Positions 1 through 60,422 of a stretch of 60,422 nt of DNA are shown in pieces. The translations under genes were made by a program, and so were the position numbers. Positions within the stretch are counted from its first letter, which is position 1; the number at the start of each line of letters is the position of its first letter. Origin of the DNA: a bacterium (lineage in GTDB: Bacteria > Armatimonadota > Zipacnadia > Zipacnadales > UBA11051); contig JAUVVY010000026.1 in NCBI GenBank assembly GCA_030604405.1, positions 1-60,422 of the forward strand, in the 5' to 3' direction. The notes beneath the pieces were generated by a model. That model was given only the letters and a program-made list of their open reading frames with translations, made no database searches and was not told where the DNA came from.

Positions 1-42
1 GAAGTTGTCTTGTGTACGTCCATCGCAATGTAAGTCATTGTT

Positions 43-107
43 ACGGCCCGCCTTTCGCGATCGGTTTAACGGCTAACTGCTATCCCTTTCGCCATAAGGC
101 GGGCCGT
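43..107. repeat. Perfect 12-bp inverted repeat in gene-free left end
   Basis: ACGGCCCGCCTT at 43-54 is answered by AAGGCGGGCCGT at 96-107 with a 41-base spacer, followed by TTTC. Within positions 1-454 I see no convincing gene. The pair may be a terminator or RNA structure belonging to a gene left of the window, or a repeat arm. Confidence 0.5.
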
Positions 108-140
108 TTCATGTTAGCCCCTCCAACAGCTACGACAACG

Positions 141-180
141 GCACCCTCACCCCCGGCCCCTCTCCCAAGGGGAGAGGGGA
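141..180. repeat. CCCCTCTCCC palindrome (dispersed repeat type)
   Basis: CCCCTCTCCC at 157-166 pairs with GGGAGAGGGG at 170-179 around a three-base loop, preceded by CACCCTCACCCCCGGC. It is the same kind of element as the hairpin at 3866-3920. No coding function is likely. Confidence 0.6.
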
Positions 181-195
181 GAACGACAACGCCGA

Positions 196-300
196 GTCGG
201 CCTGCCCTTCGGCCCTTCGACAGGCTCAGGACTTGCAGCAAGCTCCCTTCGGCAGGCTCAGGGCGGACACGGCAGGGCCTACGGGAAGGGCGAGCTACGC
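196..300. repeat. TTCGACAGGCTCAGG-type dispersed repeat
   Basis: CCCTTCGACAGGCTCAGG is followed by CTCCCTTCGGCAGGCTCAGG and the tail GCGGACACGGCAGGGCC. The same module recurs near 7675, 26050, 29890, 52670-52975, 56145 and 60085, always between genes. It breaks up any reading frame here, so the ORF crossing it is not credible. Confidence 0.75.
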
Positions 301-454
301 GAGGTAAGTTAATGCGAGTAACCTTAGAGGCGGAGTGGCAGGTGAAGGTGAGGCATGAGGAGAAACCTATGCCTGTCAGACATACCAGCAGTTAAATGTA
401 CCAGCGTGTGTGGTACGTGCGCGCTGAAGATACCGGCCGTGAGGAGTGAATCCA

Positions 455-1933
455 ATGATACGAATGGATACGGAAGCTCTCAAGGAAAAGACGCTGCAGT
501 TGCTGCTGGACGTGGGGCTGGAAGTCCAGAACGAGCAGTTGAGTGCGGTGATGCTTGAAAAGGGCTGCAAACAGCTTGCGACGGGCCGGCTTCAGATTCC
601 TGGAGAGCTTGTTGATGAATTGGTGGCCCGGCAGCAAGAGACGCGGGCCGAGGATGACGACGACCAGAGCCTGCACCCGTTCTGCGGAATTGACTGGACC
701 CACTGGATCGTGTGGACCGGCCAGAAAGAGCAGATGAAAAAGCGGCTGAAGAGCGAGTTTCTGATGTCGGCCTTCGACTGCGGCCCGACGCGCTACTACG
801 ACTACCAGGCCGGCACGGACAAGCCCGTAGATACCGAGATATTCATCGAGATGAAGAAATTCGCCCAGGCGACGCCGGAAATCGGCTATATCAGCACCTG
901 GTACCGGCAGGATGTGGCGGAGGCCACCGAGCGAATCGCCTCGCTGATACTGGCGCTCCAATATACCGACAAGGTTGACGGGATCGAGGCGATCAACCCG
1001 GCGATCATCAAGTACCTGGTGGAGATCGGCGAGATCATGAGCGGCAAGCCCAAGGACCGCCGCTACCTGGCCGGCTCCGAATGTATCATCTCGCCTCTGA
1101 TCCTGGAGAAACGCTCGGCTGACGACATGGTGGAAAGAGAGCGTGTGGGCGTGCGCGAATACCACATGTGCTCCATGCCAACGATGGGTGTGACCTTTCC
1201 GGTGACGCCTGCCGGCGCCGTAGTGATGGCTTGTGCCGAGATTCTAGGTGGCATGGTGGCGGCATACTGCCTTGACCCCGCCGGCGAGATCACCGGCCGC
1301 ATGATCTCCATGTACATGGACATGAGGACCGCCGACACCACAGCCGCTAACCCGGAGAGTATCATCGTTGACCTGGGGGTTAAGCAACTGTTTGATGAGT
1401 GCTTCGGTGGGCACCTGTGGACCGAGGTGTTCTTCAGCCCGTCGGCGAGCGAGCCGGGACTGCTGGCCGTGTATCAGAACTTCTATGGCGCTGCCGGGTG
1501 CGGTTTCCTGACCGGCGATGCCAGTACGCCCTATGCGGGCATGGGGACGCTGCACAACGGCTCGGTCGGCAGCCCGACACAGTTCATGCTCGACATGGAG
1601 ATCCGTAAGAGCCAGTTCTTCATGAAAAATGAGATCGCAGTCAATGACGATACTATGCCATACGAGGAGATGGTCCAGCGGGCCGCGAATAAAGAGCCGT
1701 TCCTCGACAGCGAGCACACCTTCGCACATTTTCGCGAGCTGTGGAGCTCCGACTTGCTGCCGCTGACAGTTCCGGCGACCGCGGGCGGCATCGGACAGGA
1801 GAAGAAGATACTCGACAGGTGCGAGGAGATGTGGCGGGCCAACGTCGAAAAATGGGAGCCGCCAGAGGTTGATGAGGATAAGATGAAAGCCCTGGCAGAG
1901 CTCCAAGAGCGGGCTGACAAGGAGTTTCTGTGA
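455..1933 (+). CDS. MttB-superfamily (trimethylamine methyltransferase-like) protein
   Basis: About 492 residues, full length for the MttB superfamily, whose members demethylate quaternary or tertiary amines and pass the methyl group to a corrinoid protein. Visible family features are the EAINPAIIK and GSECIISPL stretches of the TIM barrel and the Gly-rich FLTGDASTPYAGMGTLHNGS region. The frame has no in-frame amber codon, so this is a non-pyrrolysine (MtgB/MtpB-like) member and the substrate is more likely a betaine-type compound than trimethylamine. ATG 455 is chosen because GAGGAG (441-446) lies 8 bases upstream; a GTG at 446 is the only earlier alternative. No corrinoid protein is in the window, though a UroD-like methyltransferase relative lies at 7803. 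It heads the metabolic island. Family assignment is firm, substrate unknown. Confidence 0.85.
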   Translation: MIRMDTEALKEKTLQLLLDVGLEVQNEQLSAVMLEKGCKQLATGRLQIPGELVDELVARQQETRAEDDDDQSLHPFCGIDWTHWIVWTGQKEQMKKRLKSEFLMSAFDCGPTRYYDYQAGTDKPVDTEIFIEMKKFAQATPEIGYISTWYRQDVAEATERIASLILALQYTDKVDGIEAINPAIIKYLVEIGEIMSGKPKDRRYLAGSECIISPLILEKRSADDMVERERVGVREYHMCSMPTMGVTFPVTPAGAVVMACAEILGGMVAAYCLDPAGEITGRMISMYMDMRTADTTAANPESIIVDLGVKQLFDECFGGHLWTEVFFSPSASEPGLLAVYQNFYGAAGCGFLTGDASTPYAGMGTLHNGSVGSPTQFMLDMEIRKSQFFMKNEIAVNDDTMPYEEMVQRAANKEPFLDSEHTFAHFRELWSSDLLPLTVPATAGGIGQEKKILDRCEEMWRANVEKWEPPEVDEDKMKALAELQERADKEFL

Positions 1934-2094
1934 GGCACTCGCGGGCTGGAAGCTGAGAATGCTAATGCATTCTCACCTGAGCTTTGCAGAACGAGCAAAG
2001 CTCAGGCCGCGCTACGCGACGTGAAATAATCCGCGCTAGGTCGAGAAGACCAGGATAAGCAGTACCAAGCGACGCGGAGGTGATCGGACAGATC

Positions 2095-2919
2095 ATGGTA
2101 AGCGAAAAGCTGGAAATGTATCAGGAGCTGGCGACAAAGATACGTGCCCACTGCCTGCGCATGACGCATCGGGGCATGAGCGGGCACCTGGGCAGCATGT
2201 TGTCCATGGCGGACATGCTCGCGGTGCTGTACACCAGTATCCTGAAGGTTGATCCGGAGAATCCTGAGTGGGACGAGCGGGACCGCTTCGTGCTCAGCAA
2301 GGGCCACGGTGGGGCAGCCGTCTATGCAGTGCTGGCGGAAAAGGGCTTCTTCCCGATGGAGTGGCTGAACACGTACTATCTGGATGACGGTAAGCTGTCC
2401 GGGCACATCAGCCACCACGTGCCGGGAGTGGAGTTTTCCACAGGATCGCTGGGACATGGGCTGCCGGTGGCAGTAGGCATGGCGCTGGCAGCCAGGAATG
2501 ACGGCAAGCAGCACCGGATCTTCTGCCTGATGAGTGACGGCGACTGTAACGAGGGCTCGACCTGGGAGGCGCTGATGTTCGCCGCCCACCACGAGCTGGA
2601 CAGCCTGATAGTGATAGTGGACTACAATCGGGTGCAGGCCCTGGGCAAGATGGCAGACGTTATCGAGATGGAGCCGTTTGTCCCGAAGCTGGAACTGTTC
2701 GGCTGGAGCGTGCGAAGCATTGACGGGCACGACTGCGAGCAGCTAGAAGCAACGCTGTCCGAAGTGCCGTTCGAAAAGGGCAGGCCATCGTGGGTGCTGG
2801 CCAGCACCACCAAGTGCAAAGGTGTCAGTTGGCTGGAGGACACGGTCGGCAGTCACTACGGATGTGTCAATGACGAAGAGCTGGCGGCGGCGCTAGCCGA
2901 GCTTGGGGTGTCAAAATGA
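2095..2919 (+). CDS. Transketolase, N-terminal (TPP-binding) subunit
   Basis: About 274 residues, the size of the N-terminal half of a split transketolase. It carries the thiamine diphosphate motif GDCNEGSTWEA...VDYN and the conserved SKGHGGAAVYA and GSLGHGLPVAVGMA stretches. With its partner at 2916 it should transfer two-carbon ketol units between sugar phosphates, or do related TPP chemistry. ATG 2095 is preferred over GTG 2080 because GGAGGTGAT (2077-2085) is a near-perfect ribosome binding site about 10 bases upstream. Its stop overlaps the next ATG by four bases (ATGA), indicating translational coupling. Split transketolases often sit in dedicated sugar or secondary-metabolite operons rather than serving the core pentose phosphate route, which fits the E1 and aminotransferase neighbours. 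Confidence 0.92.
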   Translation: MVSEKLEMYQELATKIRAHCLRMTHRGMSGHLGSMLSMADMLAVLYTSILKVDPENPEWDERDRFVLSKGHGGAAVYAVLAEKGFFPMEWLNTYYLDDGKLSGHISHHVPGVEFSTGSLGHGLPVAVGMALAARNDGKQHRIFCLMSDGDCNEGSTWEALMFAAHHELDSLIVIVDYNRVQALGKMADVIEMEPFVPKLELFGWSVRSIDGHDCEQLEATLSEVPFEKGRPSWVLASTTKCKGVSWLEDTVGSHYGCVNDEELAAALAELGVSK

Positions 2920-3833
2920 GAAGCGCATTCAACGAAGAGCTACTGAAGATCGCCAAGGCAGACGACCGCATATACATGGTGCTTGCCGACATCGGCTACG
3001 GCGAGATCGAGCCATTCGCGGAGGCATTTCCGGACCGGTTCTACAACTGTGGAGTGGCCGAGCAGAACATGACCGGGGTCGCGTGCGGCCTGGCTATGGA
3101 AGGCAAGATCGCCGTCACCTACTCGATCGCAAATTTCCCGACTCTCCGATGCCTGGAGCAGATTCGCAACGATGTCTGCTACCACGACCAGAACGTGAAG
3201 ATCGTGATCATCGGAGGCGGCCTGGCATACGGATCGCTGGGGGTATCCCACCACTCCACCGAGGACATCGCCATCATGCGGTCGCTGCCGGACTGTGTGG
3301 TGGTGTGCCCGGCGGATATCCCGGAAGCGAGGGCCGCGACCTATGCCATGATCGAGCACGAGGGGGCGTTCTACTACCGCTGCGGCTATAAGCAGGAGCC
3401 CGATCTTCACCAGGGCAAGATTGACTTTGAGCTCGGCAAGGCGATCGAGGTGTGCGACGGCTCAGATGTTACACTGATAGGGACCGGGACAGTGACCTAC
3501 AGGGCCTGGCAGGCGGCAGAGCTGCTGGCCGGCGAGGGCATCAAGGCCCGCGTAATCAGCATGCACACCGTCAAGCCGATCGACAGAGAAGCGATTGTCG
3601 CGGCGGCCAGGGAGACCGGAGCAATCGTGACCGTGGAGGAGCACAACATCTGCGGCGGTCTGGGGGGCGCAGTGGCCGAAGTAATTGCCGAGTCCGGAAT
3701 GGGCATAGGCTTCAAGATGATCGCCCTGCCGGATGAGTATGTGCACATAGTCGGGACCCACGAATGGCTGCTGGACTACTACGGCTTCTCGCCGGAGGGG
3801 ATTGCGGGGAGTGTGGTGGAGCTGTTGGCGTAA
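2916..3833 (+). CDS. Transketolase, C-terminal subunit
   Basis: 305 residues covering the pyrimidine-binding and C-terminal domains of transketolase. The FYNCGVAEQNMTGVACGLA stretch holds the conserved glutamate that activates the TPP pyrimidine ring, and the C-terminal domain has the TVEEHNICGGLGGAVAE motif. It overlaps the N-terminal subunit gene by four bases, so the two are made together and form the active enzyme. It ends 241 bases before the E1 alpha gene, in a gap filled by two palindromic repeats. Assignment is firm; the sugar substrates cannot be read from sequence. Confidence 0.93.
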   Translation: MRSAFNEELLKIAKADDRIYMVLADIGYGEIEPFAEAFPDRFYNCGVAEQNMTGVACGLAMEGKIAVTYSIANFPTLRCLEQIRNDVCYHDQNVKIVIIGGGLAYGSLGVSHHSTEDIAIMRSLPDCVVVCPADIPEARAATYAMIEHEGAFYYRCGYKQEPDLHQGKIDFELGKAIEVCDGSDVTLIGTGTVTYRAWQAAELLAGEGIKARVISMHTVKPIDREAIVAAARETGAIVTVEEHNICGGLGGAVAEVIAESGMGIGFKMIALPDEYVHIVGTHEWLLDYYGFSPEGIAGSVVELLA

Positions 3834-3865
3834 CAGAAATGGTAAGTACTCACGTTGTGGCTTGG

Positions 3866-3920
3866 CCTAACCCCCTAGCCCCCTTCCCTAAAGGGAAGGG
3901 GGAATCAAAAGGGGGTTAGG
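3866..3920. repeat. Nested hairpin repeat after transketolase genes
   Basis: CCTAACCCCCT (3866-3876) pairs with AGGGGGTTAGG (3910-3920), and inside it CCCCCTTCCCT pairs with AGGGAAGGGGG around AA. The cruciform-like structure lies 32 bases after the transketolase stop. It could attenuate transcription between the transketolase and E1 genes, but there is no U tract. Confidence 0.7.
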
Positions 3921-3934
3921 TGAGTAGTTACCAG

Positions 3935-4017
3935 AAAGGGGACAGTGCCTTTTTTCGTCATGGAAACGTGTCAGTACCTGGACATTCATCGTGCTCAAAA
4001 AAGGCTCTGTCCCCCTT
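3935..4017. repeat. GGGGACAG palindromic element (REPIN-like) 1
   Basis: Left arm AAAGGGGACAGTGCCTTTTTT (3935-3955) is matched in inverted orientation by the arm at 3997-4017, with two or three mismatches and a spacer of about 41 bases. It belongs to a family with the copies at 32998, 39148 and 41765, all built on GGGGACAG. Such elements are commonly moved by REP-associated tyrosine transposases; none is encoded in this window. Confidence 0.75.
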
Positions 4018-4074
4018 GTTGTCCCAAACGACGACATTGTATAGATAAATGACCGGACAGATGGCGGAGAGATT

Positions 4075-5046
4075 ATGAAACCGACCGAGCAGCAAATGAA
4101 AGAGATGCTGCGGACAATGCTGACGATCCGCGGCTTCGAGCAGACGGCCTGCGCGCTGTATATGGACAACTGGGAGAGCGGCAACTTCTTGGGCGCGCTG
4201 CATTCTTACGAAGGCCAGGAGGCGGTGGCCACCGGCGCGTGCGCGTGCCTGCGGGATGACGACTACGTCTTCAGCACCCATCGCGGGCACGGGCATTTCA
4301 TCGCCAAGGGCGGGGATGTGAAGGCGATGTTCGCGGAACTGCTGGGCAAGGAAGCCGGGTGCAGCCGCGGTCGCGGCGGCTCGATGCACATGTTCGATCC
4401 CGAAAAGGGCCTGATGGGCGGTAACGGAATAGTCGGCGGCGGGATCCCACTGGCCCTCGGCCCCGCCTTCGCCGCTAACTACCGTGGCACCGACCAGGTT
4501 ACGGTATCGTTTTTCGGTGAGGGCGCGTCCAGTCAGGGCGTGTTTCACGAGTCGTTGAACCTGGCGGCGCTGTGGGACCTGCCGTTGATCTTCGTGTGCG
4601 AGAATAACCGCTACGCTGTGGGGACGCCGGTATCTCAGGGCATCTCGGTGCCCAACGTATCAGTTCGTGCGGCCGGCTACGGCTGCCCGGGAGTGACGGT
4701 GGATGGCGACGACCCGGTGGCCGTCTATGAGGCGGTCAGTGAGGCGGTGGCCCACGCGCGCGCGGGTAACGGCCCGAGCCTCGTCGAGGCCGTGACCCAC
4801 CGCTACAGCACGCACTGTATGGTCATGCAGGAAGGTCGCGAGCAGAGCGAACTGGACGAAATGAACGAGCACGACCCGATCCCAAGGTTCGAACAGTATC
4901 TGCAGGAAAACGGGATCATCAGTGCCGACGAAGTACAGGCGCTGAAAGGAGAAGTAAGCCAGCTCATCGAGGAGGCCGTGGCGTTTGGTGAGGACGCCCC
5001 CTTCCCTGATCCTGCGACGGTCGCCGACGGTCTGTGGGTGAGCTGA
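4075..5046 (+). CDS. 2-oxoacid dehydrogenase E1 component, alpha subunit
   Basis: 323 residues, typical for PDH/acetoin dehydrogenase E1 alpha. The TPP and metal motif runs from FFGEGASSQGVFHESLNLA to ENN; the usual GDG is GEG here. HRGHGHFIAKG, the GRGGSMHMF loop and the C-terminal HRYSTHCM region are also present. It should decarboxylate a 2-oxoacid with the beta subunit encoded next (25-base gap after the stop at 5046) and pass the acyl group to a lipoyl domain. The only lipoyl protein in the window is the E2-like gene at 11437, which has no acyltransferase core. Pyruvate, acetoin or branched-chain 2-oxoacids are all possible substrates. A second, more divergent E1 alpha lies at 17036. Confidence 0.92.
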   Translation: MKPTEQQMKEMLRTMLTIRGFEQTACALYMDNWESGNFLGALHSYEGQEAVATGACACLRDDDYVFSTHRGHGHFIAKGGDVKAMFAELLGKEAGCSRGRGGSMHMFDPEKGLMGGNGIVGGGIPLALGPAFAANYRGTDQVTVSFFGEGASSQGVFHESLNLAALWDLPLIFVCENNRYAVGTPVSQGISVPNVSVRAAGYGCPGVTVDGDDPVAVYEAVSEAVAHARAGNGPSLVEAVTHRYSTHCMVMQEGREQSELDEMNEHDPIPRFEQYLQENGIISADEVQALKGEVSQLIEEAVAFGEDAPFPDPATVADGLWVS

Positions 5047-5091
5047 ACAGCCGCAGGCCGTATCGTTAGCGTGAGAGGAGAACTCAAAGCA

Positions 5092-6066
5092 TTGGCAAAC
5101 ATGCGAGAAGTTGTGTTGACGCGAGCGCTCAATGAAGCGCTGCACGAGGAGTTCAAGCGCGATGACAACGTATTTCTGGTCGGTGAGGAAGTAGGCGGGG
5201 TCTTTGGTGTGACGAGGGGTCTGGATCGGCGCTTCGGTGACAAACGGGTGCGCTGCACACCGATCTCAGAGGCGGCCTTTACCGGATTGGCGGTGGGCGC
5301 GGCGGTGGCGGGCCTGCGGCCCATCGTCGAGATCATGTACCTGGACTTCGTGACGGTGTGCTGGGACCAGATCGCCAACCAGGCGGCCAAGCTGCGCTAT
5401 ATGTCCGGCGGGATACTAAAAATGCCGCTCGTCATCCGCGGCCAGCAGGGCAACCTGAGCCGCGAAGCCGCCCAACATTCGCAGCAGATCGAGGGCTGGT
5501 GCGCCCAGGTGCCCGGGCTGAAGGTGGTGATGCCGGCCACGGTGGAGGACGCCAAGGGCCTGCTCAAGTCGTCAATCAGAGAGGACAACCCGGTCATATT
5601 CGTGGAGCACCGGGGATTGTATGGCCTCAAGGGCCCGATGCCCAGGGGCGAGTACACCACTCCGCTTGGTGTGGCCAAGGTGCAGCGAGAAGGCAGCGAC
5701 ATCACCGTTGTCGCCACGTCGGTCGCAGTCCAGAAATCGCTGGGGGCAGCGGAGAAACTGGCCGGCCAGATCAGCGTGGAGGTGGTTGACCCGCGCACGC
5801 TGGTGCCGCTGGATACGGAGACGATCCTGGCATCGGTGCGCAAGACGGGCAGGCTGCTGGTGGTTCACGATGCACCGGTACGGCTGGGGTTCGGGGCTGA
5901 AGTGGTGCGCGCTGTGACCGAAGAGGCCTTCGATGCTTTACAGGCAGCACCCCGCGTAGTCGGCGGGGCCAACCTGCCGATGCCGTACAGTTCGGTGCTG
6001 GAAGACGCTTGCATCCCCAGCGAAGACGATATCACGCAAGCCATTAAACAGGTGGTGGAAAGCTAA
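5092..6066 (+). CDS. 2-oxoacid dehydrogenase E1 component, beta subunit
   Basis: About 325 residues with the transketolase-like pyrimidine-binding domain, including TPISEAAFTGLAVGAA with the activating glutamate, followed by the C-terminal domain (VEVVDPRTLVPLD). It pairs with the E1 alpha just upstream. TTG 5092 is chosen because AGAGGAGAA (5074-5082) lies about 9 bases upstream; ATG 5101 is an equally plausible start, and GTG 5071 would overlap the ribosome binding site. The stop TAA touches the ATG of the aminotransferase gene at 6067 with no gap, so E1 alpha, E1 beta and aminotransferase form one operon. Confidence 0.92.
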   Translation: MANMREVVLTRALNEALHEEFKRDDNVFLVGEEVGGVFGVTRGLDRRFGDKRVRCTPISEAAFTGLAVGAAVAGLRPIVEIMYLDFVTVCWDQIANQAAKLRYMSGGILKMPLVIRGQQGNLSREAAQHSQQIEGWCAQVPGLKVVMPATVEDAKGLLKSSIREDNPVIFVEHRGLYGLKGPMPRGEYTTPLGVAKVQREGSDITVVATSVAVQKSLGAAEKLAGQISVEVVDPRTLVPLDTETILASVRKTGRLLVVHDAPVRLGFGAEVVRAVTEEAFDALQAAPRVVGGANLPMPYSSVLEDACIPSEDDITQAIKQVVES

Positions 6067-7425
6067 ATGAGAAGCCATGATGAATTGGTTGAAGCGGCCC
6101 GCAAGCACGTGTGGCTGCACTTTGCACACTATGAGGATGTCGAAAAACGGCCGAAGATCTTCGTGCGCGGCGAGGGGATGTACCTGTGGGACGACGAGGG
6201 CAACAAGTATCTCGACACCTTCGCGTCGCTTCTGACCACTATCTGCGGGCATCACCGGCCCGAGATACACGAGGCGGTTCAGAAGCAGATGGAGCAGCTT
6301 GAATTCTTCCCCAACTACCACGACTGCTATACCATCCCGTCCATCGAGCTGGCGGAGAAGCTGGCGGAAATCATGCCCGGGGATCTGTCTGTCGCCTTCT
6401 TTGTCGGCGGCGGGTCGGAAGCGAACGAAAGCGCGATGAAGATGGCGCGGCAGTACTTCTGGGAGCAAGGCCAGCGTTCGCGGACCGGAATCCTGGCCAA
6501 ACGTTTCAGCTACAGCGGCGCGACGATGGGCGCCATGTCAGCCACCGGCATCCCCTGGTTCTGGGAGACGTTCCAGCCGCGCATAGCCGGCTACGGCTTC
6601 TTCAACCCGGAATGGTACTACCACCGCGAACTCGGCCTCGATGAGGGCGAAGCCGGTAAGGTCGCCCTGAAAGAACTGACCGAACTGGTTGAGTTCGAGG
6701 GGCCGGAATCTATCGCAGCGCTGACTATGGACCCGGTCTCCGGCTCCAACACCGGCTACTGGGTGCCGTCAGAGGAATACATGCAAGGGGTCAGGAGCCT
6801 GTGCGACAAACACGGAATCCTGCTGATCTTCGATGAGGTGCAGGTGGGCTTCGCCAAGACCGGCAAGTGGTTCTGCTGCGAGCACTGGGAGGTGGTGCCT
6901 GATATCATGACCATCGGGAAGGGCTTCTCCGGCGGGTATCTGCCACTGGCTGCCGCTGTGAGCACACAGAAGGTCGCGGAGGTGTTCCGCAAGCCTGATT
7001 CGGAGTTCCGCCACGGCTTCACCTTCGGCGGGCATACCACCGCGTGCGCCGCAGCTCTGGCTAATATAGAGATCATCGAGCGCGAGAGCCTCGTCGAGAG
7101 GACCGCAGAGATGGGCGCGTACCTGCGCGAAAAGCTGGATGAGCTATACAAGTACCCGATCGTCGGCCATGTACGCGGCATCGGGCTGCTGCTGGCTGTG
7201 GAGCTTCTCGATGATCGCGACACATGGAAGAAGCTGGAGCCCGAAGGCCAGATCGGAAGCTGGGTGCGCGACCGCTGCTATGAGCTGGGAATGATACTGC
7301 GCAACAACGAGGATATTTTAGTCTTCGCGCCGTCCCTGACCATCACGAAAGATGAAGTTGACCTGATGGTCGGGCTGACGGAGCAGGCAATCGCGGAGGC
7401 GTGTGAGAAGTTCGGGCGGGCGTAG
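6067..7425 (+). CDS. Class III aminotransferase (PLP-dependent)
   Basis: 452 residues, normal for the ornithine/acetylornithine/omega-aminotransferase class. The PLP lysine is K285 in MTIGKGFSGGYLPLAA, preceded by the cofactor aspartate in LLIFDEVQVGFAKTG; GGGSEANESAMKMAR is the phosphate-binding region. It starts directly on the stop codon of E1 beta, so it is cotranslated with the E1 pair and probably aminates or deaminates a product or precursor of that enzyme (a keto- or aldehyde-bearing compound). Substrate specificity among beta-alanine, diamine, 2-aminoethylsulfonate or amino-ketone types cannot be read from sequence. Confidence 0.92.
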   Translation: MRSHDELVEAARKHVWLHFAHYEDVEKRPKIFVRGEGMYLWDDEGNKYLDTFASLLTTICGHHRPEIHEAVQKQMEQLEFFPNYHDCYTIPSIELAEKLAEIMPGDLSVAFFVGGGSEANESAMKMARQYFWEQGQRSRTGILAKRFSYSGATMGAMSATGIPWFWETFQPRIAGYGFFNPEWYYHRELGLDEGEAGKVALKELTELVEFEGPESIAALTMDPVSGSNTGYWVPSEEYMQGVRSLCDKHGILLIFDEVQVGFAKTGKWFCCEHWEVVPDIMTIGKGFSGGYLPLAAAVSTQKVAEVFRKPDSEFRHGFTFGGHTTACAAALANIEIIERESLVERTAEMGAYLREKLDELYKYPIVGHVRGIGLLLAVELLDDRDTWKKLEPEGQIGSWVRDRCYELGMILRNNEDILVFAPSLTITKDEVDLMVGLTEQAIAEACEKFGRA

Positions 7426-7429
7426 GAAC

Positions 7430-7750
7430 GGAGTCGGGCAGGATGCCCGACCCACGGGATATTCTTTGGGAAGCGCGACCCACGGGATGGATAAGGCAGT
7501 GTCAGGCTGGAAAGCCTGACCCACGCGACACAAGAAGGAGTGCTTTACTGTAGCTGCCTATTGACATACACAGCCCGAACGGCAACGGCGGCAGGCAAGG
7601 ATGCCTGCCCCACGGGATATTCTTTGGGAAGCGCGACCCGCGGGATGAGTAAGAGGTATTCACAGGCTGGGCTTCGACAAGCTCCCTTCGACAAGCTCAG
7701 GGCGGACACGGCAGCCCCTACGGGAAAGCCTGTGCCACGCGACAATATTT
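7430..7750. repeat. Intergenic repeat block (7426-7802)
   Basis: The 377-base gap holds a GTCGGGCAGGATGCCCGAC hairpin (7433-7451), the phrase CCCACGGGATATTCTTTGGG twice (about 7451 and 7611), a TCAGGCTGGAAAGCCTGACC hairpin (7502-7521), GGCAGGCAAGGATGCCTGCC (7590-7609) and TTCGACAAGCTCAGGGC with GGACACGGCAG at 7675-7715. No credible gene lies here. Confidence 0.75.
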
Positions 7751-7802
7751 GGGATGCCCAAGGTGGGCGGCAACGATCACGCAAAGGCGATTAGGGTGAA
7801 AT

Positions 7803-8846
7803 ATGGCATATCCGACCGTTCTGCAGGATGTCCAGACATGCGTTGACCTCGGAGTGCCATCAAGGGTGCCGATCTTTCTGCTGGGCGAGGAGTTCGATGT
7901 CGAACAGTATGACATTGACTACCGCGTCTATATCAACAGCCCGGAGGATATGATCAAGTGCTGGGTGCAGGCGACTGAGAGGTTCGACTATGACTGGATT
8001 CTACTGCATCCCGACGACTACATAGAGCTGGAGCCGCTGGGCGTCGAGACGACGGCAGACAAAGAGATTCCGCCATCCCCCATCAAAGAGCTGTCCGCAG
8101 ACTATGACACCCTCAGCAGTCTGCAACTACCCGATGCGCAAAGCGCCGGGCGGATGCCACATCACCTGGCGGGCCTGCAAGGAATTAAGGAGGCGATGGG
8201 CGATACGGTCTGCGTGGCGGGTCGCGTGGCGGCCCCGTTCAGCTCAGTGTGCCTGCTTTACGGCGTCGAGGAAGCGCTGATGCTGATGATGACCGAGCCG
8301 CAACTGTTTTGCGATACGGCGGAGTTCATGGCCGAATTGATGATCTACTGGGCGCAGGAGCAAATCAAGGCCGGCGCAGATGCGCTGTGGGTCGGTGACT
8401 GTGTGGCCTCCTCGGGGTTCCTGTCGCCGGATCACTACGAGGAGTTCGCCCTGCCCGGAGCCGGCTGGGTATGCGACGCCATCAAGGACGCAGGCGCATG
8501 GGCAATATACCACGCCGGTGAGCCGTCTCTGCCCCACCTCGAACTGGCCGCCGAGTTCGAGCCGAGCATGCTCAACGTCGGCGAAGACATTGACCTCGCA
8601 GTCGTCAAAGAGGCCATCGGCGACCGAGTGTGTCTATCCGGCAACATCAACCCGATCAAGCTGTTCGAGGCCAACGACCTTTCGGAGGTGGAACAGGAGA
8701 CCATTCGGGTGATCGAGGCCGGTAAGCCCGGCGGCGGATATATCTTCAACAGCGGTGAGGGCGTGCCGCGGCAGAATGATCCCGAGATCATCGCCACGAT
8801 GATGAAAACAGCCAAGCAACACTGCTGGTACGAGAAACAGGAGTAA
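7803..8846 (+). CDS. Uroporphyrinogen decarboxylase-like (UroD/MtaA superfamily) protein
   Basis: 347 residues of the UroD superfamily, which includes HemE and the cobalamin/CoM methyltransferases MtaA and MtbA. Family signatures are VGDCVASSGFLSPDHYEEF and CLSGNINP near the C-terminus. The HxC zinc-binding motif of the methyltransferase branch (usually H-x-C-G) reads YHAGEPS here, so the zinc cysteine is absent and a classical MtaA mechanism is doubtful. HemE function is also unlikely, given the lack of an N-terminal heme-biosynthesis signature. Such UroD-like proteins are abundant next to sugar and Gfo/Idh genes in uncultivated heterotrophs, as here (six bases before the next ATG). It may belong with the MttB-like protein at 455. 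Confidence 0.82.
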   Translation: MAYPTVLQDVQTCVDLGVPSRVPIFLLGEEFDVEQYDIDYRVYINSPEDMIKCWVQATERFDYDWILLHPDDYIELEPLGVETTADKEIPPSPIKELSADYDTLSSLQLPDAQSAGRMPHHLAGLQGIKEAMGDTVCVAGRVAAPFSSVCLLYGVEEALMLMMTEPQLFCDTAEFMAELMIYWAQEQIKAGADALWVGDCVASSGFLSPDHYEEFALPGAGWVCDAIKDAGAWAIYHAGEPSLPHLELAAEFEPSMLNVGEDIDLAVVKEAIGDRVCLSGNINPIKLFEANDLSEVEQETIRVIEAGKPGGGYIFNSGEGVPRQNDPEIIATMMKTAKQHCWYEKQE

Positions 8847-8851
8847 GCGAC

Positions 8852-9931
8852 ATGCAACAGGACAAAGATAGGCTAAACTGCGCCGTCGTCGGGTACGGGC
8901 GCTATCACGACTTCGGGCGGATGCACTGCCGGTGGATCAGCGCCTGTGAGGAACTGAACCTGGTCGCCATCTGTGACATTGATTCGGCCAGTCGGGAAAG
9001 GGCTGCAGGGGATTTTGCGGATATTGAGCTTTATGCGTGCGTGGACGAGCTAGTGAGCAATGATGACATTGATATGGTGAGCGTGGTGACACCGCATTTC
9101 ACCCATGCGCAGATCGCCACCGAGTGCCTGCGTGGCGGCAAGCACACGATCGTCGAGAAAGCGATGGCGACTACGGTCGAAGAATGTACGGCAATGATAG
9201 AGGCGGCCAAGCGTGCAGGCCGCAAGCTGGCGGTATTCCACAACCGGCGGCATGACGGCAACTACCGCGCAATCCAGCAGGTGATCGCTGAGGGCACTAT
9301 CGGCGAGGTGTTTCATGTCGAATGCTGCGAAGAGAACTACACAGAGCCGGAGCAGTGGTGGTACTGCGAGGAAGAGAAATCGGGCGGGGTGTTTTTCTAC
9401 TGGGGACCTCATGCGGTGGACTGGGTGCTGAATCTGGTGCCGTCAAGGGTGGCCCGGGTGGTCGGCTCGACCCAGAGGCGAGTCTGGTCGCAGGTGGAGA
9501 TCGCCGACGAGGTGCGGGCCTATTTGTGGTTCGAAAACGAGGCGACTGCGGTGATCACATTCTCCCGCATCGTCGCCATACGAAAGCCGCTGTGGCGGGT
9601 GTTGGGCACCAAGGGGGCCATCGAGGATTCGAAGGTCGGCATCTGCGAGGGCAACTACATTCCGCACTATCAGGAACTCCTCGTTGGCGACGCGGGCGAG
9701 GGGCAGATCCGCGTGGTGACTGTGGCTGGCGAGGCGAAGGAAGAGACGCTGGTTGACTATCTGGCATCGGATTGGCTGACGTATTACGAGGACATGGCCG
9801 CCGCGGTCTTGCGCGATGAGCCGCTCCCGGTGACGGGGGAAGAGGGACGCATGACGGTGGCGGTCATGCAGGCGGCCCAGGAGTCGGGCGAAAAGGGCGG
9901 CGTCACCATCGAGATGAGTGACTATGAGTGA
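8852..9931 (+). CDS. Gfo/Idh/MocA family NAD(P)-dependent oxidoreductase
   Basis: 359 residues. The N-terminal Rossmann fold begins NCAVVGYGRYHDFGRMHC and includes CDIDSA, VTPHFTHAQIATECL and the catalytic EKAMATTVEE lysine region. The C-terminal alpha/beta domain has FYWGPHAVDWVLNLV, with the histidine and aspartate expected near the active site. These enzymes oxidise or reduce a hydroxyl of sugars, inositols or other cyclic polyols. It starts 5 bases after the UroD-like gene and overlaps the MoaD-like gene by 8, so the three are coupled. Confidence 0.9.
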   Translation: MQQDKDRLNCAVVGYGRYHDFGRMHCRWISACEELNLVAICDIDSASRERAAGDFADIELYACVDELVSNDDIDMVSVVTPHFTHAQIATECLRGGKHTIVEKAMATTVEECTAMIEAAKRAGRKLAVFHNRRHDGNYRAIQQVIAEGTIGEVFHVECCEENYTEPEQWWYCEEEKSGGVFFYWGPHAVDWVLNLVPSRVARVVGSTQRRVWSQVEIADEVRAYLWFENEATAVITFSRIVAIRKPLWRVLGTKGAIEDSKVGICEGNYIPHYQELLVGDAGEGQIRVVTVAGEAKEETLVDYLASDWLTYYEDMAAAVLRDEPLPVTGEEGRMTVAVMQAAQESGEKGGVTIEMSDYE

Positions 9932-10217
9932 AAATGACATCGCCAACCATGTTACGGTGATGATCCCTGAGCCGCTGCGGGCCTATACGGATGGGCAGGC
10001 GGAGGTGAGCGTGCAGGCCGGCACCGTGGGCGATGTGCTGTACCAGCTTGTCAGCCAGTACGAAGAGATCGGGAAGCGAATAATTGACGAATCGGGAGGG
10101 CTGCGACACGGTGTGATAATTGCCGTTAACGGGCAGGACATCCGATTTGCCGGGCACCTGCAAGCTCCGGTGCGGCCCGGCGAGCAGGTCCAGATCGTCG
10201 TTACAATGCTGGTGTAG
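9924..10217 (+). CDS. MoaD/ThiS-fold small protein lacking the C-terminal Gly-Gly
   Basis: 97 residues with the ubiquitin-like beta-grasp pattern: VTVMIPEPLRAYTDGQAEV, then the TVGDVLYQLVSQYEEI helix, VIIAVNGQDI and PVRPGEQVQIVV. MoaD and ThiS end in Gly-Gly, adenylated and thiocarboxylated for sulfur transfer; this protein ends in VTMLV, so it cannot be activated that way unless trimmed, and no Gly-Gly lies near the end. ATG 9924 is used, overlapping the oxidoreductase gene by 8 bases; a GTG at 9918 is possible. No MoaE, ThiF or ThiG partner is nearby. It may act as a beta-grasp subunit of an oxidoreductase. Confidence 0.78.
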   Translation: MSENDIANHVTVMIPEPLRAYTDGQAEVSVQAGTVGDVLYQLVSQYEEIGKRIIDESGGLRHGVIIAVNGQDIRFAGHLQAPVRPGEQVQIVVTMLV

Positions 10218-10284
10218 GAAACAATTCCCGCTCCGTTGCGTCGAAATAGATAGGAATTCGACATCGAGATATGGAGACGGCTGG

Positions 10285-11436
10285 ATGCGTGTAAGACGCT
10301 TCATCATAGTCGCATGTGTGTTGGCATTGGTCCTCAGTGCCAGCTCGGCGCTGGCGAAGAGATGGTCTGAGGAGCAGGAGAATGCTGTCGGTGCCGAGGT
10401 TGCCGCACATATTGAGGAGCAGTACGAAGCGTGGGAGGACGAGGATGCGCAAAAACAGATCGAGGAGATCGTCACCGAGCTGGCCCCGTACACCGACCGT
10501 CAGGATGTCAAGTATATCGTGAAGCTGCTGGACACCGATGAGGTCAACGCCTGCAGCATACCCGGCGGCCGGATATACGTTCACCGCGGACTGCTCGAGG
10601 AGGTCGAGTCGGTGGACGAGCTGGCCGCGGTGATGGCGCACGAGATCGCCCACAACTGCACTTACGACGCGATGGAGCAGGCCGAGCGCAATAAGAAGCT
10701 CTTTATCGGGGGTATCACGGCAGCGCTGGTGGCGATATTCGTCGGCGCGGACAGCAGCGAAATATCGGGTGTTCTGGCCGCCGGCATGTATGTGCGGCAG
10801 GGGATTCTCAGCCGCTACTCGATCGAAATGGAGCAGCGGGCGGATATGAACGCCGTCCGGTACCTGGTGGGCAGCAAATACAACCCCACGGGGCTGCTGA
10901 CCTTTATGGAGCGGCTGGCGGCCGAGACATACAAGAGGGCGCGCCCGGACTACGGCATATACGAAACGCATCCGCAGTCAACAGAACGGTGTGGATACAT
11001 CATCGAGGCCATCTATGACGCCGGGCTGGAGATCAATCGCCGTGCGGTAACCAAGTGGGAGCCGCCCAGCTTTGAAAGCATCGGGCCTGAAGATGCTGAA
11101 ATAGACCCCCAGACAGCGCCGGCGAAGATATCGCTGTGGGGTGAAGAGATAGTGACGATAACTTATCCCGGCGAATACCCCGGCATAGACAAGCGGGCGG
11201 AGGCCATCTGCAACAACCTCAGGGAAGCGCTGGCGGCCGACCTGGTGCTCTACGAGATACGCACAGCCACGGACGGTGAGGCCGTGACCGTCACGCTGCG
11301 GGACAAGCCGATGATGAGAATCTGTGCCGAGGACGTGCAATCAGAAGACAGCTCACCGCAGGCTGTGGCCGACGGCATCGTCAGGGCGCTGGCAAGAGCC
11401 ATGCACCGCGAAGAGCTGGCGCGGCGGTATCACTAG
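10285..11436 (+). CDS. M48-family zinc metalloprotease, secreted or periplasmic
   Basis: About 383 residues from ATG 10285. Residues 1-24 form a signal peptide (RRFIIVACVLALVLSASSALA). The zinc motif HEIAH is at about residues 119-123 and the third ligand is expected in the glutamate of EMEQRADMNAVRYL. It resembles BepA/LoiP-type soluble M48 peptidases that handle misfolded envelope proteins; there is no TPR tail as in BepA. The C-terminal 110 residues are unassigned. The upstream extension to 10120 overlaps the MoaD-like gene and lacks a signal sequence, so it is not used. Its stop abuts the ATG of the lipoyl-domain gene, which places a protease oddly inside a metabolic operon. Confidence 0.87.
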   Translation: MRVRRFIIVACVLALVLSASSALAKRWSEEQENAVGAEVAAHIEEQYEAWEDEDAQKQIEEIVTELAPYTDRQDVKYIVKLLDTDEVNACSIPGGRIYVHRGLLEEVESVDELAAVMAHEIAHNCTYDAMEQAERNKKLFIGGITAALVAIFVGADSSEISGVLAAGMYVRQGILSRYSIEMEQRADMNAVRYLVGSKYNPTGLLTFMERLAAETYKRARPDYGIYETHPQSTERCGYIIEAIYDAGLEINRRAVTKWEPPSFESIGPEDAEIDPQTAPAKISLWGEEIVTITYPGEYPGIDKRAEAICNNLREALAADLVLYEIRTATDGEAVTVTLRDKPMMRICAEDVQSEDSSPQAVADGIVRALARAMHREELARRYH

Positions 11437-11943
11437 ATGGGGCAGCGCATTACCATTGAAAAGTGGGCCGAGAACCTCGAGGAAGTCACGGTTGCCGGTT
11501 GGCTGAAAACTGAGGGCGAAGAGATCGCCGCCGGCGAAGTGCTGTGCGAAATCATCACCGATAAGGCCACCTTCGAGTACACCGTTGAGGAGGGCGGCGT
11601 GGTCGCCAGGATATACGCCGCCGAACGCAGTGTGGTGCCCATCGGCTACGTCATAGCCTTTGTCGCCAGTGCCGGCGAGCAGGCAGACCCCGACATCGAG
11701 GCGCACAACGAGAAGCTGCTTGCCGAGCGCCGGCAGCAGGCGGAACTGGACCTCGACGACGTTCTCTCAGCGGCCAGCAAGAAGACTTCCCGGGTGCGTG
11801 CAACCCCGGCGGCACGGCGGCTGGCGCGCCAACATGAGATTGACCTGCAGCAGGTTGCCGACTGGCTCAGCGAGGACGCGGACGTCATTACGGAAGAGCA
11901 CGTGCAAGGATATCTAAGCGACAAAGGTAGCGGCAATGATTGA
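11437..11943 (+). CDS. Lipoyl-domain plus E1/E3-binding-domain protein without E2 catalytic core
   Basis: 168 residues. Residues 1-78 are a lipoyl/biotinyl domain with the swinging-arm lysine K43 in [10 protein letters not shown] charged linker follows, and residues about 118-160 form a peripheral subunit-binding domain ([19 protein letters not shown]). The 230-residue acyltransferase core with its HXXXD motif, present in every ordinary E2, is completely missing, and the gene ends with a proper stop overlapping the SDR gene by 8 bases. It is therefore a free lipoyl carrier that can dock an E1 or E3, and not a remnant broken by a frameshift. Known counterparts are PDHX/E3-binding protein and stand-alone lipoyl proteins. 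Candidate partners are the E1 genes at 4075-6066 and 17036; no lipoate ligase or E3 is in the window. Confidence 0.88.
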
Positions 11944-12682
11944 CCTGAGCGGCAAGGTGGCGCTGGTGACCGGCGGCTCGCGAGGGCTGGGCCGCGCAAT
12001 CGCGGTGCAGCTCGCCGAAGTTGGCGCGGATGTTGCAGTCAACTATCTGCAAAACGCCGAAGCGGCTGAGGAGACCGGCAGGCTTATCGCCGAGCAGGGG
12101 CGGCGCTTCATCGTGTGCCAGGCGGATGTGACCGCCCGCGAGGGCGTCAAGGCAATGGTGGAGCAGGTGGCGGAGGAGTTGGGCGGGCCGGATATTGTAG
12201 TCAGCAACGCCGGAATAATCAGCGACCAGTTTCTGGCCTTCATGAAGCCCGAGCAGTGGGAAAGCGTGATTGAGACCTCGCTGACCGGCGCGTTCAACTG
12301 CTGCCAGGCGGCGTTGCGGCCGATGATGAAAAAGCGCTGGGGGCGCATTGTCAATATCGCTTCCGACGCCGGCTTGATGGGCGATCTGCGGCGTACCAAC
12401 TACGCTGCTGCGAAGGGGGGCCTGATAGCCTTCACCAAGGCGCTGGCGCGCGAGGTCGTGGGTCAAGGCATCATGGTCAATGCGGTGGCGCCGGGTGTCA
12501 TCGAGACCGACCTGATCGCCGACATGACCGAGAAGCAGCGCGAGCAGATGTATCAATTGATTCCGGCCGGCAGGTTCGGCCAGCCTGAGGAAGTCGCCCC
12601 GCTGGTGGCATTTTTGTGCTCGGAGCAAGCCAGCTACATCACCGGCCAGGTCTTCAGCGTTGACGGCGGGCTGCGGATGTAG
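11936..12682 (+). CDS. Short-chain dehydrogenase/reductase, FabG-like
   Basis: 248 residues of the classical SDR type. The NADP-binding [10 protein letters not shown] is at residues 12-21, NAGI at about 91, the catalytic serine in NIASDAG (143), and YAAAK at 156-160; the C-terminus SVDGGLRM is typical of FabG. It would reduce a 3-oxoacyl thioester or related ketone. The gene overlaps the lipoyl-carrier gene by 8 bases, a strong sign that the two products work on the same intermediate, and ketosynthase-fold genes follow at 14606 and 16038. Confidence 0.92.
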
Positions 12683-12709
12683 GGGCCAAATTGGCTATGA
12701 TTCCCCGAC

Positions 12710-12738
12710 TTGCAAACCACGCCTGAATCGTCTATATT
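12710..12738 (+). promoter_or_regulatory. Sigma70-type promoter for DUF47-PiT
   Basis: TTGCAA at 12710-12715 and TATATT at 12733-12738 are separated by 17 bases. The promoter sits in the 213-base gap after the SDR gene and leaves a leader of about 150 bases before ATG 12896. It suggests that the phosphate genes, and perhaps the ketosynthases behind them, have their own start. Confidence 0.6.
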
Positions 12739-12895
12739 GTATGAGTGGATAGAAGCAATTCACCTCTGCGACGGGATCGCATGCGTTACCCTAAACGCAC
12801 ATCCTCGCGTACCGATTTGCCACCAGGGCTACCGCTGTTTGTTATTGCTCCCCTAGCAGTTGTATTCAGTCACGCAACGGGAAGGGAAGGATATC

Positions 12896-13553
12896 ATGCC
12901 GGGGCGTAATCGGTTTCTTGAGGGCCTGCAGCGGGTCATGCGCGCCTTCGCGCCAAGCGAAGAGAATTTCTTTGAATTGTTTGAAGAGATTAGCGACCAC
13001 GTCGTGGAGGCAGCGGAATGTCTGCACGACATCATGGGCCGCTATGAGAGGCTCCCACTGGCTGTGGAGAAGATTGACGACATCGAGCACGCCGCAGACA
13101 ACGTGGTGCACGAGGCGGTCAGGCGCCTTAACACTACCTTCGTCACGCCCGCCCTGTTCGACCGCGAGGACATCTATCGCATTGTCGAGCGCCTGGACGA
13201 CATCGTGGATCAGACCAAGGGCGCAATAGACAGGCTGAGCCTGTTTAACATTGCCGAGCCGACCGACCGCTGCCGCGAGTTGGCCGACTTGTTTCTAGAG
13301 ACGGCCAAGGCCCTTCAGGCCAACATGCACAACATCGCCGACATTCAGCCTCAACAGGACAAATATGTGGCCGAGATTAACACTCTGGAAAACCAGGCCG
13401 ATGTGGTACACAGAGCCGCACTGAGCGAACTGTTCGAGTACGAAGGCGAGCCGCGTTACATAATGAAGTGGCTGCTGGTTTATCAGTTCGTCGAGGGCGC
13501 GATTGACGGATGCGAAGGGGCCGCCAACCTCGTAGAGGCCGTGGTGGTGAAGA

Positions 13554-13561
<8 letters not shown>
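12896..13561 (+). CDS. DUF47-family (PhoU-like) protein of phosphate uptake
   Basis: About 221 residues, nearly all helical, with the DUF47/YkaA pattern FFELFEEISDHVVEAAECL...EHAADNVVHEAVRRLNTTFVTPALFDREDIY. DUF47 proteins are PhoU relatives that bind metal clusters through acidic and histidine residues and modulate a partner PiT transporter, encoded here with an 8-base overlap. ATG 12896 has the GGGAAGG site just upstream; the longer TTG start at 12860 is unlikely. Placement between the FabG-like and ketosynthase genes looks like an insertion of a self-contained phosphate module. Confidence 0.92.
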
Positions 13562-14582
<1,021 letters not shown>

Positions 14583-14605
14583 ATTCCGCACACAGGCAAT
14601 GACCG

Positions 14606-15832
14606 ATGGAATCCACCCTCAACCGTGTTGCCATAACCGGCCTGGGCGCTGTAAGTCCTCTGGGCGTGGGCACAAACGCCCTCTGGGAGGGGTTGCTGGC
14701 CGGCCGGCGCGGCCTGAGTAAGCTGACGAAATTTGACCCCACCGGCCTGCGCAACGAAAAGGCCGGACAGGTCAATGACTGGCGATTCGACCCCGCACAA
14801 TTCTCTCTGACACAACCTCCCGACGAGGCCACGCAGTTTCTCCTCACAGCGGCGGCAGAGGCGATAGCCGATGCCGGCCTGGAGGACCGCCTGTGCCCCG
14901 CTGGAGAGCCCGGGCCGAATGTGGGCGCAGTGCTGGCGACAAACTTCGGCGGCTCTAGCTCCTGGGAGAGCTACATGAGCGGGCTGCTGGCCGCCCAACC
15001 ATCGCCGACGACTTTCGAGCAGTTCAGCTTCGACAAGGCGCTTGCTACGGTTTGCGCCACGTTCGCAATCGGCGGGCCATGCAGCCAACTCTCCATGGCC
15101 TGCGCTTCCGGGACCGCCGCCATCGGCTACGGAGCGGAACTGATACAAAGCGGACAGGCGGATGTGGTGCTGGTCGGCGGCTACGATTCGCTGGCACCCA
15201 GCATTCTGAGCGGGCTGAGTCTGCTCCGCACCATCACCGATGACGACCTGTATCCGTTTTCGGCCAACCGCAGCGGGACCATCTTCGGCGAGGGCTCGGG
15301 CGTGCTGGTGCTGGAGAGTCTGGAGCGTGCCCGCAAACGCGACGTACGCTGCTACTGTGAAGTCCTGGGCTCATGGCAGAATAATAACGCCTATCATCTG
15401 ACCGCCCCGGACGCCGGGGGAGCAGGCATGGCGCGGGTGTTGCGCGGGGCCCTGCAAGCGGCGGAGCTTTCCCCTGATGAGCTGGATCACATCAACGCGC
15501 ACGGGACCGGTACTGAGTATCATGATGTGGCCGAGACCGAGGCGATCAAGGCCGTACTGGGGCCGGCCGCATACGACATAACGGTGGTGTCCATAAAGGG
15601 CGCTATCTCGCACCTGATGGGGGCTGCCGGGGCGATTGAGGGGATTGTGACAGCCCTGTCGGTCTTTGATCAGATCGTGCCGCCGACCACCAACTACGGC
15701 GAACCCGACCCGGCCTGCGACCTGGACTATGTGACCGCAGGCGCGCGCGAGCAGCGTATGGAGTACGCGGGCACGATCTCAGCGGGCATCGGCGGGGATA
15801 ACGCATGTGTGGTCCTGGGCCGCATTGACTGA
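14606..15832 (+). CDS. Beta-ketoacyl synthase (KAS II / FabF-type), complete triad
   Basis: 408 residues, the standard size. The nucleophile is C166 in SMACASGTAAI, the first histidine H299 is in INAHGTGTEYHD, and K331 and H336 lie in SIKGAISHLMGAAGA. It should condense an acyl thioester with a malonyl-type extender. There is no acyl carrier protein, malonyl transferase or dehydratase gene nearby, so this is not the housekeeping fatty acid operon. It shows the two-gene layout of a type II PKS with the incomplete paralogue at 16038, separated by a 205-base repeat-containing gap. ATG 14606 is 23 bases after the PiT stop. Confidence 0.92.
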   Translation: MESTLNRVAITGLGAVSPLGVGTNALWEGLLAGRRGLSKLTKFDPTGLRNEKAGQVNDWRFDPAQFSLTQPPDEATQFLLTAAAEAIADAGLEDRLCPAGEPGPNVGAVLATNFGGSSSWESYMSGLLAAQPSPTTFEQFSFDKALATVCATFAIGGPCSQLSMACASGTAAIGYGAELIQSGQADVVLVGGYDSLAPSILSGLSLLRTITDDDLYPFSANRSGTIFGEGSGVLVLESLERARKRDVRCYCEVLGSWQNNNAYHLTAPDAGGAGMARVLRGALQAAELSPDELDHINAHGTGTEYHDVAETEAIKAVLGPAAYDITVVSIKGAISHLMGAAGAIEGIVTALSVFDQIVPPTTNYGEPDPACDLDYVTAGAREQRMEYAGTISAGIGGDNACVVLGRID

Positions 15833-15837
15833 TTCGA

Positions 15838-15990
15838 TGTCGGACTGGAAGCCTGACCCCACTCTTACGGAGTGGGTGCCCTACGCGATAGCTGTTTGGC
15901 GATGACCCAGCCACGTAATCCGGATGGAGTCGGGCAGGATGCCCGACCCACGGGTTCCTGGGGATGCCTGCCCTACACGATAAAACTCGC
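15838..15990. repeat. Dispersed hairpin repeats between the ketosynthase genes
   Basis: TCGGACTGGAAGCCTGACC at about 15840 and the perfect palindrome GTCGGGCAGGATGCCCGAC at about 15930, followed by CCACGGG. The same unit occurs at 7433 and 58827. No gene is seen in the 205-base gap. Confidence 0.7.
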
Positions 15991-16037
15991 GATGGGCCAG
16001 CCACGCGACGGGTGGAGCAGGAGAAGCACTATAGATT

Positions 16038-17039
16038 GTGAGAAGTGCATTGTCTGAGAACCAGCGCGTAGTAATCAGCGGGGCCGGGCCGATTGCATCG
16101 GTCGGCATCGGACGCAAGGACTTTCTGAAGGGCTTGCGCGAGGGCCGAGTGGGTATCGGCGCCTGCGAACGGCTGACAGATACTGCCGGCTTCGCGGAGG
16201 TGGCGGAGTGCTGGGACTTCGCAGTCGAAGACTATCTGATCAGCAAGAAGACCTACCTGGACCGCTGCTCGGAGCTGGCGCTGGCGGCCTGCGCGCTGGC
16301 CTTCGCAGATGCGGGACTGGTCTGGTCGGAACTGGACGGGGACCGGATCGGCCTGTGCCTCGGAACCGCATACGGCTGCCTGGAAGCGCTGACCAATCAT
16401 AGCGCGCGCGTGCAGACCAAGGGCCTGCGCTTCGGCTCGCCGATGATCTTCACCCATGCAATGGCCAACTCGCCGACGGCGCTGGCGGCCATCGAGTACG
16501 GCATCCACGGGCCCGCAGGCACGTTTTGTGCCGGCAGCATATCAGCGGCCTGTGCGCTGGAATTCGCCTTCCGGCGAGTGAGGGCCGGAGACGCCGACTA
16601 TGTCCTCGCCGGCGGCTGTGAGGCGCTAAGTGTGGCGCTGCTCAGCGGCCTGGCAGGTCCCGATAAGCTTGAGCCAGATTTCGTGCCGGGCGAGGGCGGC
16701 TGCATACTCATGTTGGAGCGCATGGACACGGCGGCCGCCAGAGGCGCTGAAATCCTGGCCGAGGTCGCCAGTGTCGGTCTGGCCGTGGCTACCGAAGCGA
16801 AGCCCGACGCCGCCTTGGACGCCGCATGTCGGCAGGCCGGCCTGACAGACAAGCCGCCGGTATTCGCGGCGCCGGCATACGGGCACACCTTCGGCGCATC
16901 AATGGCTCTGGGTATTTGTGCGGCGATCGGTGGCCTCGACTCATACGCAAGCGGCGATTGCGTAGCTGTGATGGGGCGCAGCAGTCTTAGCGACATCCAT
17001 GGCCCCGCCGCCGCCATCATCATCCGGAGGGTAACATGA
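16038..17039 (+). CDS. Divergent, shortened ketosynthase-fold protein (chain-length-factor-like)
   Basis: 333 residues against about 410 for a normal ketosynthase. The thiolase fold is recognisable from VVISGAGPIASVGIG at the start, and C164 in TFCAGSISAACALEF aligns with the nucleophile. H283 in YGHTFGASMALGICAA aligns with the second histidine, but the NAHGTGT segment with the first histidine is absent, the region reading PPVFAAPAY. It is either a partner subunit like a chain length factor, though those usually lose the cysteine rather than the histidine, or an enzyme with different acyl chemistry such as thioester hydrolysis or acyl transfer. GTG 16038 has AGGAGAAG 11 bases upstream. It overlaps the following E1 alpha gene by 4 bases, so the two are coupled. 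Confidence 0.82.
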   Translation: MRSALSENQRVVISGAGPIASVGIGRKDFLKGLREGRVGIGACERLTDTAGFAEVAECWDFAVEDYLISKKTYLDRCSELALAACALAFADAGLVWSELDGDRIGLCLGTAYGCLEALTNHSARVQTKGLRFGSPMIFTHAMANSPTALAAIEYGIHGPAGTFCAGSISAACALEFAFRRVRAGDADYVLAGGCEALSVALLSGLAGPDKLEPDFVPGEGGCILMLERMDTAAARGAEILAEVASVGLAVATEAKPDAALDAACRQAGLTDKPPVFAAPAYGHTFGASMALGICAAIGGLDSYASGDCVAVMGRSSLSDIHGPAAAIIIRRVT

Positions 17040-18004
17040 GCTATCCAGCCAAAGAGTTGGTTGCGCATTACCGGGCGATGGTCACCATCAGGGAGTTCGA
17101 GGAGGCGCTGGATGAGCTGTTCAGTAAGGGACTAATCGGCGGCACCTCGCATTTTTGCCGCGGCCAGGAGGCGTGCGCGGTGGGAGCCGTCGCGGCGCTT
17201 GAGGCTTCTGACCTGGTGACATCTAACCATCGCGGGCACGGGCATTTCATCGCCAAGGGCGCGGAACTGGGGCGCTTGATGGCTGAGCTTATGGGCAAGC
17301 GTGACGGCTATTGTGGCGGGCGGGGCGGCTCGCAGCACATCGCCGCCTTCGACATCGGCTTTATGGGCTCCAATGGCATAACCGGGGGCATGATACCGGT
17401 CGCGACGGGGGCTGCGCTGACCCAGAAGCTGCAGAAAACCGGCCGCGTCGTGTTGTGCTTCTTTGGCGACGGGGCGTGCGGGCAGGGCGCTTTTCACGAG
17501 GGCGTGAACATGGGCGCGGTATGGGAGCTGCCGGTCGTGTACTTTCTGGAGAATAACCTGTACGCAATGAGCACGCACGTTGCAGAGAGTTTCAAGGTCA
17601 CAGAACTCGCGCAATTTGCCAACTCATACGGCATCCCGGGCATTAGCGTAGATGGCAATGATTACTTCGCAGTGCGAGAGGCCGCCGCAGAGGCTGTTGC
17701 AGAAGCCCGATCGGGAGCTGGGCCGACGCTAATCGAGGCGCGGACCTACCGCATGTGCGGACATTCCAAGAGCGACCAGTGCGAATACCGATCTGACGAA
17801 GAAGAGGAAAGCTGGGCGGCACGGGACCCGCTCCTGGTCATGAAAGGCCGTCTCATTGGCGACGGCATCATGGATGAGGCGAACGCGGCAGCGGTAGAGC
17901 AGCAGGCAGCCGATGATGTTGCAGAGGCTATTGAGTTCGCGGGGCAAGCTGGCGAACCTGACCCCGACACGGTGACAGATGATCTGTTTGCGGATTTTTG
18001 CTGA
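17036..18004 (+). CDS. Second 2-oxoacid dehydrogenase E1 alpha-type subunit, without adjacent beta gene
   Basis: 322 residues similar in layout to the protein at 4075. It has the full TPP motif GDGACGQGAFHEGVN...ENN, SNHRGHGHFIAKG and GGRGGSQHI. It resembles acetoin/pyruvate dehydrogenase E1 alpha and is the sort found in secondary-metabolite operons. No beta subunit follows; the next gene is a repressor behind its own promoter. It may share the beta subunit at 5092 or act with another TPP-domain protein. Four-base overlap with the ketosynthase-fold gene links thioester chemistry and thiamine-dependent decarboxylation. Confidence 0.9.
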   Translation: MSYPAKELVAHYRAMVTIREFEEALDELFSKGLIGGTSHFCRGQEACAVGAVAALEASDLVTSNHRGHGHFIAKGAELGRLMAELMGKRDGYCGGRGGSQHIAAFDIGFMGSNGITGGMIPVATGAALTQKLQKTGRVVLCFFGDGACGQGAFHEGVNMGAVWELPVVYFLENNLYAMSTHVAESFKVTELAQFANSYGIPGISVDGNDYFAVREAAAEAVAEARSGAGPTLIEARTYRMCGHSKSDQCEYRSDEEEESWAARDPLLVMKGRLIGDGIMDEANAAAVEQQAADDVAEAIEFAGQAGEPDPDTVTDDLFADFC

Positions 18005-18032
18005 ATTGCACAAGATTTCACCTGCAAGGTAC

Positions 18033-18061
18033 TTGACAAGCGATTTGTTCACTACTATGAT
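18033..18061 (+). promoter_or_regulatory. Strong sigma70 promoter of the BlaI/M56 pair
   Basis: TTGACA at 18033-18038 and TATGAT at 18056-18061 are separated by exactly 17 bases. Transcription would start about 90 bases before the BlaI-family gene. The -10 box is covered by the operator at 18051-18068. Confidence 0.85.
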
Positions 18062-18068
18062 TAGTAGT
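18051..18068. promoter_or_regulatory. Dyad operator ACTACTA-TGAT-TAGTAGT
   Basis: A perfect 7-bp inverted repeat with a 4-base spacer lies over the -10 box. BlaI/MecI repressors bind dyads of similar size containing TAC and GTA half sites over their own promoters, so autoregulation by the adjacent repressor is the natural reading. Confidence 0.8.
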
Positions 18069-18157
18069 ACGTGTTATTGGGAATACTATAAGCAGACAGC
18101 AAAGTAGCGCAAGCTGGATATCTGCATCAGCGACCCGAGTAGCTGGAGGTAGCCATC

Positions 18158-18604
18158 GTGGGAAAAGACAATGCACCGAAAGTTCCCGTCTATCGCCCTG
18201 GTGAAGAGGGCCTGCAACAGACGCTGGGAGCCCTGGAAGCACAAGTGATGAATGCGGTGTGGGAGTCCGAGGGCCACGTGTCTGTGGAGCAGGTACGCCA
18301 GACGCTGGAAGAGCAGGGCAAGAAGGTCGCCTACACCACCGCCATGACCACGATGAGCCGGCTGTACAATAAGGGCCTGCTGAGTCGTGAGATGCGGGGC
18401 AAGGCATATTACTACGCCGCCGGCGTGTCACGCAGCGAGCTCGACACCAACGTCATCAGGCAAGTGATAGACGGCCTGCTGGGGACTTTTGCCGAGCCAG
18501 CGATGTCGTACTTTGTCGAGGCGCTCGGGGAGAGCGACCCGTCGAAGCTCGATTCGCTAGCCGCAATAATTGAGGAGAAGCGCAAGGAAGATCAAGGGGG
18601 TTAG
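18158..18604 (+). CDS. BlaI/MecI/CopY-family transcriptional repressor
   Basis: 148 residues with the winged-helix BlaI pattern: LEAQVMNAVWESEGHVSVEQV and VAYTTAMTTMSRLYNKGLLSREMRGKAYYY. It should bind as a dimer to the dyad at 18051-18068 and be released when cleaved by the M56 protease encoded next (five bases apart). GTG 18158 follows GGAGGT with good spacing. The 30-residue N-terminal extension is longer than in BlaI. No beta-lactamase or penicillin-binding protein is encoded nearby, so the regulon lies elsewhere or the pair serves another envelope stress. Confidence 0.93.
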   Translation: MGKDNAPKVPVYRPGEEGLQQTLGALEAQVMNAVWESEGHVSVEQVRQTLEEQGKKVAYTTAMTTMSRLYNKGLLSREMRGKAYYYAAGVSRSELDTNVIRQVIDGLLGTFAEPAMSYFVEALGESDPSKLDSLAAIIEEKRKEDQGG

Positions 18605-18608
18605 CTTC

Positions 18609-19604
18609 TTGGCCGCTGTGCTGGCCGCGGCCCTGCTTTTGGTCGTCTATGGCGCAGTAATACAACTGCTGGCCGCCCTGCCGGCAACGGCCGCCGCCGA
18701 ATCGCTTTCTGATGACAATCCCCGCACCGCTGCGCGCTTCTGGCTGGCGGTTTGTTTGTTTCCCCCGGTCGCTGCGGCTCTGCTTACCACGATTTCCCTA
18801 ATCGCGCCTTCAACTTCGGCGATTTCACCACATCTGGAGCGGATCCGCTCTCACTTCTGCTGGCGAAGCCTGACGCAGGGTCCTGACGCGACCTGGCATT
18901 TCCGCGTCGCCGGAGCGCTGGCGGCGGCGGTCATCGTTTTCGCCCTGTGCCGGTTTGTGTGGCGCTGGATAAGCTCGCGGCGCGTGGAGGAACTGGCCGC
19001 GCGGATGCTAACCGATAATGACGAAAGCCGCGTGTTAGTAGCAAGAAGCGAGGAGGACTTCTCCTTTACCGTGGGGGTGCGCGAGGGGTTCGTGGTAGTG
19101 TCGCGGGGATTAGCGGACCGGCTCACCGAGGAGCAATTGCGCGCGCTGCTGGCCCACGAGCAGGGACATGTTGAGCGCAAAGACAATATGTGGCATCTGA
19201 TCGTGGAGCTGGCTGCTACGCTTGCTTTGCCGATGCCATTGGGTTTTGTTTACGCCCATCGCTGGCGTGCGGCGGCGGAGGCTGACTGCGACTCGCGGGC
19301 CGCAGAAGCCAGCAGCAAGGAAACAGTCAGCCAACTCCTGCTGATGCTACAGGAGCAAGCCCTCCAGCCGCAACCCTCTCTGCCCGCCGGACTGACGCCG
19401 GTGTATCACGGCAGCATCTCCCCCAGCCACCGGGCCAGCCGTCTGAGCCGCTCGCCCCGGCCGCTGGTAGCACCGCCGCTGGCCGTCGTACTGGTGGCCG
19501 AATTGGGCGTGGTGGTGGCGGGGACTGTGCTAGCCAGACGCTGGCTGTGGGATTCTTTTTACTGTGCCGGCGAGAGCCTGCTAAGGGTGATGGCCGGCGG
19601 GTGA
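18609..19604 (+). CDS. M56-family (BlaR1-like) membrane metalloprotease
   Basis: About 331 residues. Three or four membrane segments surround a cytoplasmic zinc protease domain with the motif LLAHEQGHVERKD and a likely third ligand downstream in ADCDSRAAEASS. The penicillin-sensor domain of BlaR1 is missing: after the protease there is only a final membrane segment, so the signal is unknown. TTG 18609 is preferred because AGGGGG lies 8 bases upstream; TTG 18570 would overlap the repressor gene by 35 bases. It forms a two-gene signalling operon with the BlaI homologue. Confidence 0.85.
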   Translation: MAAVLAAALLLVVYGAVIQLLAALPATAAAESLSDDNPRTAARFWLAVCLFPPVAAALLTTISLIAPSTSAISPHLERIRSHFCWRSLTQGPDATWHFRVAGALAAAVIVFALCRFVWRWISSRRVEELAARMLTDNDESRVLVARSEEDFSFTVGVREGFVVVSRGLADRLTEEQLRALLAHEQGHVERKDNMWHLIVELAATLALPMPLGFVYAHRWRAAAEADCDSRAAEASSKETVSQLLLMLQEQALQPQPSLPAGLTPVYHGSISPSHRASRLSRSPRPLVAPPLAVVLVAELGVVVAGTVLARRWLWDSFYCAGESLLRVMAGG

Positions 19605-19672
19605 TGCGGGAGGCTGTGTCGAAGACTGAATGGGTTTTGCAAAAAGCACTGGCTTGTGCTAAGATTCCGGCG

Positions 19673-20302
19673 ATGGAGAACCTGGGGTTTAAGTGGAGCA
19701 CTGTCCGCCGTCTGGGCATAATGGGCGGCACTTTTGACCCTATTCACCACGGGCATCTGGTCGCCGCCGAGCAAGTGCGTCAGGGCTATGATCTGGACCG
19801 TGTCGTTTTCATTCCCTCCGGCCGTCCTCCCCACAAGCTCGACTCCGAGATCAGCAGCGCGAAAGATCGTTACCTGATGGGGCTCCTGGCGATCGTTGAT
19901 AGTCCCCGGTTCTGCGTGTCCCTGGTGGAACTAATGCGCGAGGAGATCGCTTATACCATAGACACTTTGCGACAGTTGCGATCGTGGAGCGGGCCGCGCT
20001 GTGAGCTGTACTTCATTGCCGGCGCAGACATGGCCCTGGACCTGCCCACCTGGCGGCAGCCTGACGCCGTCCTGGATGAATGCCGATTTATAGCTGTGGA
20101 GCGTCCTGGCTATGACCTGGCGAGCGTCGAGCAGGTACTTGGCGCAAAACGCGCAGCCAAGGTGGAGGTAGTATCGGCGCCCACTCCCGACATCTCGGCC
20201 ACAGACATCCGGAAACGGGTCGCTGCAGGCAAGTCCATAGCCGGTCTGACCCCGGAACCGGTCAGCCAGTACATCGCAGCAGCCGGCTTGTACAGCGCGT
20301 AG
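19673..20302 (+). CDS. nadD: Nicotinate-nucleotide adenylyltransferase
   Basis: About 209 residues. The nucleotidyltransferase signature is GGTFDPIHHGHL near the start, followed by FIPSGRPPHK, and the C-terminal ISATDIRKRV motif (DISATDIRKRV here). It makes nicotinate adenine dinucleotide from NaMN and ATP in NAD synthesis. ATG 19673 leaves 68 bases after the M56 gene; a later ATG at 19721 would leave only MGGTFDP at the N-terminus and is also possible, while the longer frame overlaps the M56 gene. The nadD, LCP, rsfS order is a known conserved neighbourhood. Confidence 0.93.
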   Translation: MENLGFKWSTVRRLGIMGGTFDPIHHGHLVAAEQVRQGYDLDRVVFIPSGRPPHKLDSEISSAKDRYLMGLLAIVDSPRFCVSLVELMREEIAYTIDTLRQLRSWSGPRCELYFIAGADMALDLPTWRQPDAVLDECRFIAVERPGYDLASVEQVLGAKRAAKVEVVSAPTPDISATDIRKRVAAGKSIAGLTPEPVSQYIAAAGLYSA

Positions 20303-20392
20303 CTATTGCCGCGCAGGTTCGCCTTCCAGGCCGACTCTGTTGATGGCAGCAGGCACCACAATGAAATCAGCAGCAGTCATTCGGAGTAAGAT

Positions 20393-21640
20393 ATGAAGAG
20401 CTCTTTCGATTTCGTGTTATACCTCCTGGCCACCGTCGTAATCATCGGCGGAGCGTTGGGTGTTTACGACGCGGTAGTTTACCCTACCGTCACGCGCCCC
20501 GGCTCGGGCGTGGCTACAGATACTGCTGAGCCGTGGTATTACCCCAGCCACCTGCCTACCGGCAGGATTCTGCGTGTGGTCATAATCGGCGCTGATGAAC
20601 GCAAGAATGACAGCGGCCGCTCGGATACGTTGATGGTGGCTTTTATCAACCCGAGCCTGAAGAAAGTAGCCTTGCTTTCCATTCCGCGGGACCTCCGCGT
20701 TCGTATCGCCGGCCACGGACTGGCCAAGATCAATGCGGCCTTCTCAGAGGGCGGCGTTGAACTTACGGTCTCCACCGTGCGGGAATTGCTGGACCAAGAT
20801 ATTGACTATCATGTGAAGGTCAACTTCGAGGGCTTTGTGAAGGTAGTGGACACCCTCGGCGGGCTTGACATAACGGTGCCCGACCACGAGGGCCCGATGA
20901 CGGGCGGCCGGCACCACGGTATGCACTATGATGACAACTGGGGAAACCTGCACATAAGCCTGGAGCCAGGCCGGCAACATCTCAACGGCGAGCAGGCGCT
21001 GGGGTTCGTACGATACCGCAAGTGCAAGTGGGGCGGGGCGATAAGCGACCTGGAGCGGGCCGCCAACCAGCAGATGTTCATAAAAGAAATAGTGCGCCAG
21101 AAACTACGGGTGTCCCAACTGACCCGCTTGCTGAGGGCGGGCAACCAGATAATGGACTATGTCAAAACCGATATCGGCTGGTTGGAAGCCGTGGATATGT
21201 TCAAGGTACTGCGGGCAGTCAAACCCTCCGAGATACACACCACAACGGTGCCCGTCGGTGATTTGATGATCAACAAAACATACTACTGTGACCTGCGGGA
21301 AAGCGCGTTCCACGACGAACTCAGCCGTATCCAAGATCACCTGTACGGCCGGATCAGGACTGACTGTCCAGTAGCAGTCTATAACGGCTGCGGCAAGGCG
21401 GGGATAGCCGGTCAGGCCGCTGAAATATTGCGCCAGTACGGCTTTGAGGATGTCACCACCGACAACGCGGAGGATTTTGGCCACAAGCGCACCGCCATCG
21501 AATACCACGGCGACACCAGAGCTATAGCCAAGCGTGCCGCAGACGCCATGGGGTGCGGAAAGATCGTAGCCGGCAGCGGCGAGGAGGAGCAGTCGCGGCT
21601 GGAGATTACCATCGGCGATGACTTCGAGGGGTCGGGGTAA
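20393..21640 (+). CDS. LytR-CpsA-Psr (LCP) family protein with LytR_C domain
   Basis: 415 residues. A single N-terminal membrane anchor (about residues 6-26) is followed by the LCP domain: RVVIIGADERKNDSGRSDTLMVAF with the conserved Arg and Asp, ALLSIPRDLRVRIAGHGLAKINAAF, and GFVRYRKCKWGGAISDLERAANQQ. Residues from about 325 on are a LytR_C domain (CPVAVYNGCGKAGIAGQAAEIL). LCP enzymes transfer undecaprenyl-linked glycopolymers to peptidoglycan, or to proteins, at the outer face of the membrane. Presence of this protein points to a Gram-positive-like, cyanobacterial or Chloroflexota/Armatimonadota-type envelope. Confidence 0.94.
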   Translation: MKSSFDFVLYLLATVVIIGGALGVYDAVVYPTVTRPGSGVATDTAEPWYYPSHLPTGRILRVVIIGADERKNDSGRSDTLMVAFINPSLKKVALLSIPRDLRVRIAGHGLAKINAAFSEGGVELTVSTVRELLDQDIDYHVKVNFEGFVKVVDTLGGLDITVPDHEGPMTGGRHHGMHYDDNWGNLHISLEPGRQHLNGEQALGFVRYRKCKWGGAISDLERAANQQMFIKEIVRQKLRVSQLTRLLRAGNQIMDYVKTDIGWLEAVDMFKVLRAVKPSEIHTTTVPVGDLMINKTYYCDLRESAFHDELSRIQDHLYGRIRTDCPVAVYNGCGKAGIAGQAAEILRQYGFEDVTTDNAEDFGHKRTAIEYHGDTRAIAKRAADAMGCGKIVAGSGEEEQSRLEITIGDDFEGSG

Positions 21641-21738
21641 AATCTCAACCTTTCGCCCGGGTGAGACGGGGGCCAAATCAGCAAAAGCATGGGGCGCGGG
21701 CGCGGAACAGTTTGCACACATGTCAAGGAGGCGATTGT

Positions 21739-22095
21739 TTGGGTTTGAATCCCAAGGAAAAGGCAGAGGCGATCGTCCAGGCGGCCCACGACCGGCGCGG
21801 ACTGGACATCGTGTTGATGGACATGCGGCCGGTGACGACGATTTGCGATTACTTTGTTATCTGCCACGGCCGCTCTCCTCAGCACCTGGCGGCGATAGCC
21901 GAGGAGATACAGCAGCAGATGCAAAAGCTCGGCACCTGGCCCGGTCACGTCGAGGGCAGCCGCGAGGGCAGATGGATACTCATTGACTACCTGCACGTCG
22001 TGGTACACATCTTTTCCGAAGAAACACGGCAAACCTATGACCTGCAGCGGCTGTGGTCCGATGCAACGGTTGTCGTAGAGCACAGCAATGACTGA
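21739..22095 (+). CDS. rsfS: Ribosomal silencing factor RsfS
   Basis: About 118 residues of the Iojap/RsfS family. It has the DIVLMDMRPVTTICDYFVICHGRS core and the HVEGSREGRWILIDYLHVVVHIF motif. It binds uL14 on the large ribosomal subunit and blocks subunit joining in starvation. TTG 21739 is chosen because AAGGAGG (21725-21731) lies 7 bases upstream; earlier in-frame starts have no such site and add an unconserved tail. It overlaps the next gene by 8 bases. Confidence 0.95.
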   Translation: MGLNPKEKAEAIVQAAHDRRGLDIVLMDMRPVTTICDYFVICHGRSPQHLAAIAEEIQQQMQKLGTWPGHVEGSREGRWILIDYLHVVVHIFSEETRQTYDLQRLWSDATVVVEHSND

Positions 22096-22804
22096 CGAGA
22101 TAACCGAGGATAGTCAGGTCGAGTTCGAAAAGCTGCTATCACGGGTGCAGCTTTTGCTTCGAACCGGCGATTTGACCGGGGCTGAAAAGACGGCCAGCGA
22201 ACTGGCTGAGCAGTACCCGGACAGCACTTCAGCGCACGAACAGGTCGGCGATGTCTATCTCGCCATGGGTAGATCGGCGCAAGCCAGGAGACACTATAGA
22301 CGCGCCCTACAGCTCGAGCCGGCCAACGCCGATGCGGAGCGCAAGTTCGCTGCCGCCCTGGTCAACATGTCGCCTGAAGAGCAGCGGCGGCAGGCGATCC
22401 GGGGTCTTGTGACCGGCTCTGAGGACCACGAGCCGAGTCCCCGGCGCCCGCTCAATGCCGTGGTGGCGGCCCTGCTATTTCCGGGGCTGGGACAGCTTTA
22501 TAACCGCCAGCACGAAAAGGGCCTGGTAATTCTCGGCGGCGCAGCCGTGCTGGTCATGCTGCTTTTTTATGGCTTCCTCATGAAGCCCTGGGGGATCGTG
22601 GCGCAGCAGTCCGCAGACAAGAGCCCGACGTGGCAGGAGCAGATACAGCAGGTACAGGCGGTGCTTGTCAACATGCCTGCAGGCTACTGGGTGCTGCTGA
22701 TCTGCGGAACCGTGCTCTATCTGGCGACTTACGCCTATTGTATATATGACGCCTACAAGACGGCTCACGAGCAGGTGGCCGCAAGTAAGGCGCTAGGGGT
22801 ATAG
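22088..22804 (+). CDS. TPR protein with C-terminal membrane domain
   Basis: 238 residues. Residues about 10-95 form two tetratricopeptide repeats (SAHEQVGDVYLAMGRSAQARRHYRRALQ). From residue 120 there are three membrane segments, the first of the TM2/DUF5683 type (ALLFPGLGQLYNRQHEKGL), the last near TVLYLATYAYCIYDAYK. No enzyme motif is present, so it is a membrane-attached scaffold. It overlaps rsfS by 8 bases and is the last gene of the nadD-LCP-rsfS run. Confidence 0.85.
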   Translation: MTDEITEDSQVEFEKLLSRVQLLLRTGDLTGAEKTASELAEQYPDSTSAHEQVGDVYLAMGRSAQARRHYRRALQLEPANADAERKFAAALVNMSPEEQRRQAIRGLVTGSEDHEPSPRRPLNAVVAALLFPGLGQLYNRQHEKGLVILGGAAVLVMLLFYGFLMKPWGIVAQQSADKSPTWQEQIQQVQAVLVNMPAGYWVLLICGTVLYLATYAYCIYDAYKTAHEQVAASKALGV

Positions 22805-22899
22805 TGCCGAATTCGGTTAGGATAGGTTGACAGTTGTTGGACTTTATATTAAGCTGTTCCCAAGCATGACAACATATTTGGGATCGGGAGGCAACACAA

Positions 22900-23160
22900 G
22901 TGCGCGGGCGTGTGAAATGGTTTGACGCCCAAAAGGGCTACGGCTTCATTGAGCGCGAGGGCGAGGAGGATGTCTTCGTCCACTATTCGGCGATCCAGGA
23001 AGAGGGCTACAAGACGCTCGATGATGGCGAGGAAGTAGAGTTTGATGTCGTCAAGGGCGATCGCGGCCCACAGGCTGCTAATGTCGTGCGCCTGGGCGGT
23101 CCGAGCGCACCGCCGGCATCTGACGAAGAAGAGGAAGCCGATACGGAGTCGGTTTGGTAG
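22900..23160 (+). CDS. Cold shock domain protein
   Basis: 86 residues. The cold shock fold occupies residues 1-66 with RNP1 as KGYGFIER and RNP2 as VFVHYSAI. An acidic tail ([13 protein letters not shown]) extends it beyond the usual 67-70 residues. It is an RNA chaperone binding single-stranded nucleic acid. GTG 22900 is the start, in line with the conserved M-x-G-x-V-K-W-F opening. A terminator follows at 23208, so it is probably monocistronic. Confidence 0.95.
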
Positions 23161-23207
23161 TCAAGCTCAGCAGCAGTTTTGTCAATGCGGACGTGTAGTA
23201 GGCGACG

Positions 23208-23250
23208 ACCCCCGGTTCCTCCGAGGGAGGAGTAGGCTGAGGGGTTTTTT
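23208..23250 (+). terminator. Rho-independent terminator after the cold shock gene
   Basis: ACCCCCGG pairs with the downstream CTGAGGGGT around an inner CCTCC/GGAGG hairpin, and TTTTTT follows at 23245-23250. It lies 48 bases after the stop of the cold shock gene and before the ClC gene. Confidence 0.75.
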
Positions 23251-23306
23251 GCGATTCATTAACGGAGGCACGACAGGGCTTAGCAGCACACAACACCCTC
23301 CCAAAG

Positions 23307-25103
23307 ATGGCCAGACGCAGAAGTACTACATACAGGTTGGGCAGATACTATTTTCACCTCCTTGAAAGAAGCATCCGCCGCTCGGGCTTATCCCAGTATT
23401 CGCTGATTCTGGCTGCAGGGGCTTTGGTCGGGGTCATGGCCGGCGCCGGCGCGGTCGCCTTTCGCTGGCTGACCGAATACTTCGACGTGGTGTTCTTCAC
23501 GCGACTTCCCGATGCATTGTGGTTCATGGGCGACAGCTACGTGATACTTGCCCCCGCACTTGGCGGGCTGTTGGGCGGCGCCCTGGTTTACTGGTTAGCG
23601 CCAGATGCAGGCGGCAGCGGCATACCTCAGGTCATGGAAGCCGTTGTCGCGCAGGGAGGAAAGATCAGGGGTCGAGTCGCGGCGGTCAAGGCCTTCGCCT
23701 CATCGCTGACTGTCGGCTCAGGCGGCTCGGTTGGCCGCGAAGGCCCTATCGTACACATCGGCTCTGCGCTGGGCTCGCTGGTAGCGCAGGCGTGTCGGCT
23801 GAACCGGACTCGCACCCGCACATTGCTGGCCTGTGGTGCAGCAGCGGGTATTGCGGCTACGTTCAACTCACCGCTGGCCGGTGCGTTTTTCGCCCACGAG
23901 ATCATCCTCTCCGACGTTGGCGCTGAATCGTTTGCCGCAGTGGTCGTGGCCGCTGTGACGGCGTCAGTGATCGGCCATGCGGCTTTTGGCGACACTCCCG
24001 CCTTTGTAATACCCGACTACGAACTGGCCACGTTCGGCGAATTGCCGGTCTTTTTCCTGCTGGGCTTGGTCGTTGCGGCAGCGGCAGTGGTCTTCACACG
24101 GCTGCTGTATGTGGTCCAGGACTTGTTTGCCGCCTCTCGACTGCCGACATGGCTTACGGCCGCTAGCGGCGGACTACTGGTAGGCTCGATCGGGTATTGC
24201 TACCCGGCGATCCGTGGGGTGGGCTATGACACGGTCGGAGGTATTCTGCACGGCGAGGAGACGGCCGCTGGTCTGCTCCTCGTTCTATGCGTGCTCAAGA
24301 TCGTGGCCACATCGCTGAGCATCGGCTCCGGCGGCTCCGGCGGCCTGGTGGCGCCTTCGCTGTTCGTAGGTGCTACGTTGGGGGCCGGACTCGCCCGGCT
24401 GACTGCCAGCTACACGGTAACAACCACACCGGCCTACGCGCTGGTGGGCATGGGGGCAAGCTTTGCAGCCGCCAGTCACGCTCCGATCACCTCGGTGCTA
24501 ACCGTGTTTGAGCTGACCCGGGACTACAACATGATCCTGCCTCTGATGCTGGCCTGTGGTGTGGCTACCATCGCCGCGCGCCTGATGTGCCGCTTCTCGA
24601 TGTTCAACCTACACCTGGTCCGTCGCGGGATACACTATTCCCTGAGCAAGGACACCAGGCTGCTGGACGAAATCACCGTCGGCGAAGCGATGACAGCCGA
24701 TATTATGACCGTACCACCCGAGATGCTCGTGTCCGAGGCGGCTCACCTTTTCGAGGAGACCAAACACCACGGCTTCCCGATCGCAGATGAGGACGGCACC
24801 CTCCACGGCATCATTTCTCTGGGTGATGTGCGGGAGGCGCTGGCGCAGGGCCAGCACGACATTACGGTGCAGGAAGCGGGTACGCACGATCTGATAGTCG
24901 CATTCCCGGACGAGACGCTCAATGACGCGTTGCGCAAGCTTGGCCTGCGCGATATTGGCCGGCTGCCCGTGGTTGAGCGCGATAATCATGCCAAGCTCAT
25001 CGGGCTGGTCACGCGCAAGAATATCATCGCCGCGTACAACAAGGCCTTGCTGAGACTACACACGCACCTGGACGAGACTGTCAAACCAGAACACATCGAA
25101 TAG
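23307..25103 (+). CDS. ClC-family chloride channel/antiporter with C-terminal CBS pair
   Basis: 598 residues. The selectivity-filter motifs GGSGIPQ, GSGGSVGREGPIVHIGSALG (with the gating glutamate of GREGP) and GSGGSGGLVAPSLFVGATLG identify the ClC fold over residues about 30-440. Residues about 455-590 are two CBS domains (MTADIMTVPPEMLVSEAAHLF and VQEAGTHDLIVAFPDETL) that probably sense adenine nucleotides. The position that carries the internal proton glutamate in E. coli ClC (EE of FIIEEM) reads HEII, so the second glutamate may be absent and channel-like behaviour is possible; alignment is needed. It has no obvious ribosome binding site before ATG 23307. Confidence 0.93.
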   Translation: MARRRSTTYRLGRYYFHLLERSIRRSGLSQYSLILAAGALVGVMAGAGAVAFRWLTEYFDVVFFTRLPDALWFMGDSYVILAPALGGLLGGALVYWLAPDAGGSGIPQVMEAVVAQGGKIRGRVAAVKAFASSLTVGSGGSVGREGPIVHIGSALGSLVAQACRLNRTRTRTLLACGAAAGIAATFNSPLAGAFFAHEIILSDVGAESFAAVVVAAVTASVIGHAAFGDTPAFVIPDYELATFGELPVFFLLGLVVAAAAVVFTRLLYVVQDLFAASRLPTWLTAASGGLLVGSIGYCYPAIRGVGYDTVGGILHGEETAAGLLLVLCVLKIVATSLSIGSGGSGGLVAPSLFVGATLGAGLARLTASYTVTTTPAYALVGMGASFAAASHAPITSVLTVFELTRDYNMILPLMLACGVATIAARLMCRFSMFNLHLVRRGIHYSLSKDTRLLDEITVGEAMTADIMTVPPEMLVSEAAHLFEETKHHGFPIADEDGTLHGIISLGDVREALAQGQHDITVQEAGTHDLIVAFPDETLNDALRKLGLRDIGRLPVVERDNHAKLIGLVTRKNIIAAYNKALLRLHTHLDETVKPEHIE

Positions 25104-25113
25104 CAGGTTGACG

Positions 25114-25887
25114 ATGGACTCCGAAGCAAAAGAACTGCTCATTATCGTGGCAACGTATGACGAGAGCGAAAACATTCCCGTCTTGATTAACAAGGTGCGG
25201 GAGCTCGGGGTGCCCTCGGACACGCTCAGGACACCCGCTCACGCGCTGGGGGTGCCGGCGCATATACTGGTCGTGGATGACAATTCGCCGGACGGCACCG
25301 GCCAGATCGTAGAAGAACTCGCCAAAGCAACGCCGGGATGCATCCGGGTATTGCACCGCAGCGGCAAGCTGGGATATGCTTCGGCGCTGCGCGAGGGGTT
25401 TGCGGTGGGTCTGGCGGAAGGCTATAAGGTGATCATGACCATGGACGCAGATTTGTCCCACGACCCCGCCAAGATACCCGAGATCTACGCAGCCACAGAG
25501 CACTACGATGTGGTGCTGGGCTCGCGGTACGTTGGCGGCGGCGGGACAGTCAACTGGCCGCTGTATCGGCGAATGCTCAGTCGCGCTGCCTCGCGTCTGG
25601 CCAGGTTGCTGACCGGTCTGCGGGCCCACGACTGCACCGGCGGCTTCCGCGCGTACCGCAGCCACATCATCACCGAGGCGGATCTGCTTTCGAGCAATAC
25701 GGAAGGCTACTCATTCCTGGTCGAGACGCTTTTCAAGTGCCAGCGCGCTGGTGCCAGCATCGGCGAGGTGCCGATAATTTTTGCCGACCGCCAGCGGGGC
25801 GCGTCGAAGATCTCCAAGAAGATCATCTTCGAGGCCGGCTGCGTGCTGCTGAAGCTCTTCTGGTGGCGACTGGTCCGAAAGCACTGA
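25114..25887 (+). CDS. Polyprenol monophosphomannose synthase-like glycosyltransferase (GT2)
   Basis: 257 residues. GT2 nucleotide-sugar motifs are VVDDNSPDGTGQIVEEL and the metal-binding TMDADLSHDPAKIPE; the acceptor-side ADRQRGASKISKKI is typical of dolichol-phosphate mannose synthases. It probably moves mannose or another hexose from a nucleotide sugar to a polyprenyl phosphate, supplying donors for GT-C enzymes such as the protein at 40474. No C-terminal membrane segments are present. ATG 25114 is 10 bases after the ClC stop. Confidence 0.9.
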   Translation: MDSEAKELLIIVATYDESENIPVLINKVRELGVPSDTLRTPAHALGVPAHILVVDDNSPDGTGQIVEELAKATPGCIRVLHRSGKLGYASALREGFAVGLAEGYKVIMTMDADLSHDPAKIPEIYAATEHYDVVLGSRYVGGGGTVNWPLYRRMLSRAASRLARLLTGLRAHDCTGGFRAYRSHIITEADLLSSNTEGYSFLVETLFKCQRAGASIGEVPIIFADRQRGASKISKKIIFEAGCVLLKLFWWRLVRKH

Positions 25888-26560
25888 GAGCCACTCCCCC
25901 GGCTGCTGATGATCGGGCGCACGGCGTGCGCCGCTACGTAATTGGGCGCAATCAATTGCGTCCCTACAACGGCAACGGCATGGACAGGCTAGAAAGTGAC
26001 ATCGAATAGCTTGTGGCCTGCAAAGATATTGCGCTAGACGAGCGGCGCGGTACCCTTCGGCAGGCTCCCTTCGGCAGGCTCAGGGCGCACGCGGCAGGGC
26101 CTGCGGCAAGCCCGCGCCCTACAACAAACTACACGACCGGCGCGGTACAAGCCCGCGCCCTACAACAAGTGATTCCGGAATTCACGACCAGACCTTCAAT
26201 ACAGTTATTGTCTAATGACAAAATTCGCCGTTACGAGCCTACGGCAAACAACAGGGATGCCCCGCCTTCGCTAGAGCTTCCGCCTTCGCTGAAGCTATGG
26301 CGGACAAGATGGCGGGCAAGCTTGTCCTCCAGGCTTCTGAAGAGGCTCCTGTCCTAGCGACGATGCGTACACGCACCCTCCCGCCGCCCACAGCCAATGT
26401 GGCAATAATCCCCGATTGGCTAGTGACATCATTTTTCTGAGGACGGAAGGTATTCGGCTAGAATTGTAGAACATACAGTGGCGCACTGAGCAGCCAATGT
26501 GCGGCGGCGGGCATCCGTCCGACGCACGCAAGAAAAATACGAAATAGGAGGCAGATGCAA
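25888..26560. repeat. Gene-free repeat block
   Basis: The 673-base gap carries GGGCGCAATCAATTGCGTCC at about 25945 (inverted counterpart near 39386), two CCCTTCGGCAGGCTC units with CAGGGCGCACGCGGCAGGGC at 26050-26105, and CGGCGCGGTACAAGCCCGCGCCCTACAAC repeated in part at about 26100 and 26135. Past 26200 the sequence loses repeats and GC content drops (TTGTCTAATGACAAAATTCG). A TAGAAT near 26459 might be a -10 box for the DegT gene, but no -35 box is convincing. Confidence 0.65.
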
Positions 26561-27835
26561 ATGTCCGAGAAGCTAGCTATTGAGGGCGGCGAGAAAATCA
26601 GAGAAGAGCCATTTCCGCCGTGGCCTTACTTCGACGCGGAGACGATCGAGGCGGCTATGGAGCCGCTGCGCACCGGCCAGGTCAACTACTGGACCGGCTC
26701 GGTCGGGATGGAGTTTGAACAGAAATATGCCGAGTGGTGCGGCTGTAAGTACGGCATGTCCACCAACAGCGGGACCAGCGCCCTGCATGTGGCGATGGCC
26801 GGCGCGCTCAACATCGGCCCCGGCGATGAGGTGATCGTGCCCAGCTACACTTTCATCGCTTCATCAATGTCCATCGCCCAGGCGGGCGCAGTGCCCGTAT
26901 TCGCCGATGTCGAGAAGCTCACCCACACCATTGATCCGGCATCTATCGAGGAGAATATCTCTGATAACACCAAGGCGATCATCCCCGTGCATCTGTACGG
27001 TTGCATGTGCGACATGGACCCGATCATGGAGCTCGCCGACAAGCACGGGCTGTATGTTATTGAGGACTTCGCGCAGGCTCACGGCGGCGAATACAATGGC
27101 AAGAAGGCCGGCAGCATCGGGCACGTCAACGCCACTTCGTTCTGCCAGAGCAAGCACTTTTCCACCGGCGGCGAGGGCGGCTGCGTGGTCACAGACAACG
27201 AGGACTGGGCCTGGAACGCCAGGGCTTTCCGCGACCACGGCTATGATGTATCCGAGCGGATGCGGCTGCTCGAGCTGGAGGAGAAGCTACCGTACATCCA
27301 TAACCGCATCGGCTTCAACTTCCGCATGACGGAAATGCAGTCGGCGATCGGCCTGCGGCAGCTCGAACTGATGGACACCTGGCATCTGCCTACTCGCCGT
27401 CGCAACGCCAAGATCCTCGATGAAGCGCTCAGGGACGAGCCCTACATCCTGGCGCTGCCGATTGATACCGAGGGGCGCAAGAACGCTTACTGGATGTATC
27501 CGATCATCCTGGATACGGACAATATTACGGTTGATGCCAGACACTTCTTCCAGGCAGTGGGTGCCGAGGGCGCGCCTGCAGGGCCTGTGATGTGGCCTGA
27601 AGGCTACAAGGAAAAGTGCTATGCCGAGCACGTCGGCTTCGGGGAACTGTCCTACCCGTTCGAGGATCCGGCTACCAGGCCCGAGGCTGTGGACTACGCC
27701 AATATACACATGGAAAACGCCATCTGGGCCGAGAGGCGCACCTTCTTCGTCCCCACGCACCCGACCTATGAAGAGCAAGACATGCGTGACATCGCGCAGG
27801 CAATCAAGAAGGTAGGCGCAGCGTACGCGAAGTAA
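26561..27835 (+). CDS. DegT/DnrJ/EryC1-family PLP aminotransferase
   Basis: About 424 residues. The internal aldimine lysine is near residue 198 in SFCQSKHFSTGGEGG, with EDFAQAHGGEYNGKKAGSIG before it. The family transaminates keto-sugars or acts as 3-amino-5-hydroxybenzoate synthase or dehydratase; this one ends with a histidine- and tryptophan-rich segment and belongs to the sugar-aminotransferase branch. ATG 26561 is 9 bases after AGGAGG (26546-26551), better placed than ATG 26555. It stands alone between a repeat block and a hairpin, so no pathway can be assigned. Confidence 0.92.
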   Translation: MSEKLAIEGGEKIREEPFPPWPYFDAETIEAAMEPLRTGQVNYWTGSVGMEFEQKYAEWCGCKYGMSTNSGTSALHVAMAGALNIGPGDEVIVPSYTFIASSMSIAQAGAVPVFADVEKLTHTIDPASIEENISDNTKAIIPVHLYGCMCDMDPIMELADKHGLYVIEDFAQAHGGEYNGKKAGSIGHVNATSFCQSKHFSTGGEGGCVVTDNEDWAWNARAFRDHGYDVSERMRLLELEEKLPYIHNRIGFNFRMTEMQSAIGLRQLELMDTWHLPTRRRNAKILDEALRDEPYILALPIDTEGRKNAYWMYPIILDTDNITVDARHFFQAVGAEGAPAGPVMWPEGYKEKCYAEHVGFGELSYPFEDPATRPEAVDYANIHMENAIWAERRTFFVPTHPTYEEQDMRDIAQAIKKVGAAYAK

Positions 27836-27874
27836 GAAAGCGGCATCGGTCGGATCGCCTGAGACCAGTCATGA

Positions 27875-27903
27875 AGCGTCGGGCCGCGTGCCCGGCGCTT
27901 TGG
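27875..27903 (+). terminator. Possible terminator hairpin after DegT gene
   Basis: AGCGTCGGGC (27875-27884) pairs with GCCCGGCGCT (27890-27899) through one G-U pair, followed by only a short TTTGG. The stem is strong but the U run weak. Confidence 0.45.
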
Positions 27904-27945
27904 CGTGTGTGGCCGCCGATATTTCTATTACGCAAACAGCCGTTG

Positions 27946-27954
27946 TGCTATAAT
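27946..27954 (+). promoter_or_regulatory. Extended -10 promoter for CBS-permease operon
   Basis: TGCTATAAT (27946-27954) is a full extended -10 element; no good -35 is visible 17 bases upstream. It lies 114 bases before the CBS-domain gene. Confidence 0.5.
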
Positions 27955-28067
27955 GCCATCGGGTAATGAGAATAGAGATGCCCGGGCCGCCTGCGGTGGT
28001 GCCGGGGTTGATGCAATCGTCAAACGGCCAACAGCCACGGAGCTTCTGACTAAAAGGAGCCGCTGCT

Positions 28068-28526
28068 ATGACCGCCAAAGATATCATGGAAGCCGACTTC
28101 ACCTGCGTACAGCCGGATATGCCTCTGAGGAAGGCGGCAGAGCTGATGACGGAGCGCCGCAAGCTACTGCTGCCGGTTATTGACGAGGAAGGCTGCGGAT
28201 ACGGTGTTCTGATGGAGGTTGACCTGTTGCGGGTGGTGCTGCCCAAATACCTGGACAACCTCGCGAGTCTCAACTTCCTGCCCGAATCCTGCGATCTGTT
28301 TGACCTGGATGTGAAGATAGCCAGCCTTAAGGTCGAAGATGTCATCGGGGACCGGGAGCTGTACACCGTCAGCGAGGACACCAAGGCGATGGAGATCGCC
28401 CACATCATGCTGACAGAACAGATATCGTCAGTAGGTGTGGAAAAGGACGGCAAGATCATCGGACTTGTGACCCGAGGCAACCTGGTGCGTCATATCTTCG
28501 AGCAGACACTGTCGGCGGAAGAGTAA
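28068..28526 (+). CDS. Two-CBS-domain protein
   Basis: 152 residues. Two CBS motifs are visible: AKDIMEADFTCVQPDMPLRKAAELM at the start and KVEDVIGDRELYTVSEDTKAMEIAHIM from about residue 85, ending GKIIGLVTRGNLVRHI. CBS pairs bind adenosyl nucleotides and act as energy sensors. It is 8 bases before the permease gene and may regulate that transporter, much as the fused CBS pair does in the ClC at 23307. AAAAGGAG lies before ATG 28068. Confidence 0.9.
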   Translation: MTAKDIMEADFTCVQPDMPLRKAAELMTERRKLLLPVIDEEGCGYGVLMEVDLLRVVLPKYLDNLASLNFLPESCDLFDLDVKIASLKVEDVIGDRELYTVSEDTKAMEIAHIMLTEQISSVGVEKDGKIIGLVTRGNLVRHIFEQTLSAEE

Positions 28527-28534
28527 CAGTAGCA

Positions 28535-29875
28535 ATGAATTATCCTGCCATAGCTGCGGTGGCGATATTCCTCGTCGCCTACATACTTCTGGCCACGGAG
28601 AAGGCCCACAAGACCAAGGCGGTGCTGGCGGGCGCGGTGCTGATGATACTCGTCGGCATCGTCAGCCAGCGCACGGCATTTCATGGCGATGAAGCCAGAC
28701 ACATCGAGGGTGTTGACTGGAATACCATCATGCTGCTCATCGGCATGATGATAATCGTCAACATCACCCGCACGACCGGAGCCGTCGAGTACCTGGCGAT
28801 CAAGTCGGCCAAGGCCGTACACGGCCGTCCTACTCCGATCATTGTCCTGTTTTGTGTCATCACAGCCGCATTGTCGGCGTTCCTGGACAACGTGACCACG
28901 GTAATCATCATAGCGCCGGTGGTAATTTTGATCTTTGAACGCCTGGAAAGCGATCCCGTTCCTGGATTGATATCCATCATCTGTGCCTCCAACATCGGCG
29001 GCACAGCGACGCTAATCGGAGACCCGCCAAATATCATCATCGGCTCGGCCGCGCGTCTGAGCTTCCTGGACTTTCTGTCGGTGGATGCGTTGCCGGCCAT
29101 CGCCTCGATGGTGGCTATGCTGGTGGCGATCGCTCTATTCTTGCGTCCCAGACTCTCAGTAAGCCCGGAGGTCAGGGAGCGCATTATGGAATTTGACGAG
29201 AGCGCCGCGATTACGGACTGGCAACTGCTGCGCCGCTGTCTGGTAGTGCTGGGCATTACGCTGGTGGGCTATGTCGTGCATGGCTGGCTCGGTCTAGAGC
29301 CGGCGACGATAGCTCTGACCGGCGCGGCGCTAATCATGCTGCTGCACACTGAAGGGCCTGATGAGGCGCTCAAGAGCGTCGAGTGGTCCACGATATTCTT
29401 CTTCATTGGCCTTTTCATAATGGTAGCCGGTCTGGTGGAAACCGGCGTATTGGGGATGCTGGGCGAGGGCTTCACCACCCTGACTGGCGGCAACACGGCC
29501 GCAATGACCATGGTGATGCTGTGGGCCTCGGGTATTCTCTGCGGAGTGGTTAACAATATCGCCTACACGACCATGATGACGCCTCTGATCAAATCAATAG
29601 CGTTTTCTGCACACCCCGCAGCGGCCACCGCGTCGTGGGCTCAGATATATCACGCGCCCAACATCCTGCCGCTTTGGTGGGCACTATCGCTGGGCGCGTG
29701 TCTGGGTGGGAACATGACGTATGTGGGCTCGGCGGCCAATGTCCTGGTCGTCGGCATCGCCGAGAGCAGCGGCCATCCGATTACCTTCGTCCGCTACCTG
29801 AAGTACGGCATACCCGTTGCCCTCGTATCGCTGCTGATAGCCACAGTGTGGTTGTGGCTGCTGTTTTTGCGCTAG
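28535..29875 (+). CDS. ArsB/NhaD-superfamily ion permease (SLC13-like)
   Basis: 446 residues, about 11 to 12 membrane segments. Signature stretches are TTGAVEYLAI, SAFLDNVTTVIIIAPVVI, SNIGGTATLIGDPPNIIIG and NNIAYTTMMTPLI, which identify the ion transporter superfamily branch containing ArsB, NhaD and YbiR/P proteins. The GGTATLIGDPPN motif is conserved among them. Substrate (sodium/proton exchange, arsenite or an organic anion) is not fixed by sequence; no ars genes are nearby. Cotranscription with the CBS protein is likely. Confidence 0.88.
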   Translation: MNYPAIAAVAIFLVAYILLATEKAHKTKAVLAGAVLMILVGIVSQRTAFHGDEARHIEGVDWNTIMLLIGMMIIVNITRTTGAVEYLAIKSAKAVHGRPTPIIVLFCVITAALSAFLDNVTTVIIIAPVVILIFERLESDPVPGLISIICASNIGGTATLIGDPPNIIIGSAARLSFLDFLSVDALPAIASMVAMLVAIALFLRPRLSVSPEVRERIMEFDESAAITDWQLLRRCLVVLGITLVGYVVHGWLGLEPATIALTGAALIMLLHTEGPDEALKSVEWSTIFFFIGLFIMVAGLVETGVLGMLGEGFTTLTGGNTAAMTMVMLWASGILCGVVNNIAYTTMMTPLIKSIAFSAHPAAATASWAQIYHAPNILPLWWALSLGACLGGNMTYVGSAANVLVVGIAESSGHPITFVRYLKYGIPVALVSLLIATVWLWLLFLR

Positions 29876-29879
29876 ACTT

Positions 29880-29945
29880 GGGTGTCGGGCTGCCCTTCGA
29901 CGTTGCTCAGGGCCGTGAGCTTGTCGAAGGGGAAGCCCGATCTAC
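29880..29945. repeat. TTCGAC/GTCGAAGGG inverted repeat
   Basis: CCCTTCGACGTTGCTCAGGGC faces GTGAGCTTGTCGAAGGG with partial self-complementarity (CCCTTCGAC at about 29892 with GTCGAAGGG at about 29923). It is another member of the TTCGACAAGCTCAGG repeat family. Confidence 0.6.
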
Positions 29946-30004
29946 GCGAAGGATAAGGAATTCCGGTGCGACGGCTGCCCACAAGGCGGCGAGGAGATGA
30001 GGCA

Positions 30005-30448
30005 ATGAGCAAAACACAGCGCTTCGGTATCTCCATGCCCAGCGATCTACTGGAAGCCTTCGATGAACTCATCGCCGAGCAGGGCTATCCCAACCGCTCC
30101 GAAGCCATCCGTGACATCGTCCGCAATTATCTGATCGAGCGTGAGTGGGAGGCGCCGGAGGGCGAAGTCGTCGGCACCATTACCATCGTCTATGACCATC
30201 ACACTCGCGGCCTCGAATCAAGGCTAATTCAGTTTCAACACGACCATGAACACATCGGGCACATCTGCTGCACAACGCACGTACACCTGGATCACGACAA
30301 CTGTGTCGAGGTCATGGTGGTTCAGGGCAAGGCGGAGGACGTTCGCCGCCTCGCCGACAGCATCATCAGCACCCGCGGTGTCAAACACGGGCAACTCGCA
30401 TGCACCGGCGTGATGCCGCTCAAGCGCCAGCATCATCACGATCGCTGA
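30005..30448 (+). CDS. nikR: Nickel-responsive regulator NikR
   Basis: 147 residues. Residues 5-45 are a ribbon-helix-helix DNA-binding domain (QRFGISMPSDLLEAFDELI), and the C-terminal ACT-like domain carries the square-planar nickel ligands: H92 and H94 in THVHLDHDNC, C100, and H81 in the HDHEH cluster supplying the partner ligand. It is a nickel-activated repressor of uptake genes. No nik transporter, hydrogenase or urease is in the window, so it is an orphan here and may control genes elsewhere or the promoter at 30487. ATG 30005 follows GAGGAGATGA. Confidence 0.94.
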   Translation: MSKTQRFGISMPSDLLEAFDELIAEQGYPNRSEAIRDIVRNYLIEREWEAPEGEVVGTITIVYDHHTRGLESRLIQFQHDHEHIGHICCTTHVHLDHDNCVEVMVVQGKAEDVRRLADSIISTRGVKHGQLACTGVMPLKRQHHHDR

Positions 30449-30486
30449 CGCCTGCCGAAAGGTTGTTACGCCCGCGCCGATTTTGG

Positions 30487-30516
30487 TTTACAGAATCTGC
30501 CAGGCGGGAATATTTA
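30487..30516 (+). promoter_or_regulatory. Probable promoter of nfeD-stomatin
   Basis: TTTACA (30487-30492) and TATTTA (30511-30516) are 18 bases apart, in an AT-rich stretch after nikR and 55 bases before the nfeD start. Confidence 0.45.
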
Positions 30517-30570
30517 TATTTGGGAATTGTTACAGCAGCACGTGACTGTATTCTAAGGAGGAGAGCCGTT

Positions 30571-31020
30571 ATGTCACCCGCGCTGATCTGGTTGATTGTG
30601 GGTCTTGGCCTGCTCATCATCGAGCTTTTCACCATGACTTTCTTCTTGATGTGGATCGCATGTGGCGCGCTGCTTGCGGCCATCGCAGCCTTCTTCCCCA
30701 CCGCCGCCTGGGTGCCGTGGATGGTGTTTTCGGTCGCCACTGTTGCGCTGCTGATCGCCACGCGGCGCCTGGCCCGCAGCATGCACGGCGGCGTGACCGT
30801 GCCCTCCAACGTGGACCGTCTCGTCGGCCAGACGGCGGTCGTGCTTGAGACCATAGACAGTGCTCGCGATACCGGCCGCGTCCGCGTTGAGTCTGATGAG
30901 TGGCGCGCCCGTGGTTACGAGAAGATCCCGGAGGGCCACCATGTGACCGTGATGGAAGTCGAGGGCGCCACCCTGATTGTGGGCGATGCTATCGCCCCGG
31001 AGTGTGCGGGGGAAGAGTAG
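30571..31020 (+). CDS. NfeD-family membrane protein
   Basis: 149 residues: two to three membrane segments in the first 75 residues, then an OB-fold (VPSNVDRLVGQTAVVLETIDSARDTGRVRVESDEWRAR) typical of the short NfeD1b type without the ClpP-like protease. These proteins work with stomatins in membrane microdomains and quality control, and the stomatin gene follows 86 bases later. ATG 30571 has AAGGAGGAGA before it, so the longer frame from 30400 is not used. Confidence 0.93.
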   Translation: MSPALIWLIVGLGLLIIELFTMTFFLMWIACGALLAAIAAFFPTAAWVPWMVFSVATVALLIATRRLARSMHGGVTVPSNVDRLVGQTAVVLETIDSARDTGRVRVESDEWRARGYEKIPEGHHVTVMEVEGATLIVGDAIAPECAGEE

Positions 31021-31106
31021 GTGGCCCACCGCCGCCTGCGTTCGGCCTCGTCAGTATGTTCGTTAGTGCGGTAAGAATGCAGTTGAAGCCAAGGAGCTGA
31101 CAGCAA

Positions 31107-32042
31107 ATGGATACGGTAGCTTGGATAGTATTTGGGATACTGGCACTTGTGGTGGTTGGCAAGGCGGTACATATAGTCCGCCAGCACCAACGCGGTGTGA
31201 TCGTGACCTTCGGCAAGTACTCGAAAACGATGCAACCAGGGCTGGTGTTCATCTTCCCATTCGTCCAGGGCATCATGCTGCTGGACATGCGGGAGACGGT
31301 GCTTGACGTGATGCCGCAGGAGGTGATCACGAAGGACAACGCGCTGGTGACCGTGGACGCTATCGTGTACTACGAGATCACCGACCCCTTCCGCAACCTA
31401 TTCAACGTCGTTGACTTTCGCATGGCGGCGATAAAGCTGGCGCAGACCAACCTGCGTAACCTCATCGGCGACATGGAGCTTGACGAGTTGCTTATCTCCC
31501 GCGAGACAGTCAATGCTCGGTTGTGCCAGATACTCGACGACGCCACGGATAAGTGGGGCGTACGCGTCACGCGGGTAGAGCTGCAGACCGTGGAGCCACC
31601 CGCCGACATCATCGCGGCAATGAGTCAGCAGATGAAGGCCGAGCGCCTCAAGCGTGCCGCGATCCTCGAAGCCGAGGGCCTGAGGCAGTCCGAGATTCTC
31701 AAAGCCGAGGGTGAGCGCCAGGCCCGTATCAACATCGCCGAGGGCGAAGCCGAAGCGATTAAGAAGGTGGCCGAGGCCGAGAGATATCGTGAGCTTACAA
31801 TCGCCGAGGGTGAGGCGCAGGCCATCACCACCGTCTTCGCCGCGATCCACGCAGGCGACCCGACACCAGACGTGCTGGCGATCAAATACCTCGAAGCCTT
31901 GGCCCACATTGCCGACGGCGAAGCGACTAAGATATTCCTGCCGCTGGAAGCGATGGGCGTGCTGGGAAGCATGGCCGCCATCGGCGAGGCGTTCAGAGAT
32001 AGCCAGCAGACCCCGACCAGCCAGGGCCGAGAGAGACCCTGA
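31107..32042 (+). CDS. SPFH/band-7 stomatin-like protein
   Basis: 311 residues. An N-terminal membrane segment (VAWIVFGILALVVVG) leads into the band-7 domain: VRQHQRGVIVTFGKYSKTMQPGLVFIFPF, then TVDAIVYYEITDP and NLRNLIGDMELDELL. A charged coiled coil at about residues 185-245 (LKAEGERQARINIAEGEAEAIKK) is the usual oligomerisation part. It is the standard partner of NfeD in bacteria, organising lipid domains and regulating membrane proteases. Confidence 0.95.
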   Translation: MDTVAWIVFGILALVVVGKAVHIVRQHQRGVIVTFGKYSKTMQPGLVFIFPFVQGIMLLDMRETVLDVMPQEVITKDNALVTVDAIVYYEITDPFRNLFNVVDFRMAAIKLAQTNLRNLIGDMELDELLISRETVNARLCQILDDATDKWGVRVTRVELQTVEPPADIIAAMSQQMKAERLKRAAILEAEGLRQSEILKAEGERQARINIAEGEAEAIKKVAEAERYRELTIAEGEAQAITTVFAAIHAGDPTPDVLAIKYLEALAHIADGEATKIFLPLEAMGVLGSMAAIGEAFRDSQQTPTSQGRERP

Positions 32043-32081
32043 ATGGGCAGTAGGCAGCGCCAGGTGGGAGCCGACAACTGA

Positions 32082-33026
32082 ATGAAGCGGATCGTCAGCG
32101 TCAGCCTGGGGTCGAAAACCAGAGACAAGAGCGCCACTGTTGAGATACTCGGGCAGCAGTTCCGCCTGGAGCGCACCGGTACCGATGGCGACATGGCGGC
32201 CGCCCAGCGGATGATCTCCGAGCTCGACGGCGAGGTTGATGCCATCGGGCTCGGCGGGATAGACCTGTACCTGGTCTGCGGCGAGCGGCGCTGGACCATC
32301 CGCGATGCCGTGAAGCTCGCCCGCGCCGCCAAGACCACTCCGGTGGTGGACGGCAGTGGCCTCAAGGATACTCTCGAACGCCGCGCAATTGAGATGCTAC
32401 ACCAAGAGGGGCTCCTGGCTACCGGCGAGGGCCCCGGGGCCACCAAGGTCCTCATCGTTTCAGCGATGGACCGCTTCGGGATGGCGGAAAGCTTCGCCCA
32501 ACTCGGGTACGACTGCCGCTTCGGGGACCTCATTTTCGCCCTGGGTCTGCCGATCGCCCTGGCCTCGCTGAGGTGGATCAAGCTCGCGGCTATAACGCTC
32601 CTGCCCATTCTCACGCGGCTACCCTTCACCGTCCTCTACCCCACCGGCAAGAAGCAGGAGAAGCAGATCGGCAGGGCGCTGAAGTACTTTGGGTGGGCCG
32701 ACATCATCGCGGGCGATTTCCACTACATCAGGCGCAACTTGCCCGCTGAGGGCGACCTGTTGCAGGGCAAGACCGTCATCACCAACACCACCACCGAGGC
32801 GGATATGGAGTTGCTGCGTGGGCTGGGCCTGCACCGGCTCATCACGACAACGTCGCGCCTGGAGGGCCGCTCGTTCGGCACCAACATGATGGAGGCGGCG
32901 CTGGTGGCCTTGTCCGACAAGCCGCTTTCCGAGATCGGCCGCGAGGATTATCTGGAGATGCTCGACAAGCTGGAATACAGACCCTCGGTGGATGAACTAA
33001 ATTGGGGACAGTCACCTATTTGCTAG
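32082..33026 (+). CDS. Conserved protein usually annotated quinate/shikimate dehydrogenase-like
   Basis: 314 residues. Diagnostic stretches are MKRIVSVSLGSKTRD, ERTGTDGDM, DAIGLGGIDLYL, PVVDGSGLKDTLER, DRFGMAESF, IAGDFHYIRR and FGTNMMEAALVAL. I recognise it as a conserved family commonly labelled quinate 5-dehydrogenase, but I see no clear Rossmann dinucleotide motif (VLIVSAMDRFGMAE is the closest), so the name is unsafe. Its last eight or so residues (NWGQSPIC) are encoded by the left arm of the palindromic repeat at 32998, so the original C-terminus has been changed by insertion of the element. Confidence 0.8.
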   Translation: MKRIVSVSLGSKTRDKSATVEILGQQFRLERTGTDGDMAAAQRMISELDGEVDAIGLGGIDLYLVCGERRWTIRDAVKLARAAKTTPVVDGSGLKDTLERRAIEMLHQEGLLATGEGPGATKVLIVSAMDRFGMAESFAQLGYDCRFGDLIFALGLPIALASLRWIKLAAITLLPILTRLPFTVLYPTGKKQEKQIGRALKYFGWADIIAGDFHYIRRNLPAEGDLLQGKTVITNTTTEADMELLRGLGLHRLITTTSRLEGRSFGTNMMEAALVALSDKPLSEIGREDYLEMLDKLEYRPSVDELNWGQSPIC

Positions 33027-33082
33027 ATGCTCCCGCGCACTACAGTGCTAGTTGCACGAAATAGGTGAGTGTCCCCAATTTA
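32998..33082. repeat. GGGGACAG palindromic element (REPIN-like) 2
   Basis: 24-base arms at 32998-33021 and 33059-33082 are inverted repeats with one mismatch (AGTC against ACTC), built on AATTGGGGACAGTCACCTA. The 37-base spacer has a small GCACT/AGTGC hairpin. It sits between two convergent genes and supplies the end of one and the stop of the other. Confidence 0.85.
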
Positions 33083-34516
33083 GAGTTGCCGGCGGTGGCG
33101 CAGGTACTTCTCCTCCATTCCCAGCTCTTCCAGCATCCTGACGCAATCAGCGTGAAGCTCACTGGCGATTTGCGGATGGTCGGCGATGACGTTGTTCTGC
33201 TGGCTGGGATCGTCGTGCAGGTTATACAGCTCCGGCGGCGGGATTCTATCCCCGACTACCACGGCTTCGCGGCTTTCATCATCCACGATGTTGGTGACGT
33301 GCGATACCGGCGGGGCGTCGGGGCTGCCAAAATGCACCAGGCACCAGTCGCCCTTCGTCACCGTCACCGGCCGGCCTCCATTGGGATCATGTGCCAGCGA
33401 GGCAGTCGTGATAGCAAAATCCCTGTTGCTTTCGCGCTCGCCATTGATTATCGGCAGCAGACTGGCCCCGTGCATGGTGCCCGGGTCGGATGCGCCGGTG
33501 AATTCCAGAATCGTCGGCATCAGGTCAGGCGGCTGGGCGTAGGCTGAGATGCGCTTGCTGTCGGTCTGACCGGGCATGCGGATCAGCAGTGGGATGTGTG
33601 CAACCTCCTCGTAAAGCTGGACGATGGCGTGGCCATGTTCCTGGATCAGGCTCTTGCCGGTCAGACCGTGCTCGCCCAGGTAGAAGCCGTGATCCGTGGT
33701 GAAGACAATCATGGTCTCGTCCAGGACGCCGAGGTCTTCCATGCGCTGCAGCAGGTGCCCCACCCAGGTATCCACCAGGGTGACCTCGCCCGCGTACAAG
33801 GCCCGCATGTGTTGTAACTCGGCGTCGGTGTAAACGTCCGCCGGGCCGTAGTGCGGGTAGTAGCAGATTTGGCCGCGATAGTCGGGGTCGGCATAGAGGT
33901 CGGCGTACCACTTTGGCGGGTCGAACGGCTCATGCGGATCGAAGGTGTCAACGTACATGAAGAAGGCCTGCTCGTAGTTGTCTTCCAGCCAGCGGGCCGC
34001 TGTCATCATAGTGCGGGCGGGAAAGTAGTCCTGCTCGTGACGCCACCAGGACGTATTGCGGATATACTGCCTGACGCTGTTGACTCCCCCGTAGCGGATC
34101 TTGGCCTCGGAACTTGGCAACGGCGGGTCGGCCGGGGCTGATTTCCAATTGTCGTTCTCCTGCCCCCGTATCCAGTCATAGCCGGAGAATCCGCGGAAGA
34201 AATTCTGCTGCCCCCTGGCGATGTGCGGGGTGTCCACGCAGAAGTAGGTGGTGTATCCGGCCTTGCCCAGCGCCTCGGCAACGACTGGCTTATCGGCAGG
34301 CAAGGGCGACCATTCAAAATCAATGAAAGTGAACTGGCCGGTCATCACATCACAGCGGTTGGGCACCGTCGGAAAGGACGCCGCGTAGGCGTTGTCGAAC
34401 ACGAACGATTCGGCGGCCAGGCGGTCGAGGTTGGGCGTTCGTATCCAGTCATTGCCATAGCAGCCGAGGTGGTCGCGGCGCATCGTGTCAGAGATGACGA
34501 TTACCACGTTTTTCAT
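33080..34516 (-). CDS. Sulfatase-fold hydrolase with Thr at the formylglycine position
   Basis: 478 residues of the alkaline phosphatase/sulfatase superfamily. Metal-binding residues lie in VISDTMRRDHLGCYG (D10) and TTDHGFYLGEHG. True sulfatases have C-x-P-S-R or S-x-P-S-R, with the Cys or Ser turned into formylglycine; here the segment reads PTVPNRCDVMTG, so T50 takes that place, and the following Ser is Asn. A threonine nucleophile is used by phosphodiesterases (NPP), phosphonate monoester hydrolase relatives and phosphomutases, so a phosphate or phosphonate ester is a likely substrate, not a sulfate ester. No signal peptide, so probably cytoplasmic. It is the last gene of the operon running 39115 to 33080. 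Confidence 0.87.
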   Translation of the reverse strand: MKNVVIVISDTMRRDHLGCYGNDWIRTPNLDRLAAESFVFDNAYAASFPTVPNRCDVMTGQFTFIDFEWSPLPADKPVVAEALGKAGYTTYFCVDTPHIARGQQNFFRGFSGYDWIRGQENDNWKSAPADPPLPSSEAKIRYGGVNSVRQYIRNTSWWRHEQDYFPARTMMTAARWLEDNYEQAFFMYVDTFDPHEPFDPPKWYADLYADPDYRGQICYYPHYGPADVYTDAELQHMRALYAGEVTLVDTWVGHLLQRMEDLGVLDETMIVFTTDHGFYLGEHGLTGKSLIQEHGHAIVQLYEEVAHIPLLIRMPGQTDSKRISAYAQPPDLMPTILEFTGASDPGTMHGASLLPIINGERESNRDFAITTASLAHDPNGGRPVTVTKGDWCLVHFGSPDAPPVSHVTNIVDDESREAVVVGDRIPPPELYNLHDDPSQQNNVIADHPQIASELHADCVRMLEELGMEEKYLRHRRQL

Positions 34517-34563
34517 AATTGCAGCTCCTCTTCAAGATGCCCGGTCCGCTGCCACATCCTATC

Positions 34564-36573
34564 TCAGAAAACGGCATAGTAGCGCCTGGAAACGGCGTCT
34601 TCAATAAACAGGCTCAGGATTGACCAACCGATGCCGCCAATGAGATAGTGGGCAACCACATAGCCGATAAACAGCGGAATCAGGCGGCGGAAGAGCCTGA
34701 TTCCCCCTATTTTCAGGATGGCGCCCTTGATAATCCAGACACACAGGAAGGGGAACCACAGCCCGGTGGAGGGGCCGTAGGCCATGGCAACGATGTAGCC
34801 TAGCGGATGGATCGGGAAGCGCAGCCATACCATCCTGGCTACCGCTAGCGCAAGCGTGATCAGCACGCCGCTGATGATTGCGCCGGTGTGCTGCCAGTCG
34901 GGGCCGGTTGGAGATTCGATTTGCGACACCATTGTCCCGTAGGCCCGCACCGTATCTGCCGTGCGCCAGTCCTGGTTATTTGGGTGACTTTCGAGGACGT
35001 TGAGGCCGTTGGCGTAGAAAGCGGAAAAATGGCCCCAGAAGGCGAGCGTCAGACCGGCCACGAACGCCACCAGCAAGAGCGCTGAAAGGGCCCTGCGATT
35101 GAGGCGGCCGGCCTTGCCGATCTGAAAGGCGTCGGTCTGGTTGGAGGTCATTATCTGCGTCGGGTGGAAGCGCGAGAGGAACGAGAGCATTTCGAATACA
35201 ACCATAGTGCGTTTCCCACCAGCCGCGAGCACGCCCCGCGAGCCGATGGCATAAAGGATCGTGTACTGCGGAAGCCGGTACGGATATACGAAGTCGTGGG
35301 CCACCCCAACCTCGGCCCGAATACGACCGTAGGTAAGGCCGTAAGCCAACACGATGAGAAAGAACGGAAGCGCGATCTTCAAACTCATCCCCGAAAGCGT
35401 CATCCAACCCACAACTAGAATGCCGCCCACGGTCATGCCGATTATCGCCCAGCGGTAGGGCATCGGCTCGGTGCTGTCATCTATCCCGGGCGCTCGCCCA
35501 AAAGCCTTGGTAAACACCTCCCGCAGATGCCCCTTGGCTACCCACAACACCAGCAGCGCCATCATCAGATACCCGCCCGCGCTCTGCTCCTGCATGTACG
35601 GCCACCCGGCCGGCTCGTAGCCGACTATCGCCCCGCCCACTGCCGCCAGCTTGGCCAGGGCGGTGCAGGCGAAGATGCTGAGACATAGCTCCTGGGAAAC
35701 CAGATAGCCGAAGCCGAAGTACTGCGGAGTGGTGCCCAGGACCAACGGGTTCATTGCTGACCAGGGCCGCTCTGTGAAAAACTCATTCAGACTCCTGCTC
35801 TGCTCGATCGTCGGCACTGCCGGGTTAATGGCGTGGGCGATATTCAGACCATTGTAGATGACCGCCAGCAGCACCCCCACCCAGGTCAGCGGGTTGGCGA
35901 AGAAGTTGACAAGCGCCCCTCGCGCACCGGCACCCTCCACCATTTCCATCGGCAGTTGCACAAGCGGGTATGGCAGGTGCTCACCATCCGACCACTGCTT
36001 CGACATAATGCTCATCAGCGACATCGTGCACACAAACAGACCCAGGAAAAACAGCGTCCATAGTCCCAGTGACTTGCCCCATACCGGCCAGGGCATCCCG
36101 CCCTCGCTCAGCCCCTCGTACATCTCGGTGATTCTCTGCAGTGACTCCGGCGCGTACCACGAGGGGATCAGGTGAGTGTATTCGGCAAAGTGGTTTTCCG
36201 GTGTGGCGTAGTATTGCATCACAGTCAGCCGGGGCAAGAACGAGCGGATACCGTAGGTGCCACAAAACGGTATCGCTGTGATCATCAGAATGTAGATCAC
36301 CAGCAACTCGCGCCGGGAAATATTGAACCGCCCCAGGAGGCGTCTTCCGAGCGGATAGAGCGCCACCATCAGCGCCAGCACGGCGACGGCCGGTATTGGC
36401 GGGATGCCGCTGGCAATGTATCTGCCGGTCACAAGCTCGATACGGCTCACCATCAGGTTGAACAGGAATATGAAGACCAGCCCCAGCAGCACGGCTCGGA
36501 CTGTAATGCCGCCCACATCCGCCTGCGCGGCGGCTTCATCTTCGGGGCTTGTGATCATTTCCTGGGTTGCCAT
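34564..36573 (-). CDS. Large polytopic membrane protein, DUF6785/DUF6784-like
   Basis: About 669 residues with roughly 12 to 14 hydrophobic segments, separated by a long soluble loop near residues 110-150 (MQYYATPENHFAEYTHLIP). No transport motif of a standard family is visible. I recognise the pattern (GIRSFLPRLTVMQYYATPENHFAE, PGIDDSTEPMPYR, LPFFLIVLAYGLTYGRIRAEVGVAHDF) as the DUF6785/DUF6784 family of heterotrophic uncultivated bacteria, often placed next to sugar genes and distantly related to oligopeptide transporters. ATG 36573 is chosen with GAGGT upstream; GTG 36594 is possible. Its place in a sugar operon argues for a carbohydrate or organic-acid transporter. Confidence 0.8.
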   Translation of the reverse strand: MATQEMITSPEDEAAAQADVGGITVRAVLLGLVFIFLFNLMVSRIELVTGRYIASGIPPIPAVAVLALMVALYPLGRRLLGRFNISRRELLVIYILMITAIPFCGTYGIRSFLPRLTVMQYYATPENHFAEYTHLIPSWYAPESLQRITEMYEGLSEGGMPWPVWGKSLGLWTLFFLGLFVCTMSLMSIMSKQWSDGEHLPYPLVQLPMEMVEGAGARGALVNFFANPLTWVGVLLAVIYNGLNIAHAINPAVPTIEQSRSLNEFFTERPWSAMNPLVLGTTPQYFGFGYLVSQELCLSIFACTALAKLAAVGGAIVGYEPAGWPYMQEQSAGGYLMMALLVLWVAKGHLREVFTKAFGRAPGIDDSTEPMPYRWAIIGMTVGGILVVGWMTLSGMSLKIALPFFLIVLAYGLTYGRIRAEVGVAHDFVYPYRLPQYTILYAIGSRGVLAAGGKRTMVVFEMLSFLSRFHPTQIMTSNQTDAFQIGKAGRLNRRALSALLLVAFVAGLTLAFWGHFSAFYANGLNVLESHPNNQDWRTADTVRAYGTMVSQIESPTGPDWQHTGAIISGVLITLALAVARMVWLRFPIHPLGYIVAMAYGPSTGLWFPFLCVWIIKGAILKIGGIRLFRRLIPLFIGYVVAHYLIGGIGWSILSLFIEDAVSRRYYAVF

Positions 36574-36598
36574 ATCTACCTCGTGCGAAGACACTCCA

Positions 36599-37618
36599 TC
36601 ACCAGCGCAGAATGCCGTGCGTGTCTATGCTGCAGTCGAATATCCTGGCCTGCGCCTCGCGCAGGGCCTGACGGACGGCAAACTCGCGGTTGGCCGCCGC
36701 GAAGAAAACCATCGTGCCACCACCACCGGCGCCGCACACGCGTCCGCCAGTCGCGCCAGCCTCCATGGCCGTTGCGAAGAGCTGCTCCAGGCGCTGATTG
36801 GTCACATCAGGATGCAACTGCTTGTGCAGGCTCCAGACCTGTGTGAGCATGGGGCCGACGGCATCCACCTTCCCATCCGAAAGCTCGCGCCGCAGCCGTT
36901 CGGCAACCTCGCTCATGCCTTGTAGTGCGCCGACGACCTGCTCATCACCCGCCAGCACACCGGCGGCCACGGCATCGAGGATTGCCTTGGCCGGCCGCGA
37001 AATCCCACTGTAGCACACGACCATGCTCTTCTCAATCTGCGCCATGCTCCTGGCATCGAGCGGGATGATGTTGATTTCTATGCCGCGCCCGCTGGCGGCG
37101 GGCCAGTGCTTCATGAACTTCATGCCCCCACCGGTGACCGGACTATACTGGTCCTGCCAGCCATAAGTGGTCTCCAGCGCAGCGGTCTCGCAGTCTCTGG
37201 CCATCTCCGCCATCTCGTACGCCGACAGCTTATAGCCGGTCACAGCATCGAGCGCGGCGATTATACAGGTAGCGATCGTCGAAGACGAACCCAGTCCGGC
37301 ACCGCCCGGCATCTCCGAATACGTCGTCAGCTCCATGCCGAAGGGAAGCTCAAAGCGCCTGACTATCTCCTGGGCCAGCCCCAACTCGCCCTTCGGGTCG
37401 AGCGCCTCAGCAGACGACAGCTCAAGCCGCAGATCATCGTAATCGGGCGCGTTGAAGATGATTTTTTCGTCCTGCCGGGGCACCAGATGGGCATAGATGT
37501 ACTTGTTGATGGTGGCGTTGATGATGCTGCCGCCGAACTGCCGGCACGCCGGCACATAATCGGTCATGCCGACCAGGTCCACCCGCAGCGGCGAACGCAC
37601 TGTAATATCTCCAGCCAT
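36599..37618 (-). CDS. GHMP-family sugar kinase
   Basis: About 339 residues. GHMP motif 1 is SPLRVDLVGMTDYVPACRQFGG, motif 2 is the ATP loop MPGGAGLGSSSTIATC and motif 3 is GRVCGAGGGGTMVFF. The closest types are D-glycero-D-manno-heptose 7-phosphate kinase (HddA) and fucokinase-like enzymes. With the isomerase and membrane protein genes around it, it probably phosphorylates an imported sugar. ATG 37618 is preferred over GTG 37624 because GAGGTG lies 6 bases upstream. The downstream gene begins within about 26 bases of its stop. Confidence 0.9.
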   Translation of the reverse strand: MAGDITVRSPLRVDLVGMTDYVPACRQFGGSIINATINKYIYAHLVPRQDEKIIFNAPDYDDLRLELSSAEALDPKGELGLAQEIVRRFELPFGMELTTYSEMPGGAGLGSSSTIATCIIAALDAVTGYKLSAYEMAEMARDCETAALETTYGWQDQYSPVTGGGMKFMKHWPAASGRGIEINIIPLDARSMAQIEKSMVVCYSGISRPAKAILDAVAAGVLAGDEQVVGALQGMSEVAERLRRELSDGKVDAVGPMLTQVWSLHKQLHPDVTNQRLEQLFATAMEAGATGGRVCGAGGGGTMVFFAAANREFAVRQALREAQARIFDCSIDTHGILRW

Positions 37619-37637
37619 CCTCACACCTCAGCGGCGA

Positions 37638-38453
37638 CTAGCAGCTTTTTGCCTCATCAATGTAGCGGCGCAACACATCGGCGTTCTGCGGCAGAATCTC
37701 ATCTGCAGGAAATGAGCCGATCCACTCGCCCGACAGCGCGCCCTTGAAATCGATCGTCGTCAGCAGTTGGACGGCTTCGTCGTGAGGGATGTCGCCCTCG
37801 CCGGTCAGGCACAGTTCGACTTTCCCGTCTTCGCTTATCTTGCCATCGTGGATGTGGCAATGGCGCGTGTGGTGCTTGACGTGCTCGAAGGCCTCGGCCA
37901 TGCTCATGCCGTGAGTCACCGGATGCATGATGTCCCAGCAGACCTGCACGTGCGGATGGTTGGCCGCGTTGACGACCTCCATCAGGTCATTGGCCAGGCA
38001 GTAGGCGTCGTGGGTTTCGATGCAGAGATAGACTTCAGTGCCTGCGGCGGCCTCTGCTGCGGCCCGCAGCGACTCGGCGACGTACTTCTTGGCGTCGGCG
38101 AAATCCATGCCCTCAGGCGTCCCGCCGCCAAAGACGCGCAGGTGATGGCAGCCGACATCATCGGCCAGTTCGATGAAGCGCCTGGTGATGTCAACGCTTT
38201 CCTGCCGCTCTTTGGCATCGGCGATAGCGTAGCGCCGCGAGGTCGCGATGCAACTCATAATGATGCCGGTGTCCTCGAACGCCGACTTGATCTGCGCGCG
38301 CTCTTGCTTGGTGCTTTCGATCTCGACGCCGTGCTTCTGCTGGCCCGTCTCGGCGCGAGGCTCAACCGAGTCGTAGCCGTAGCGAATCGCGCCAGTCAGA
38401 ACCTCACTCAGATCCCAGTCGGGGCATACCCACGTCATAAAGCTCAATTGCAT
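37638..38453 (-). CDS. Sugar phosphate isomerase/epimerase (AP endonuclease 2 TIM barrel)
   Basis: 271 residues of the xylose isomerase-like/AP endonuclease 2 fold. Metal ligands are expected in VYLCIETHDAYCLANDL (Glu), CWDIMHPVTHG (Asp and His), RHCHIHDGKI (His) and LSGEWIGSF (Glu). Relatives interconvert keto- and aldo-sugars, inosose or hydroxypyruvate. Reading order is Mpg, this isomerase, GHMP kinase; it overlaps the Mpg gene by 10 bases. Confidence 0.9.
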   Translation of the reverse strand: MQLSFMTWVCPDWDLSEVLTGAIRYGYDSVEPRAETGQQKHGVEIESTKQERAQIKSAFEDTGIIMSCIATSRRYAIADAKERQESVDITRRFIELADDVGCHHLRVFGGGTPEGMDFADAKKYVAESLRAAAEAAAGTEVYLCIETHDAYCLANDLMEVVNAANHPHVQVCWDIMHPVTHGMSMAEAFEHVKHHTRHCHIHDGKISEDGKVELCLTGEGDIPHDEAVQLLTTIDFKGALSGEWIGSFPADEILPQNADVLRRYIDEAKSC

Positions 38454-39115
38454 GATTGTGTCTCACCTTTCTCATCGTTCGTTGTCTTGACTAATACGCA
38501 TTTGCTGTCGGAATGATAATAACGCAGCATCAGATCATCGCCGCGTCCCTCAGCCAGGCCGATACGAGTTGCGACTGTCACCGGCCGGCCCTGGTGCGCC
38601 ACGTCTGCCGCGATATACACAGGCGGCCAATCAAGCCGCGAGCGGTTGTCATCGCGGCCAATGCCGAGCGCCTGGGTAAGTTTCCCCGGACCACTGGTCA
38701 AATCCTCCAGCCGCTGGCGATTGCGCCGCTGTTGCATAAGCTCAATGCCGAGCAGCGGCTCGAGGGCGCGGATCAGCACCGCCTCCGGGAAGTTCAGCGC
38801 CCCGGTCACCGCGTTGATGCAGCAGTGAGTGTGGATCACATAGACATACGCCGTCCCGGGCGCTTCCCACATCACACTGTTGCGCGGGGTCTTGCCACGG
38901 GCGGCGTGACAGCCCTCATCGCCACAAGCCAGGTACGCCTCGGTTTCGACGATCCGCCCTGCGCAGACGCCTGCAGTGGTCGCCTTGACCAGTATCTGGC
39001 CCAGGAGGCTAGTGGCGACCAGTTCAGCGGGCCGCGCATAAAAAGATACCGGCAAGACCCGCCGGCGTAGATGTTCGATCTCAGGGTTTTGTGTCTGACG
39101 CTGTTTCTTCGGCAA
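38444..39115 (-). CDS. DNA-3-methyladenine glycosylase (Mpg/AAG family)
   Basis: 223 residues. AAG motifs include GRIVETEAYLACGDEGCHAARGKTPRNSVMW with the catalytic glutamate in VETEAYL, GTAYVYVIHTHCCINAV, and LTSGPGKLTQALGI. It excises alkylated purines from DNA. The coding end overlaps the isomerase gene by 10 bases, so an unrelated DNA-repair gene heads a sugar operon, presumably because the insertion site came with a promoter. A REPIN-like hairpin lies in its 5-prime leader. Confidence 0.94.
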   Translation of the reverse strand: MPKKQRQTQNPEIEHLRRRVLPVSFYARPAELVATSLLGQILVKATTAGVCAGRIVETEAYLACGDEGCHAARGKTPRNSVMWEAPGTAYVYVIHTHCCINAVTGALNFPEAVLIRALEPLLGIELMQQRRNRQRLEDLTSGPGKLTQALGIGRDDNRSRLDWPPVYIAADVAHQGRPVTVATRIGLAEGRGDDLMLRYYHSDSKCVLVKTTNDEKGETQSCN

Positions 39116-39147
39116 TTAGGGGCTTCCCTACCTTGTGCAAGGTCGTC

Positions 39148-39249
39148 GGAAATCGGGGACAGTCACTTATTTCCGCCAGTTTACCCCATACAGGAATGGG
39201 AATGGCGAGTGCGGAAATGATAGGAAATAGGTGACTGTCCCCAATTTCC
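39148..39249. repeat. GGGGACAG palindromic element (REPIN-like) 3
   Basis: 27-base arms at 39148-39174 and 39223-39249 are inverted repeats with two mismatches, built on GGAAATxGGGGACAGTCACxT. It lies just downstream of the promoter at 39253-39281 (reverse strand), so a long hairpin would form in the leader of the Mpg operon mRNA. Confidence 0.85.
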
Positions 39250-39252
39250 TTC

Positions 39253-39281
39253 ATTATAGCAATAGATAGGATGATATTCAA
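39253..39281 (-). promoter_or_regulatory. Sigma70 promoter of the mpg-sugar operon
   Basis: On the reverse strand TTGAAT (39281-39276) and TATAAT (39258-39253) are 17 bases apart, with a TGC extended -10 before TATAAT. The leader to ATG 39115 is about 130 bases and contains the palindrome at 39148-39249. Confidence 0.8.
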
Positions 39282-39299
39282 CTCACAGGTACTCCGTGG

Positions 39300-39470
39300 G
39301 TGCGTGTACGAATTGTCGGCAGGGCAGGCGTCTCGTCTCGCTCGTCGTTCGGCACGACAGGCGTCTCATGCCCTGAGCCGTAGGGGTGCAATTGATTGCG
39401 CCCACCCAGCAGCGGCCCGAAGGGCGCGATAAATCACGCCCCTACAACCAGACAAGGCGCGCCTGTTATC
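39300..39470. repeat. Repeat block before the isomerase gene at 39597
   Basis: The region has TCGTCTCGCTCGTCGTTCGG-type sequence and GGGTGCAATTGATTGCGCCC at about 39388 (inverted match to the copy near 25945), then GGGCGCGATAAATCACGCCC at about 39424. No gene is seen between 39282 and 39596. Confidence 0.6.
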
Positions 39471-39596
39471 ACTTACCGACGATCTTCACACGTACCACCC
39501 AACCGCCCCACAAAGCAGGTCAGGCGCCCGCGAAAGATGAATTACTGTACGTCTGCAAGTTGCTACCAGGAGGCGCTTACATACGGGAGGCTTTTC

Positions 39597-40388
39597 ATGA
39601 TTAAGCTGGGACTTTCGGGACGCATCATCGAAGAGAGCGGGCCGAGTTATCAGATGTCAGTCACCGACTTCATCGCCAAAGCCGCAGAGATCGGCTATCG
39701 CGGTGTCGAGCTGCGCGCGGGCCAGCTCGATCACCAGACCAGCGACGAAGAGGTCGCCCAAATAGCTCAGGCCCTCACCAACAACAATGTCGCCTGCGCC
39801 TTTGCCAATTGCGGGATCGAGCAGACACCCGAGAACCTGCCGCACCTGCGCCGCATGGCCGAGGTGGCCCGCTCGCTGACCAGCCCCTATCTGCGAATGG
39901 GTGCCAGCGACATCGAGTGGGTGCAGCAGGCTTGCGACATCGCCGAGGAGTTCGAGATAAGCATCATCGTTCAGATTCACACCAATACGCCGCTGGAGAC
40001 CGTGGAGGGCGCGCTGCGGGTTTGCGAGCAGGTTGACAGGCCCAACTTCGGTTTGACCTACGAGCCGGCCAACTTCGTCCTGGCCGGCCGCGACTACGGC
40101 CAGGAAGCCCTACAGCAGCTCGGCGACAAGCTCTTGAATGTGTCTCTGCAGAACCTCAAGCCGGTTGACACCACCGAGGGCGAGGGCGTCATAGTCCATC
40201 AGGACCACGGCTTTGTGCGCTGCCGTCCGGACGATCCCGAAGGCGTTAATTTCGACAAGGCTTTTGGGGCACTGAAGGCGGTCGGGTACAACGGCTACGC
40301 CACGTTGATTGAGCCGATATCGCCGGTGATGGACAACCTGGAGATGGCGGCGGCGTACTACAATAAGCTCAAGCCGCTGTGTCAGTAG
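39597..40388 (+). CDS. Sugar phosphate isomerase/epimerase (TIM barrel)
   Basis: 263 residues of the xylose isomerase-like fold, distinct from the gene at 37638. Recognisable parts are DFIAKAAEIGYRGVELRAG, EISIIVQIHTNTPLETV, LTYEPANFVLAGRDYG, LKPVDTTEGEGVIVHQDHG and NGYATLIEPI. ATG 39597 is chosen because GGGAGG lies 6 bases upstream. It stands alone between a repeat region and a membrane gene read in the same direction. Substrate unknown. Confidence 0.88.
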   Translation: MIKLGLSGRIIEESGPSYQMSVTDFIAKAAEIGYRGVELRAGQLDHQTSDEEVAQIAQALTNNNVACAFANCGIEQTPENLPHLRRMAEVARSLTSPYLRMGASDIEWVQQACDIAEEFEISIIVQIHTNTPLETVEGALRVCEQVDRPNFGLTYEPANFVLAGRDYGQEALQQLGDKLLNVSLQNLKPVDTTEGEGVIVHQDHGFVRCRPDDPEGVNFDKAFGALKAVGYNGYATLIEPISPVMDNLEMAAAYYNKLKPLCQ

Positions 40389-40473
40389 GCTGAGAGCGCT
40401 AAGAGCAGCTTCCCTAGCTATTTTTGGCAGGCTTCGCCTCCTTGCTCAACTCATTCGTCTGGCGGCTTAAGCT

Positions 40474-41766
40474 ATGAAGTCGCGTGCTCATGCCGTTACA
40501 GCATTGGTCGCGCTCACGTACGTTCTGCTGACGGTGACCTACATTTTCCGGCTGCCGCTTGACGCGGGTCCTGACGAGGGCCGCCATGTAGAGTACATGG
40601 AGATACTGCGAGCCCACCGGCGCTTGCCGGTGCTGCAAGGCCACGCTAGACCGGGAGAAGAATCCCTGGAGTGCCAGCAGGCGCAACATCCGCCGCTTTA
40701 TTATCTGGTACTGACCTTGCTTTCGGCTCCGCTGAGCGACCTTCGCAGCGAAACTGCGTGGCGGTTGCTGCGTCTGCTGTCCTTTGCCCAGGGCGCAATA
40801 GCTCTTTTGCTGCTGTTCAAATGCGCGCATTTGCTATGGCCCGATGATCCGATTGCGTCTGCAGCCGTCGCCATTGTCGCCCTATTCCCGCAATATCAGT
40901 ACATGACCGCCGTGATCAATAACAGCACCGGGGCGCTCCTGTGCACTACGGTGGTACTGTACGCGATCGTTCTGACAATGAAGGCCGGAGGCCGCAATGA
41001 CCGCGCCTGGTACTTGCTGGGCGCGGCGGTTGCGGCGGCGCTGTTGACCAAGCTGACCACTGCCTGGGTAATTGTCGTGGCCGTGGTGTGCGTAGTTATG
41101 TGTACCAGACAGCAAAGCCAAAGGAAGATAGCCTATCTTGGCAAGCATCTCTTGATGACCTTCGGCCCGGTCACAGCCTTACTGGGCCTGTGGATTGCCA
41201 GAAGCTGGCACTTATTCGGGATGCTAATACCCCAAAGCGTCACCGAACGCCCCTGGCCCGGTACCAGCCTGTTCGCCTGTCTTATGCTGCCGGACGCGTT
41301 CTGGGTCACCTTTATCATGCCTATCCCGCACATCCTGGCGACGCTGCCGGTGCCGTTCTGGTTGACGATTCCCCTCGACTGGTCGAGATGGTGGATCGTA
41401 GGGCCATTGTTGGGACTGGCCTCGGTCGCGGCTGCAGGCTTTGTGCGGACGTGGCTCCGGCGACATGGCGGCTGGACCGACCGGCAGGCCTGGCACACCT
41501 CGCTGGCCGGGTTGTGCGTTGTTGGAATCATCGTCAGTTACTGCCTCACTATCGTCATCGCTATTGAGGACGTTAACGTCCTGACTTGTGGCGGCCGTTA
41601 TATGTTGAGCGTGCTGCCGGCGGGCGCTTTGGCGTGGGCGATCGGGCTGCATCGTCTTACCGACAGCGCCCGCGCGCGGAGCATGATTCTGGGTTTGATA
41701 CTGGTCGGCCTGCTTGTGGCCTCAATCTGGATGCACGCCTGGGTAGTCGCGTTCCACAACATCTAA
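40474..41766 (+). CDS. Polytopic membrane protein, GT-C glycosyltransferase-like (DUF2142/PMT type)
   Basis: 430 residues with about ten membrane segments. Its first periplasmic loop carries DAGPDEGRHVEYMEILRAHRRLPV and QAQHPPLYYLVL; the acidic pair in the first loop followed by the HPPLYY motif is characteristic of GT-C enzymes using polyprenyl-phosphate sugars. It probably transfers a sugar on the outer face of the membrane. The DPM-like gene at 25114 could supply the donor. The 3-prime end runs straight into the palindrome at 41765. Confidence 0.78.
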   Translation: MKSRAHAVTALVALTYVLLTVTYIFRLPLDAGPDEGRHVEYMEILRAHRRLPVLQGHARPGEESLECQQAQHPPLYYLVLTLLSAPLSDLRSETAWRLLRLLSFAQGAIALLLLFKCAHLLWPDDPIASAAVAIVALFPQYQYMTAVINNSTGALLCTTVVLYAIVLTMKAGGRNDRAWYLLGAAVAAALLTKLTTAWVIVVAVVCVVMCTRQQSQRKIAYLGKHLLMTFGPVTALLGLWIARSWHLFGMLIPQSVTERPWPGTSLFACLMLPDAFWVTFIMPIPHILATLPVPFWLTIPLDWSRWWIVGPLLGLASVAAAGFVRTWLRRHGGWTDRQAWHTSLAGLCVVGIIVSYCLTIVIAIEDVNVLTCGGRYMLSVLPAGALAWAIGLHRLTDSARARSMILGLILVGLLVASIWMHAWVVAFHNI

Positions 41767-41906
41767 TTGGGGACAGTCACCCATTCTCACAATCTTGTCA
41801 CCTATGCCTTTGCCGCCTGCAACCATGTCGGGTAGAATATGTGCCTGGCAAGAACAGCGCGAACTGTCATCCCTGACGTACGAAAACAGGTGACTATCTC
41901 CCATTT
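41765..41906. repeat. GGGGACAG palindromic element (REPIN-like) 4, degenerate
   Basis: Left arm AATTGGGGACAGTCACCCATT (41765-41785) has its degenerate inverted partner at 41887-41906 (AGGTGACTATCTCCCATTT). The 100-base spacer is much longer than in copies 2 and 3. It begins within the last codons of the membrane protein gene. Confidence 0.65.
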
Positions 41907-41955
41907 CAATGTAAGGCTGGTGGCTAATCAGTTTTCTGACAAAGGAGATTTACGA

Positions 41956-44900
41956 ATGAGCGAGCTGCACTTCATAAAGCTCTTGTTCTGCGCTGTGTTA
42001 ATGGCTGCTTCGATGCAAGCCTGCGCCGCGCCGGTGGGCATGATCGGCTACGTGGAGGCCACTGGTTCCGACTATCTGCGCGGCTACAAGGCAATCTGCG
42101 AGCAGCGCGGCATCGAATACGACGTCATCGCCGAAAGCGATATCGCCGACCTGGCGGTCCTGGACAGGTATGATGTCCTGGTCGTGGTCACCGGCATCGG
42201 CCGGACAGTCGGCTTGCCTGAGGATGCCATGGCTGCGCTGAAGGCTTATCTGCTGGCCGGCGGCAGTGTCATCATGGAGCAGCGCGCTTCGGACCGCCTT
42301 TCGGGACTGCCGATCAGCGCTGGCAGCCCAAACGGCATCAAGGTACCGGAGCTGATCATCACTGCTATAGACCACCCCATCACCGCCGGATTTGCCGAAG
42401 GCGATAAGATCTCCTACGGTGGCTCCGCTACAAGGGTAATCATCAACGAGCCTGAGGTCGTCAAGGTCCTGGCAGACACGGACAAGGGGCCTGGCCTGGT
42501 AGTGGTCACCGGCGGCCGCGGGCAATTGATATATTCATCAATCTGCCTTGCTCTTGTGGCCGGCAATAGAGCACCACACAATAGGCTGCTTAGCCAGATG
42601 CTCGAGGTGGCGTCGGCTTACGATCCGGCCGCCAATCCACAGGCCAGCGTTGCGCCAATTGCGGCTCTCCTGGCCGACAATCAGAGGGCTGTTGCCAAGC
42701 TGTGCAATGACATGCTCCGAGCCGGCGGTCGGCTGCCGGATGATACGATGGCTCTCGCCGATAAGGCGACGGCCAGGCTGGCTGAGGTGCGGCGTAATCT
42801 CGATGCCGTCGCTGACAGGACCACTATCTTGCAGGCGATTACCCAAGCGCAGAGCCTGACTGAGGAATTGAGCGCGATGCTGACCAAACATGTGACCCAA
42901 AACCCTTTGCCGCTGCCGCCGGACCGCTACGACATGCGGGTAGTGGCTACGAAGTACCCGGCCGATTTGAGCCCCGAAGATGCCGACGAATTGGCTGCCA
43001 AATTCTACTCCCTCGGCGTCAATTTCGTGTTGACCGAAGGCTACAGGCAGCACATGCACCCGACTGAGGGCGTTACCGCCGGCCCTACCACAGGTCGCTC
43101 GGCCCTGCCCGGTGTGCAAGCCACCAGGAACCTGGTGGAGGCGTGTCACAAATTCGGCATGCGCGTGGTGCATCACAACACCGTGGCGTTTGCACGCGAA
43201 GGGCTGCCCGAAAAATGGCACGGCTGGTCGCAGCGCGATGCGCGAACCGGCGAAAGGGCGTTCTTCACCCACAGAACGAGCAAGACAGGCCTCTTCTGCA
43301 TGAGCAACCCCGAATTCCGCGCCGAGTACTTTCGCCGCTGCCGCGATTTCAAAGAGCAGACCGGCGTTGACGGCTTCATGACCGACGAGGTGGAGTGGCT
43401 GCCGAACTGGTTCGTATGCGGCTGCGACGTGTGCCGGCAGAATTTCAAGCAGGAGACCGGCTTTACGCTGCCCACGGGCGAAGAATCAGAGCACTGGGGC
43501 AATTTCGACAGCCCGCTGTGGCGGGCGTGGATTACGGCACGGATGCGTTGGGTGGGCGATTTCTATGAAGCATTCCAGGAAGCGATTGTGGACGATGATG
43601 AGGTGTGGTTCGGGTGTCTGGCCGGCGGCGCGGAGATAAACATGCCGGTCAACTGGGGCGATGAGCTGGAGGAGTTCATGCGCTCCCACAACATCGCGTT
43701 TTTCGAGAACTGGAGCCATCATGACTACCACATGTGGCTGGCCGATGCCCCGCGTATGGCCTACTACTCAGGCGCCGGCGTCCATTTTGACACACCCGTT
43801 CTCAGCCTCTTTTACCCAAACGACGACAACGACTTCATCTTCATCTGGGGCTACATAAAGGCGTTCGGCCACAACATCTGGGTCCATGAGCTCTACAAGA
43901 GCAGCGAGACATGGGGCCAAGTCCTCAACTTCGAGCGCGACTACAGCGCCATCTATTCTCGCGGGGTCAGCATCGCCGATACAGCGGTCCTGTTCTCCCG
44001 CCGCACTCGCGACCTCTACTACCCCACCGAGCGCGACCGCTTCCTGACCGAATGGCGCGGCTGGTGCCAGGTGCTGACCGCTGCCAACCGGCCCTATGAT
44101 GTTATCCTCGAAGGCGACGTGACGGACGAGCGACTCAGCCAGTACAAGCTGCTGATACTTCCCGCCTGCGTGTGTATGTCTGCCGAGCAGGCCGAGGCTA
44201 TCGCGGACTTTGTGCGCGGCGGCGGGAATCTGATCGTCGCCGGCGAGGTCGCAATATCGGACGAGACCGGCAAGCCCTGGCCGCAACCGCTGTTGCGGGA
44301 AGTCTGTGGCGCCAGCGTCGGCAAGGCCGACCGCCTCACCTATACCACATCCGCACCTACAGACAGCAACCTGAGCTCCGCACTGGCTGGCAATCAAATC
44401 GAGGAGGGCCTCCTGGCCACGGTCAGCGACACCACAGCCGAGGTCATCAGCGCGGCGCAAGTCGCCGGCGGCACCAGGCCATTTCTACTCCGCAACAGCT
44501 TCGGCAAGGGCACAGTGCTTACCCTCACCGGCCGCCTGGGAGCTCTCAGTAACCAGGCGCGAACCCTCGGCCGCAATACAGAGCCGGTTGCCTTCGATGA
44601 CACGCGGGTGCTGGAAGCCTGCGAACTTGCGCTGGGGCTAATCGAGATGGCGCATCCTGGGCCGTGGCCGTTGCAGGCTCCGTCAACCGAGCAGTGCGGC
44701 CAGATGCTTGGCTGCCTCTCGCACGAGCTGCCTTCCGGCCGCCAGACCATCGTCATTCATCAGATTAACATCTCTGGCGCTGTCCTGGAGAACGGCCAGG
44801 AGGTTGGCGTCTGGCCCGACGATGTCACATATCCGAAGACCGAGCCTGTCGAGGTGACGTTGCGCACCGAAGCCGCCCCTGTCTGCGCCTATGTCATATC

Positions 44901-45048
44901 ACCTGACTACGAGGCAGAGCAACTCAACGTCAAGGCCGGGGAGTATCCGGGCGTCCCGGTGGAATTGTCGCACCAGGATGGGCAGACGCGGGTCCAATTG
45001 CCGGCTCTGGGGCGCTATGCCGCCGTAGTCATCGAATTGCACGAATGA
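41956..45048 (+). CDS. Large secreted glycoside hydrolase-like protein (beta-galactosidase trimerisation type)
   Basis: 1030 residues from ATG 41956 (AAAGGAGA upstream), or 1069 from an earlier start with no signal sequence. Residues 1-26 are a signal peptide (FIKLLFCAVLMAASMQACA). Residues about 26-220 are a Rossmann-like GATase/ThuA-type domain (VGMIGYVEATGSDYLRGYK...DVLVVVTGIG...GGSVIMEQ), about 300-590 a TIM-barrel resembling GH42-type hydrolases (FMTDEVEWLPNWFVCGCDVC, EMPVNWGDELEEF), and about 680-800 a second Rossmann domain like the GH42 trimerisation domain (KLLILPACVCMSAEQAEAIADFVRGGGNLIVAGE). No canonical catalytic pair can be named from sequence alone. The four cysteines of CGCDVC look like a metal knuckle. 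A remnant of a second copy lies 800 bases downstream. Confidence 0.82.
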   Translation: MSELHFIKLLFCAVLMAASMQACAAPVGMIGYVEATGSDYLRGYKAICEQRGIEYDVIAESDIADLAVLDRYDVLVVVTGIGRTVGLPEDAMAALKAYLLAGGSVIMEQRASDRLSGLPISAGSPNGIKVPELIITAIDHPITAGFAEGDKISYGGSATRVIINEPEVVKVLADTDKGPGLVVVTGGRGQLIYSSICLALVAGNRAPHNRLLSQMLEVASAYDPAANPQASVAPIAALLADNQRAVAKLCNDMLRAGGRLPDDTMALADKATARLAEVRRNLDAVADRTTILQAITQAQSLTEELSAMLTKHVTQNPLPLPPDRYDMRVVATKYPADLSPEDADELAAKFYSLGVNFVLTEGYRQHMHPTEGVTAGPTTGRSALPGVQATRNLVEACHKFGMRVVHHNTVAFAREGLPEKWHGWSQRDARTGERAFFTHRTSKTGLFCMSNPEFRAEYFRRCRDFKEQTGVDGFMTDEVEWLPNWFVCGCDVCRQNFKQETGFTLPTGEESEHWGNFDSPLWRAWITARMRWVGDFYEAFQEAIVDDDEVWFGCLAGGAEINMPVNWGDELEEFMRSHNIAFFENWSHHDYHMWLADAPRMAYYSGAGVHFDTPVLSLFYPNDDNDFIFIWGYIKAFGHNIWVHELYKSSETWGQVLNFERDYSAIYSRGVSIADTAVLFSRRTRDLYYPTERDRFLTEWRGWCQVLTAANRPYDVILEGDVTDERLSQYKLLILPACVCMSAEQAEAIADFVRGGGNLIVAGEVAISDETGKPWPQPLLREVCGASVGKADRLTYTTSAPTDSNLSSALAGNQIEEGLLATVSDTTAEVISAAQVAGGTRPFLLRNSFGKGTVLTLTGRLGALSNQARTLGRNTEPVAFDDTRVLEACELALGLIEMAHPGPWPLQAPSTEQCGQMLGCLSHELPSGRQTIVIHQINISGAVLENGQEVGVWPDDVTYPKTEPVEVTLRTEAAPVCAYVISPDYEAEQLNVKAGEYPGVPVELSHQDGQTRVQLPALGRYAAVVIELHE

Positions 45049-45090
45049 TCCTGGACACCATGTCAACATGACTTTCAGGGGGCATGCACT

Positions 45091-45843
45091 ATGGCGCAGT
45101 GGCTCGTTCGGCTATCTGGCAATAGGATAGGCCTGAAACTGCTGGAGAAGATCTGCACTGGCCCTGACCTGTGCGTTGAAGAGCGGGACGGGACCTTCTC
45201 TCTTAAGTCATCTCAGTTCGAGCCGTTGGCCGATAGCGACGATGTGAGGGCGCGTGCAGAGTGGCTATTGCACATCGCGGGGCTATTTGCAGGCTTCGTC
45301 CTCCCATACAGACCTGATTTCAGGGTGGCTGCTGTCAGGGACTCACGCGGAAAATGGAATCCTTATGTAGAGGCCGAATTGCCGCCAGAATTCCTCATTC
45401 TCTTGCAGCAGGACAAGCCACTGTTGGAAGACGCACACATCGCCAGTATGTCGCCAGCCGATGCGACGCCGCATTTGGTCAGATTGCAGCAGACAGATGG
45501 AGACATCCAATATGTCATTCACCTGTGGAGCGTGGGGCCGCACGATTGGTACAACCTATACAAGATATGGGAGATAATCAAGAAGGATAAGCACCCGTCT
45601 GGAATCGTCGGCAAAGGGGGTTTCAGCAATAGCGAAATGCGGCGGTTCACCCAAACAGCCAATTACTACAGGCATGCCAGGCTGACTGCCGAGCGGCCAA
45701 AAGGCCCTATGACCTGGCTGGAGGGGAAGGCGTTCATTCAGACTGCGCTGAAGAAGTGGCTCGCGTGGAAAATATCCCAATTCGCGGGTCACGGCTGGAC
45801 ATCCCCCGATGAGACGGAAGACAGCCAGCAAGCCTCAAGGTAG
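45091..45843 (+). CDS. Hypothetical protein, no recognised family
   Basis: 250 residues, soluble, with a less GC-rich codon use than its neighbours and more Lys and Trp. A possible helical N-terminal part is followed by PPEFLILLQQDKPLLED and IWEIIKKDKHPSGIVGKGGFSNSEMRRFTQTANYYRHARL, which looks like a helix-turn-helix or TOPRIM-unrelated DNA-contact helix but matches nothing I know. Its stop falls directly before the remnant of the upstream hydrolase copy (45846-45884). ATG 45091 follows AGGGGGC. It may have arrived by insertion into that copy. Confidence 0.65.
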   Translation: MAQWLVRLSGNRIGLKLLEKICTGPDLCVEERDGTFSLKSSQFEPLADSDDVRARAEWLLHIAGLFAGFVLPYRPDFRVAAVRDSRGKWNPYVEAELPPEFLILLQQDKPLLEDAHIASMSPADATPHLVRLQQTDGDIQYVIHLWSVGPHDWYNLYKIWEIIKKDKHPSGIVGKGGFSNSEMRRFTQTANYYRHARLTAERPKGPMTWLEGKAFIQTALKKWLAWKISQFAGHGWTSPDETEDSQQASR

Positions 45844-45890
45844 TCCCCGCCCTCGGCCGGTACGCGGCCGTAGTAATCGAGCTGCCCAAC
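45843..45890 (+). pseudogene. C-terminal remnant of a second copy of the 41956 hydrolase
   Basis: From 45846 the frame encodes PALGRYAAVVIEL, identical in 13 residues to the last part of the protein ending at 45048. The intact gene reads the same peptide directly before its stop. No upstream homologous sequence remains between 45049 and 45842, where the hypothetical gene lies, so the rest of the copy was deleted or replaced. Confidence 0.8.
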
Positions 45891-46060
45891 TGGCCGTGGC
45901 CTCTGCGCATATTTCTCGACTCACGCATACATTTTCCTCGCCTATTTTGCACGGTAGAAGGTATCACCGCACGTAGAGCGAAGCTAGCGCCTTGACGCAC
46001 CTGAGACACTCACTACCTCGCACCTGGACACGGGGCATTTCGCCCTACAGGAGGTCACAA

Positions 46061-47089
46061 ATGGAATACAGACAGCTTGGCCGTACCGGAACGCGAGTTT
46101 CAAAGCTCTGCCTGGGGACCATGAACTTCGTCGGAAGCACGGATCTGGACGAGGCAAAACGGATCGTTGATGAGGCAATTGACAGCGGCGTCAACTTCAT
46201 AGACACAGCCGATGTCTATGCCCGGGGCGGCTCCGAGGAGTACCTGGGCATAGCCCTGAAGGACAACGGGCACCGCGACGATGTGGTGGTGGCGACTAAG
46301 GCGGTGGCCACGATGGGCAAAGGCCCTAACGATCACGGCGCCAGTCGCTACCATCTCACCCGCGCCGTCGAAGCCAGCCTCAAGCGCCTGCAGACCGACC
46401 GCATTGACCTGTTCTACCTCCACATCACCGACATCACCACTCCGATTGACGAGATACTCGATACCCTCGATGTGCTGGTGCGGCAGGGCAAGATACTCTA
46501 CCTCGGCACCTCGAAGTGGCCGGTGCCGCTAATCATGGAGCTGCTGGCGCTGAGCGAAAAGGAGGGCCTGCCGCGCACCGTCGCCGAGCAGCCGCCGTAC
46601 AACCTGACCGACCGGCGCATTGAGATGGAACTGGTCTGGACGTGCATGCGTCACGGCATCGGCATCGTGCCATTCGGGCCGCTGGCAGGCGGCATCCTCA
46701 GCGGCGTATATCGCAAAGGCCAGCCGGCCCCCGAAGGCCACAAGTTCAAAGAGATCGGTCAGAGAGACGGCCACAAGCGCTATACCGAAGAGACCATGGA
46801 CCTGGTTGAGAAGCTGATCCCGCTCGCCGAGGCCAGAGGCGTGACGCTCGCCGAGTTCTCAACCGCCTGGCTGATGCAGCGGCCGGGGATTACCGCTCCG
46901 GTAGCGGGTCCGCGTACCGTCGAGCACCTGCGTTCTTCGATCAAGGCATGCGAGATAGAGCTGACGCAGGAGGAGTTGGACAAGGTGGATGAGGCGATCG
47001 CGCCGGGCGGCAATATCACCAACTACTGCACTCTCTACGATCGCATGTGCCGCGCCGTCAACGAAGCCGAGCCGCTGGGGGCTTTCTAA
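46061..47089 (+). CDS. Aldo/keto reductase, copy 1 of 3
   Basis: 342 residues, (beta/alpha)8 barrel of the AKR superfamily (voltage-gated K-channel beta/YajO-like). Catalytic tetrad: D48 and Y53 in FIDTADVYARG, K80 in VVATKAV, H121 in LHITDI. Cofactor NADPH. ATG 46061 has AGGAGGTCACAA upstream, so the longer frame from 45992 is excluded. Residues 86-125 form a block almost identical in sequence to copies 2 and 3. Substrates may be sugar aldehydes or ketones. Confidence 0.93.
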   Translation: MEYRQLGRTGTRVSKLCLGTMNFVGSTDLDEAKRIVDEAIDSGVNFIDTADVYARGGSEEYLGIALKDNGHRDDVVVATKAVATMGKGPNDHGASRYHLTRAVEASLKRLQTDRIDLFYLHITDITTPIDEILDTLDVLVRQGKILYLGTSKWPVPLIMELLALSEKEGLPRTVAEQPPYNLTDRRIEMELVWTCMRHGIGIVPFGPLAGGILSGVYRKGQPAPEGHKFKEIGQRDGHKRYTEETMDLVEKLIPLAEARGVTLAEFSTAWLMQRPGITAPVAGPRTVEHLRSSIKACEIELTQEELDKVDEAIAPGGNITNYCTLYDRMCRAVNEAEPLGAF

Positions 47090-47192
47090 ATGCCGCCAGG
47101 GATTCGCCAGCCTGATGAAGTCAGCTACATCTTGTGCCTGTCCGGGATCGCTGAACAGATCAGGGTTGCCGGGGCGGCGTGACCCTTGACGC

Positions 47193-47729
47193 TTGTTTCT
47201 GGAAGTCAATCTGAGGGAGAAAGAAGAGCTACGTTTGCTCAATCAGACTCTGTCAGAGACCGCGATCCTGGAGGTTTTGCTCTTTGCCAACGGGGCCGTT
47301 GCCCTCGGCCTCAGCATACTGCTCTGGCGGGTTAAGGGCCGCTGGCGATCCGATGTCTGCGTGCAGTATCCTACGCTCACCAGTGTGCGACTGTGCGCTC
47401 GTCTTGTAACCGTTGAGGCGGTGGTGCTAGCGATGCTGCTTGCTGCCTGGGTGCCGCCGTTTCCCACGCAATACCTGTCGCCCTGGCAGGTGTGGCTCGT
47501 CAGGGCTGTGGTAGCCGGGTTGACCATTTACCATTTCAGATGGTTCGTATATGGCGCCGCTAGACCGAGGGAGCTTATAGCAGCATGCGACAGGTGTGGG
47601 CGGCGGCAATGCGAGAAGTATCTCATTCAGTGCGCAGCATTGTTGGCCCTCGGTTGCGTTATGTTCGCAGGCACTGCAGTGACCATTATTATGACGAAGA
47701 TGCTCGCCAACATATTGGGCAGTTCCTAG
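47193..47729 (+). CDS. Hypothetical membrane protein
   Basis: Up to 178 residues from TTG 47193 (a TTG at 47235, after GGGAG and the GAAGAG run, is equally likely). Four hydrophobic segments: residues about 24-44, 66-88, 98-115 and 143-168. The cytoplasmic loop has CDRCGRRQCEK, a possible metal-binding cluster. It is wedged between aldo/keto reductase copies 1 and 2, and the ending is 39 bases before copy 2. No family is recognised, and it may be incomplete at its start. Confidence 0.5.
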   Translation: MFLEVNLREKEELRLLNQTLSETAILEVLLFANGAVALGLSILLWRVKGRWRSDVCVQYPTLTSVRLCARLVTVEAVVLAMLLAAWVPPFPTQYLSPWQVWLVRAVVAGLTIYHFRWFVYGAARPRELIAACDRCGRRQCEKYLIQCAALLALGCVMFAGTAVTIIMTKMLANILGSS

Positions 47730-47768
47730 CGAGTCTCTCAATTACAACGAGAACGGAGGCACATAATC

Positions 47769-48794
47769 ATGGAGTACCGACAGCTAGGTCGTAGTGGCAC
47801 ACGAGTTTCAGAACTTTGTCTCGGCTTGATGATTGACAATTTGACGGATGAGGAGACTTTCATAGCCATCGTCAATGAGGCAATCGATCTGGGTATCAAC
47901 TTCATTGACACCGCCGACTGCTACGGCGCCGGTGAATCGGAGAGGCGCCTGGGCAAGGCGCTGGCGCAAAGCGGCAAGCGCGATGACATCGTCCTGGCAA
48001 CCAAGGCCGTCGCCAATATGGGCGAGGGGCCTAACGACCACGGCGCCAGCCGCTATCATCTCACGCGCGCCGTCGAAGCCAGTCTCAAGCGCCTGCAGAC
48101 CGACCGCATTGACCTGTTCTACCTCCACGTCGTGGACATCACCACGCCGCTGGACGAGATTTTCGGCCAGCTCGACATCCTCGTCAAGCAGGGCAAGATC
48201 CTGTATGTGGGGACCTCGAAGTGGCCGGTGCCGCTGATCATGGAAGGGCTGATGATGCACGAGAAGTACGGCTACCCGCGCCTCGTCGCCGAGCAGCCGC
48301 CGTATAACCTCTGCGACCGCGGCATCGAAAACGAACTGGTCTGGACCTGCATGCGCCACGGCATTGGGTTGTGCACCTGGGCCCCACTGGCCAATGGCAT
48401 CCTCGGAGGCGCTTATCGGAAGGGACAGCCCTTCCCTGAGGGCCACCGCAAGTCATCGGCGGACCCGTCCAAAGACAGCCGCCTCACAAACGAAGCCCTG
48501 GACCTCATCGAGAACTTGATACCGCTCGCGGAGGCCAGAGGCATAACGCTGCCGGATCTGTGTCATGCCTGGATGCTGCAGCGCCCGGGCATCACCGCAC
48601 CGATCATCGGCGCGCGCAAAGTTGAGTACGTCGGGGCGGCGGTCAAGGCCACCGAGATCGAACTGACCCAGGAAGAGCTGGACAAGATTGATGAATTCGC
48701 GCCGCCGGGAAGCGCGGTCAGCAACTACTACGACGGCAACGTCTATGCCCGTATGCGCAATGCCATCAACTCAGACAACCCGCTGGGATACTAG
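47769..48794 (+). CDS. Aldo/keto reductase, copy 2 of 3
   Basis: 341 residues, with the same tetrad arrangement as copy 1: FIDTADCYG, VLATKAVANMG and LFYLHVVDIT. It lacks the MNFGG-type motif after strand 1 (LGLMIDNLTDEE) and has a six-residue insertion (PSKDSRLT) before the last helices. The gene begins 39 bases after the membrane protein gene. The 110-base segment coding for ASRYHLTRAVEASLKRLQTD is nearly identical to those in the other two copies. ATG 47769 follows AACGGAGG. Confidence 0.93.
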   Translation: MEYRQLGRSGTRVSELCLGLMIDNLTDEETFIAIVNEAIDLGINFIDTADCYGAGESERRLGKALAQSGKRDDIVLATKAVANMGEGPNDHGASRYHLTRAVEASLKRLQTDRIDLFYLHVVDITTPLDEIFGQLDILVKQGKILYVGTSKWPVPLIMEGLMMHEKYGYPRLVAEQPPYNLCDRGIENELVWTCMRHGIGLCTWAPLANGILGGAYRKGQPFPEGHRKSSADPSKDSRLTNEALDLIENLIPLAEARGITLPDLCHAWMLQRPGITAPIIGARKVEYVGAAVKATEIELTQEELDKIDEFAPPGSAVSNYYDGNVYARMRNAINSDNPLGY

Positions 48795-48834
48795 ATCATT
48801 AGCCTGATGAAACGTAACACCAGGAGGAAAACTC

Positions 48835-49869
48835 ATGGAGTACAGACAGCTGGGACGCACCGGAACCAGAGTTTCGCAGCTTTGTCTTGGCACGATGAAC
48901 TTCGGCGGCGTCACCGATGAGCCGACCGCGCACCAGATGATTGACGAAGCTCTGGACGCGGGCATCAACTTCATTGACAGCGCCGATTGCTATGGCCGCG
49001 GCGTCTCGGAGGAGTTCATCGGCAGGGCGCTGGCCGAAAACGGCAGGCGCGATGAGATCGTGCTGGCAACTAAAGCCGTAGCACCGATGGGCGAAGGCCC
49101 CAACGATCACGGCGCCAGCCGCTACCACCTCACACGCGCCGTCGAAGCCAGTCTCAAGCGCCTGCAGACCGACCGCATTGACCTGTTCTACCTCCACATC
49201 GTGGACATCACCACACCGATGGATGAGATCTTCGGCCAGCTCGACATCCTCGTCAGGCAGGGGAAGATTCTGTACGTCGGGACCTCGAAGTGGCCGGTGC
49301 CGCTGATTATGGAGGCACTCGCGCTGAGTGAGAAATGGGGTTATCCGCGTATCGTCGCCGAGCAGCCGCCCTATCAACTGTGCGACCGCGGCATCGAGAT
49401 GGAGCTGGTCTGGACCTGCATGCGCCACGGCATCGGCATCGTCCCGTGGGGGCCGCTGGCCTACGGCCTGCTCACCGGCATGTACCGCAAGGACCAGCCG
49501 ATTCCCGAAGGCCACCGCTGGTCAGGTGCCGACCCCGACACCAACAGCCGCTTCACGCATGAGGCGCTTGACCTGGTCGAAAAGCTAATTCCCATCGCGG
49601 AAGGCAAGGGCATTGACCTGCCCGCAATGGCACATGCGTGGCTGCAACAGCGGCCGGGTATCACCTGCCCGATCGTCGGCCCGCGCACCATCGAGCACCT
49701 GCACGCCGCGCTCGCGACCACCGACATCACATTAACGCAGGATGAACTCGACGCTATTGATGAGGCCATCCCGCCCGGCACGTGGGTAAGTGACTTCTAC
49801 TTCGGCAACACCTACGCCCATCTGGTCCGCTCGATCAACGACCCGGAGGACCCGACCGGGTACCACTGA
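48835..49869 (+). CDS. Aldo/keto reductase, copy 3 of 3
   Basis: 344 residues with the AKR tetrad in FIDSADCYGRG, VLATKAVAPMG and LFYLHIVDIT. It starts 40 bases after copy 2 and has AGGAGG before ATG 48835. Copies 2 and 3 resemble each other most, including a PD-N/SR insertion. Tandem, coordinated expression of three reductases suggests catabolism of a group of related sugars or aldehydes. The TGC of the DSADCYG signature replaces the valine found in copy 1. Confidence 0.93.
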   Translation: MEYRQLGRTGTRVSQLCLGTMNFGGVTDEPTAHQMIDEALDAGINFIDSADCYGRGVSEEFIGRALAENGRRDEIVLATKAVAPMGEGPNDHGASRYHLTRAVEASLKRLQTDRIDLFYLHIVDITTPMDEIFGQLDILVRQGKILYVGTSKWPVPLIMEALALSEKWGYPRIVAEQPPYQLCDRGIEMELVWTCMRHGIGIVPWGPLAYGLLTGMYRKDQPIPEGHRWSGADPDTNSRFTHEALDLVEKLIPIAEGKGIDLPAMAHAWLQQRPGITCPIVGPRTIEHLHAALATTDITLTQDELDAIDEAIPPGTWVSDFYFGNTYAHLVRSINDPEDPTGYH

Positions 49870-49889
49870 GCCGACCGAAATTCTATGAA

Positions 49890-52556
49890 TTACTGTTCGC
49901 CTTTGAGGCCGAATTGGCGAAGCTGCTGGCGGAACTGGCCGCCAGACACGGTGCGCAACAGCAGCGCGGAGAATACCGGCTCTCCGCTGTAATGCTCACT
50001 GATTATCTTGTTGTTGGCGCGGACGGCTGTTTGATGTGCGGCGACTTCGTCGCCCAGCTTCTGTCTGCACGTCGCAATCGCCTGGTATGCGGCCGCGCTC
50101 TGCACGCGCGTGCCGGTGACCGCCGTTTGAGCGAGGAGGTTGGCCGCCCTTTCGTAGCTGTCGGCTGCCTGTTGCCCGCCCAGGGCCTGGGCGCTGATAA
50201 ACCACGCCCAGCCGGTCTCATCACCGGCTTCGAGAGCGAGTGCGGCCCGCTGGGCCTGGAGTTGGTCGTCGCCCTGGTTGGCAGCTATCGTCGCCGCCAG
50301 GAGGTAAATGTCAGAGGTGGCAGTCTGCGAAGTCAGGATCTGGTCAACGACCGCCGCGGCCGCGTCGTAGTCCTGGAGGTCGCGCAGGCAGCCGACAAGC
50401 TCCTGTTTGGCGGTGAGCGATTGGGGATCGAGAGCGATAGCTTTTTCCAAGGCCTGCTTGGCGCCGGTGAGGTCGTCCTGGTTGCGCAGACACTGACCGA
50501 CCAGGACTTGCGCGTCACTGTCATCGGGCACGTAGATGAGGCAGTTTGTCAGCTCGCCGAGGGCCGGCTCGTAAATGCCATGGGCCATGTATGCGCGAGC
50601 GACGACCTTGCGCGCCAGAGCCGGGTCAATGCCAGCCTGAATGGCGCGGGCGCTCTGCACAAGTGCCCGGCGCGTGTCCCCCGCCAGGTGGTGAGCCGCG
50701 GCCAGGCCGCCGTAGTACTCGACATGGTCGGGGTCCTGCTGCAGGCCGGCCTCATAGAGTCTGATGGCGTCCCTGGTAGCGCCGGTCAACATCCTCAACG
50801 TAGCGAGCCTGTGGAGCGCTGCGTTGTCATACCAGTACTGGGTGCGGGCCTCTTCATATTGCTGCACTGCAGTTTCGGTCTGGCCCCGGAGTTCGGCCAG
50901 ATAGCCGAGGAGGTGATGGATGCCGGGGAGGCTGGGGTCAGCCTCTTCGAGGGCCTGCAGACAATCCTCGGCCTGTTCATATCGGCCCTGGCCAATATCG
51001 GTGAGAGCGCAGTTGAGGCGGGCGGTCGTGGCATAGGGCTCCTGGAGACGGAAACGTTGGAAGATCTCACTGGCGGCGCTGTAGCTGCCGAGATGGTAGA
51101 GGCACAAGCCGAGTTGGAAGGCTGCGCGGTCGGCCAGGTGCTCTTCGGTCAAGTGCTTCCTGCACAGTTCAGCGGCCAAGTTGTAATCGCCGGCGAGGCT
51201 GAGGGTCGGCACGAGCACTTCAATGACCTCGACTGGGGACAGCTCATCGGCGGCACCGATCCAATTGTCCCTACAACGGGCCCACAGGCGGGCAGCGAAT
51301 TCGCCGTCAGGGCTATAAAGCACGCCGCGCATGACGGCATCAGCGAGCAGTCTGTCACGCTCGAACAGGGCGTGCAAGAGAGTGCCGGCAATCGCCAGTA
51401 GGTCAACGTCGCGCAGGAGGTCGGGCGTTTTGAGCAAGATCATTGCGATAGCGGGATGGGGGCCGTACACTTTACGGTCATGCATTACGGCCAGGCCGGC
51501 ATTGACGATGCCGTTGATGGACGACGCAAAGGTCTGGTCAAAGGCGACGGCGAGATCATCGTGGGCGATGGCCCGGCCGCATAGGGAGGCGATACAGAGG
51601 CCGCACAATAGGTTTCTTTCGGCCTCATTCAACTCATCCAGCGCCGCCAGGGCGAAGGCTGCCGGACGCAAGCCATGCGCCAGGGTGATCGTGAGCGCCA
51701 GGAGGTCAGTAACGCCGGCTACGACTGTCTGGCGCTGTCGTGTGGTGACGTCAGGACGGTCGGCCATCTGGCGGGTGACATTGTCGTGAAGTGCCTGGGC
51801 CTCGCGGGGGCTAAGGCCGAGATGGTGCAGTGTCCCGAGAGAGATGAGATCGCGGGGGGCCACAGTGGCGGCGCCGGTGCCACGGAGTAAGGTGTTGTAC
51901 GCCTGCTGAGAGCAGGTGCCAACAACGGTGATGCCATCATTGCCGGCGAGTACGATGTCCAGAAGGCTGCCGACGGCAGGTTGGAGTTCGATGTCGTCGA
52001 TGAGGATAAAGAGTCTGGGGGCCTGTCTTGCCAGCGCGCGCAAGGCTCTGGCGGTCGGTCCCGCTGGTGCCGGCTCGCGACTGAGCACGCACACGGGGCA
52101 CTTACGTTTCAATAGCTCAAAGCCCAATCGGTGCAGTAATATGGTCTTGCCGACACCGGGCGGCCCTACAATCAGCTCGAAGCGGTTATCGGAGCCCGGA
52201 TGGGTAAGTGCGCTAAACAGGCTGGCCTGGATGTCGCGTTCAACATCCCTGTTCGCACCAACATCCAAGAAGCCATTGCTGAGGGTCGCCACGAAGCCTG
52301 TGGATCCAGCAGTGACACGGTAATCGGTGCGCCTGACGCCCCGCAATCCGGCTCTGCTCAGGAGACGGGGCCGCCGCGAGATCTGTACATCGGCCAGATA
52401 CCATGCAACTTCCGCGGCGACGATGTAAACTACTATCGCAGTCCAGTAGCCAAAGGCTATCAATTTGGCCGACGGCGACAGCGTATAGATTATCAGACCG
52501 ACCGCAAGCGATCCTAACGCAAATAGTACCTTGCCAGACAGTACCAAGAACTTCAT
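49890..52556 (-). CDS. Membrane-anchored STAND-like P-loop ATPase with TPR repeats
   Basis: About 888 residues. Two N-terminal membrane helices (about residues 4-24 and 33-54) anchor it. An AAA/NB-ARC-like NTPase follows with Walker A GPPGVGKT (about 131-138) and Walker B LFILIDDIEL (about 182-191), then VVGTC as a sensor. From about residue 430 to 850 there are ten or more TPR-like helix pairs (YGGLAAAHHLAGDTRRALVQSARA, ALEKAIALDPQSLTAKQELVGCL). The layout is that of signal-transducing STAND NTPases such as GutR/MalT-like or bacterial defence NLR-like proteins. No toxin or DNA-binding effector domain is visible, so the output is unknown. ATG 52556 has GGAGAAGGCGA upstream; GTG 52577 is possible. 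Confidence 0.85.
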   Translation of the reverse strand: MKFLVLSGKVLFALGSLAVGLIIYTLSPSAKLIAFGYWTAIVVYIVAAEVAWYLADVQISRRPRLLSRAGLRGVRRTDYRVTAGSTGFVATLSNGFLDVGANRDVERDIQASLFSALTHPGSDNRFELIVGPPGVGKTILLHRLGFELLKRKCPVCVLSREPAPAGPTARALRALARQAPRLFILIDDIELQPAVGSLLDIVLAGNDGITVVGTCSQQAYNTLLRGTGAATVAPRDLISLGTLHHLGLSPREAQALHDNVTRQMADRPDVTTRQRQTVVAGVTDLLALTITLAHGLRPAAFALAALDELNEAERNLLCGLCIASLCGRAIAHDDLAVAFDQTFASSINGIVNAGLAVMHDRKVYGPHPAIAMILLKTPDLLRDVDLLAIAGTLLHALFERDRLLADAVMRGVLYSPDGEFAARLWARCRDNWIGAADELSPVEVIEVLVPTLSLAGDYNLAAELCRKHLTEEHLADRAAFQLGLCLYHLGSYSAASEIFQRFRLQEPYATTARLNCALTDIGQGRYEQAEDCLQALEEADPSLPGIHHLLGYLAELRGQTETAVQQYEEARTQYWYDNAALHRLATLRMLTGATRDAIRLYEAGLQQDPDHVEYYGGLAAAHHLAGDTRRALVQSARAIQAGIDPALARKVVARAYMAHGIYEPALGELTNCLIYVPDDSDAQVLVGQCLRNQDDLTGAKQALEKAIALDPQSLTAKQELVGCLRDLQDYDAAAAVVDQILTSQTATSDIYLLAATIAANQGDDQLQAQRAALALEAGDETGWAWFISAQALGGQQAADSYERAANLLAQTAVTGTRVQSAAAYQAIATCRQKLGDEVAAHQTAVRANNKIISEHYSGEPVFSALLLRTVSGGQFRQQLRQFGLKGEQ

Positions 52557-52659
52557 GACTCGCCTTCTCCGCCACACTGAAAAGGATTAGCTATTGTCGA
52601 GTATCGAGTTGAATTCGTCGGGAGTGCTCTCACCGCCCTAGCGACGGCGCACAAGCTAC

Positions 52660-52980
52660 GGCCCGACCCCTTCGCCAGGCTCTCTTCGACACGCTCAGGG
52701 CGCACGCGGCAGGGCCTGCGGCAAGCTCACCGCCCTGAGCAACGGCCCACAGGCTGGGCTTCGACAAGCTCAGCCCCTGCGGGAAAGCCCCGCCTTCGCC
52801 CCTTTCGGCAAGCTCCCTTCGGCGGGCTCAGGGCGCACGCGGCAGGGCCTGCGGCAAGGCTTCGGCGGATAAAATGGCGGACAAGCCCACGCGAGAATGA
52901 TGTCTCGTGGAGACCCTTCGGCAAGCTCCCTTCGGCGGGCTCAGGGCGCACACGGCAGGGCCTCCGCCGGGGCAAATGAT
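52660..52980. repeat. Cluster of TTCGACAAGCTCAGG-type repeats
   Basis: At least four units occur, each with CTCCCTTCGGCGGGCTCAGGG or a variant followed by CGCACGCGGCAGGGCCTGCGG: near 52670, 52755, 52800 and 52915. They fill the 461-base gap between the STAND and GT4 genes (52557-53017). No gene is present. Density here is the highest in the window. Confidence 0.75.
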
Positions 52981-53017
52981 TTGGCCTGCCAGCGGGCGAC
53001 AAGACAGCACTGTGGTC

Positions 53018-54184
53018 TCAAATGGCCGACCTACACGTGCGCTGCTGATACTCACCTATGACCTCGTAATAAACTGCTTCCGCTCTGTCCGCCATGGCGT
53101 CAAGAGTGAAGATCTGTTCCATCCGCGCGCGGGCCTGGCGCCCCAACTGTCGCGCCCAATCGGCATCCTCCAGCAGCGTCTCTATGGCAACGGCAAGCGC
53201 ATCCGCATCGGCTGGGGGAACGAGTACGCCGGTTTCGCCGTCCACAATCACCTCGTTGATGCCGTCAATATCACTGGCTACGGCCGGCTTGCCGAGAAGG
53301 CCAGCCTCTATCAGGACGATGCCGAGACCCTCCCGTAGTGAGGGCAATACCGCCACGTCTAACGCCTTGATCAGCTCGACACCGTCGTGTCGGTAGCCCA
53401 AGAACCTGACGTGTCTGTCAAGCCCAAGCCGGCTTACCATCGTGCGCAGCCGCGCCTCGTCCTTGCCCTCGCCGATCAGCAGGCAGCAGATGTCATCCAG
53501 CCTGCCCATCAGGCGCGCCATCGCCTGCAGCAGGTAAACATGGCCCTTGTGTGCGGAGAGATGGGCGACGGTGCCGATGACGGGCTGATCCGGTCGCAAG
53601 CCGAGCTTTTCGCGTACAGCAGAGCCGTCCGGCGGCCACGGGAATAGCCGCTGGTCGAGGCCGTTATACACAACTTCGATACGCTCGCCGGGAATGCCCT
53701 GGGCGATAAGGTGGTTCCTGACGCCGTGGCTGCAGGCCGCCCAGCGATCGGCAAACACGTACCAGTACTTGTGATTAAGCCAATGAACATGCCCGACACA
53801 CGGCACGGCGGCGATCTTTGCACCCAGACTGCCCCACAAGCTGGCAGTCGAAAGATGAGTATGAATGACATCTGCGCCGATCCTACGGGCGAATTTTGCA
53901 ATAACCAGGGGGGCGGCGAGGTTGAGCTTGCCACGGATCGGCAATACATGGGCTTCGACGCCACGTTTGTGCAACTCCTGCAGCATCAACTCGTTGTATT
54001 TGCACGCCACAACTACGCGGTGCCCGCGGGCGACCAGAGCTTCAGAAAGATACGTCATGGCGCGCTCGGCGCCCGAGTAGCGCCTGGGCGTGATAATCTG
54101 GAGGATTGTAAGCTTCTCACGGCCCGCGTTCAGCGCCATCTCCGTGGCCGAAACGCTGGGCTCGGTTGTCATCTTGTCAGCCAT
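53018..54184 (-). CDS. Glycosyltransferase family 4 (GT-B)
   Basis: 388 residues of GT4. N-terminal acceptor domain opens ILQIITPRRYSGAERAMTYL and the donor domain has the EX7E motif in EGLGIVLIEAGLLGKPAVASD. It transfers a sugar from a nucleotide donor to a lipid or glycan, likely for surface polysaccharide or a glycolipid. It lies downstream of rph-rdgB on the same strand with a 54-base gap. The N-terminal region to residue 20 has unusual length; the true start may be a later Met. Confidence 0.92.
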   Translation of the reverse strand: MADKMTTEPSVSATEMALNAGREKLTILQIITPRRYSGAERAMTYLSEALVARGHRVVVACKYNELMLQELHKRGVEAHVLPIRGKLNLAAPLVIAKFARRIGADVIHTHLSTASLWGSLGAKIAAVPCVGHVHWLNHKYWYVFADRWAACSHGVRNHLIAQGIPGERIEVVYNGLDQRLFPWPPDGSAVREKLGLRPDQPVIGTVAHLSAHKGHVYLLQAMARLMGRLDDICCLLIGEGKDEARLRTMVSRLGLDRHVRFLGYRHDGVELIKALDVAVLPSLREGLGIVLIEAGLLGKPAVASDIDGINEVIVDGETGVLVPPADADALAVAIETLLEDADWARQLGRQARARMEQIFTLDAMADRAEAVYYEVIGEYQQRTCRSAI

Positions 54185-54238
54185 AAGCAGTACTTCCCAG
54201 TCGCACGCCAGCGGGTCAGCCGGGCGTGCTTGCCGACT

Positions 54239-54862
54239 TCACCGCAGTGGGTGGCCGAGTAGCTCCCCGCCGCGCAAGGCCTCAAGCATCGCCTGCAATG
54301 CCCGGCCGCGGTGACTTACCCCGTTCTTCTGTTCGGTTGAGATTTCAGCGAACGTGCGGCCCAACGACGGATAATAGAAGATCGGGTCGTAGCCGAAGCC
54401 TGCGTTTCCGCGTGGTTCTCGAAGAATGACACCCTTGCACTCGCCCTCCCAGAGCCCCACTACCTGTCCCTGGCACGCGATGGCGATTACACACACAAAA
54501 CACGCGCCCCGCCGCTCGTCGGGAACGTCGGCCAATTCGGCCAACAGCTTGTCTATGCGTTGCCTGTCATCGCTGCCGTAGCGGCTGGAATACACCCCGG
54601 GTCGTCCGCCGAGGGCGTCCACCTGCAGGCCGCTATCATCGGCGAGGGCTGCCAGGCCCGTGCGCTCGGCGAGCTGCAGCGCCTTGTGCCGGGCATTGTC
54701 TGCAAACGTATCATGAGGTTCGGCTGGAGCCGCTGAATCGCTCAGGTCATTGAGACCAATTACTTTGACAGCGTAGTCGGCCAAAAGCTGCCTTATCTCG
54801 GCCACTTTTCCCACGTTGCGGGAGGCCACTAGCAGGCACTTTGCTGCGCCGTGCTCCTCCAT
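54239..54862 (-). CDS. rdgB: Non-canonical purine NTP pyrophosphatase (RdgB/HAM1)
   Basis: 207 residues. Motifs are VASRNVGKVAEIRQLL near the start, ADDSGLQVDALGGRPGVYSSRY and the C-terminal SHRGRALQAML. It hydrolyses dITP, XTP and ITP. ATG 54862 is used, nine bases after the rph stop; the longer frame would overlap rph. The rph-rdgB pair is a conserved arrangement. Confidence 0.95.
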   Translation of the reverse strand: MEEHGAAKCLLVASRNVGKVAEIRQLLADYAVKVIGLNDLSDSAAPAEPHDTFADNARHKALQLAERTGLAALADDSGLQVDALGGRPGVYSSRYGSDDRQRIDKLLAELADVPDERRGACFVCVIAIACQGQVVGLWEGECKGVILREPRGNAGFGYDPIFYYPSLGRTFAEISTEQKNGVSHRGRALQAMLEALRGGELLGHPLR

Positions 54863-54870
54863 CAAGTGTC

Positions 54871-55608
54871 CTATGTCTCGGCGTACGGGCCGATGCCGGC
54901 CAGTGCCGCTTTCTGCTGCTCGCATAGCCTCTGGATTCCAGACCACGCCAGATCGAGCATCTTATCGTGTTCCTCGCGGGTGAACGGTCGGCCCTCTGCA
55001 GTCCCCTGAACTTCGATAAGCTGTTTGCGGGATGTCATCACCACGTTCATGTCCACCACTGCCTGGGCATCTTCAGTGTAGCAAAGGTCCAACAGAACCT
55101 CGCCGGAAACGACACCGACAGACGTCGCAGCGGCCTCGCAGTGAAGTGGCCAGGCCTTGATTGCCTTCTTCTCCTGCAGCCAGGCACAGGCTTCGGCCAG
55201 GGCCACAAAGGCTCCGACCACGGAGGCAGTGCGGGTGCCACCGTCGGCCTGCAGCGCGTCGCAGTCGAGTCGGATCGTCCTGGGCCCGAGCTTGTGCAGG
55301 TCCGTTACGGCTCGGAGGCTGCGTCCGATGACGCGCTGTATCTCGTGGGTGCGCCCGCCAATACTCGAACCGCCCTCGCGCCTTTCACGCTGCGACGTCG
55401 CACGCGGTAACATGCTATACTCCGCCGTGACCCAGCCCTGCTCAGTATTGAGCAGGAAGCCCGGCTGGCGATTATCCACCGAGGCGGTGCAGTAAACCCG
55501 GGTGTGTCCAAGGCATACCAGACAGGAGCCTTCCGCATACCTGTTTACGTGGCGGGTGAGTGTGCAGTCCCTCAACTGATCGTTCTCGCGCCCGTCAACA
55601 CGGAGCAA
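54871..55608 (-). CDS. rph: Ribonuclease PH
   Basis: 245 residues. It has the RNase PH signatures DGRENDQLR at the start, GFLLNTEQGWVTAEYSMLPRATSQR and TIRLDCDALQADGGTRTASVVG (phosphate and RNA binding) and AVVDMNVVMTSRKQLIEVQGTAEGRPF. A phosphorolytic 3-5 exoribonuclease trimming tRNA precursors. TTG 55608 is the start, with AAGGG upstream; the promoter at 55658-55687 reads into it. Confidence 0.95.
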   Translation of the reverse strand: MLRVDGRENDQLRDCTLTRHVNRYAEGSCLVCLGHTRVYCTASVDNRQPGFLLNTEQGWVTAEYSMLPRATSQRERREGGSSIGGRTHEIQRVIGRSLRAVTDLHKLGPRTIRLDCDALQADGGTRTASVVGAFVALAEACAWLQEKKAIKAWPLHCEAAATSVGVVSGEVLLDLCYTEDAQAVVDMNVVMTSRKQLIEVQGTAEGRPFTREEHDKMLDLAWSGIQRLCEQQKAALAGIGPYAET

Positions 55609-55657
55609 TATTCGTGCCCTTCCGATAGAAAAGTGATGTCCGACAGTCCGAGGATAG

Positions 55658-55687
55658 ATTATACGCGAAGGGGTAAAACACCTGCAA
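55658..55687 (-). promoter_or_regulatory. Promoter for rph-rdgB-GT4
   Basis: On the reverse strand TTGCAG (55687-55682) and TATAAT (55663-55658) are 18 bases apart. Transcription would start about 45 bases before the TTG start of rph. Confidence 0.7.
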
Positions 55688-55710
55688 GCCCGCGTCGCCA
55701 GACTGCAGAG

Positions 55711-55738
55711 TAAAAAAGCGCGTCCGAAAAGACACGCT
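55711..55738 (-). terminator. Terminator downstream of the GIY-YIG gene
   Basis: Reverse-strand stem AGCGTGTC/GACGCGCT (one mismatch) around a six-base loop, followed by TTTTTT. It lies about 70 bases beyond the stop of the GIY-YIG gene and just before the rph promoter. Confidence 0.75.
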
Positions 55739-55807
55739 GGGACAGGTGAGCTTCGAGGTGTCCGGGATTCTCTTGGGGTTAGGGGAGCACAGGTGTCATG
55801 GAGATCC

Positions 55808-56098
55808 TTATGACGAACCTCTGCTCTTGCTCAGCCGCTTCAGCCGGCTGATGTCTCCTTGAACCAGGGCTCTTTTCTGCGCACGGCTCCAGCGCTTGAT
55901 CTGCCGTTCGCGTTCCATGGCAGTAGATTCGTCTTCATGCGCCTCGCTATAAACCAGTCGCACCGGTCTTCGGCGGGCCGTGTGCTTTGGACCACGCCCG
56001 TCATTGTGGGCTTTGATACGTTCGTCCAGTTGGTCGGTCGAGCCCACATAGTAACTGCCGTCTGCACACTGTAAGATGTACAGATAGTGGGTCCCCAT
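55808..56098 (-). CDS. GIY-YIG domain protein (UPF0213-like)
   Basis: 96 residues, a single GIY-YIG nuclease domain: HYLYILQCADGSYYVGSTDQLDERIKAHNDG, with the YIL and YVG strands, then ERERQIKRWSRAQKRALVQGD. Small stand-alone members may be DNA structure-specific endonucleases; function is uncharacterised. It is between ssrA and the terminator at 55711 and has no obvious partner. Confidence 0.92.
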   Translation of the reverse strand: MGTHYLYILQCADGSYYVGSTDQLDERIKAHNDGRGPKHTARRRPVRLVYSEAHEDESTAMERERQIKRWSRAQKRALVQGDISRLKRLSKSRGSS

Positions 56099-56139
56099 CG
56101 TGCGGCCGCTTTTCGCTAGAGCGAGAAGGTTGCTGCATG

Positions 56140-56216
56140 GTGGCCTTCGACAAGCTCACGATAGACCGGGTTCACCGCACGTATTCCAGACATGTGCCCT
56201 TCGACAAGCTCAGGGC
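56140..56216. repeat. TTCGACAAGCTCAGG-type repeats near ssrA
   Basis: CCTTCGACAAGCTCACG at about 56145 and CCCTTCGACAAGCTCAGGGC at about 56196 belong to the dispersed family. They occupy the 145-base gap between the GIY-YIG gene and the 3-prime end of ssrA, next to the 14-bp hairpin at 56217-56247. Confidence 0.7.
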
Positions 56217-56247
56217 ACCATTCGACGCGCAAGGCGCGTCGAATGGT
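56217..56247 (-). terminator. Perfect 14-bp hairpin spanning the ssrA 3-prime end
   Basis: ACCATTCGACGCGC (56217-56230) and GCGCGTCGAATGGT (56234-56247) are complementary around AAG. On the reverse strand it starts at the discriminator A and CCA of tmRNA. No U run follows, so it may be a processing signal or a factor-assisted terminator. Confidence 0.6.
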
Positions 56248-56592
56248 GGAGGCGGCGGGAATCGAACCCGCGTCCGCAATGGAGCTGCCGAGACTTCTAC
56301 GAGCGTAGTGTGCGATTTATTACAGCGCGAGCGGCCCTCGCGCACAGGGCCTAGCCCGGCCGACTCACTCTAGAATTTCCCCGGAAAGCCGCTGGAGCCT
56401 CAACCGTCCGGGTAGCTAATCTTGTTGATGCCTGTCCCCGCCCGATCAGCGAAGCGAGGCAGACATGGCCACTACTTAAGCAGCCAGTGCCATATTATTG
56501 GCAGTTTTGTTTGTGCCGTGTTTAACGAGATTGCGGCGATCTCGGCTCGCTATCTCGACTAGCCCTGCATCACGTCGAGCCCATTCGCCCCC
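56244..56592 (-). ncRNA. ssrA: Transfer-messenger RNA
   Basis: Read on the reverse strand, the 5-prime end GGGGGCGAATGGGCTCGACG pairs its first seven bases with CGCCTCC near the 3-prime end, which continues ACCA; GGTTCGATTCCCGCC is the T arm. The tag reading frame is about GTNKTANNMALAA followed by TAA (near 56480-56515), ending in the ALAA degron. Length is about 349 bases, normal for a one-piece tmRNA. It rescues ribosomes stalled on mRNAs without stop codons. The first tag codon (GGC) is inferred from comparison with known resume codons. CCA is encoded. Confidence 0.95.
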
Positions 56593-56616
56593 ACTGTGCT
56601 GCACTCTGCCGCATAT

Positions 56617-56645
56617 ATTATACCCAAAAATGGCGCCTTATACAA
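56617..56645 (-). promoter_or_regulatory. Promoter of ssrA
   Basis: Reverse-strand TTGTAT (56645-56640) and TATAAT (56622-56617) are 17 bases apart. The -10 box ends 24 bases before the mature 5-prime end of tmRNA, so a short leader must be removed, as RNase P normally does. Confidence 0.8.
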
Positions 56646-56696
56646 CTTTCCAGGCGCGATCGGAAAAAAAAAGCAGCAGAAAAATATGTTTAGGCC

Positions 56697-56725
56697 TTGA
56701 CAAGTGGGGTAAAGTAAGCTATATG
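56697..56725 (+). promoter_or_regulatory. Promoter of padR
   Basis: TTGACA (56697-56702) and TATATG (56720-56725) with a 17-base spacer. The -10 box overlaps the dyad at 56721-56737. Confidence 0.75.
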
Positions 56726-56737
56726 TAAAGTACATAT
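56721..56737. promoter_or_regulatory. PadR operator 1 (ATATGTA-AAG-TACATAT)
   Basis: Perfect 7-bp inverted repeat with a 3-base centre lying over the -10 box and start region of padR. It contains the ATGT and ACAT half sites typical of PadR-family binding sites, here with a shorter centre (5 bases) than the usual 8. Confidence 0.82.
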
Positions 56738-56749
56738 AGGGAGCTGAGG

Positions 56750-57136
56750 ATGCGCAAAAGAGCACGACGCGGACAACGAAGCACCCAGGATCCGTTTGCT
56801 GTCATAGCCAGCAACCTGTCACGGCTGGTTGAGCCGGTGCTGCTGTACCTGCTGGCCACGGATCAGGCGCACTATGGCTACCAGTTCCTGGAGGCGGCAA
56901 ACGACTTCGCGATAACCGACGCCGCAATTGACGCAGGCGTTATCTACCGTACCCTGAGAGGCCTCGAGGAAACCGGCTATGTGGTATCGAGTTGGGCGCC
57001 GAGCGCCAGCGGTCCGGCGAAGAGGATATACGAACTGACGCCAGCGGGGCTGGCGCATCTGAAGAGATGGGCCGCAGTTCTGGAGCAGCGGGGACGTGCA
57101 ATGGTGTATTTTGCTCACCTGTGTGCCGATTTGTAA
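56750..57136 (+). CDS. PadR-family transcriptional regulator
   Basis: 128 residues. The winged helix contains EPVLLYLLATDQAHYGYQFLEAA and VIYRTLRGLEETGYVVSSWAPSASGPAKRIYELTPAG, the PadR signature. It is short, with one C-terminal dimerisation helix. It probably represses its own gene through operator 1 and the downstream metal-cofactor cluster through operator 2 (57168-57184). The inducer is unknown. ATG 56750 follows GGGAGCTGAGG. Confidence 0.92.
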   Translation: MRKRARRGQRSTQDPFAVIASNLSRLVEPVLLYLLATDQAHYGYQFLEAANDFAITDAAIDAGVIYRTLRGLEETGYVVSSWAPSASGPAKRIYELTPAGLAHLKRWAAVLEQRGRAMVYFAHLCADL

Positions 57137-57167
57137 TCGTGGCGCCAAAAAATTTTTCTCTCGCAGT

Positions 57168-57184
57168 ATATGCAAATTACATAT
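57168..57184. promoter_or_regulatory. PadR operator 2 (ATATGCA-AAT-TACATAT)
   Basis: The same dyad as at 56721 with one changed half-site base (C for T) and centre AAT. It lies 19-35 bases before the first NifX-like gene and downstream of padR, so the whole cluster should be under PadR control. Confidence 0.8.
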
Positions 57185-57202
57185 AGGCTAAGGGAGTAAC
57201 AA

Positions 57203-57547
57203 ATGAAAGTGGCATTGGCCTGCGACGGACAGCAAGTAGCCCCACATTTCGGACGCTGTGAAGGGTACGAGATCGCCGAGATCGTTGACGGGGAGGTCAT
57301 AGAGCGGGAGAATGTGCCGAACCCGGGTCACGAACCCGGCCAATTGCCGAAGATGCTTAATCAAATGGGCGTAGAGTGCATTGTCGCCGGCGGTATGGGG
57401 CCGAGAGCACAACAGTTCTTTGACGAATTCGGCATTCAGACGGTCACCGGAGTGTCGGGCAGCCTCAATGAAGTCATCGAGGCGCTGGCCTGGGGCAGAC
57501 TGACGCCCGGTGATGACAATGCCTGTCATCACACAGAGGAGAGCTAG
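57203..57547 (+). CDS. NifX/NifB-type dinitrogenase Fe-Mo cofactor-binding protein 1
   Basis: 114 residues of the NifX/NafY/ORP superfamily: MKVALACDGQQVAPHFGRCEGYEIAEI at the start and VECIVAGGMGPRAQQFFDEFGIQTV. It may bind or carry a Fe-S or heterometal cluster. The C-terminal GDDNACHHTEES adds Cys-His-His, possibly a ligand patch. AGGGAG lies upstream of ATG 57203. It is 67 bases after padR and directly after operator 2. Confidence 0.9.
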   Translation: MKVALACDGQQVAPHFGRCEGYEIAEIVDGEVIERENVPNPGHEPGQLPKMLNQMGVECIVAGGMGPRAQQFFDEFGIQTVTGVSGSLNEVIEALAWGRLTPGDDNACHHTEES

Positions 57548-57644
57548 CTCGGATCATCGATGAGTGAAATGGCTTGAGGAGTGCAGAAGCAGTACATTGT
57601 ACTGAGCTACGAGAACATAAGGCAAAAAACAGGAGGAGATTTTC

Positions 57645-58409
57645 GTGAAAATTGCGGTATCGGCAAGCGGAAACAATGTGGATGCAGCGATGGACCCGCG
57701 TTTCGGGCGCTGTGCGTATTTCGTAATCGTTGAGAGCGAGACGATGGAGTTTGAAGCGATCGAGAATCCCGGTACACAGATGGGTTCCGGAGCCGGTATT
57801 CAAGCCGCGCAGATGGTCGGCAACTCCGGTGCCGAGGCGGTAGTCGCCGGCAACTACGGCCCTAACGCCTACGGTGCGTTGAGCGCGGCGGGGCTGTCGG
57901 TGTATCAGTTCGCCGGCGGGACTGTGCGCGAAGCAGTAGAAGCCGTCGTCAGCGGACAGGCCCAACAGGTGGGCGATGCTACTGTCGGGTCGAAGTCCGG
58001 CACGGGCGGCGGCACGGGCGGCGGAATGGGCGGCGGAATGGGCGGCGGCATGGGTGGCGGCATGGGCCGCGGCATGGGCCAAGGCATGGGTCGCGGTATG
58101 GGGCAGGGATTTCAGCAGACGCCGCCGTCCGATCCTCAGGCGCAGGGGCCGATGCCGCCGGGAGGCTACGGGATGCCACAGCAGGGTGCGTGGGATATGC
58201 CGCCTTCTTATCCCGGGATGATGCAGCCACCGATGTGGGGCGGGCCCTACGGGCCAATGACCCCAATGTCACCTGAGCAAATGGCTGAGTACGAACTGCA
58301 GATGCTGGAGATGCAGCGCGGGTTCCTACAGCAGCAGCTCGCCATGCTGCAACAGCAACTCGAGTGGATTGACGAGTATATCAAGCAATTGCAGTCGGAG
58401 GGCGAGTAG
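57645..58409 (+). CDS. NifX-type cofactor-binding protein with Gly/Met-rich extension
   Basis: 254 residues. Residues 1-115 are a complete NifX-like domain (MKIAVSASGNNVDAAMDPRFGRCAYFVIV). Residues about 118-150 are a low-complexity GGGMGGGMGRGMGQ tract. Residues about 155-225 are Pro/Met/Gly-rich (PMPPGGYGMPQQG) and the end is a Gln/Glu-rich coiled coil (YELQMLEMQRGFLQQQLAMLQQQLEWIDEYIKQL). Such extensions are known in sulfate-reducer and archaeal relatives and may bind copper or assist oligomerisation. The AGGAGG site precedes its ATG (57634-57640). Confidence 0.9.
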   Translation: MKIAVSASGNNVDAAMDPRFGRCAYFVIVESETMEFEAIENPGTQMGSGAGIQAAQMVGNSGAEAVVAGNYGPNAYGALSAAGLSVYQFAGGTVREAVEAVVSGQAQQVGDATVGSKSGTGGGTGGGMGGGMGGGMGGGMGRGMGQGMGRGMGQGFQQTPPSDPQAQGPMPPGGYGMPQQGAWDMPPSYPGMMQPPMWGGPYGPMTPMSPEQMAEYELQMLEMQRGFLQQQLAMLQQQLEWIDEYIKQLQSEGE

Positions 58410-58442
58410 GCTGCTGAGTGCTGACCAAGAGAGGGCTGCACG

Positions 58443-58817
58443 ATGAAAGTGGCGGTGACTTCAAAAGGCAAGGACCTGGGGTCGCCTGTGGACCCCCGGT
58501 TCGGTCGCTGTCCCTACTTCGTCGTCGTTGACACCGAGACGATGACGACTGAGGGGATCGAGAACCCGGGCGCGCTGGCAGGTGCGGGAGCGGGCGTCGC
58601 GGCGGCCCAACTAATCGCGGACGCCGGCGCAGATGCGGTCATATCGAACCTCGTCGGGCCCCATGCCTTCGCTGCGCTCAAGCAAGGTGGCATCGCCATC
58701 TATGCCGGAGCTGCCGGCAATGTCAAGAGTGTGGTCGAAATGTTGAAGAAGGATGAGTTGGGGCGGCTTGAGGAGCCTAATGCCGAACTTGATGCCGGCG
58801 CGAAACGCCGAGGCTGA
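58443..58817 (+). CDS. NifX-type cofactor-binding protein 3
   Basis: 124 residues, a bare NifX-like domain: MKVAVTSKGKDLGSPVDPRFGRCPYFVVVDTETM. No metal-binding extension. It is closest in pattern to the protein at 57645 (DPRFGRC). The coding run of three NifX-like proteins suggests cofactor carriers with different partners. Confidence 0.9.
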   Translation: MKVAVTSKGKDLGSPVDPRFGRCPYFVVVDTETMTTEGIENPGALAGAGAGVAAAQLIADAGADAVISNLVGPHAFAALKQGGIAIYAGAAGNVKSVVEMLKKDELGRLEEPNAELDAGAKRRG

Positions 58818-58821
58818 GATG

Positions 58822-58885
58822 CAGAGTCGGGCAGGATGCCCGACCCACGGGATAATACTCAGGATGACCGACCAACGCGACGAGA
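58822..58885. repeat. GTCGGGCAGGATGCCCGAC hairpin repeat
   Basis: A palindrome matching the copies at 7433 and 15930 is followed by CCACGGGATAATACTCAGGATGACCGACC. It separates the third NifX-like gene from the MinD-like gene. Confidence 0.7.
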
Positions 58886-58908
58886 GTGGATAAGCAGGAG
58901 CACATAAC

Positions 58909-59811
58909 ATGTCGGAAACCCAAAGAGCAAGACTAAGTATATCAATAGCGGCGGGCAAGGGCGGGACCGGGAAGACGCTGGTGGCAACCAGCCTCGCCCT
59001 GGCTCTGAATGACGACTATCCCGGAGAGGTTCAGATCATTGACTGTGACGTGGAAGAGCCGAACGCTCATCTACTGTTGCAGCCTGAGATTATCGAAGAA
59101 GCGGCGGTTCACGTCCTTGTTCCAGAGGTGAATCTCGAGCTCTGCACGCGCTGCGGGGAGTGCGCCAAGGCGTGCCAGTTCAGCGCCATTGCAGTCATCA
59201 GACAAGCAGTGCTGACCTTCTACGACCTGTGCGCGGGCTGCGGGGCCTGCGCGTACGTGTGCCCAGTTGGGGCGATCACCGAAGTGCAGCGCCAGGTGGG
59301 AGTGGTGAGAGCGGGTTGTGTTGGGGGACAGATAGATTTCGTGGCCGGCTGTCTCAATGTCGGCGACCAGCGAGCAACGCCTGTCACCAAGGCGGTCAAG
59401 GAACGTATCAGCCCGAAGCGGATAAGCATACTCGACGCCCCGCCCGGGACAGCGTGCCCGATGCAGGAAACGGTCGAGGACACGGACTACTGCATTCTCG
59501 TCACCGAGCCAACGCCGTTCGGACGCAGCAATCTCCAGGACGCCGTGGACACGTGCGAGCGGCTCGGCGTGCCCTGCGGCGTAATCATAAACAGAGACGG
59601 GATCGGCAACCAGGGCGTGGATGACTATTGTGCCGCTGAGGGCATCGAGATACTCATGCGCATTCCGCAGCGGCGGGAGATCGCCGAAGCCTACTCTCGG
59701 GGCGAGACGCTGGCAGAGGCCCGGCCGCAATGGCGAGATGATTTGGTAGAGATGTACAAGCGAATTGAAGAAATCGTAAGCAGCCAATACGTGCAAGAAG
59801 GAGTGAGCTAA
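58909..59811 (+). CDS. MinD/Mrp-family ATPase with two 4Fe-4S motifs
   Basis: 300 residues. Deviant Walker A GKGGTGKT is at residues 16-23. An inserted ferredoxin domain (about 75-125) has CTRCGECAKACQ and CAGCGACAYVCP. Switch region DAPPGTACPM follows, then TEPTPFGRSNLQDAV. It is the type paired with NifX/ORP-like proteins in sulfate reducers and thought to assemble or insert metal clusters with ATP. ORP-type loci usually have two such ATPases; only one is seen before the window ends. Confidence 0.93.
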   Translation: MSETQRARLSISIAAGKGGTGKTLVATSLALALNDDYPGEVQIIDCDVEEPNAHLLLQPEIIEEAAVHVLVPEVNLELCTRCGECAKACQFSAIAVIRQAVLTFYDLCAGCGACAYVCPVGAITEVQRQVGVVRAGCVGGQIDFVAGCLNVGDQRATPVTKAVKERISPKRISILDAPPGTACPMQETVEDTDYCILVTEPTPFGRSNLQDAVDTCERLGVPCGVIINRDGIGNQGVDDYCAAEGIEILMRIPQRREIAEAYSRGETLAEARPQWRDDLVEMYKRIEEIVSSQYVQEGVS

Positions 59812-59813
59812 TT

Positions 59814-60035
59814 ATGCCCAGAGGAGACGGAACAGGCCCGACAGGACAAGGTCCGGGCACGGGCAGAGGCATGGGCGTCGGCGCGGGCCGCGGTCGTATG
59901 GGCGGTCCAAGGGCTGCCGGGCCCGGAGGCAACTGCGTGTGTCCCAACTGCAGGGCTGTTGCCCCACACCAGCGGGGCGTGCCCTGCTACCAGCAGGCCT
60001 GCCCCAAATGCGGGGCCAAGATGAGCAGACAGTAG
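59814..60035 (+). CDS. Small Gly-rich protein with zinc-ribbon-like cysteines
   Basis: 73 residues. Residues 1-38 are Gly/Arg/Pro-rich (GDGTGPTGQGPGTGRGMG). The C-terminal half carries CVCPNC and CPKC, two pairs typical of a zinc ribbon or rubredoxin-like knuckle, with another Cys in between (GVPCYQQACPKCG). The start is three bases after the ATPase stop. Related small proteins accompany NifX and MinD-type ATPases in anaerobes; function unknown. Confidence 0.85.
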   Translation: MPRGDGTGPTGQGPGTGRGMGVGAGRGRMGGPRAAGPGGNCVCPNCRAVAPHQRGVPCYQQACPKCGAKMSRQ

Positions 60036-60075
60036 AGTTGCAGCGGAATGGAACCGTTGTCAATACCAACATCGA

Positions 60076-60115
60076 GAGTCGGGCTGCCCTTCGACTTGGC
60101 TCAGGGCGACCCACG
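60076..60115. repeat. TTCGAC...CTCAGGGC repeat in the metal cluster
   Basis: GTCGGGCTGCCCTTCGACTTGGCTCAGGGCGACCCACGG is a fused form of two repeat families (GTCGGGC and TTCGAC-CTCAGGGC). It lies in the 103-base gap before the last gene. Confidence 0.55.
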
Positions 60116-60138
60116 GAAAATCAAGGCAAGGAGGTGTA

Positions 60139-60422
60139 ATGATGCCAGGATTAAATGGAACAGGACCGCGAGGTATGGGACCGATGACCGGCGGCGCACG
60201 TGGCTGGTGTAATCCCTCTGGGGCTGCCCAGATGGGCGGATACGGTTACGCACCGTATGGAGGCTACGGCGGCTTCGGTATGCCTGACGGCGGCTATGGA
60301 ATGGGCTACGGCGGCTTCGGTATGCCGTACGGTGGCTCTGGAATGGGCTACGGCGGCTTCGGGATGCCGTATGGTGGCTCTGGAATGGGCTACGGCGGCT
60401 TCGATATGCCGTACGGTGGCTC
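60139..60422 (+). CDS. Gly/Met/Tyr-rich low-complexity protein (DUF5320-like), cut by the window edge
   Basis: At least 94 residues with no stop before the window ends. The start MMPGLNGTGPRGMGPMTGGARGWC resembles DUF5320 proteins. From about residue 40 the chain is a tandem repeat of 14 residues (MGYGGFGMPYGGSG), period 42 bases, at least three copies. The ATG at 60139 follows AAGGAGGTG; ATG 60142 is adjacent. The 42-base repeat has synonymous changes (GGTATG, GGGATG, GATATG) and may be expanding by slippage. Confidence 0.8.
   Translation, partial: MMPGLNGTGPRGMGPMTGGARGWCNPSGAAQMGGYGYAPYGGYGGFGMPDGGYGMGYGGFGMPYGGSGMGYGGFGMPYGGSGMGYGGFDMPYGG
60258..60422 (+). repeat. 42-base tandem repeat inside the terminal gene
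   Basis: Units of 42 bases begin with GGCTACGGCGGCTTCG and end GGTGGCTCTGGAATG; three near-identical units run from about 60301, with a more divergent one before. The array continues past the window. Confidence 0.85.

Follow-up and report, generated by a model that had tools for sequence, protein, structure and literature searches.

The stretch of DNA analysed here (the window, 60,422 nucleotides) carries a gene for a small lipoyl protein, which we call LIPO, followed on the same strand by genes for a reductase, a ketosynthase (KS), a KS-like protein (KSlike) and the alpha subunit of a 2-oxoacid dehydrogenase (E1-alpha). The features on which the argument draws are listed below by their coordinates in the window.

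4075-6066, + strand: second E1-alpha/E1-beta pair, not orthologous to the cluster genes; its E1-beta is 46-50% identical to cluster E1-betas
10120-11436, + strand: M48 peptidase, directly upstream of LIPO, which it adjoins in this genus only
11437-11943, + strand: LIPO (proposed mini-E2), stand-alone protein with a lipoyl domain and a peripheral-subunit-binding domain (PSBD), identified from Pfam matches, a 30-ortholog alignment and an AlphaFold2 model
11936-12682, + strand: FabG-type 3-oxoacyl-ACP reductase of the SDR family (TIGR01830, 295.3 bits against a cut-off of 297.75), adjoining LIPO in most relatives
12860-14582, + strand: PhoU-like and PiT phosphate transporter genes, inside the cluster, between FabG and KS in L035/L036
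14606-15832, + strand: KS with a Cys-His-Lys-His active site, in a clade of its own beside the KS-alpha of type II polyketide synthases (PKS)
16038-17039, + strand: KSlike, a KS-fold partner without the active-site Cys, resembling CLF/CYF proteins and fused to KS in one relative (P0002)
17036-18004, + strand: cluster E1-alpha, ThDP-dependent 2-oxoacid dehydrogenase, 54-71% identical to cluster orthologs

The LIPO reading frame is intact and encodes 168 amino acids, with an ATG directly 3' of the stop codon of the M48 protease gene and its last 8 bases shared with the beginning of the FabG gene. Its best Pfam matches are Biotin_lipoyl (PF00364, E = 2.3e-10, 40.6 bits, cut-off 22.1) and E3_binding (PF02817, E = 4.5e-7, 30.4 bits, cut-off 23.7), the latter covering only model positions 1-21 of 36, so that the second half of this domain is divergent in sequence. 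Neither the 2-oxoacid_dh core (PF00198) nor GCV_H was detected in the protein by Pfam. LIPO thus has the lipoyl domain with a modifiable lysine and the PSBD of an E2 on a chain without the catalytic core; it stops at residue 168, past the docking domain, with no counterpart of the non-catalytic E2-like core of the E3-binding protein (protein X), and its docking domain separates it from glycine cleavage H protein and sulfur-oxidation lipoate-binding proteins, which are of the GcvH type without such a domain. The AlphaFold2 model (mean pLDDT 93.5) consists of a lipoyl beta-barrel (residues 1-80), a long charged helix (86-114) and three helices at the place expected for the docking domain. A PDB structure search with the whole model, informative on the lipoyl domain but hardly so on the docking region, matched the barrel at Z 12 to pyruvate dehydrogenase lipoyl domains (e.g. 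3crk_C, Z 12.0, rmsd 1.5 over 82 residues). In an alignment of 30 orthologs Lys43 (ITDK motif) is invariant, and lipoylation is predicted at this residue. The docking motif P-x-A-R-R-x-A-R (residues 121-131) is nearly invariant in the same orthologs, and its arginines may correspond to those that contact E1/E3 in the docking domain of Bacillus stearothermophilus. The genome encodes LipA and a candidate E3 (37% identical), and LIPO is its only lipoyl-PSBD protein. A biotin carrier paralog on another contig (G000:C54, L002 1240-1689) has EALR in place of EAMK and so lacks the biotinylated lysine, as do paralogs in several related genera (L136, L138, L141).

About 40 of 61 related genomes encode an ortholog of about 160-180 amino acids. 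When 84,980 species genomes were scanned for the pattern, 46 loci came back, and the titles of nearly all of them name Armatimonadota (or WS1, Zipacnadia) or Planctomycetota; one match, with 88% identity, comes from Candidatus Zipacnadia of the phylum Armatimonadota (L164), as do many others. Conservation of LIPO as a protein on its own extends across Armatimonadota and to some Planctomycetota. Five planctomycete loci (L200, L202, L204, L205, L207) encode lipoyl-PSBD proteins of about 165 amino acids in another setting, without KS genes, two of them (L200 and L202) with an AcpS-like gene nearby. The initial annotation, made from the letters and open reading frames of the window, had described a stand-alone lipoyl and docking-domain protein without an E2 core and had held that it was not a truncated pseudogene; the Pfam matches, the structural model and the orthologs confirm the first statement, and the second is borne out by orthologs that end past the docking domain in about 40 of the 61 genomes. 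That LIPO is a truncated or frameshifted E2 gene can be dismissed as next to impossible, given that length and C-terminus are kept in about 40 genomes and that no core follows the gene: the frameshifted acyltransferase core that would have spoken against the annotation is absent from every downstream frame, the sole 2-oxoacid_dh domain of the genome lying on a different contig (C72).

The order LIPO-FabG-KS-KSlike-E1alpha(-E1beta) recurs within the genus, the order and the class, and is found again in distant Armatimonadota (L194, L208) and in a planctomycete (L191), where two GT4 glycosyltransferase genes lie upstream of LIPO; a Brocadiaceae contig (L199) has LIPO-KS-KSlike. Linkage to SDR and KS genes, to which the initial annotation had pointed, is therefore present and conserved between phyla. 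The complete set of twelve genes is contiguous in one relative (L048), in the order LIPO-FabG-KS-KSlike-E1alpha-E1beta-GT2-ACP-hydrolase-hydrolase-GT4-GT4, and most of it is present in L043, L047/L268 and L053, while L269 and L274 have the set from KS onward without LIPO and FabG. The two alpha/beta hydrolases that come after the acyl carrier protein (ACP) gene are similar to exosortase-associated hydrolases 1 and 2. In the genome studied here the set is split, its second half (E1beta, GT2, ACP, hydrolase, GT4s) lying on contig C53. The E1beta on C53 is 70-74% identical to the E1betas of Armatimonadota clusters and only 48% identical to the E1beta in the window (5071-6066), and is thus the cluster copy. 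The partners of LIPO differ from those of pyruvate dehydrogenase. A study of genomes assembled from sediment metagenomes for this class describes mostly fermentative anaerobes, and more than half of the genomes in it encode pyruvate:ferredoxin oxidoreductase (PMC10290634), so that there is no obvious call for a pyruvate dehydrogenase as the source of acetyl-CoA.

The PhoU-like and PiT genes between FabG and KS were seen in this genus only and in none of the other loci, and are probably unrelated to the cluster. Near E1-alpha, in the family that we number f5, inspection of the sequence by eye suggested a methyltransferase-like gene (L050 14171-14884, L251 5378-7624) and a ceramidase-like gene (L054 15800-17128, L251 5378-7624). 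Elsewhere in the window, a split transketolase pair (2080-3833) precedes the second E1-alpha/E1-beta pair, and three tandem paralogs resembling aldo/keto reductases (MEYRQLGR...GTRVS), judged from their translations, occupy 45992-49869. A repeat of the type CTTCGACAAGCTCAG is dispersed over positions 215-59098 in 11 copies with at most 2 mismatches, against 0.14 expected by chance. Rfam gave no matches between 9900 and 18200.

The KS retains Cys163, His303, Lys335 and His340 (FabF residues) in all 16 cluster sequences compared, whereas KSlike lacks the active-site Cys in 16 of 16, with S, D, A or other residues at position 163 rather than the Gln of a chain length factor (CLF). Each forms its own clade in the tree (support 0.92 for KS and 1.0 for KSlike), that of KSlike being separate from CLF. 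KSlike is predicted to fold as a shortened KS (pLDDT 86.5), and its top Foldseek match is the ishigamide KS/CLF entry 6kxd, tied with FabF entries. The two proteins form one continuous reading frame of 756 amino acids in a relative (G006; P0002, L039 6262-8532), which supports the reading of the pair as a heterodimer. The best match of the cluster ACP is AmcB, the ACP of cispentacin biosynthesis, in four of four sequences (68.0 bits, below the equivalog cut-off of 80). We considered two further arguments and dropped them. Loss of the FabF patch for ACP docking was not kept as evidence for a different carrier: about half of the patch is also missing in KS-alpha controls taken from Streptomyces clusters that do depend on ACP, and the loss is only partly distinctive of the cluster KS. 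Replacement of ACP by the lipoyl arm was rejected, because both the complete clusters and contig C53 have an ACP gene past GT2.

LIPO and KSlike are also associated across genomes. Among the 61 related genomes, many of them fragmented metagenome assemblies and with counts uncorrected for phylogeny, both genes are present in 37, LIPO alone in 3, KSlike alone in 3 and neither in 18; they often occur together even when on different contigs or otherwise unlinked. All three genomes with LIPO alone are cut by contig ends near KS, and of the three with KSlike alone one is cut by a contig end, one is 59% complete and one has a doubtful ortholog. Counting of KS genes in five genomes without LIPO (G005, G008, G018, G021, G030) found in each only the two ordinary, primary FabF genes.

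In 2-oxoacid dehydrogenases, the lipoyl arm receives the acyl group that E1 (alpha2beta2, ThDP) makes, and either E1 or E3 is bound at the docking domain. From sequence evidence we propose that LIPO is a mini-E2: E1 would acylate its lipoyl arm, and the acyl group would then serve as primer for the KS/ACP module and not be passed to CoA. We give this interpretation an even chance. The docking domain of LIPO would hold E1 (or E3); E1-alpha/E1-beta would decarboxylate a 2-oxo acid and load the acyl group onto the lipoyl arm; and the arm would hand it to KS and KSlike, or else to the ACP of the cluster, rather than to an E2 core and CoA. KS may then condense the delivered acyl group with malonyl-ACP and FabG may reduce the product to a 3-hydroxyacyl-ACP, while the LIPO arm would be reoxidised by E3 (lipoamide dehydrogenase). 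The hydrolase and glycosyltransferase genes downstream point to a product that modifies a glycan or is linked to one, and these enzymes might move the 3-hydroxyacyl group onto it; this is the weakest step of the scheme. Since the cluster has no E2 core and has a KS pair, an ACP and a reductase in its place, transfer of the acyl group to KS or ACP is the economical reading. The more specific version, in which the lipoyl-docking protein would pass the acyl group directly from the ThDP-dependent E1 to the active-site Cys of KS (or to ACP) and KS/KSlike would replace the E2 core, is put forward tentatively.

The main alternative arises from a gene on contig C72, which the initial annotation could not have seen:

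G000:C72:3598-4344 (L008 3595-4344): 2-oxoacid dehydrogenase acyltransferase core of 249 amino acids, stand-alone, the genome's only 2-oxoacid_dh

This core was found by a search for 2-oxoacid_dh over the whole genome (4.37 Mb, 96.9% complete), and its presence makes a split E2 a live rival: the lipoyl and docking domains of LIPO would work in trans with the C72 core as an ordinary dehydrogenase producing acyl-CoA, with which the KS genes would be primed. We regard this as rather unlikely. It would account for a genome in which the only 2-oxoacid_dh is a stand-alone core and the only lipoyl-PSBD protein is LIPO, and the core, which is conserved across the order, accompanies LIPO in 30 of 30 genomes of the same order (the copy in G007 is a fragment at a contig end, for which reason we dropped that genome as a case of LIPO without the core). 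Moreover, in the E2 reaction the pantetheine thiol of CoA attacks the acyl-lipoyl thioester, and ACP bears the same thiol; the C72 core could thus also transfer the acyl group to ACP, which keeps the split E2 alive. The core is, however, present in genomes in which neither LIPO nor another stand-alone lipoyl-PSBD protein was found (e.g. G005, G008, G018, G053) and so does not depend on LIPO: six genomes at least 90% complete have the core without LIPO (G005, G008, G018, G019, G021 and G053, with the reservation that LIPO may be cut off in G019). In G053 the core lies directly before E1alpha-E1beta (L161 7929-10582), where no lipoyl-PSBD protein was found. Conversely, G054 (96% complete) has LIPO and KSlike with no 2-oxoacid_dh detected. 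LIPO and the core are never neighbours in the core loci of 20 relatives. LIPO is associated with KSlike at p = 1e-9 and with the core at p = 0.002 over all genomes, and within the order at p = 3e-5 against 0.07 (not significant), values that are descriptive only as the genomes are kin. Full-length E2s stand in place of the stand-alone core in G046, G049, G059 and G060.

Two other readings of the cluster are less probable. The cluster E1 and LIPO might make acyl-CoA or a free acyl group by way of an unrelated acyltransferase (e.g. a hydrolase), with KS, KSlike and FabG using another starter; the two hydrolases after ACP offer candidates for such an enzyme, but the KSlike and E1-alpha genes are adjacent and here overlap (17036-17039), which suggests a shared step, and we consider this reading improbable. 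The initial annotation had suggested a mobile carrier of acyl groups or electrons. Lipoyl proteins can carry electrons and the docking domain can bind E3, so that LIPO could be imagined as a redox carrier whose dithiol works with E3 or another flavoprotein; its conserved partners, however, handle acyl groups, and no oxidoreductase besides FabG and E1 is linked to it, which makes this role very improbable. We found no evidence for the electron half of the suggestion, while an acyl carrier is the best reading of LIPO because its conserved neighbours include an acyl donor (E1-alpha/E1-beta) and acyl acceptors (the KS pair and ACP).

If the proposed priming from the lipoyl arm is true, oxidative decarboxylation on that arm would add a third route to the two, CoA/FabH and ATP-dependent ligation, by which the starter of a type II polyketide-like synthase is loaded, and a lipoyl-docking module could be uncoupled from its E2 core and re-used. 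The genes would also represent an apparently undescribed acyl-glycan cluster in uncultured Armatimonadota and Planctomycetota. Searches of the open-access literature for lipoyl proteins with ketosynthases or type II polyketides found no relevant system, and those for exosortase with ACP and glycosyltransferases found nothing; the probable hand-off of an acyl group from E1 through LIPO to KS or ACP was not described in the open-access literature searched.

LIPO shares a lipoyl domain with a DKA motif, a linker and a PSBD with E2s (AceF, SucB, Bkd E2) and protein X, the latter (1zy8_K) aligning over LIPO residues 10-139, but it has neither a catalytic nor a structural C-terminal core and its gene sits with KS, FabG and ACP genes. 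The KS pair resembles the KS-CLF of type II PKS in joining an active KS (Cys-His-His and Lys) to an adjacent partner without Cys; in contrast to CLF, KSlike is about 75 residues shorter, falls in a separate clade and has no Gln at position 163. The hydrolase pair, related to TIGR03100/TIGR03101 and placed beside glycosyltransferases, recalls hydrolases 1 and 2 of exosortase A (PEP-CTERM) systems, although the cluster proteins score below the curated cut-offs.

Closer parallels are found in two systems that extend 2-oxoacid-derived starters. In the cispentacin pathway the starter is a 2-oxo acid, which an adenylating enzyme attaches to AmcB and which is extended by a KS paired with a degenerate partner (PMC10698177). 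The cluster resembles this cispentacin/coronafacic type of KS-CYF system (AmcB, AmcF, AmcG, AmcH) in its KS, the degenerate KS-like partner of that KS and an ACP like AmcB, but the match to the AmcF model (219.4 bits, cut-off 325), like that to AmcB, stays below the equivalog level, and KSlike is a shortened Cys-less KS fold for which no AmcG model appeared in NCBIfam for comparison. In L048 and L268, no ligase gene corresponding to AmcH, the 2-oxoglutaryl-ACP ligase, lies between the genes identified; in contiguous clusters E1-alpha/beta and LIPO stand in the place of this adenylating enzyme, which implies that the 2-oxo acid loses CO2. The BkdABC system of Photorhabdus is a branched-chain 2-oxoacid dehydrogenase whose product is a 3-oxoacyl thioester, and its BkdB component includes an ACP domain that requires a phosphopantetheinyl transferase (PMC4578411). 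The system supplies the branched-chain starter for isopropylstilbene and photopyrone and is thus a precedent for coupling such a dehydrogenase to chain extension. The gene set described here appears compatible with primer supply of this type, in which the product of a 2-oxoacid dehydrogenase is extended by a linked KS; compared by description, it differs in that the lipoyl-docking protein and ACP are separate, the partner of KS lacks the Cys and glycosyltransferase genes come after. No known systems come closer than Photorhabdus BkdABC and the AmcB-F-G-H genes of cispentacin: the cluster belongs to none of the families compared and has the gene set of neither of these two, but shares parts with both.
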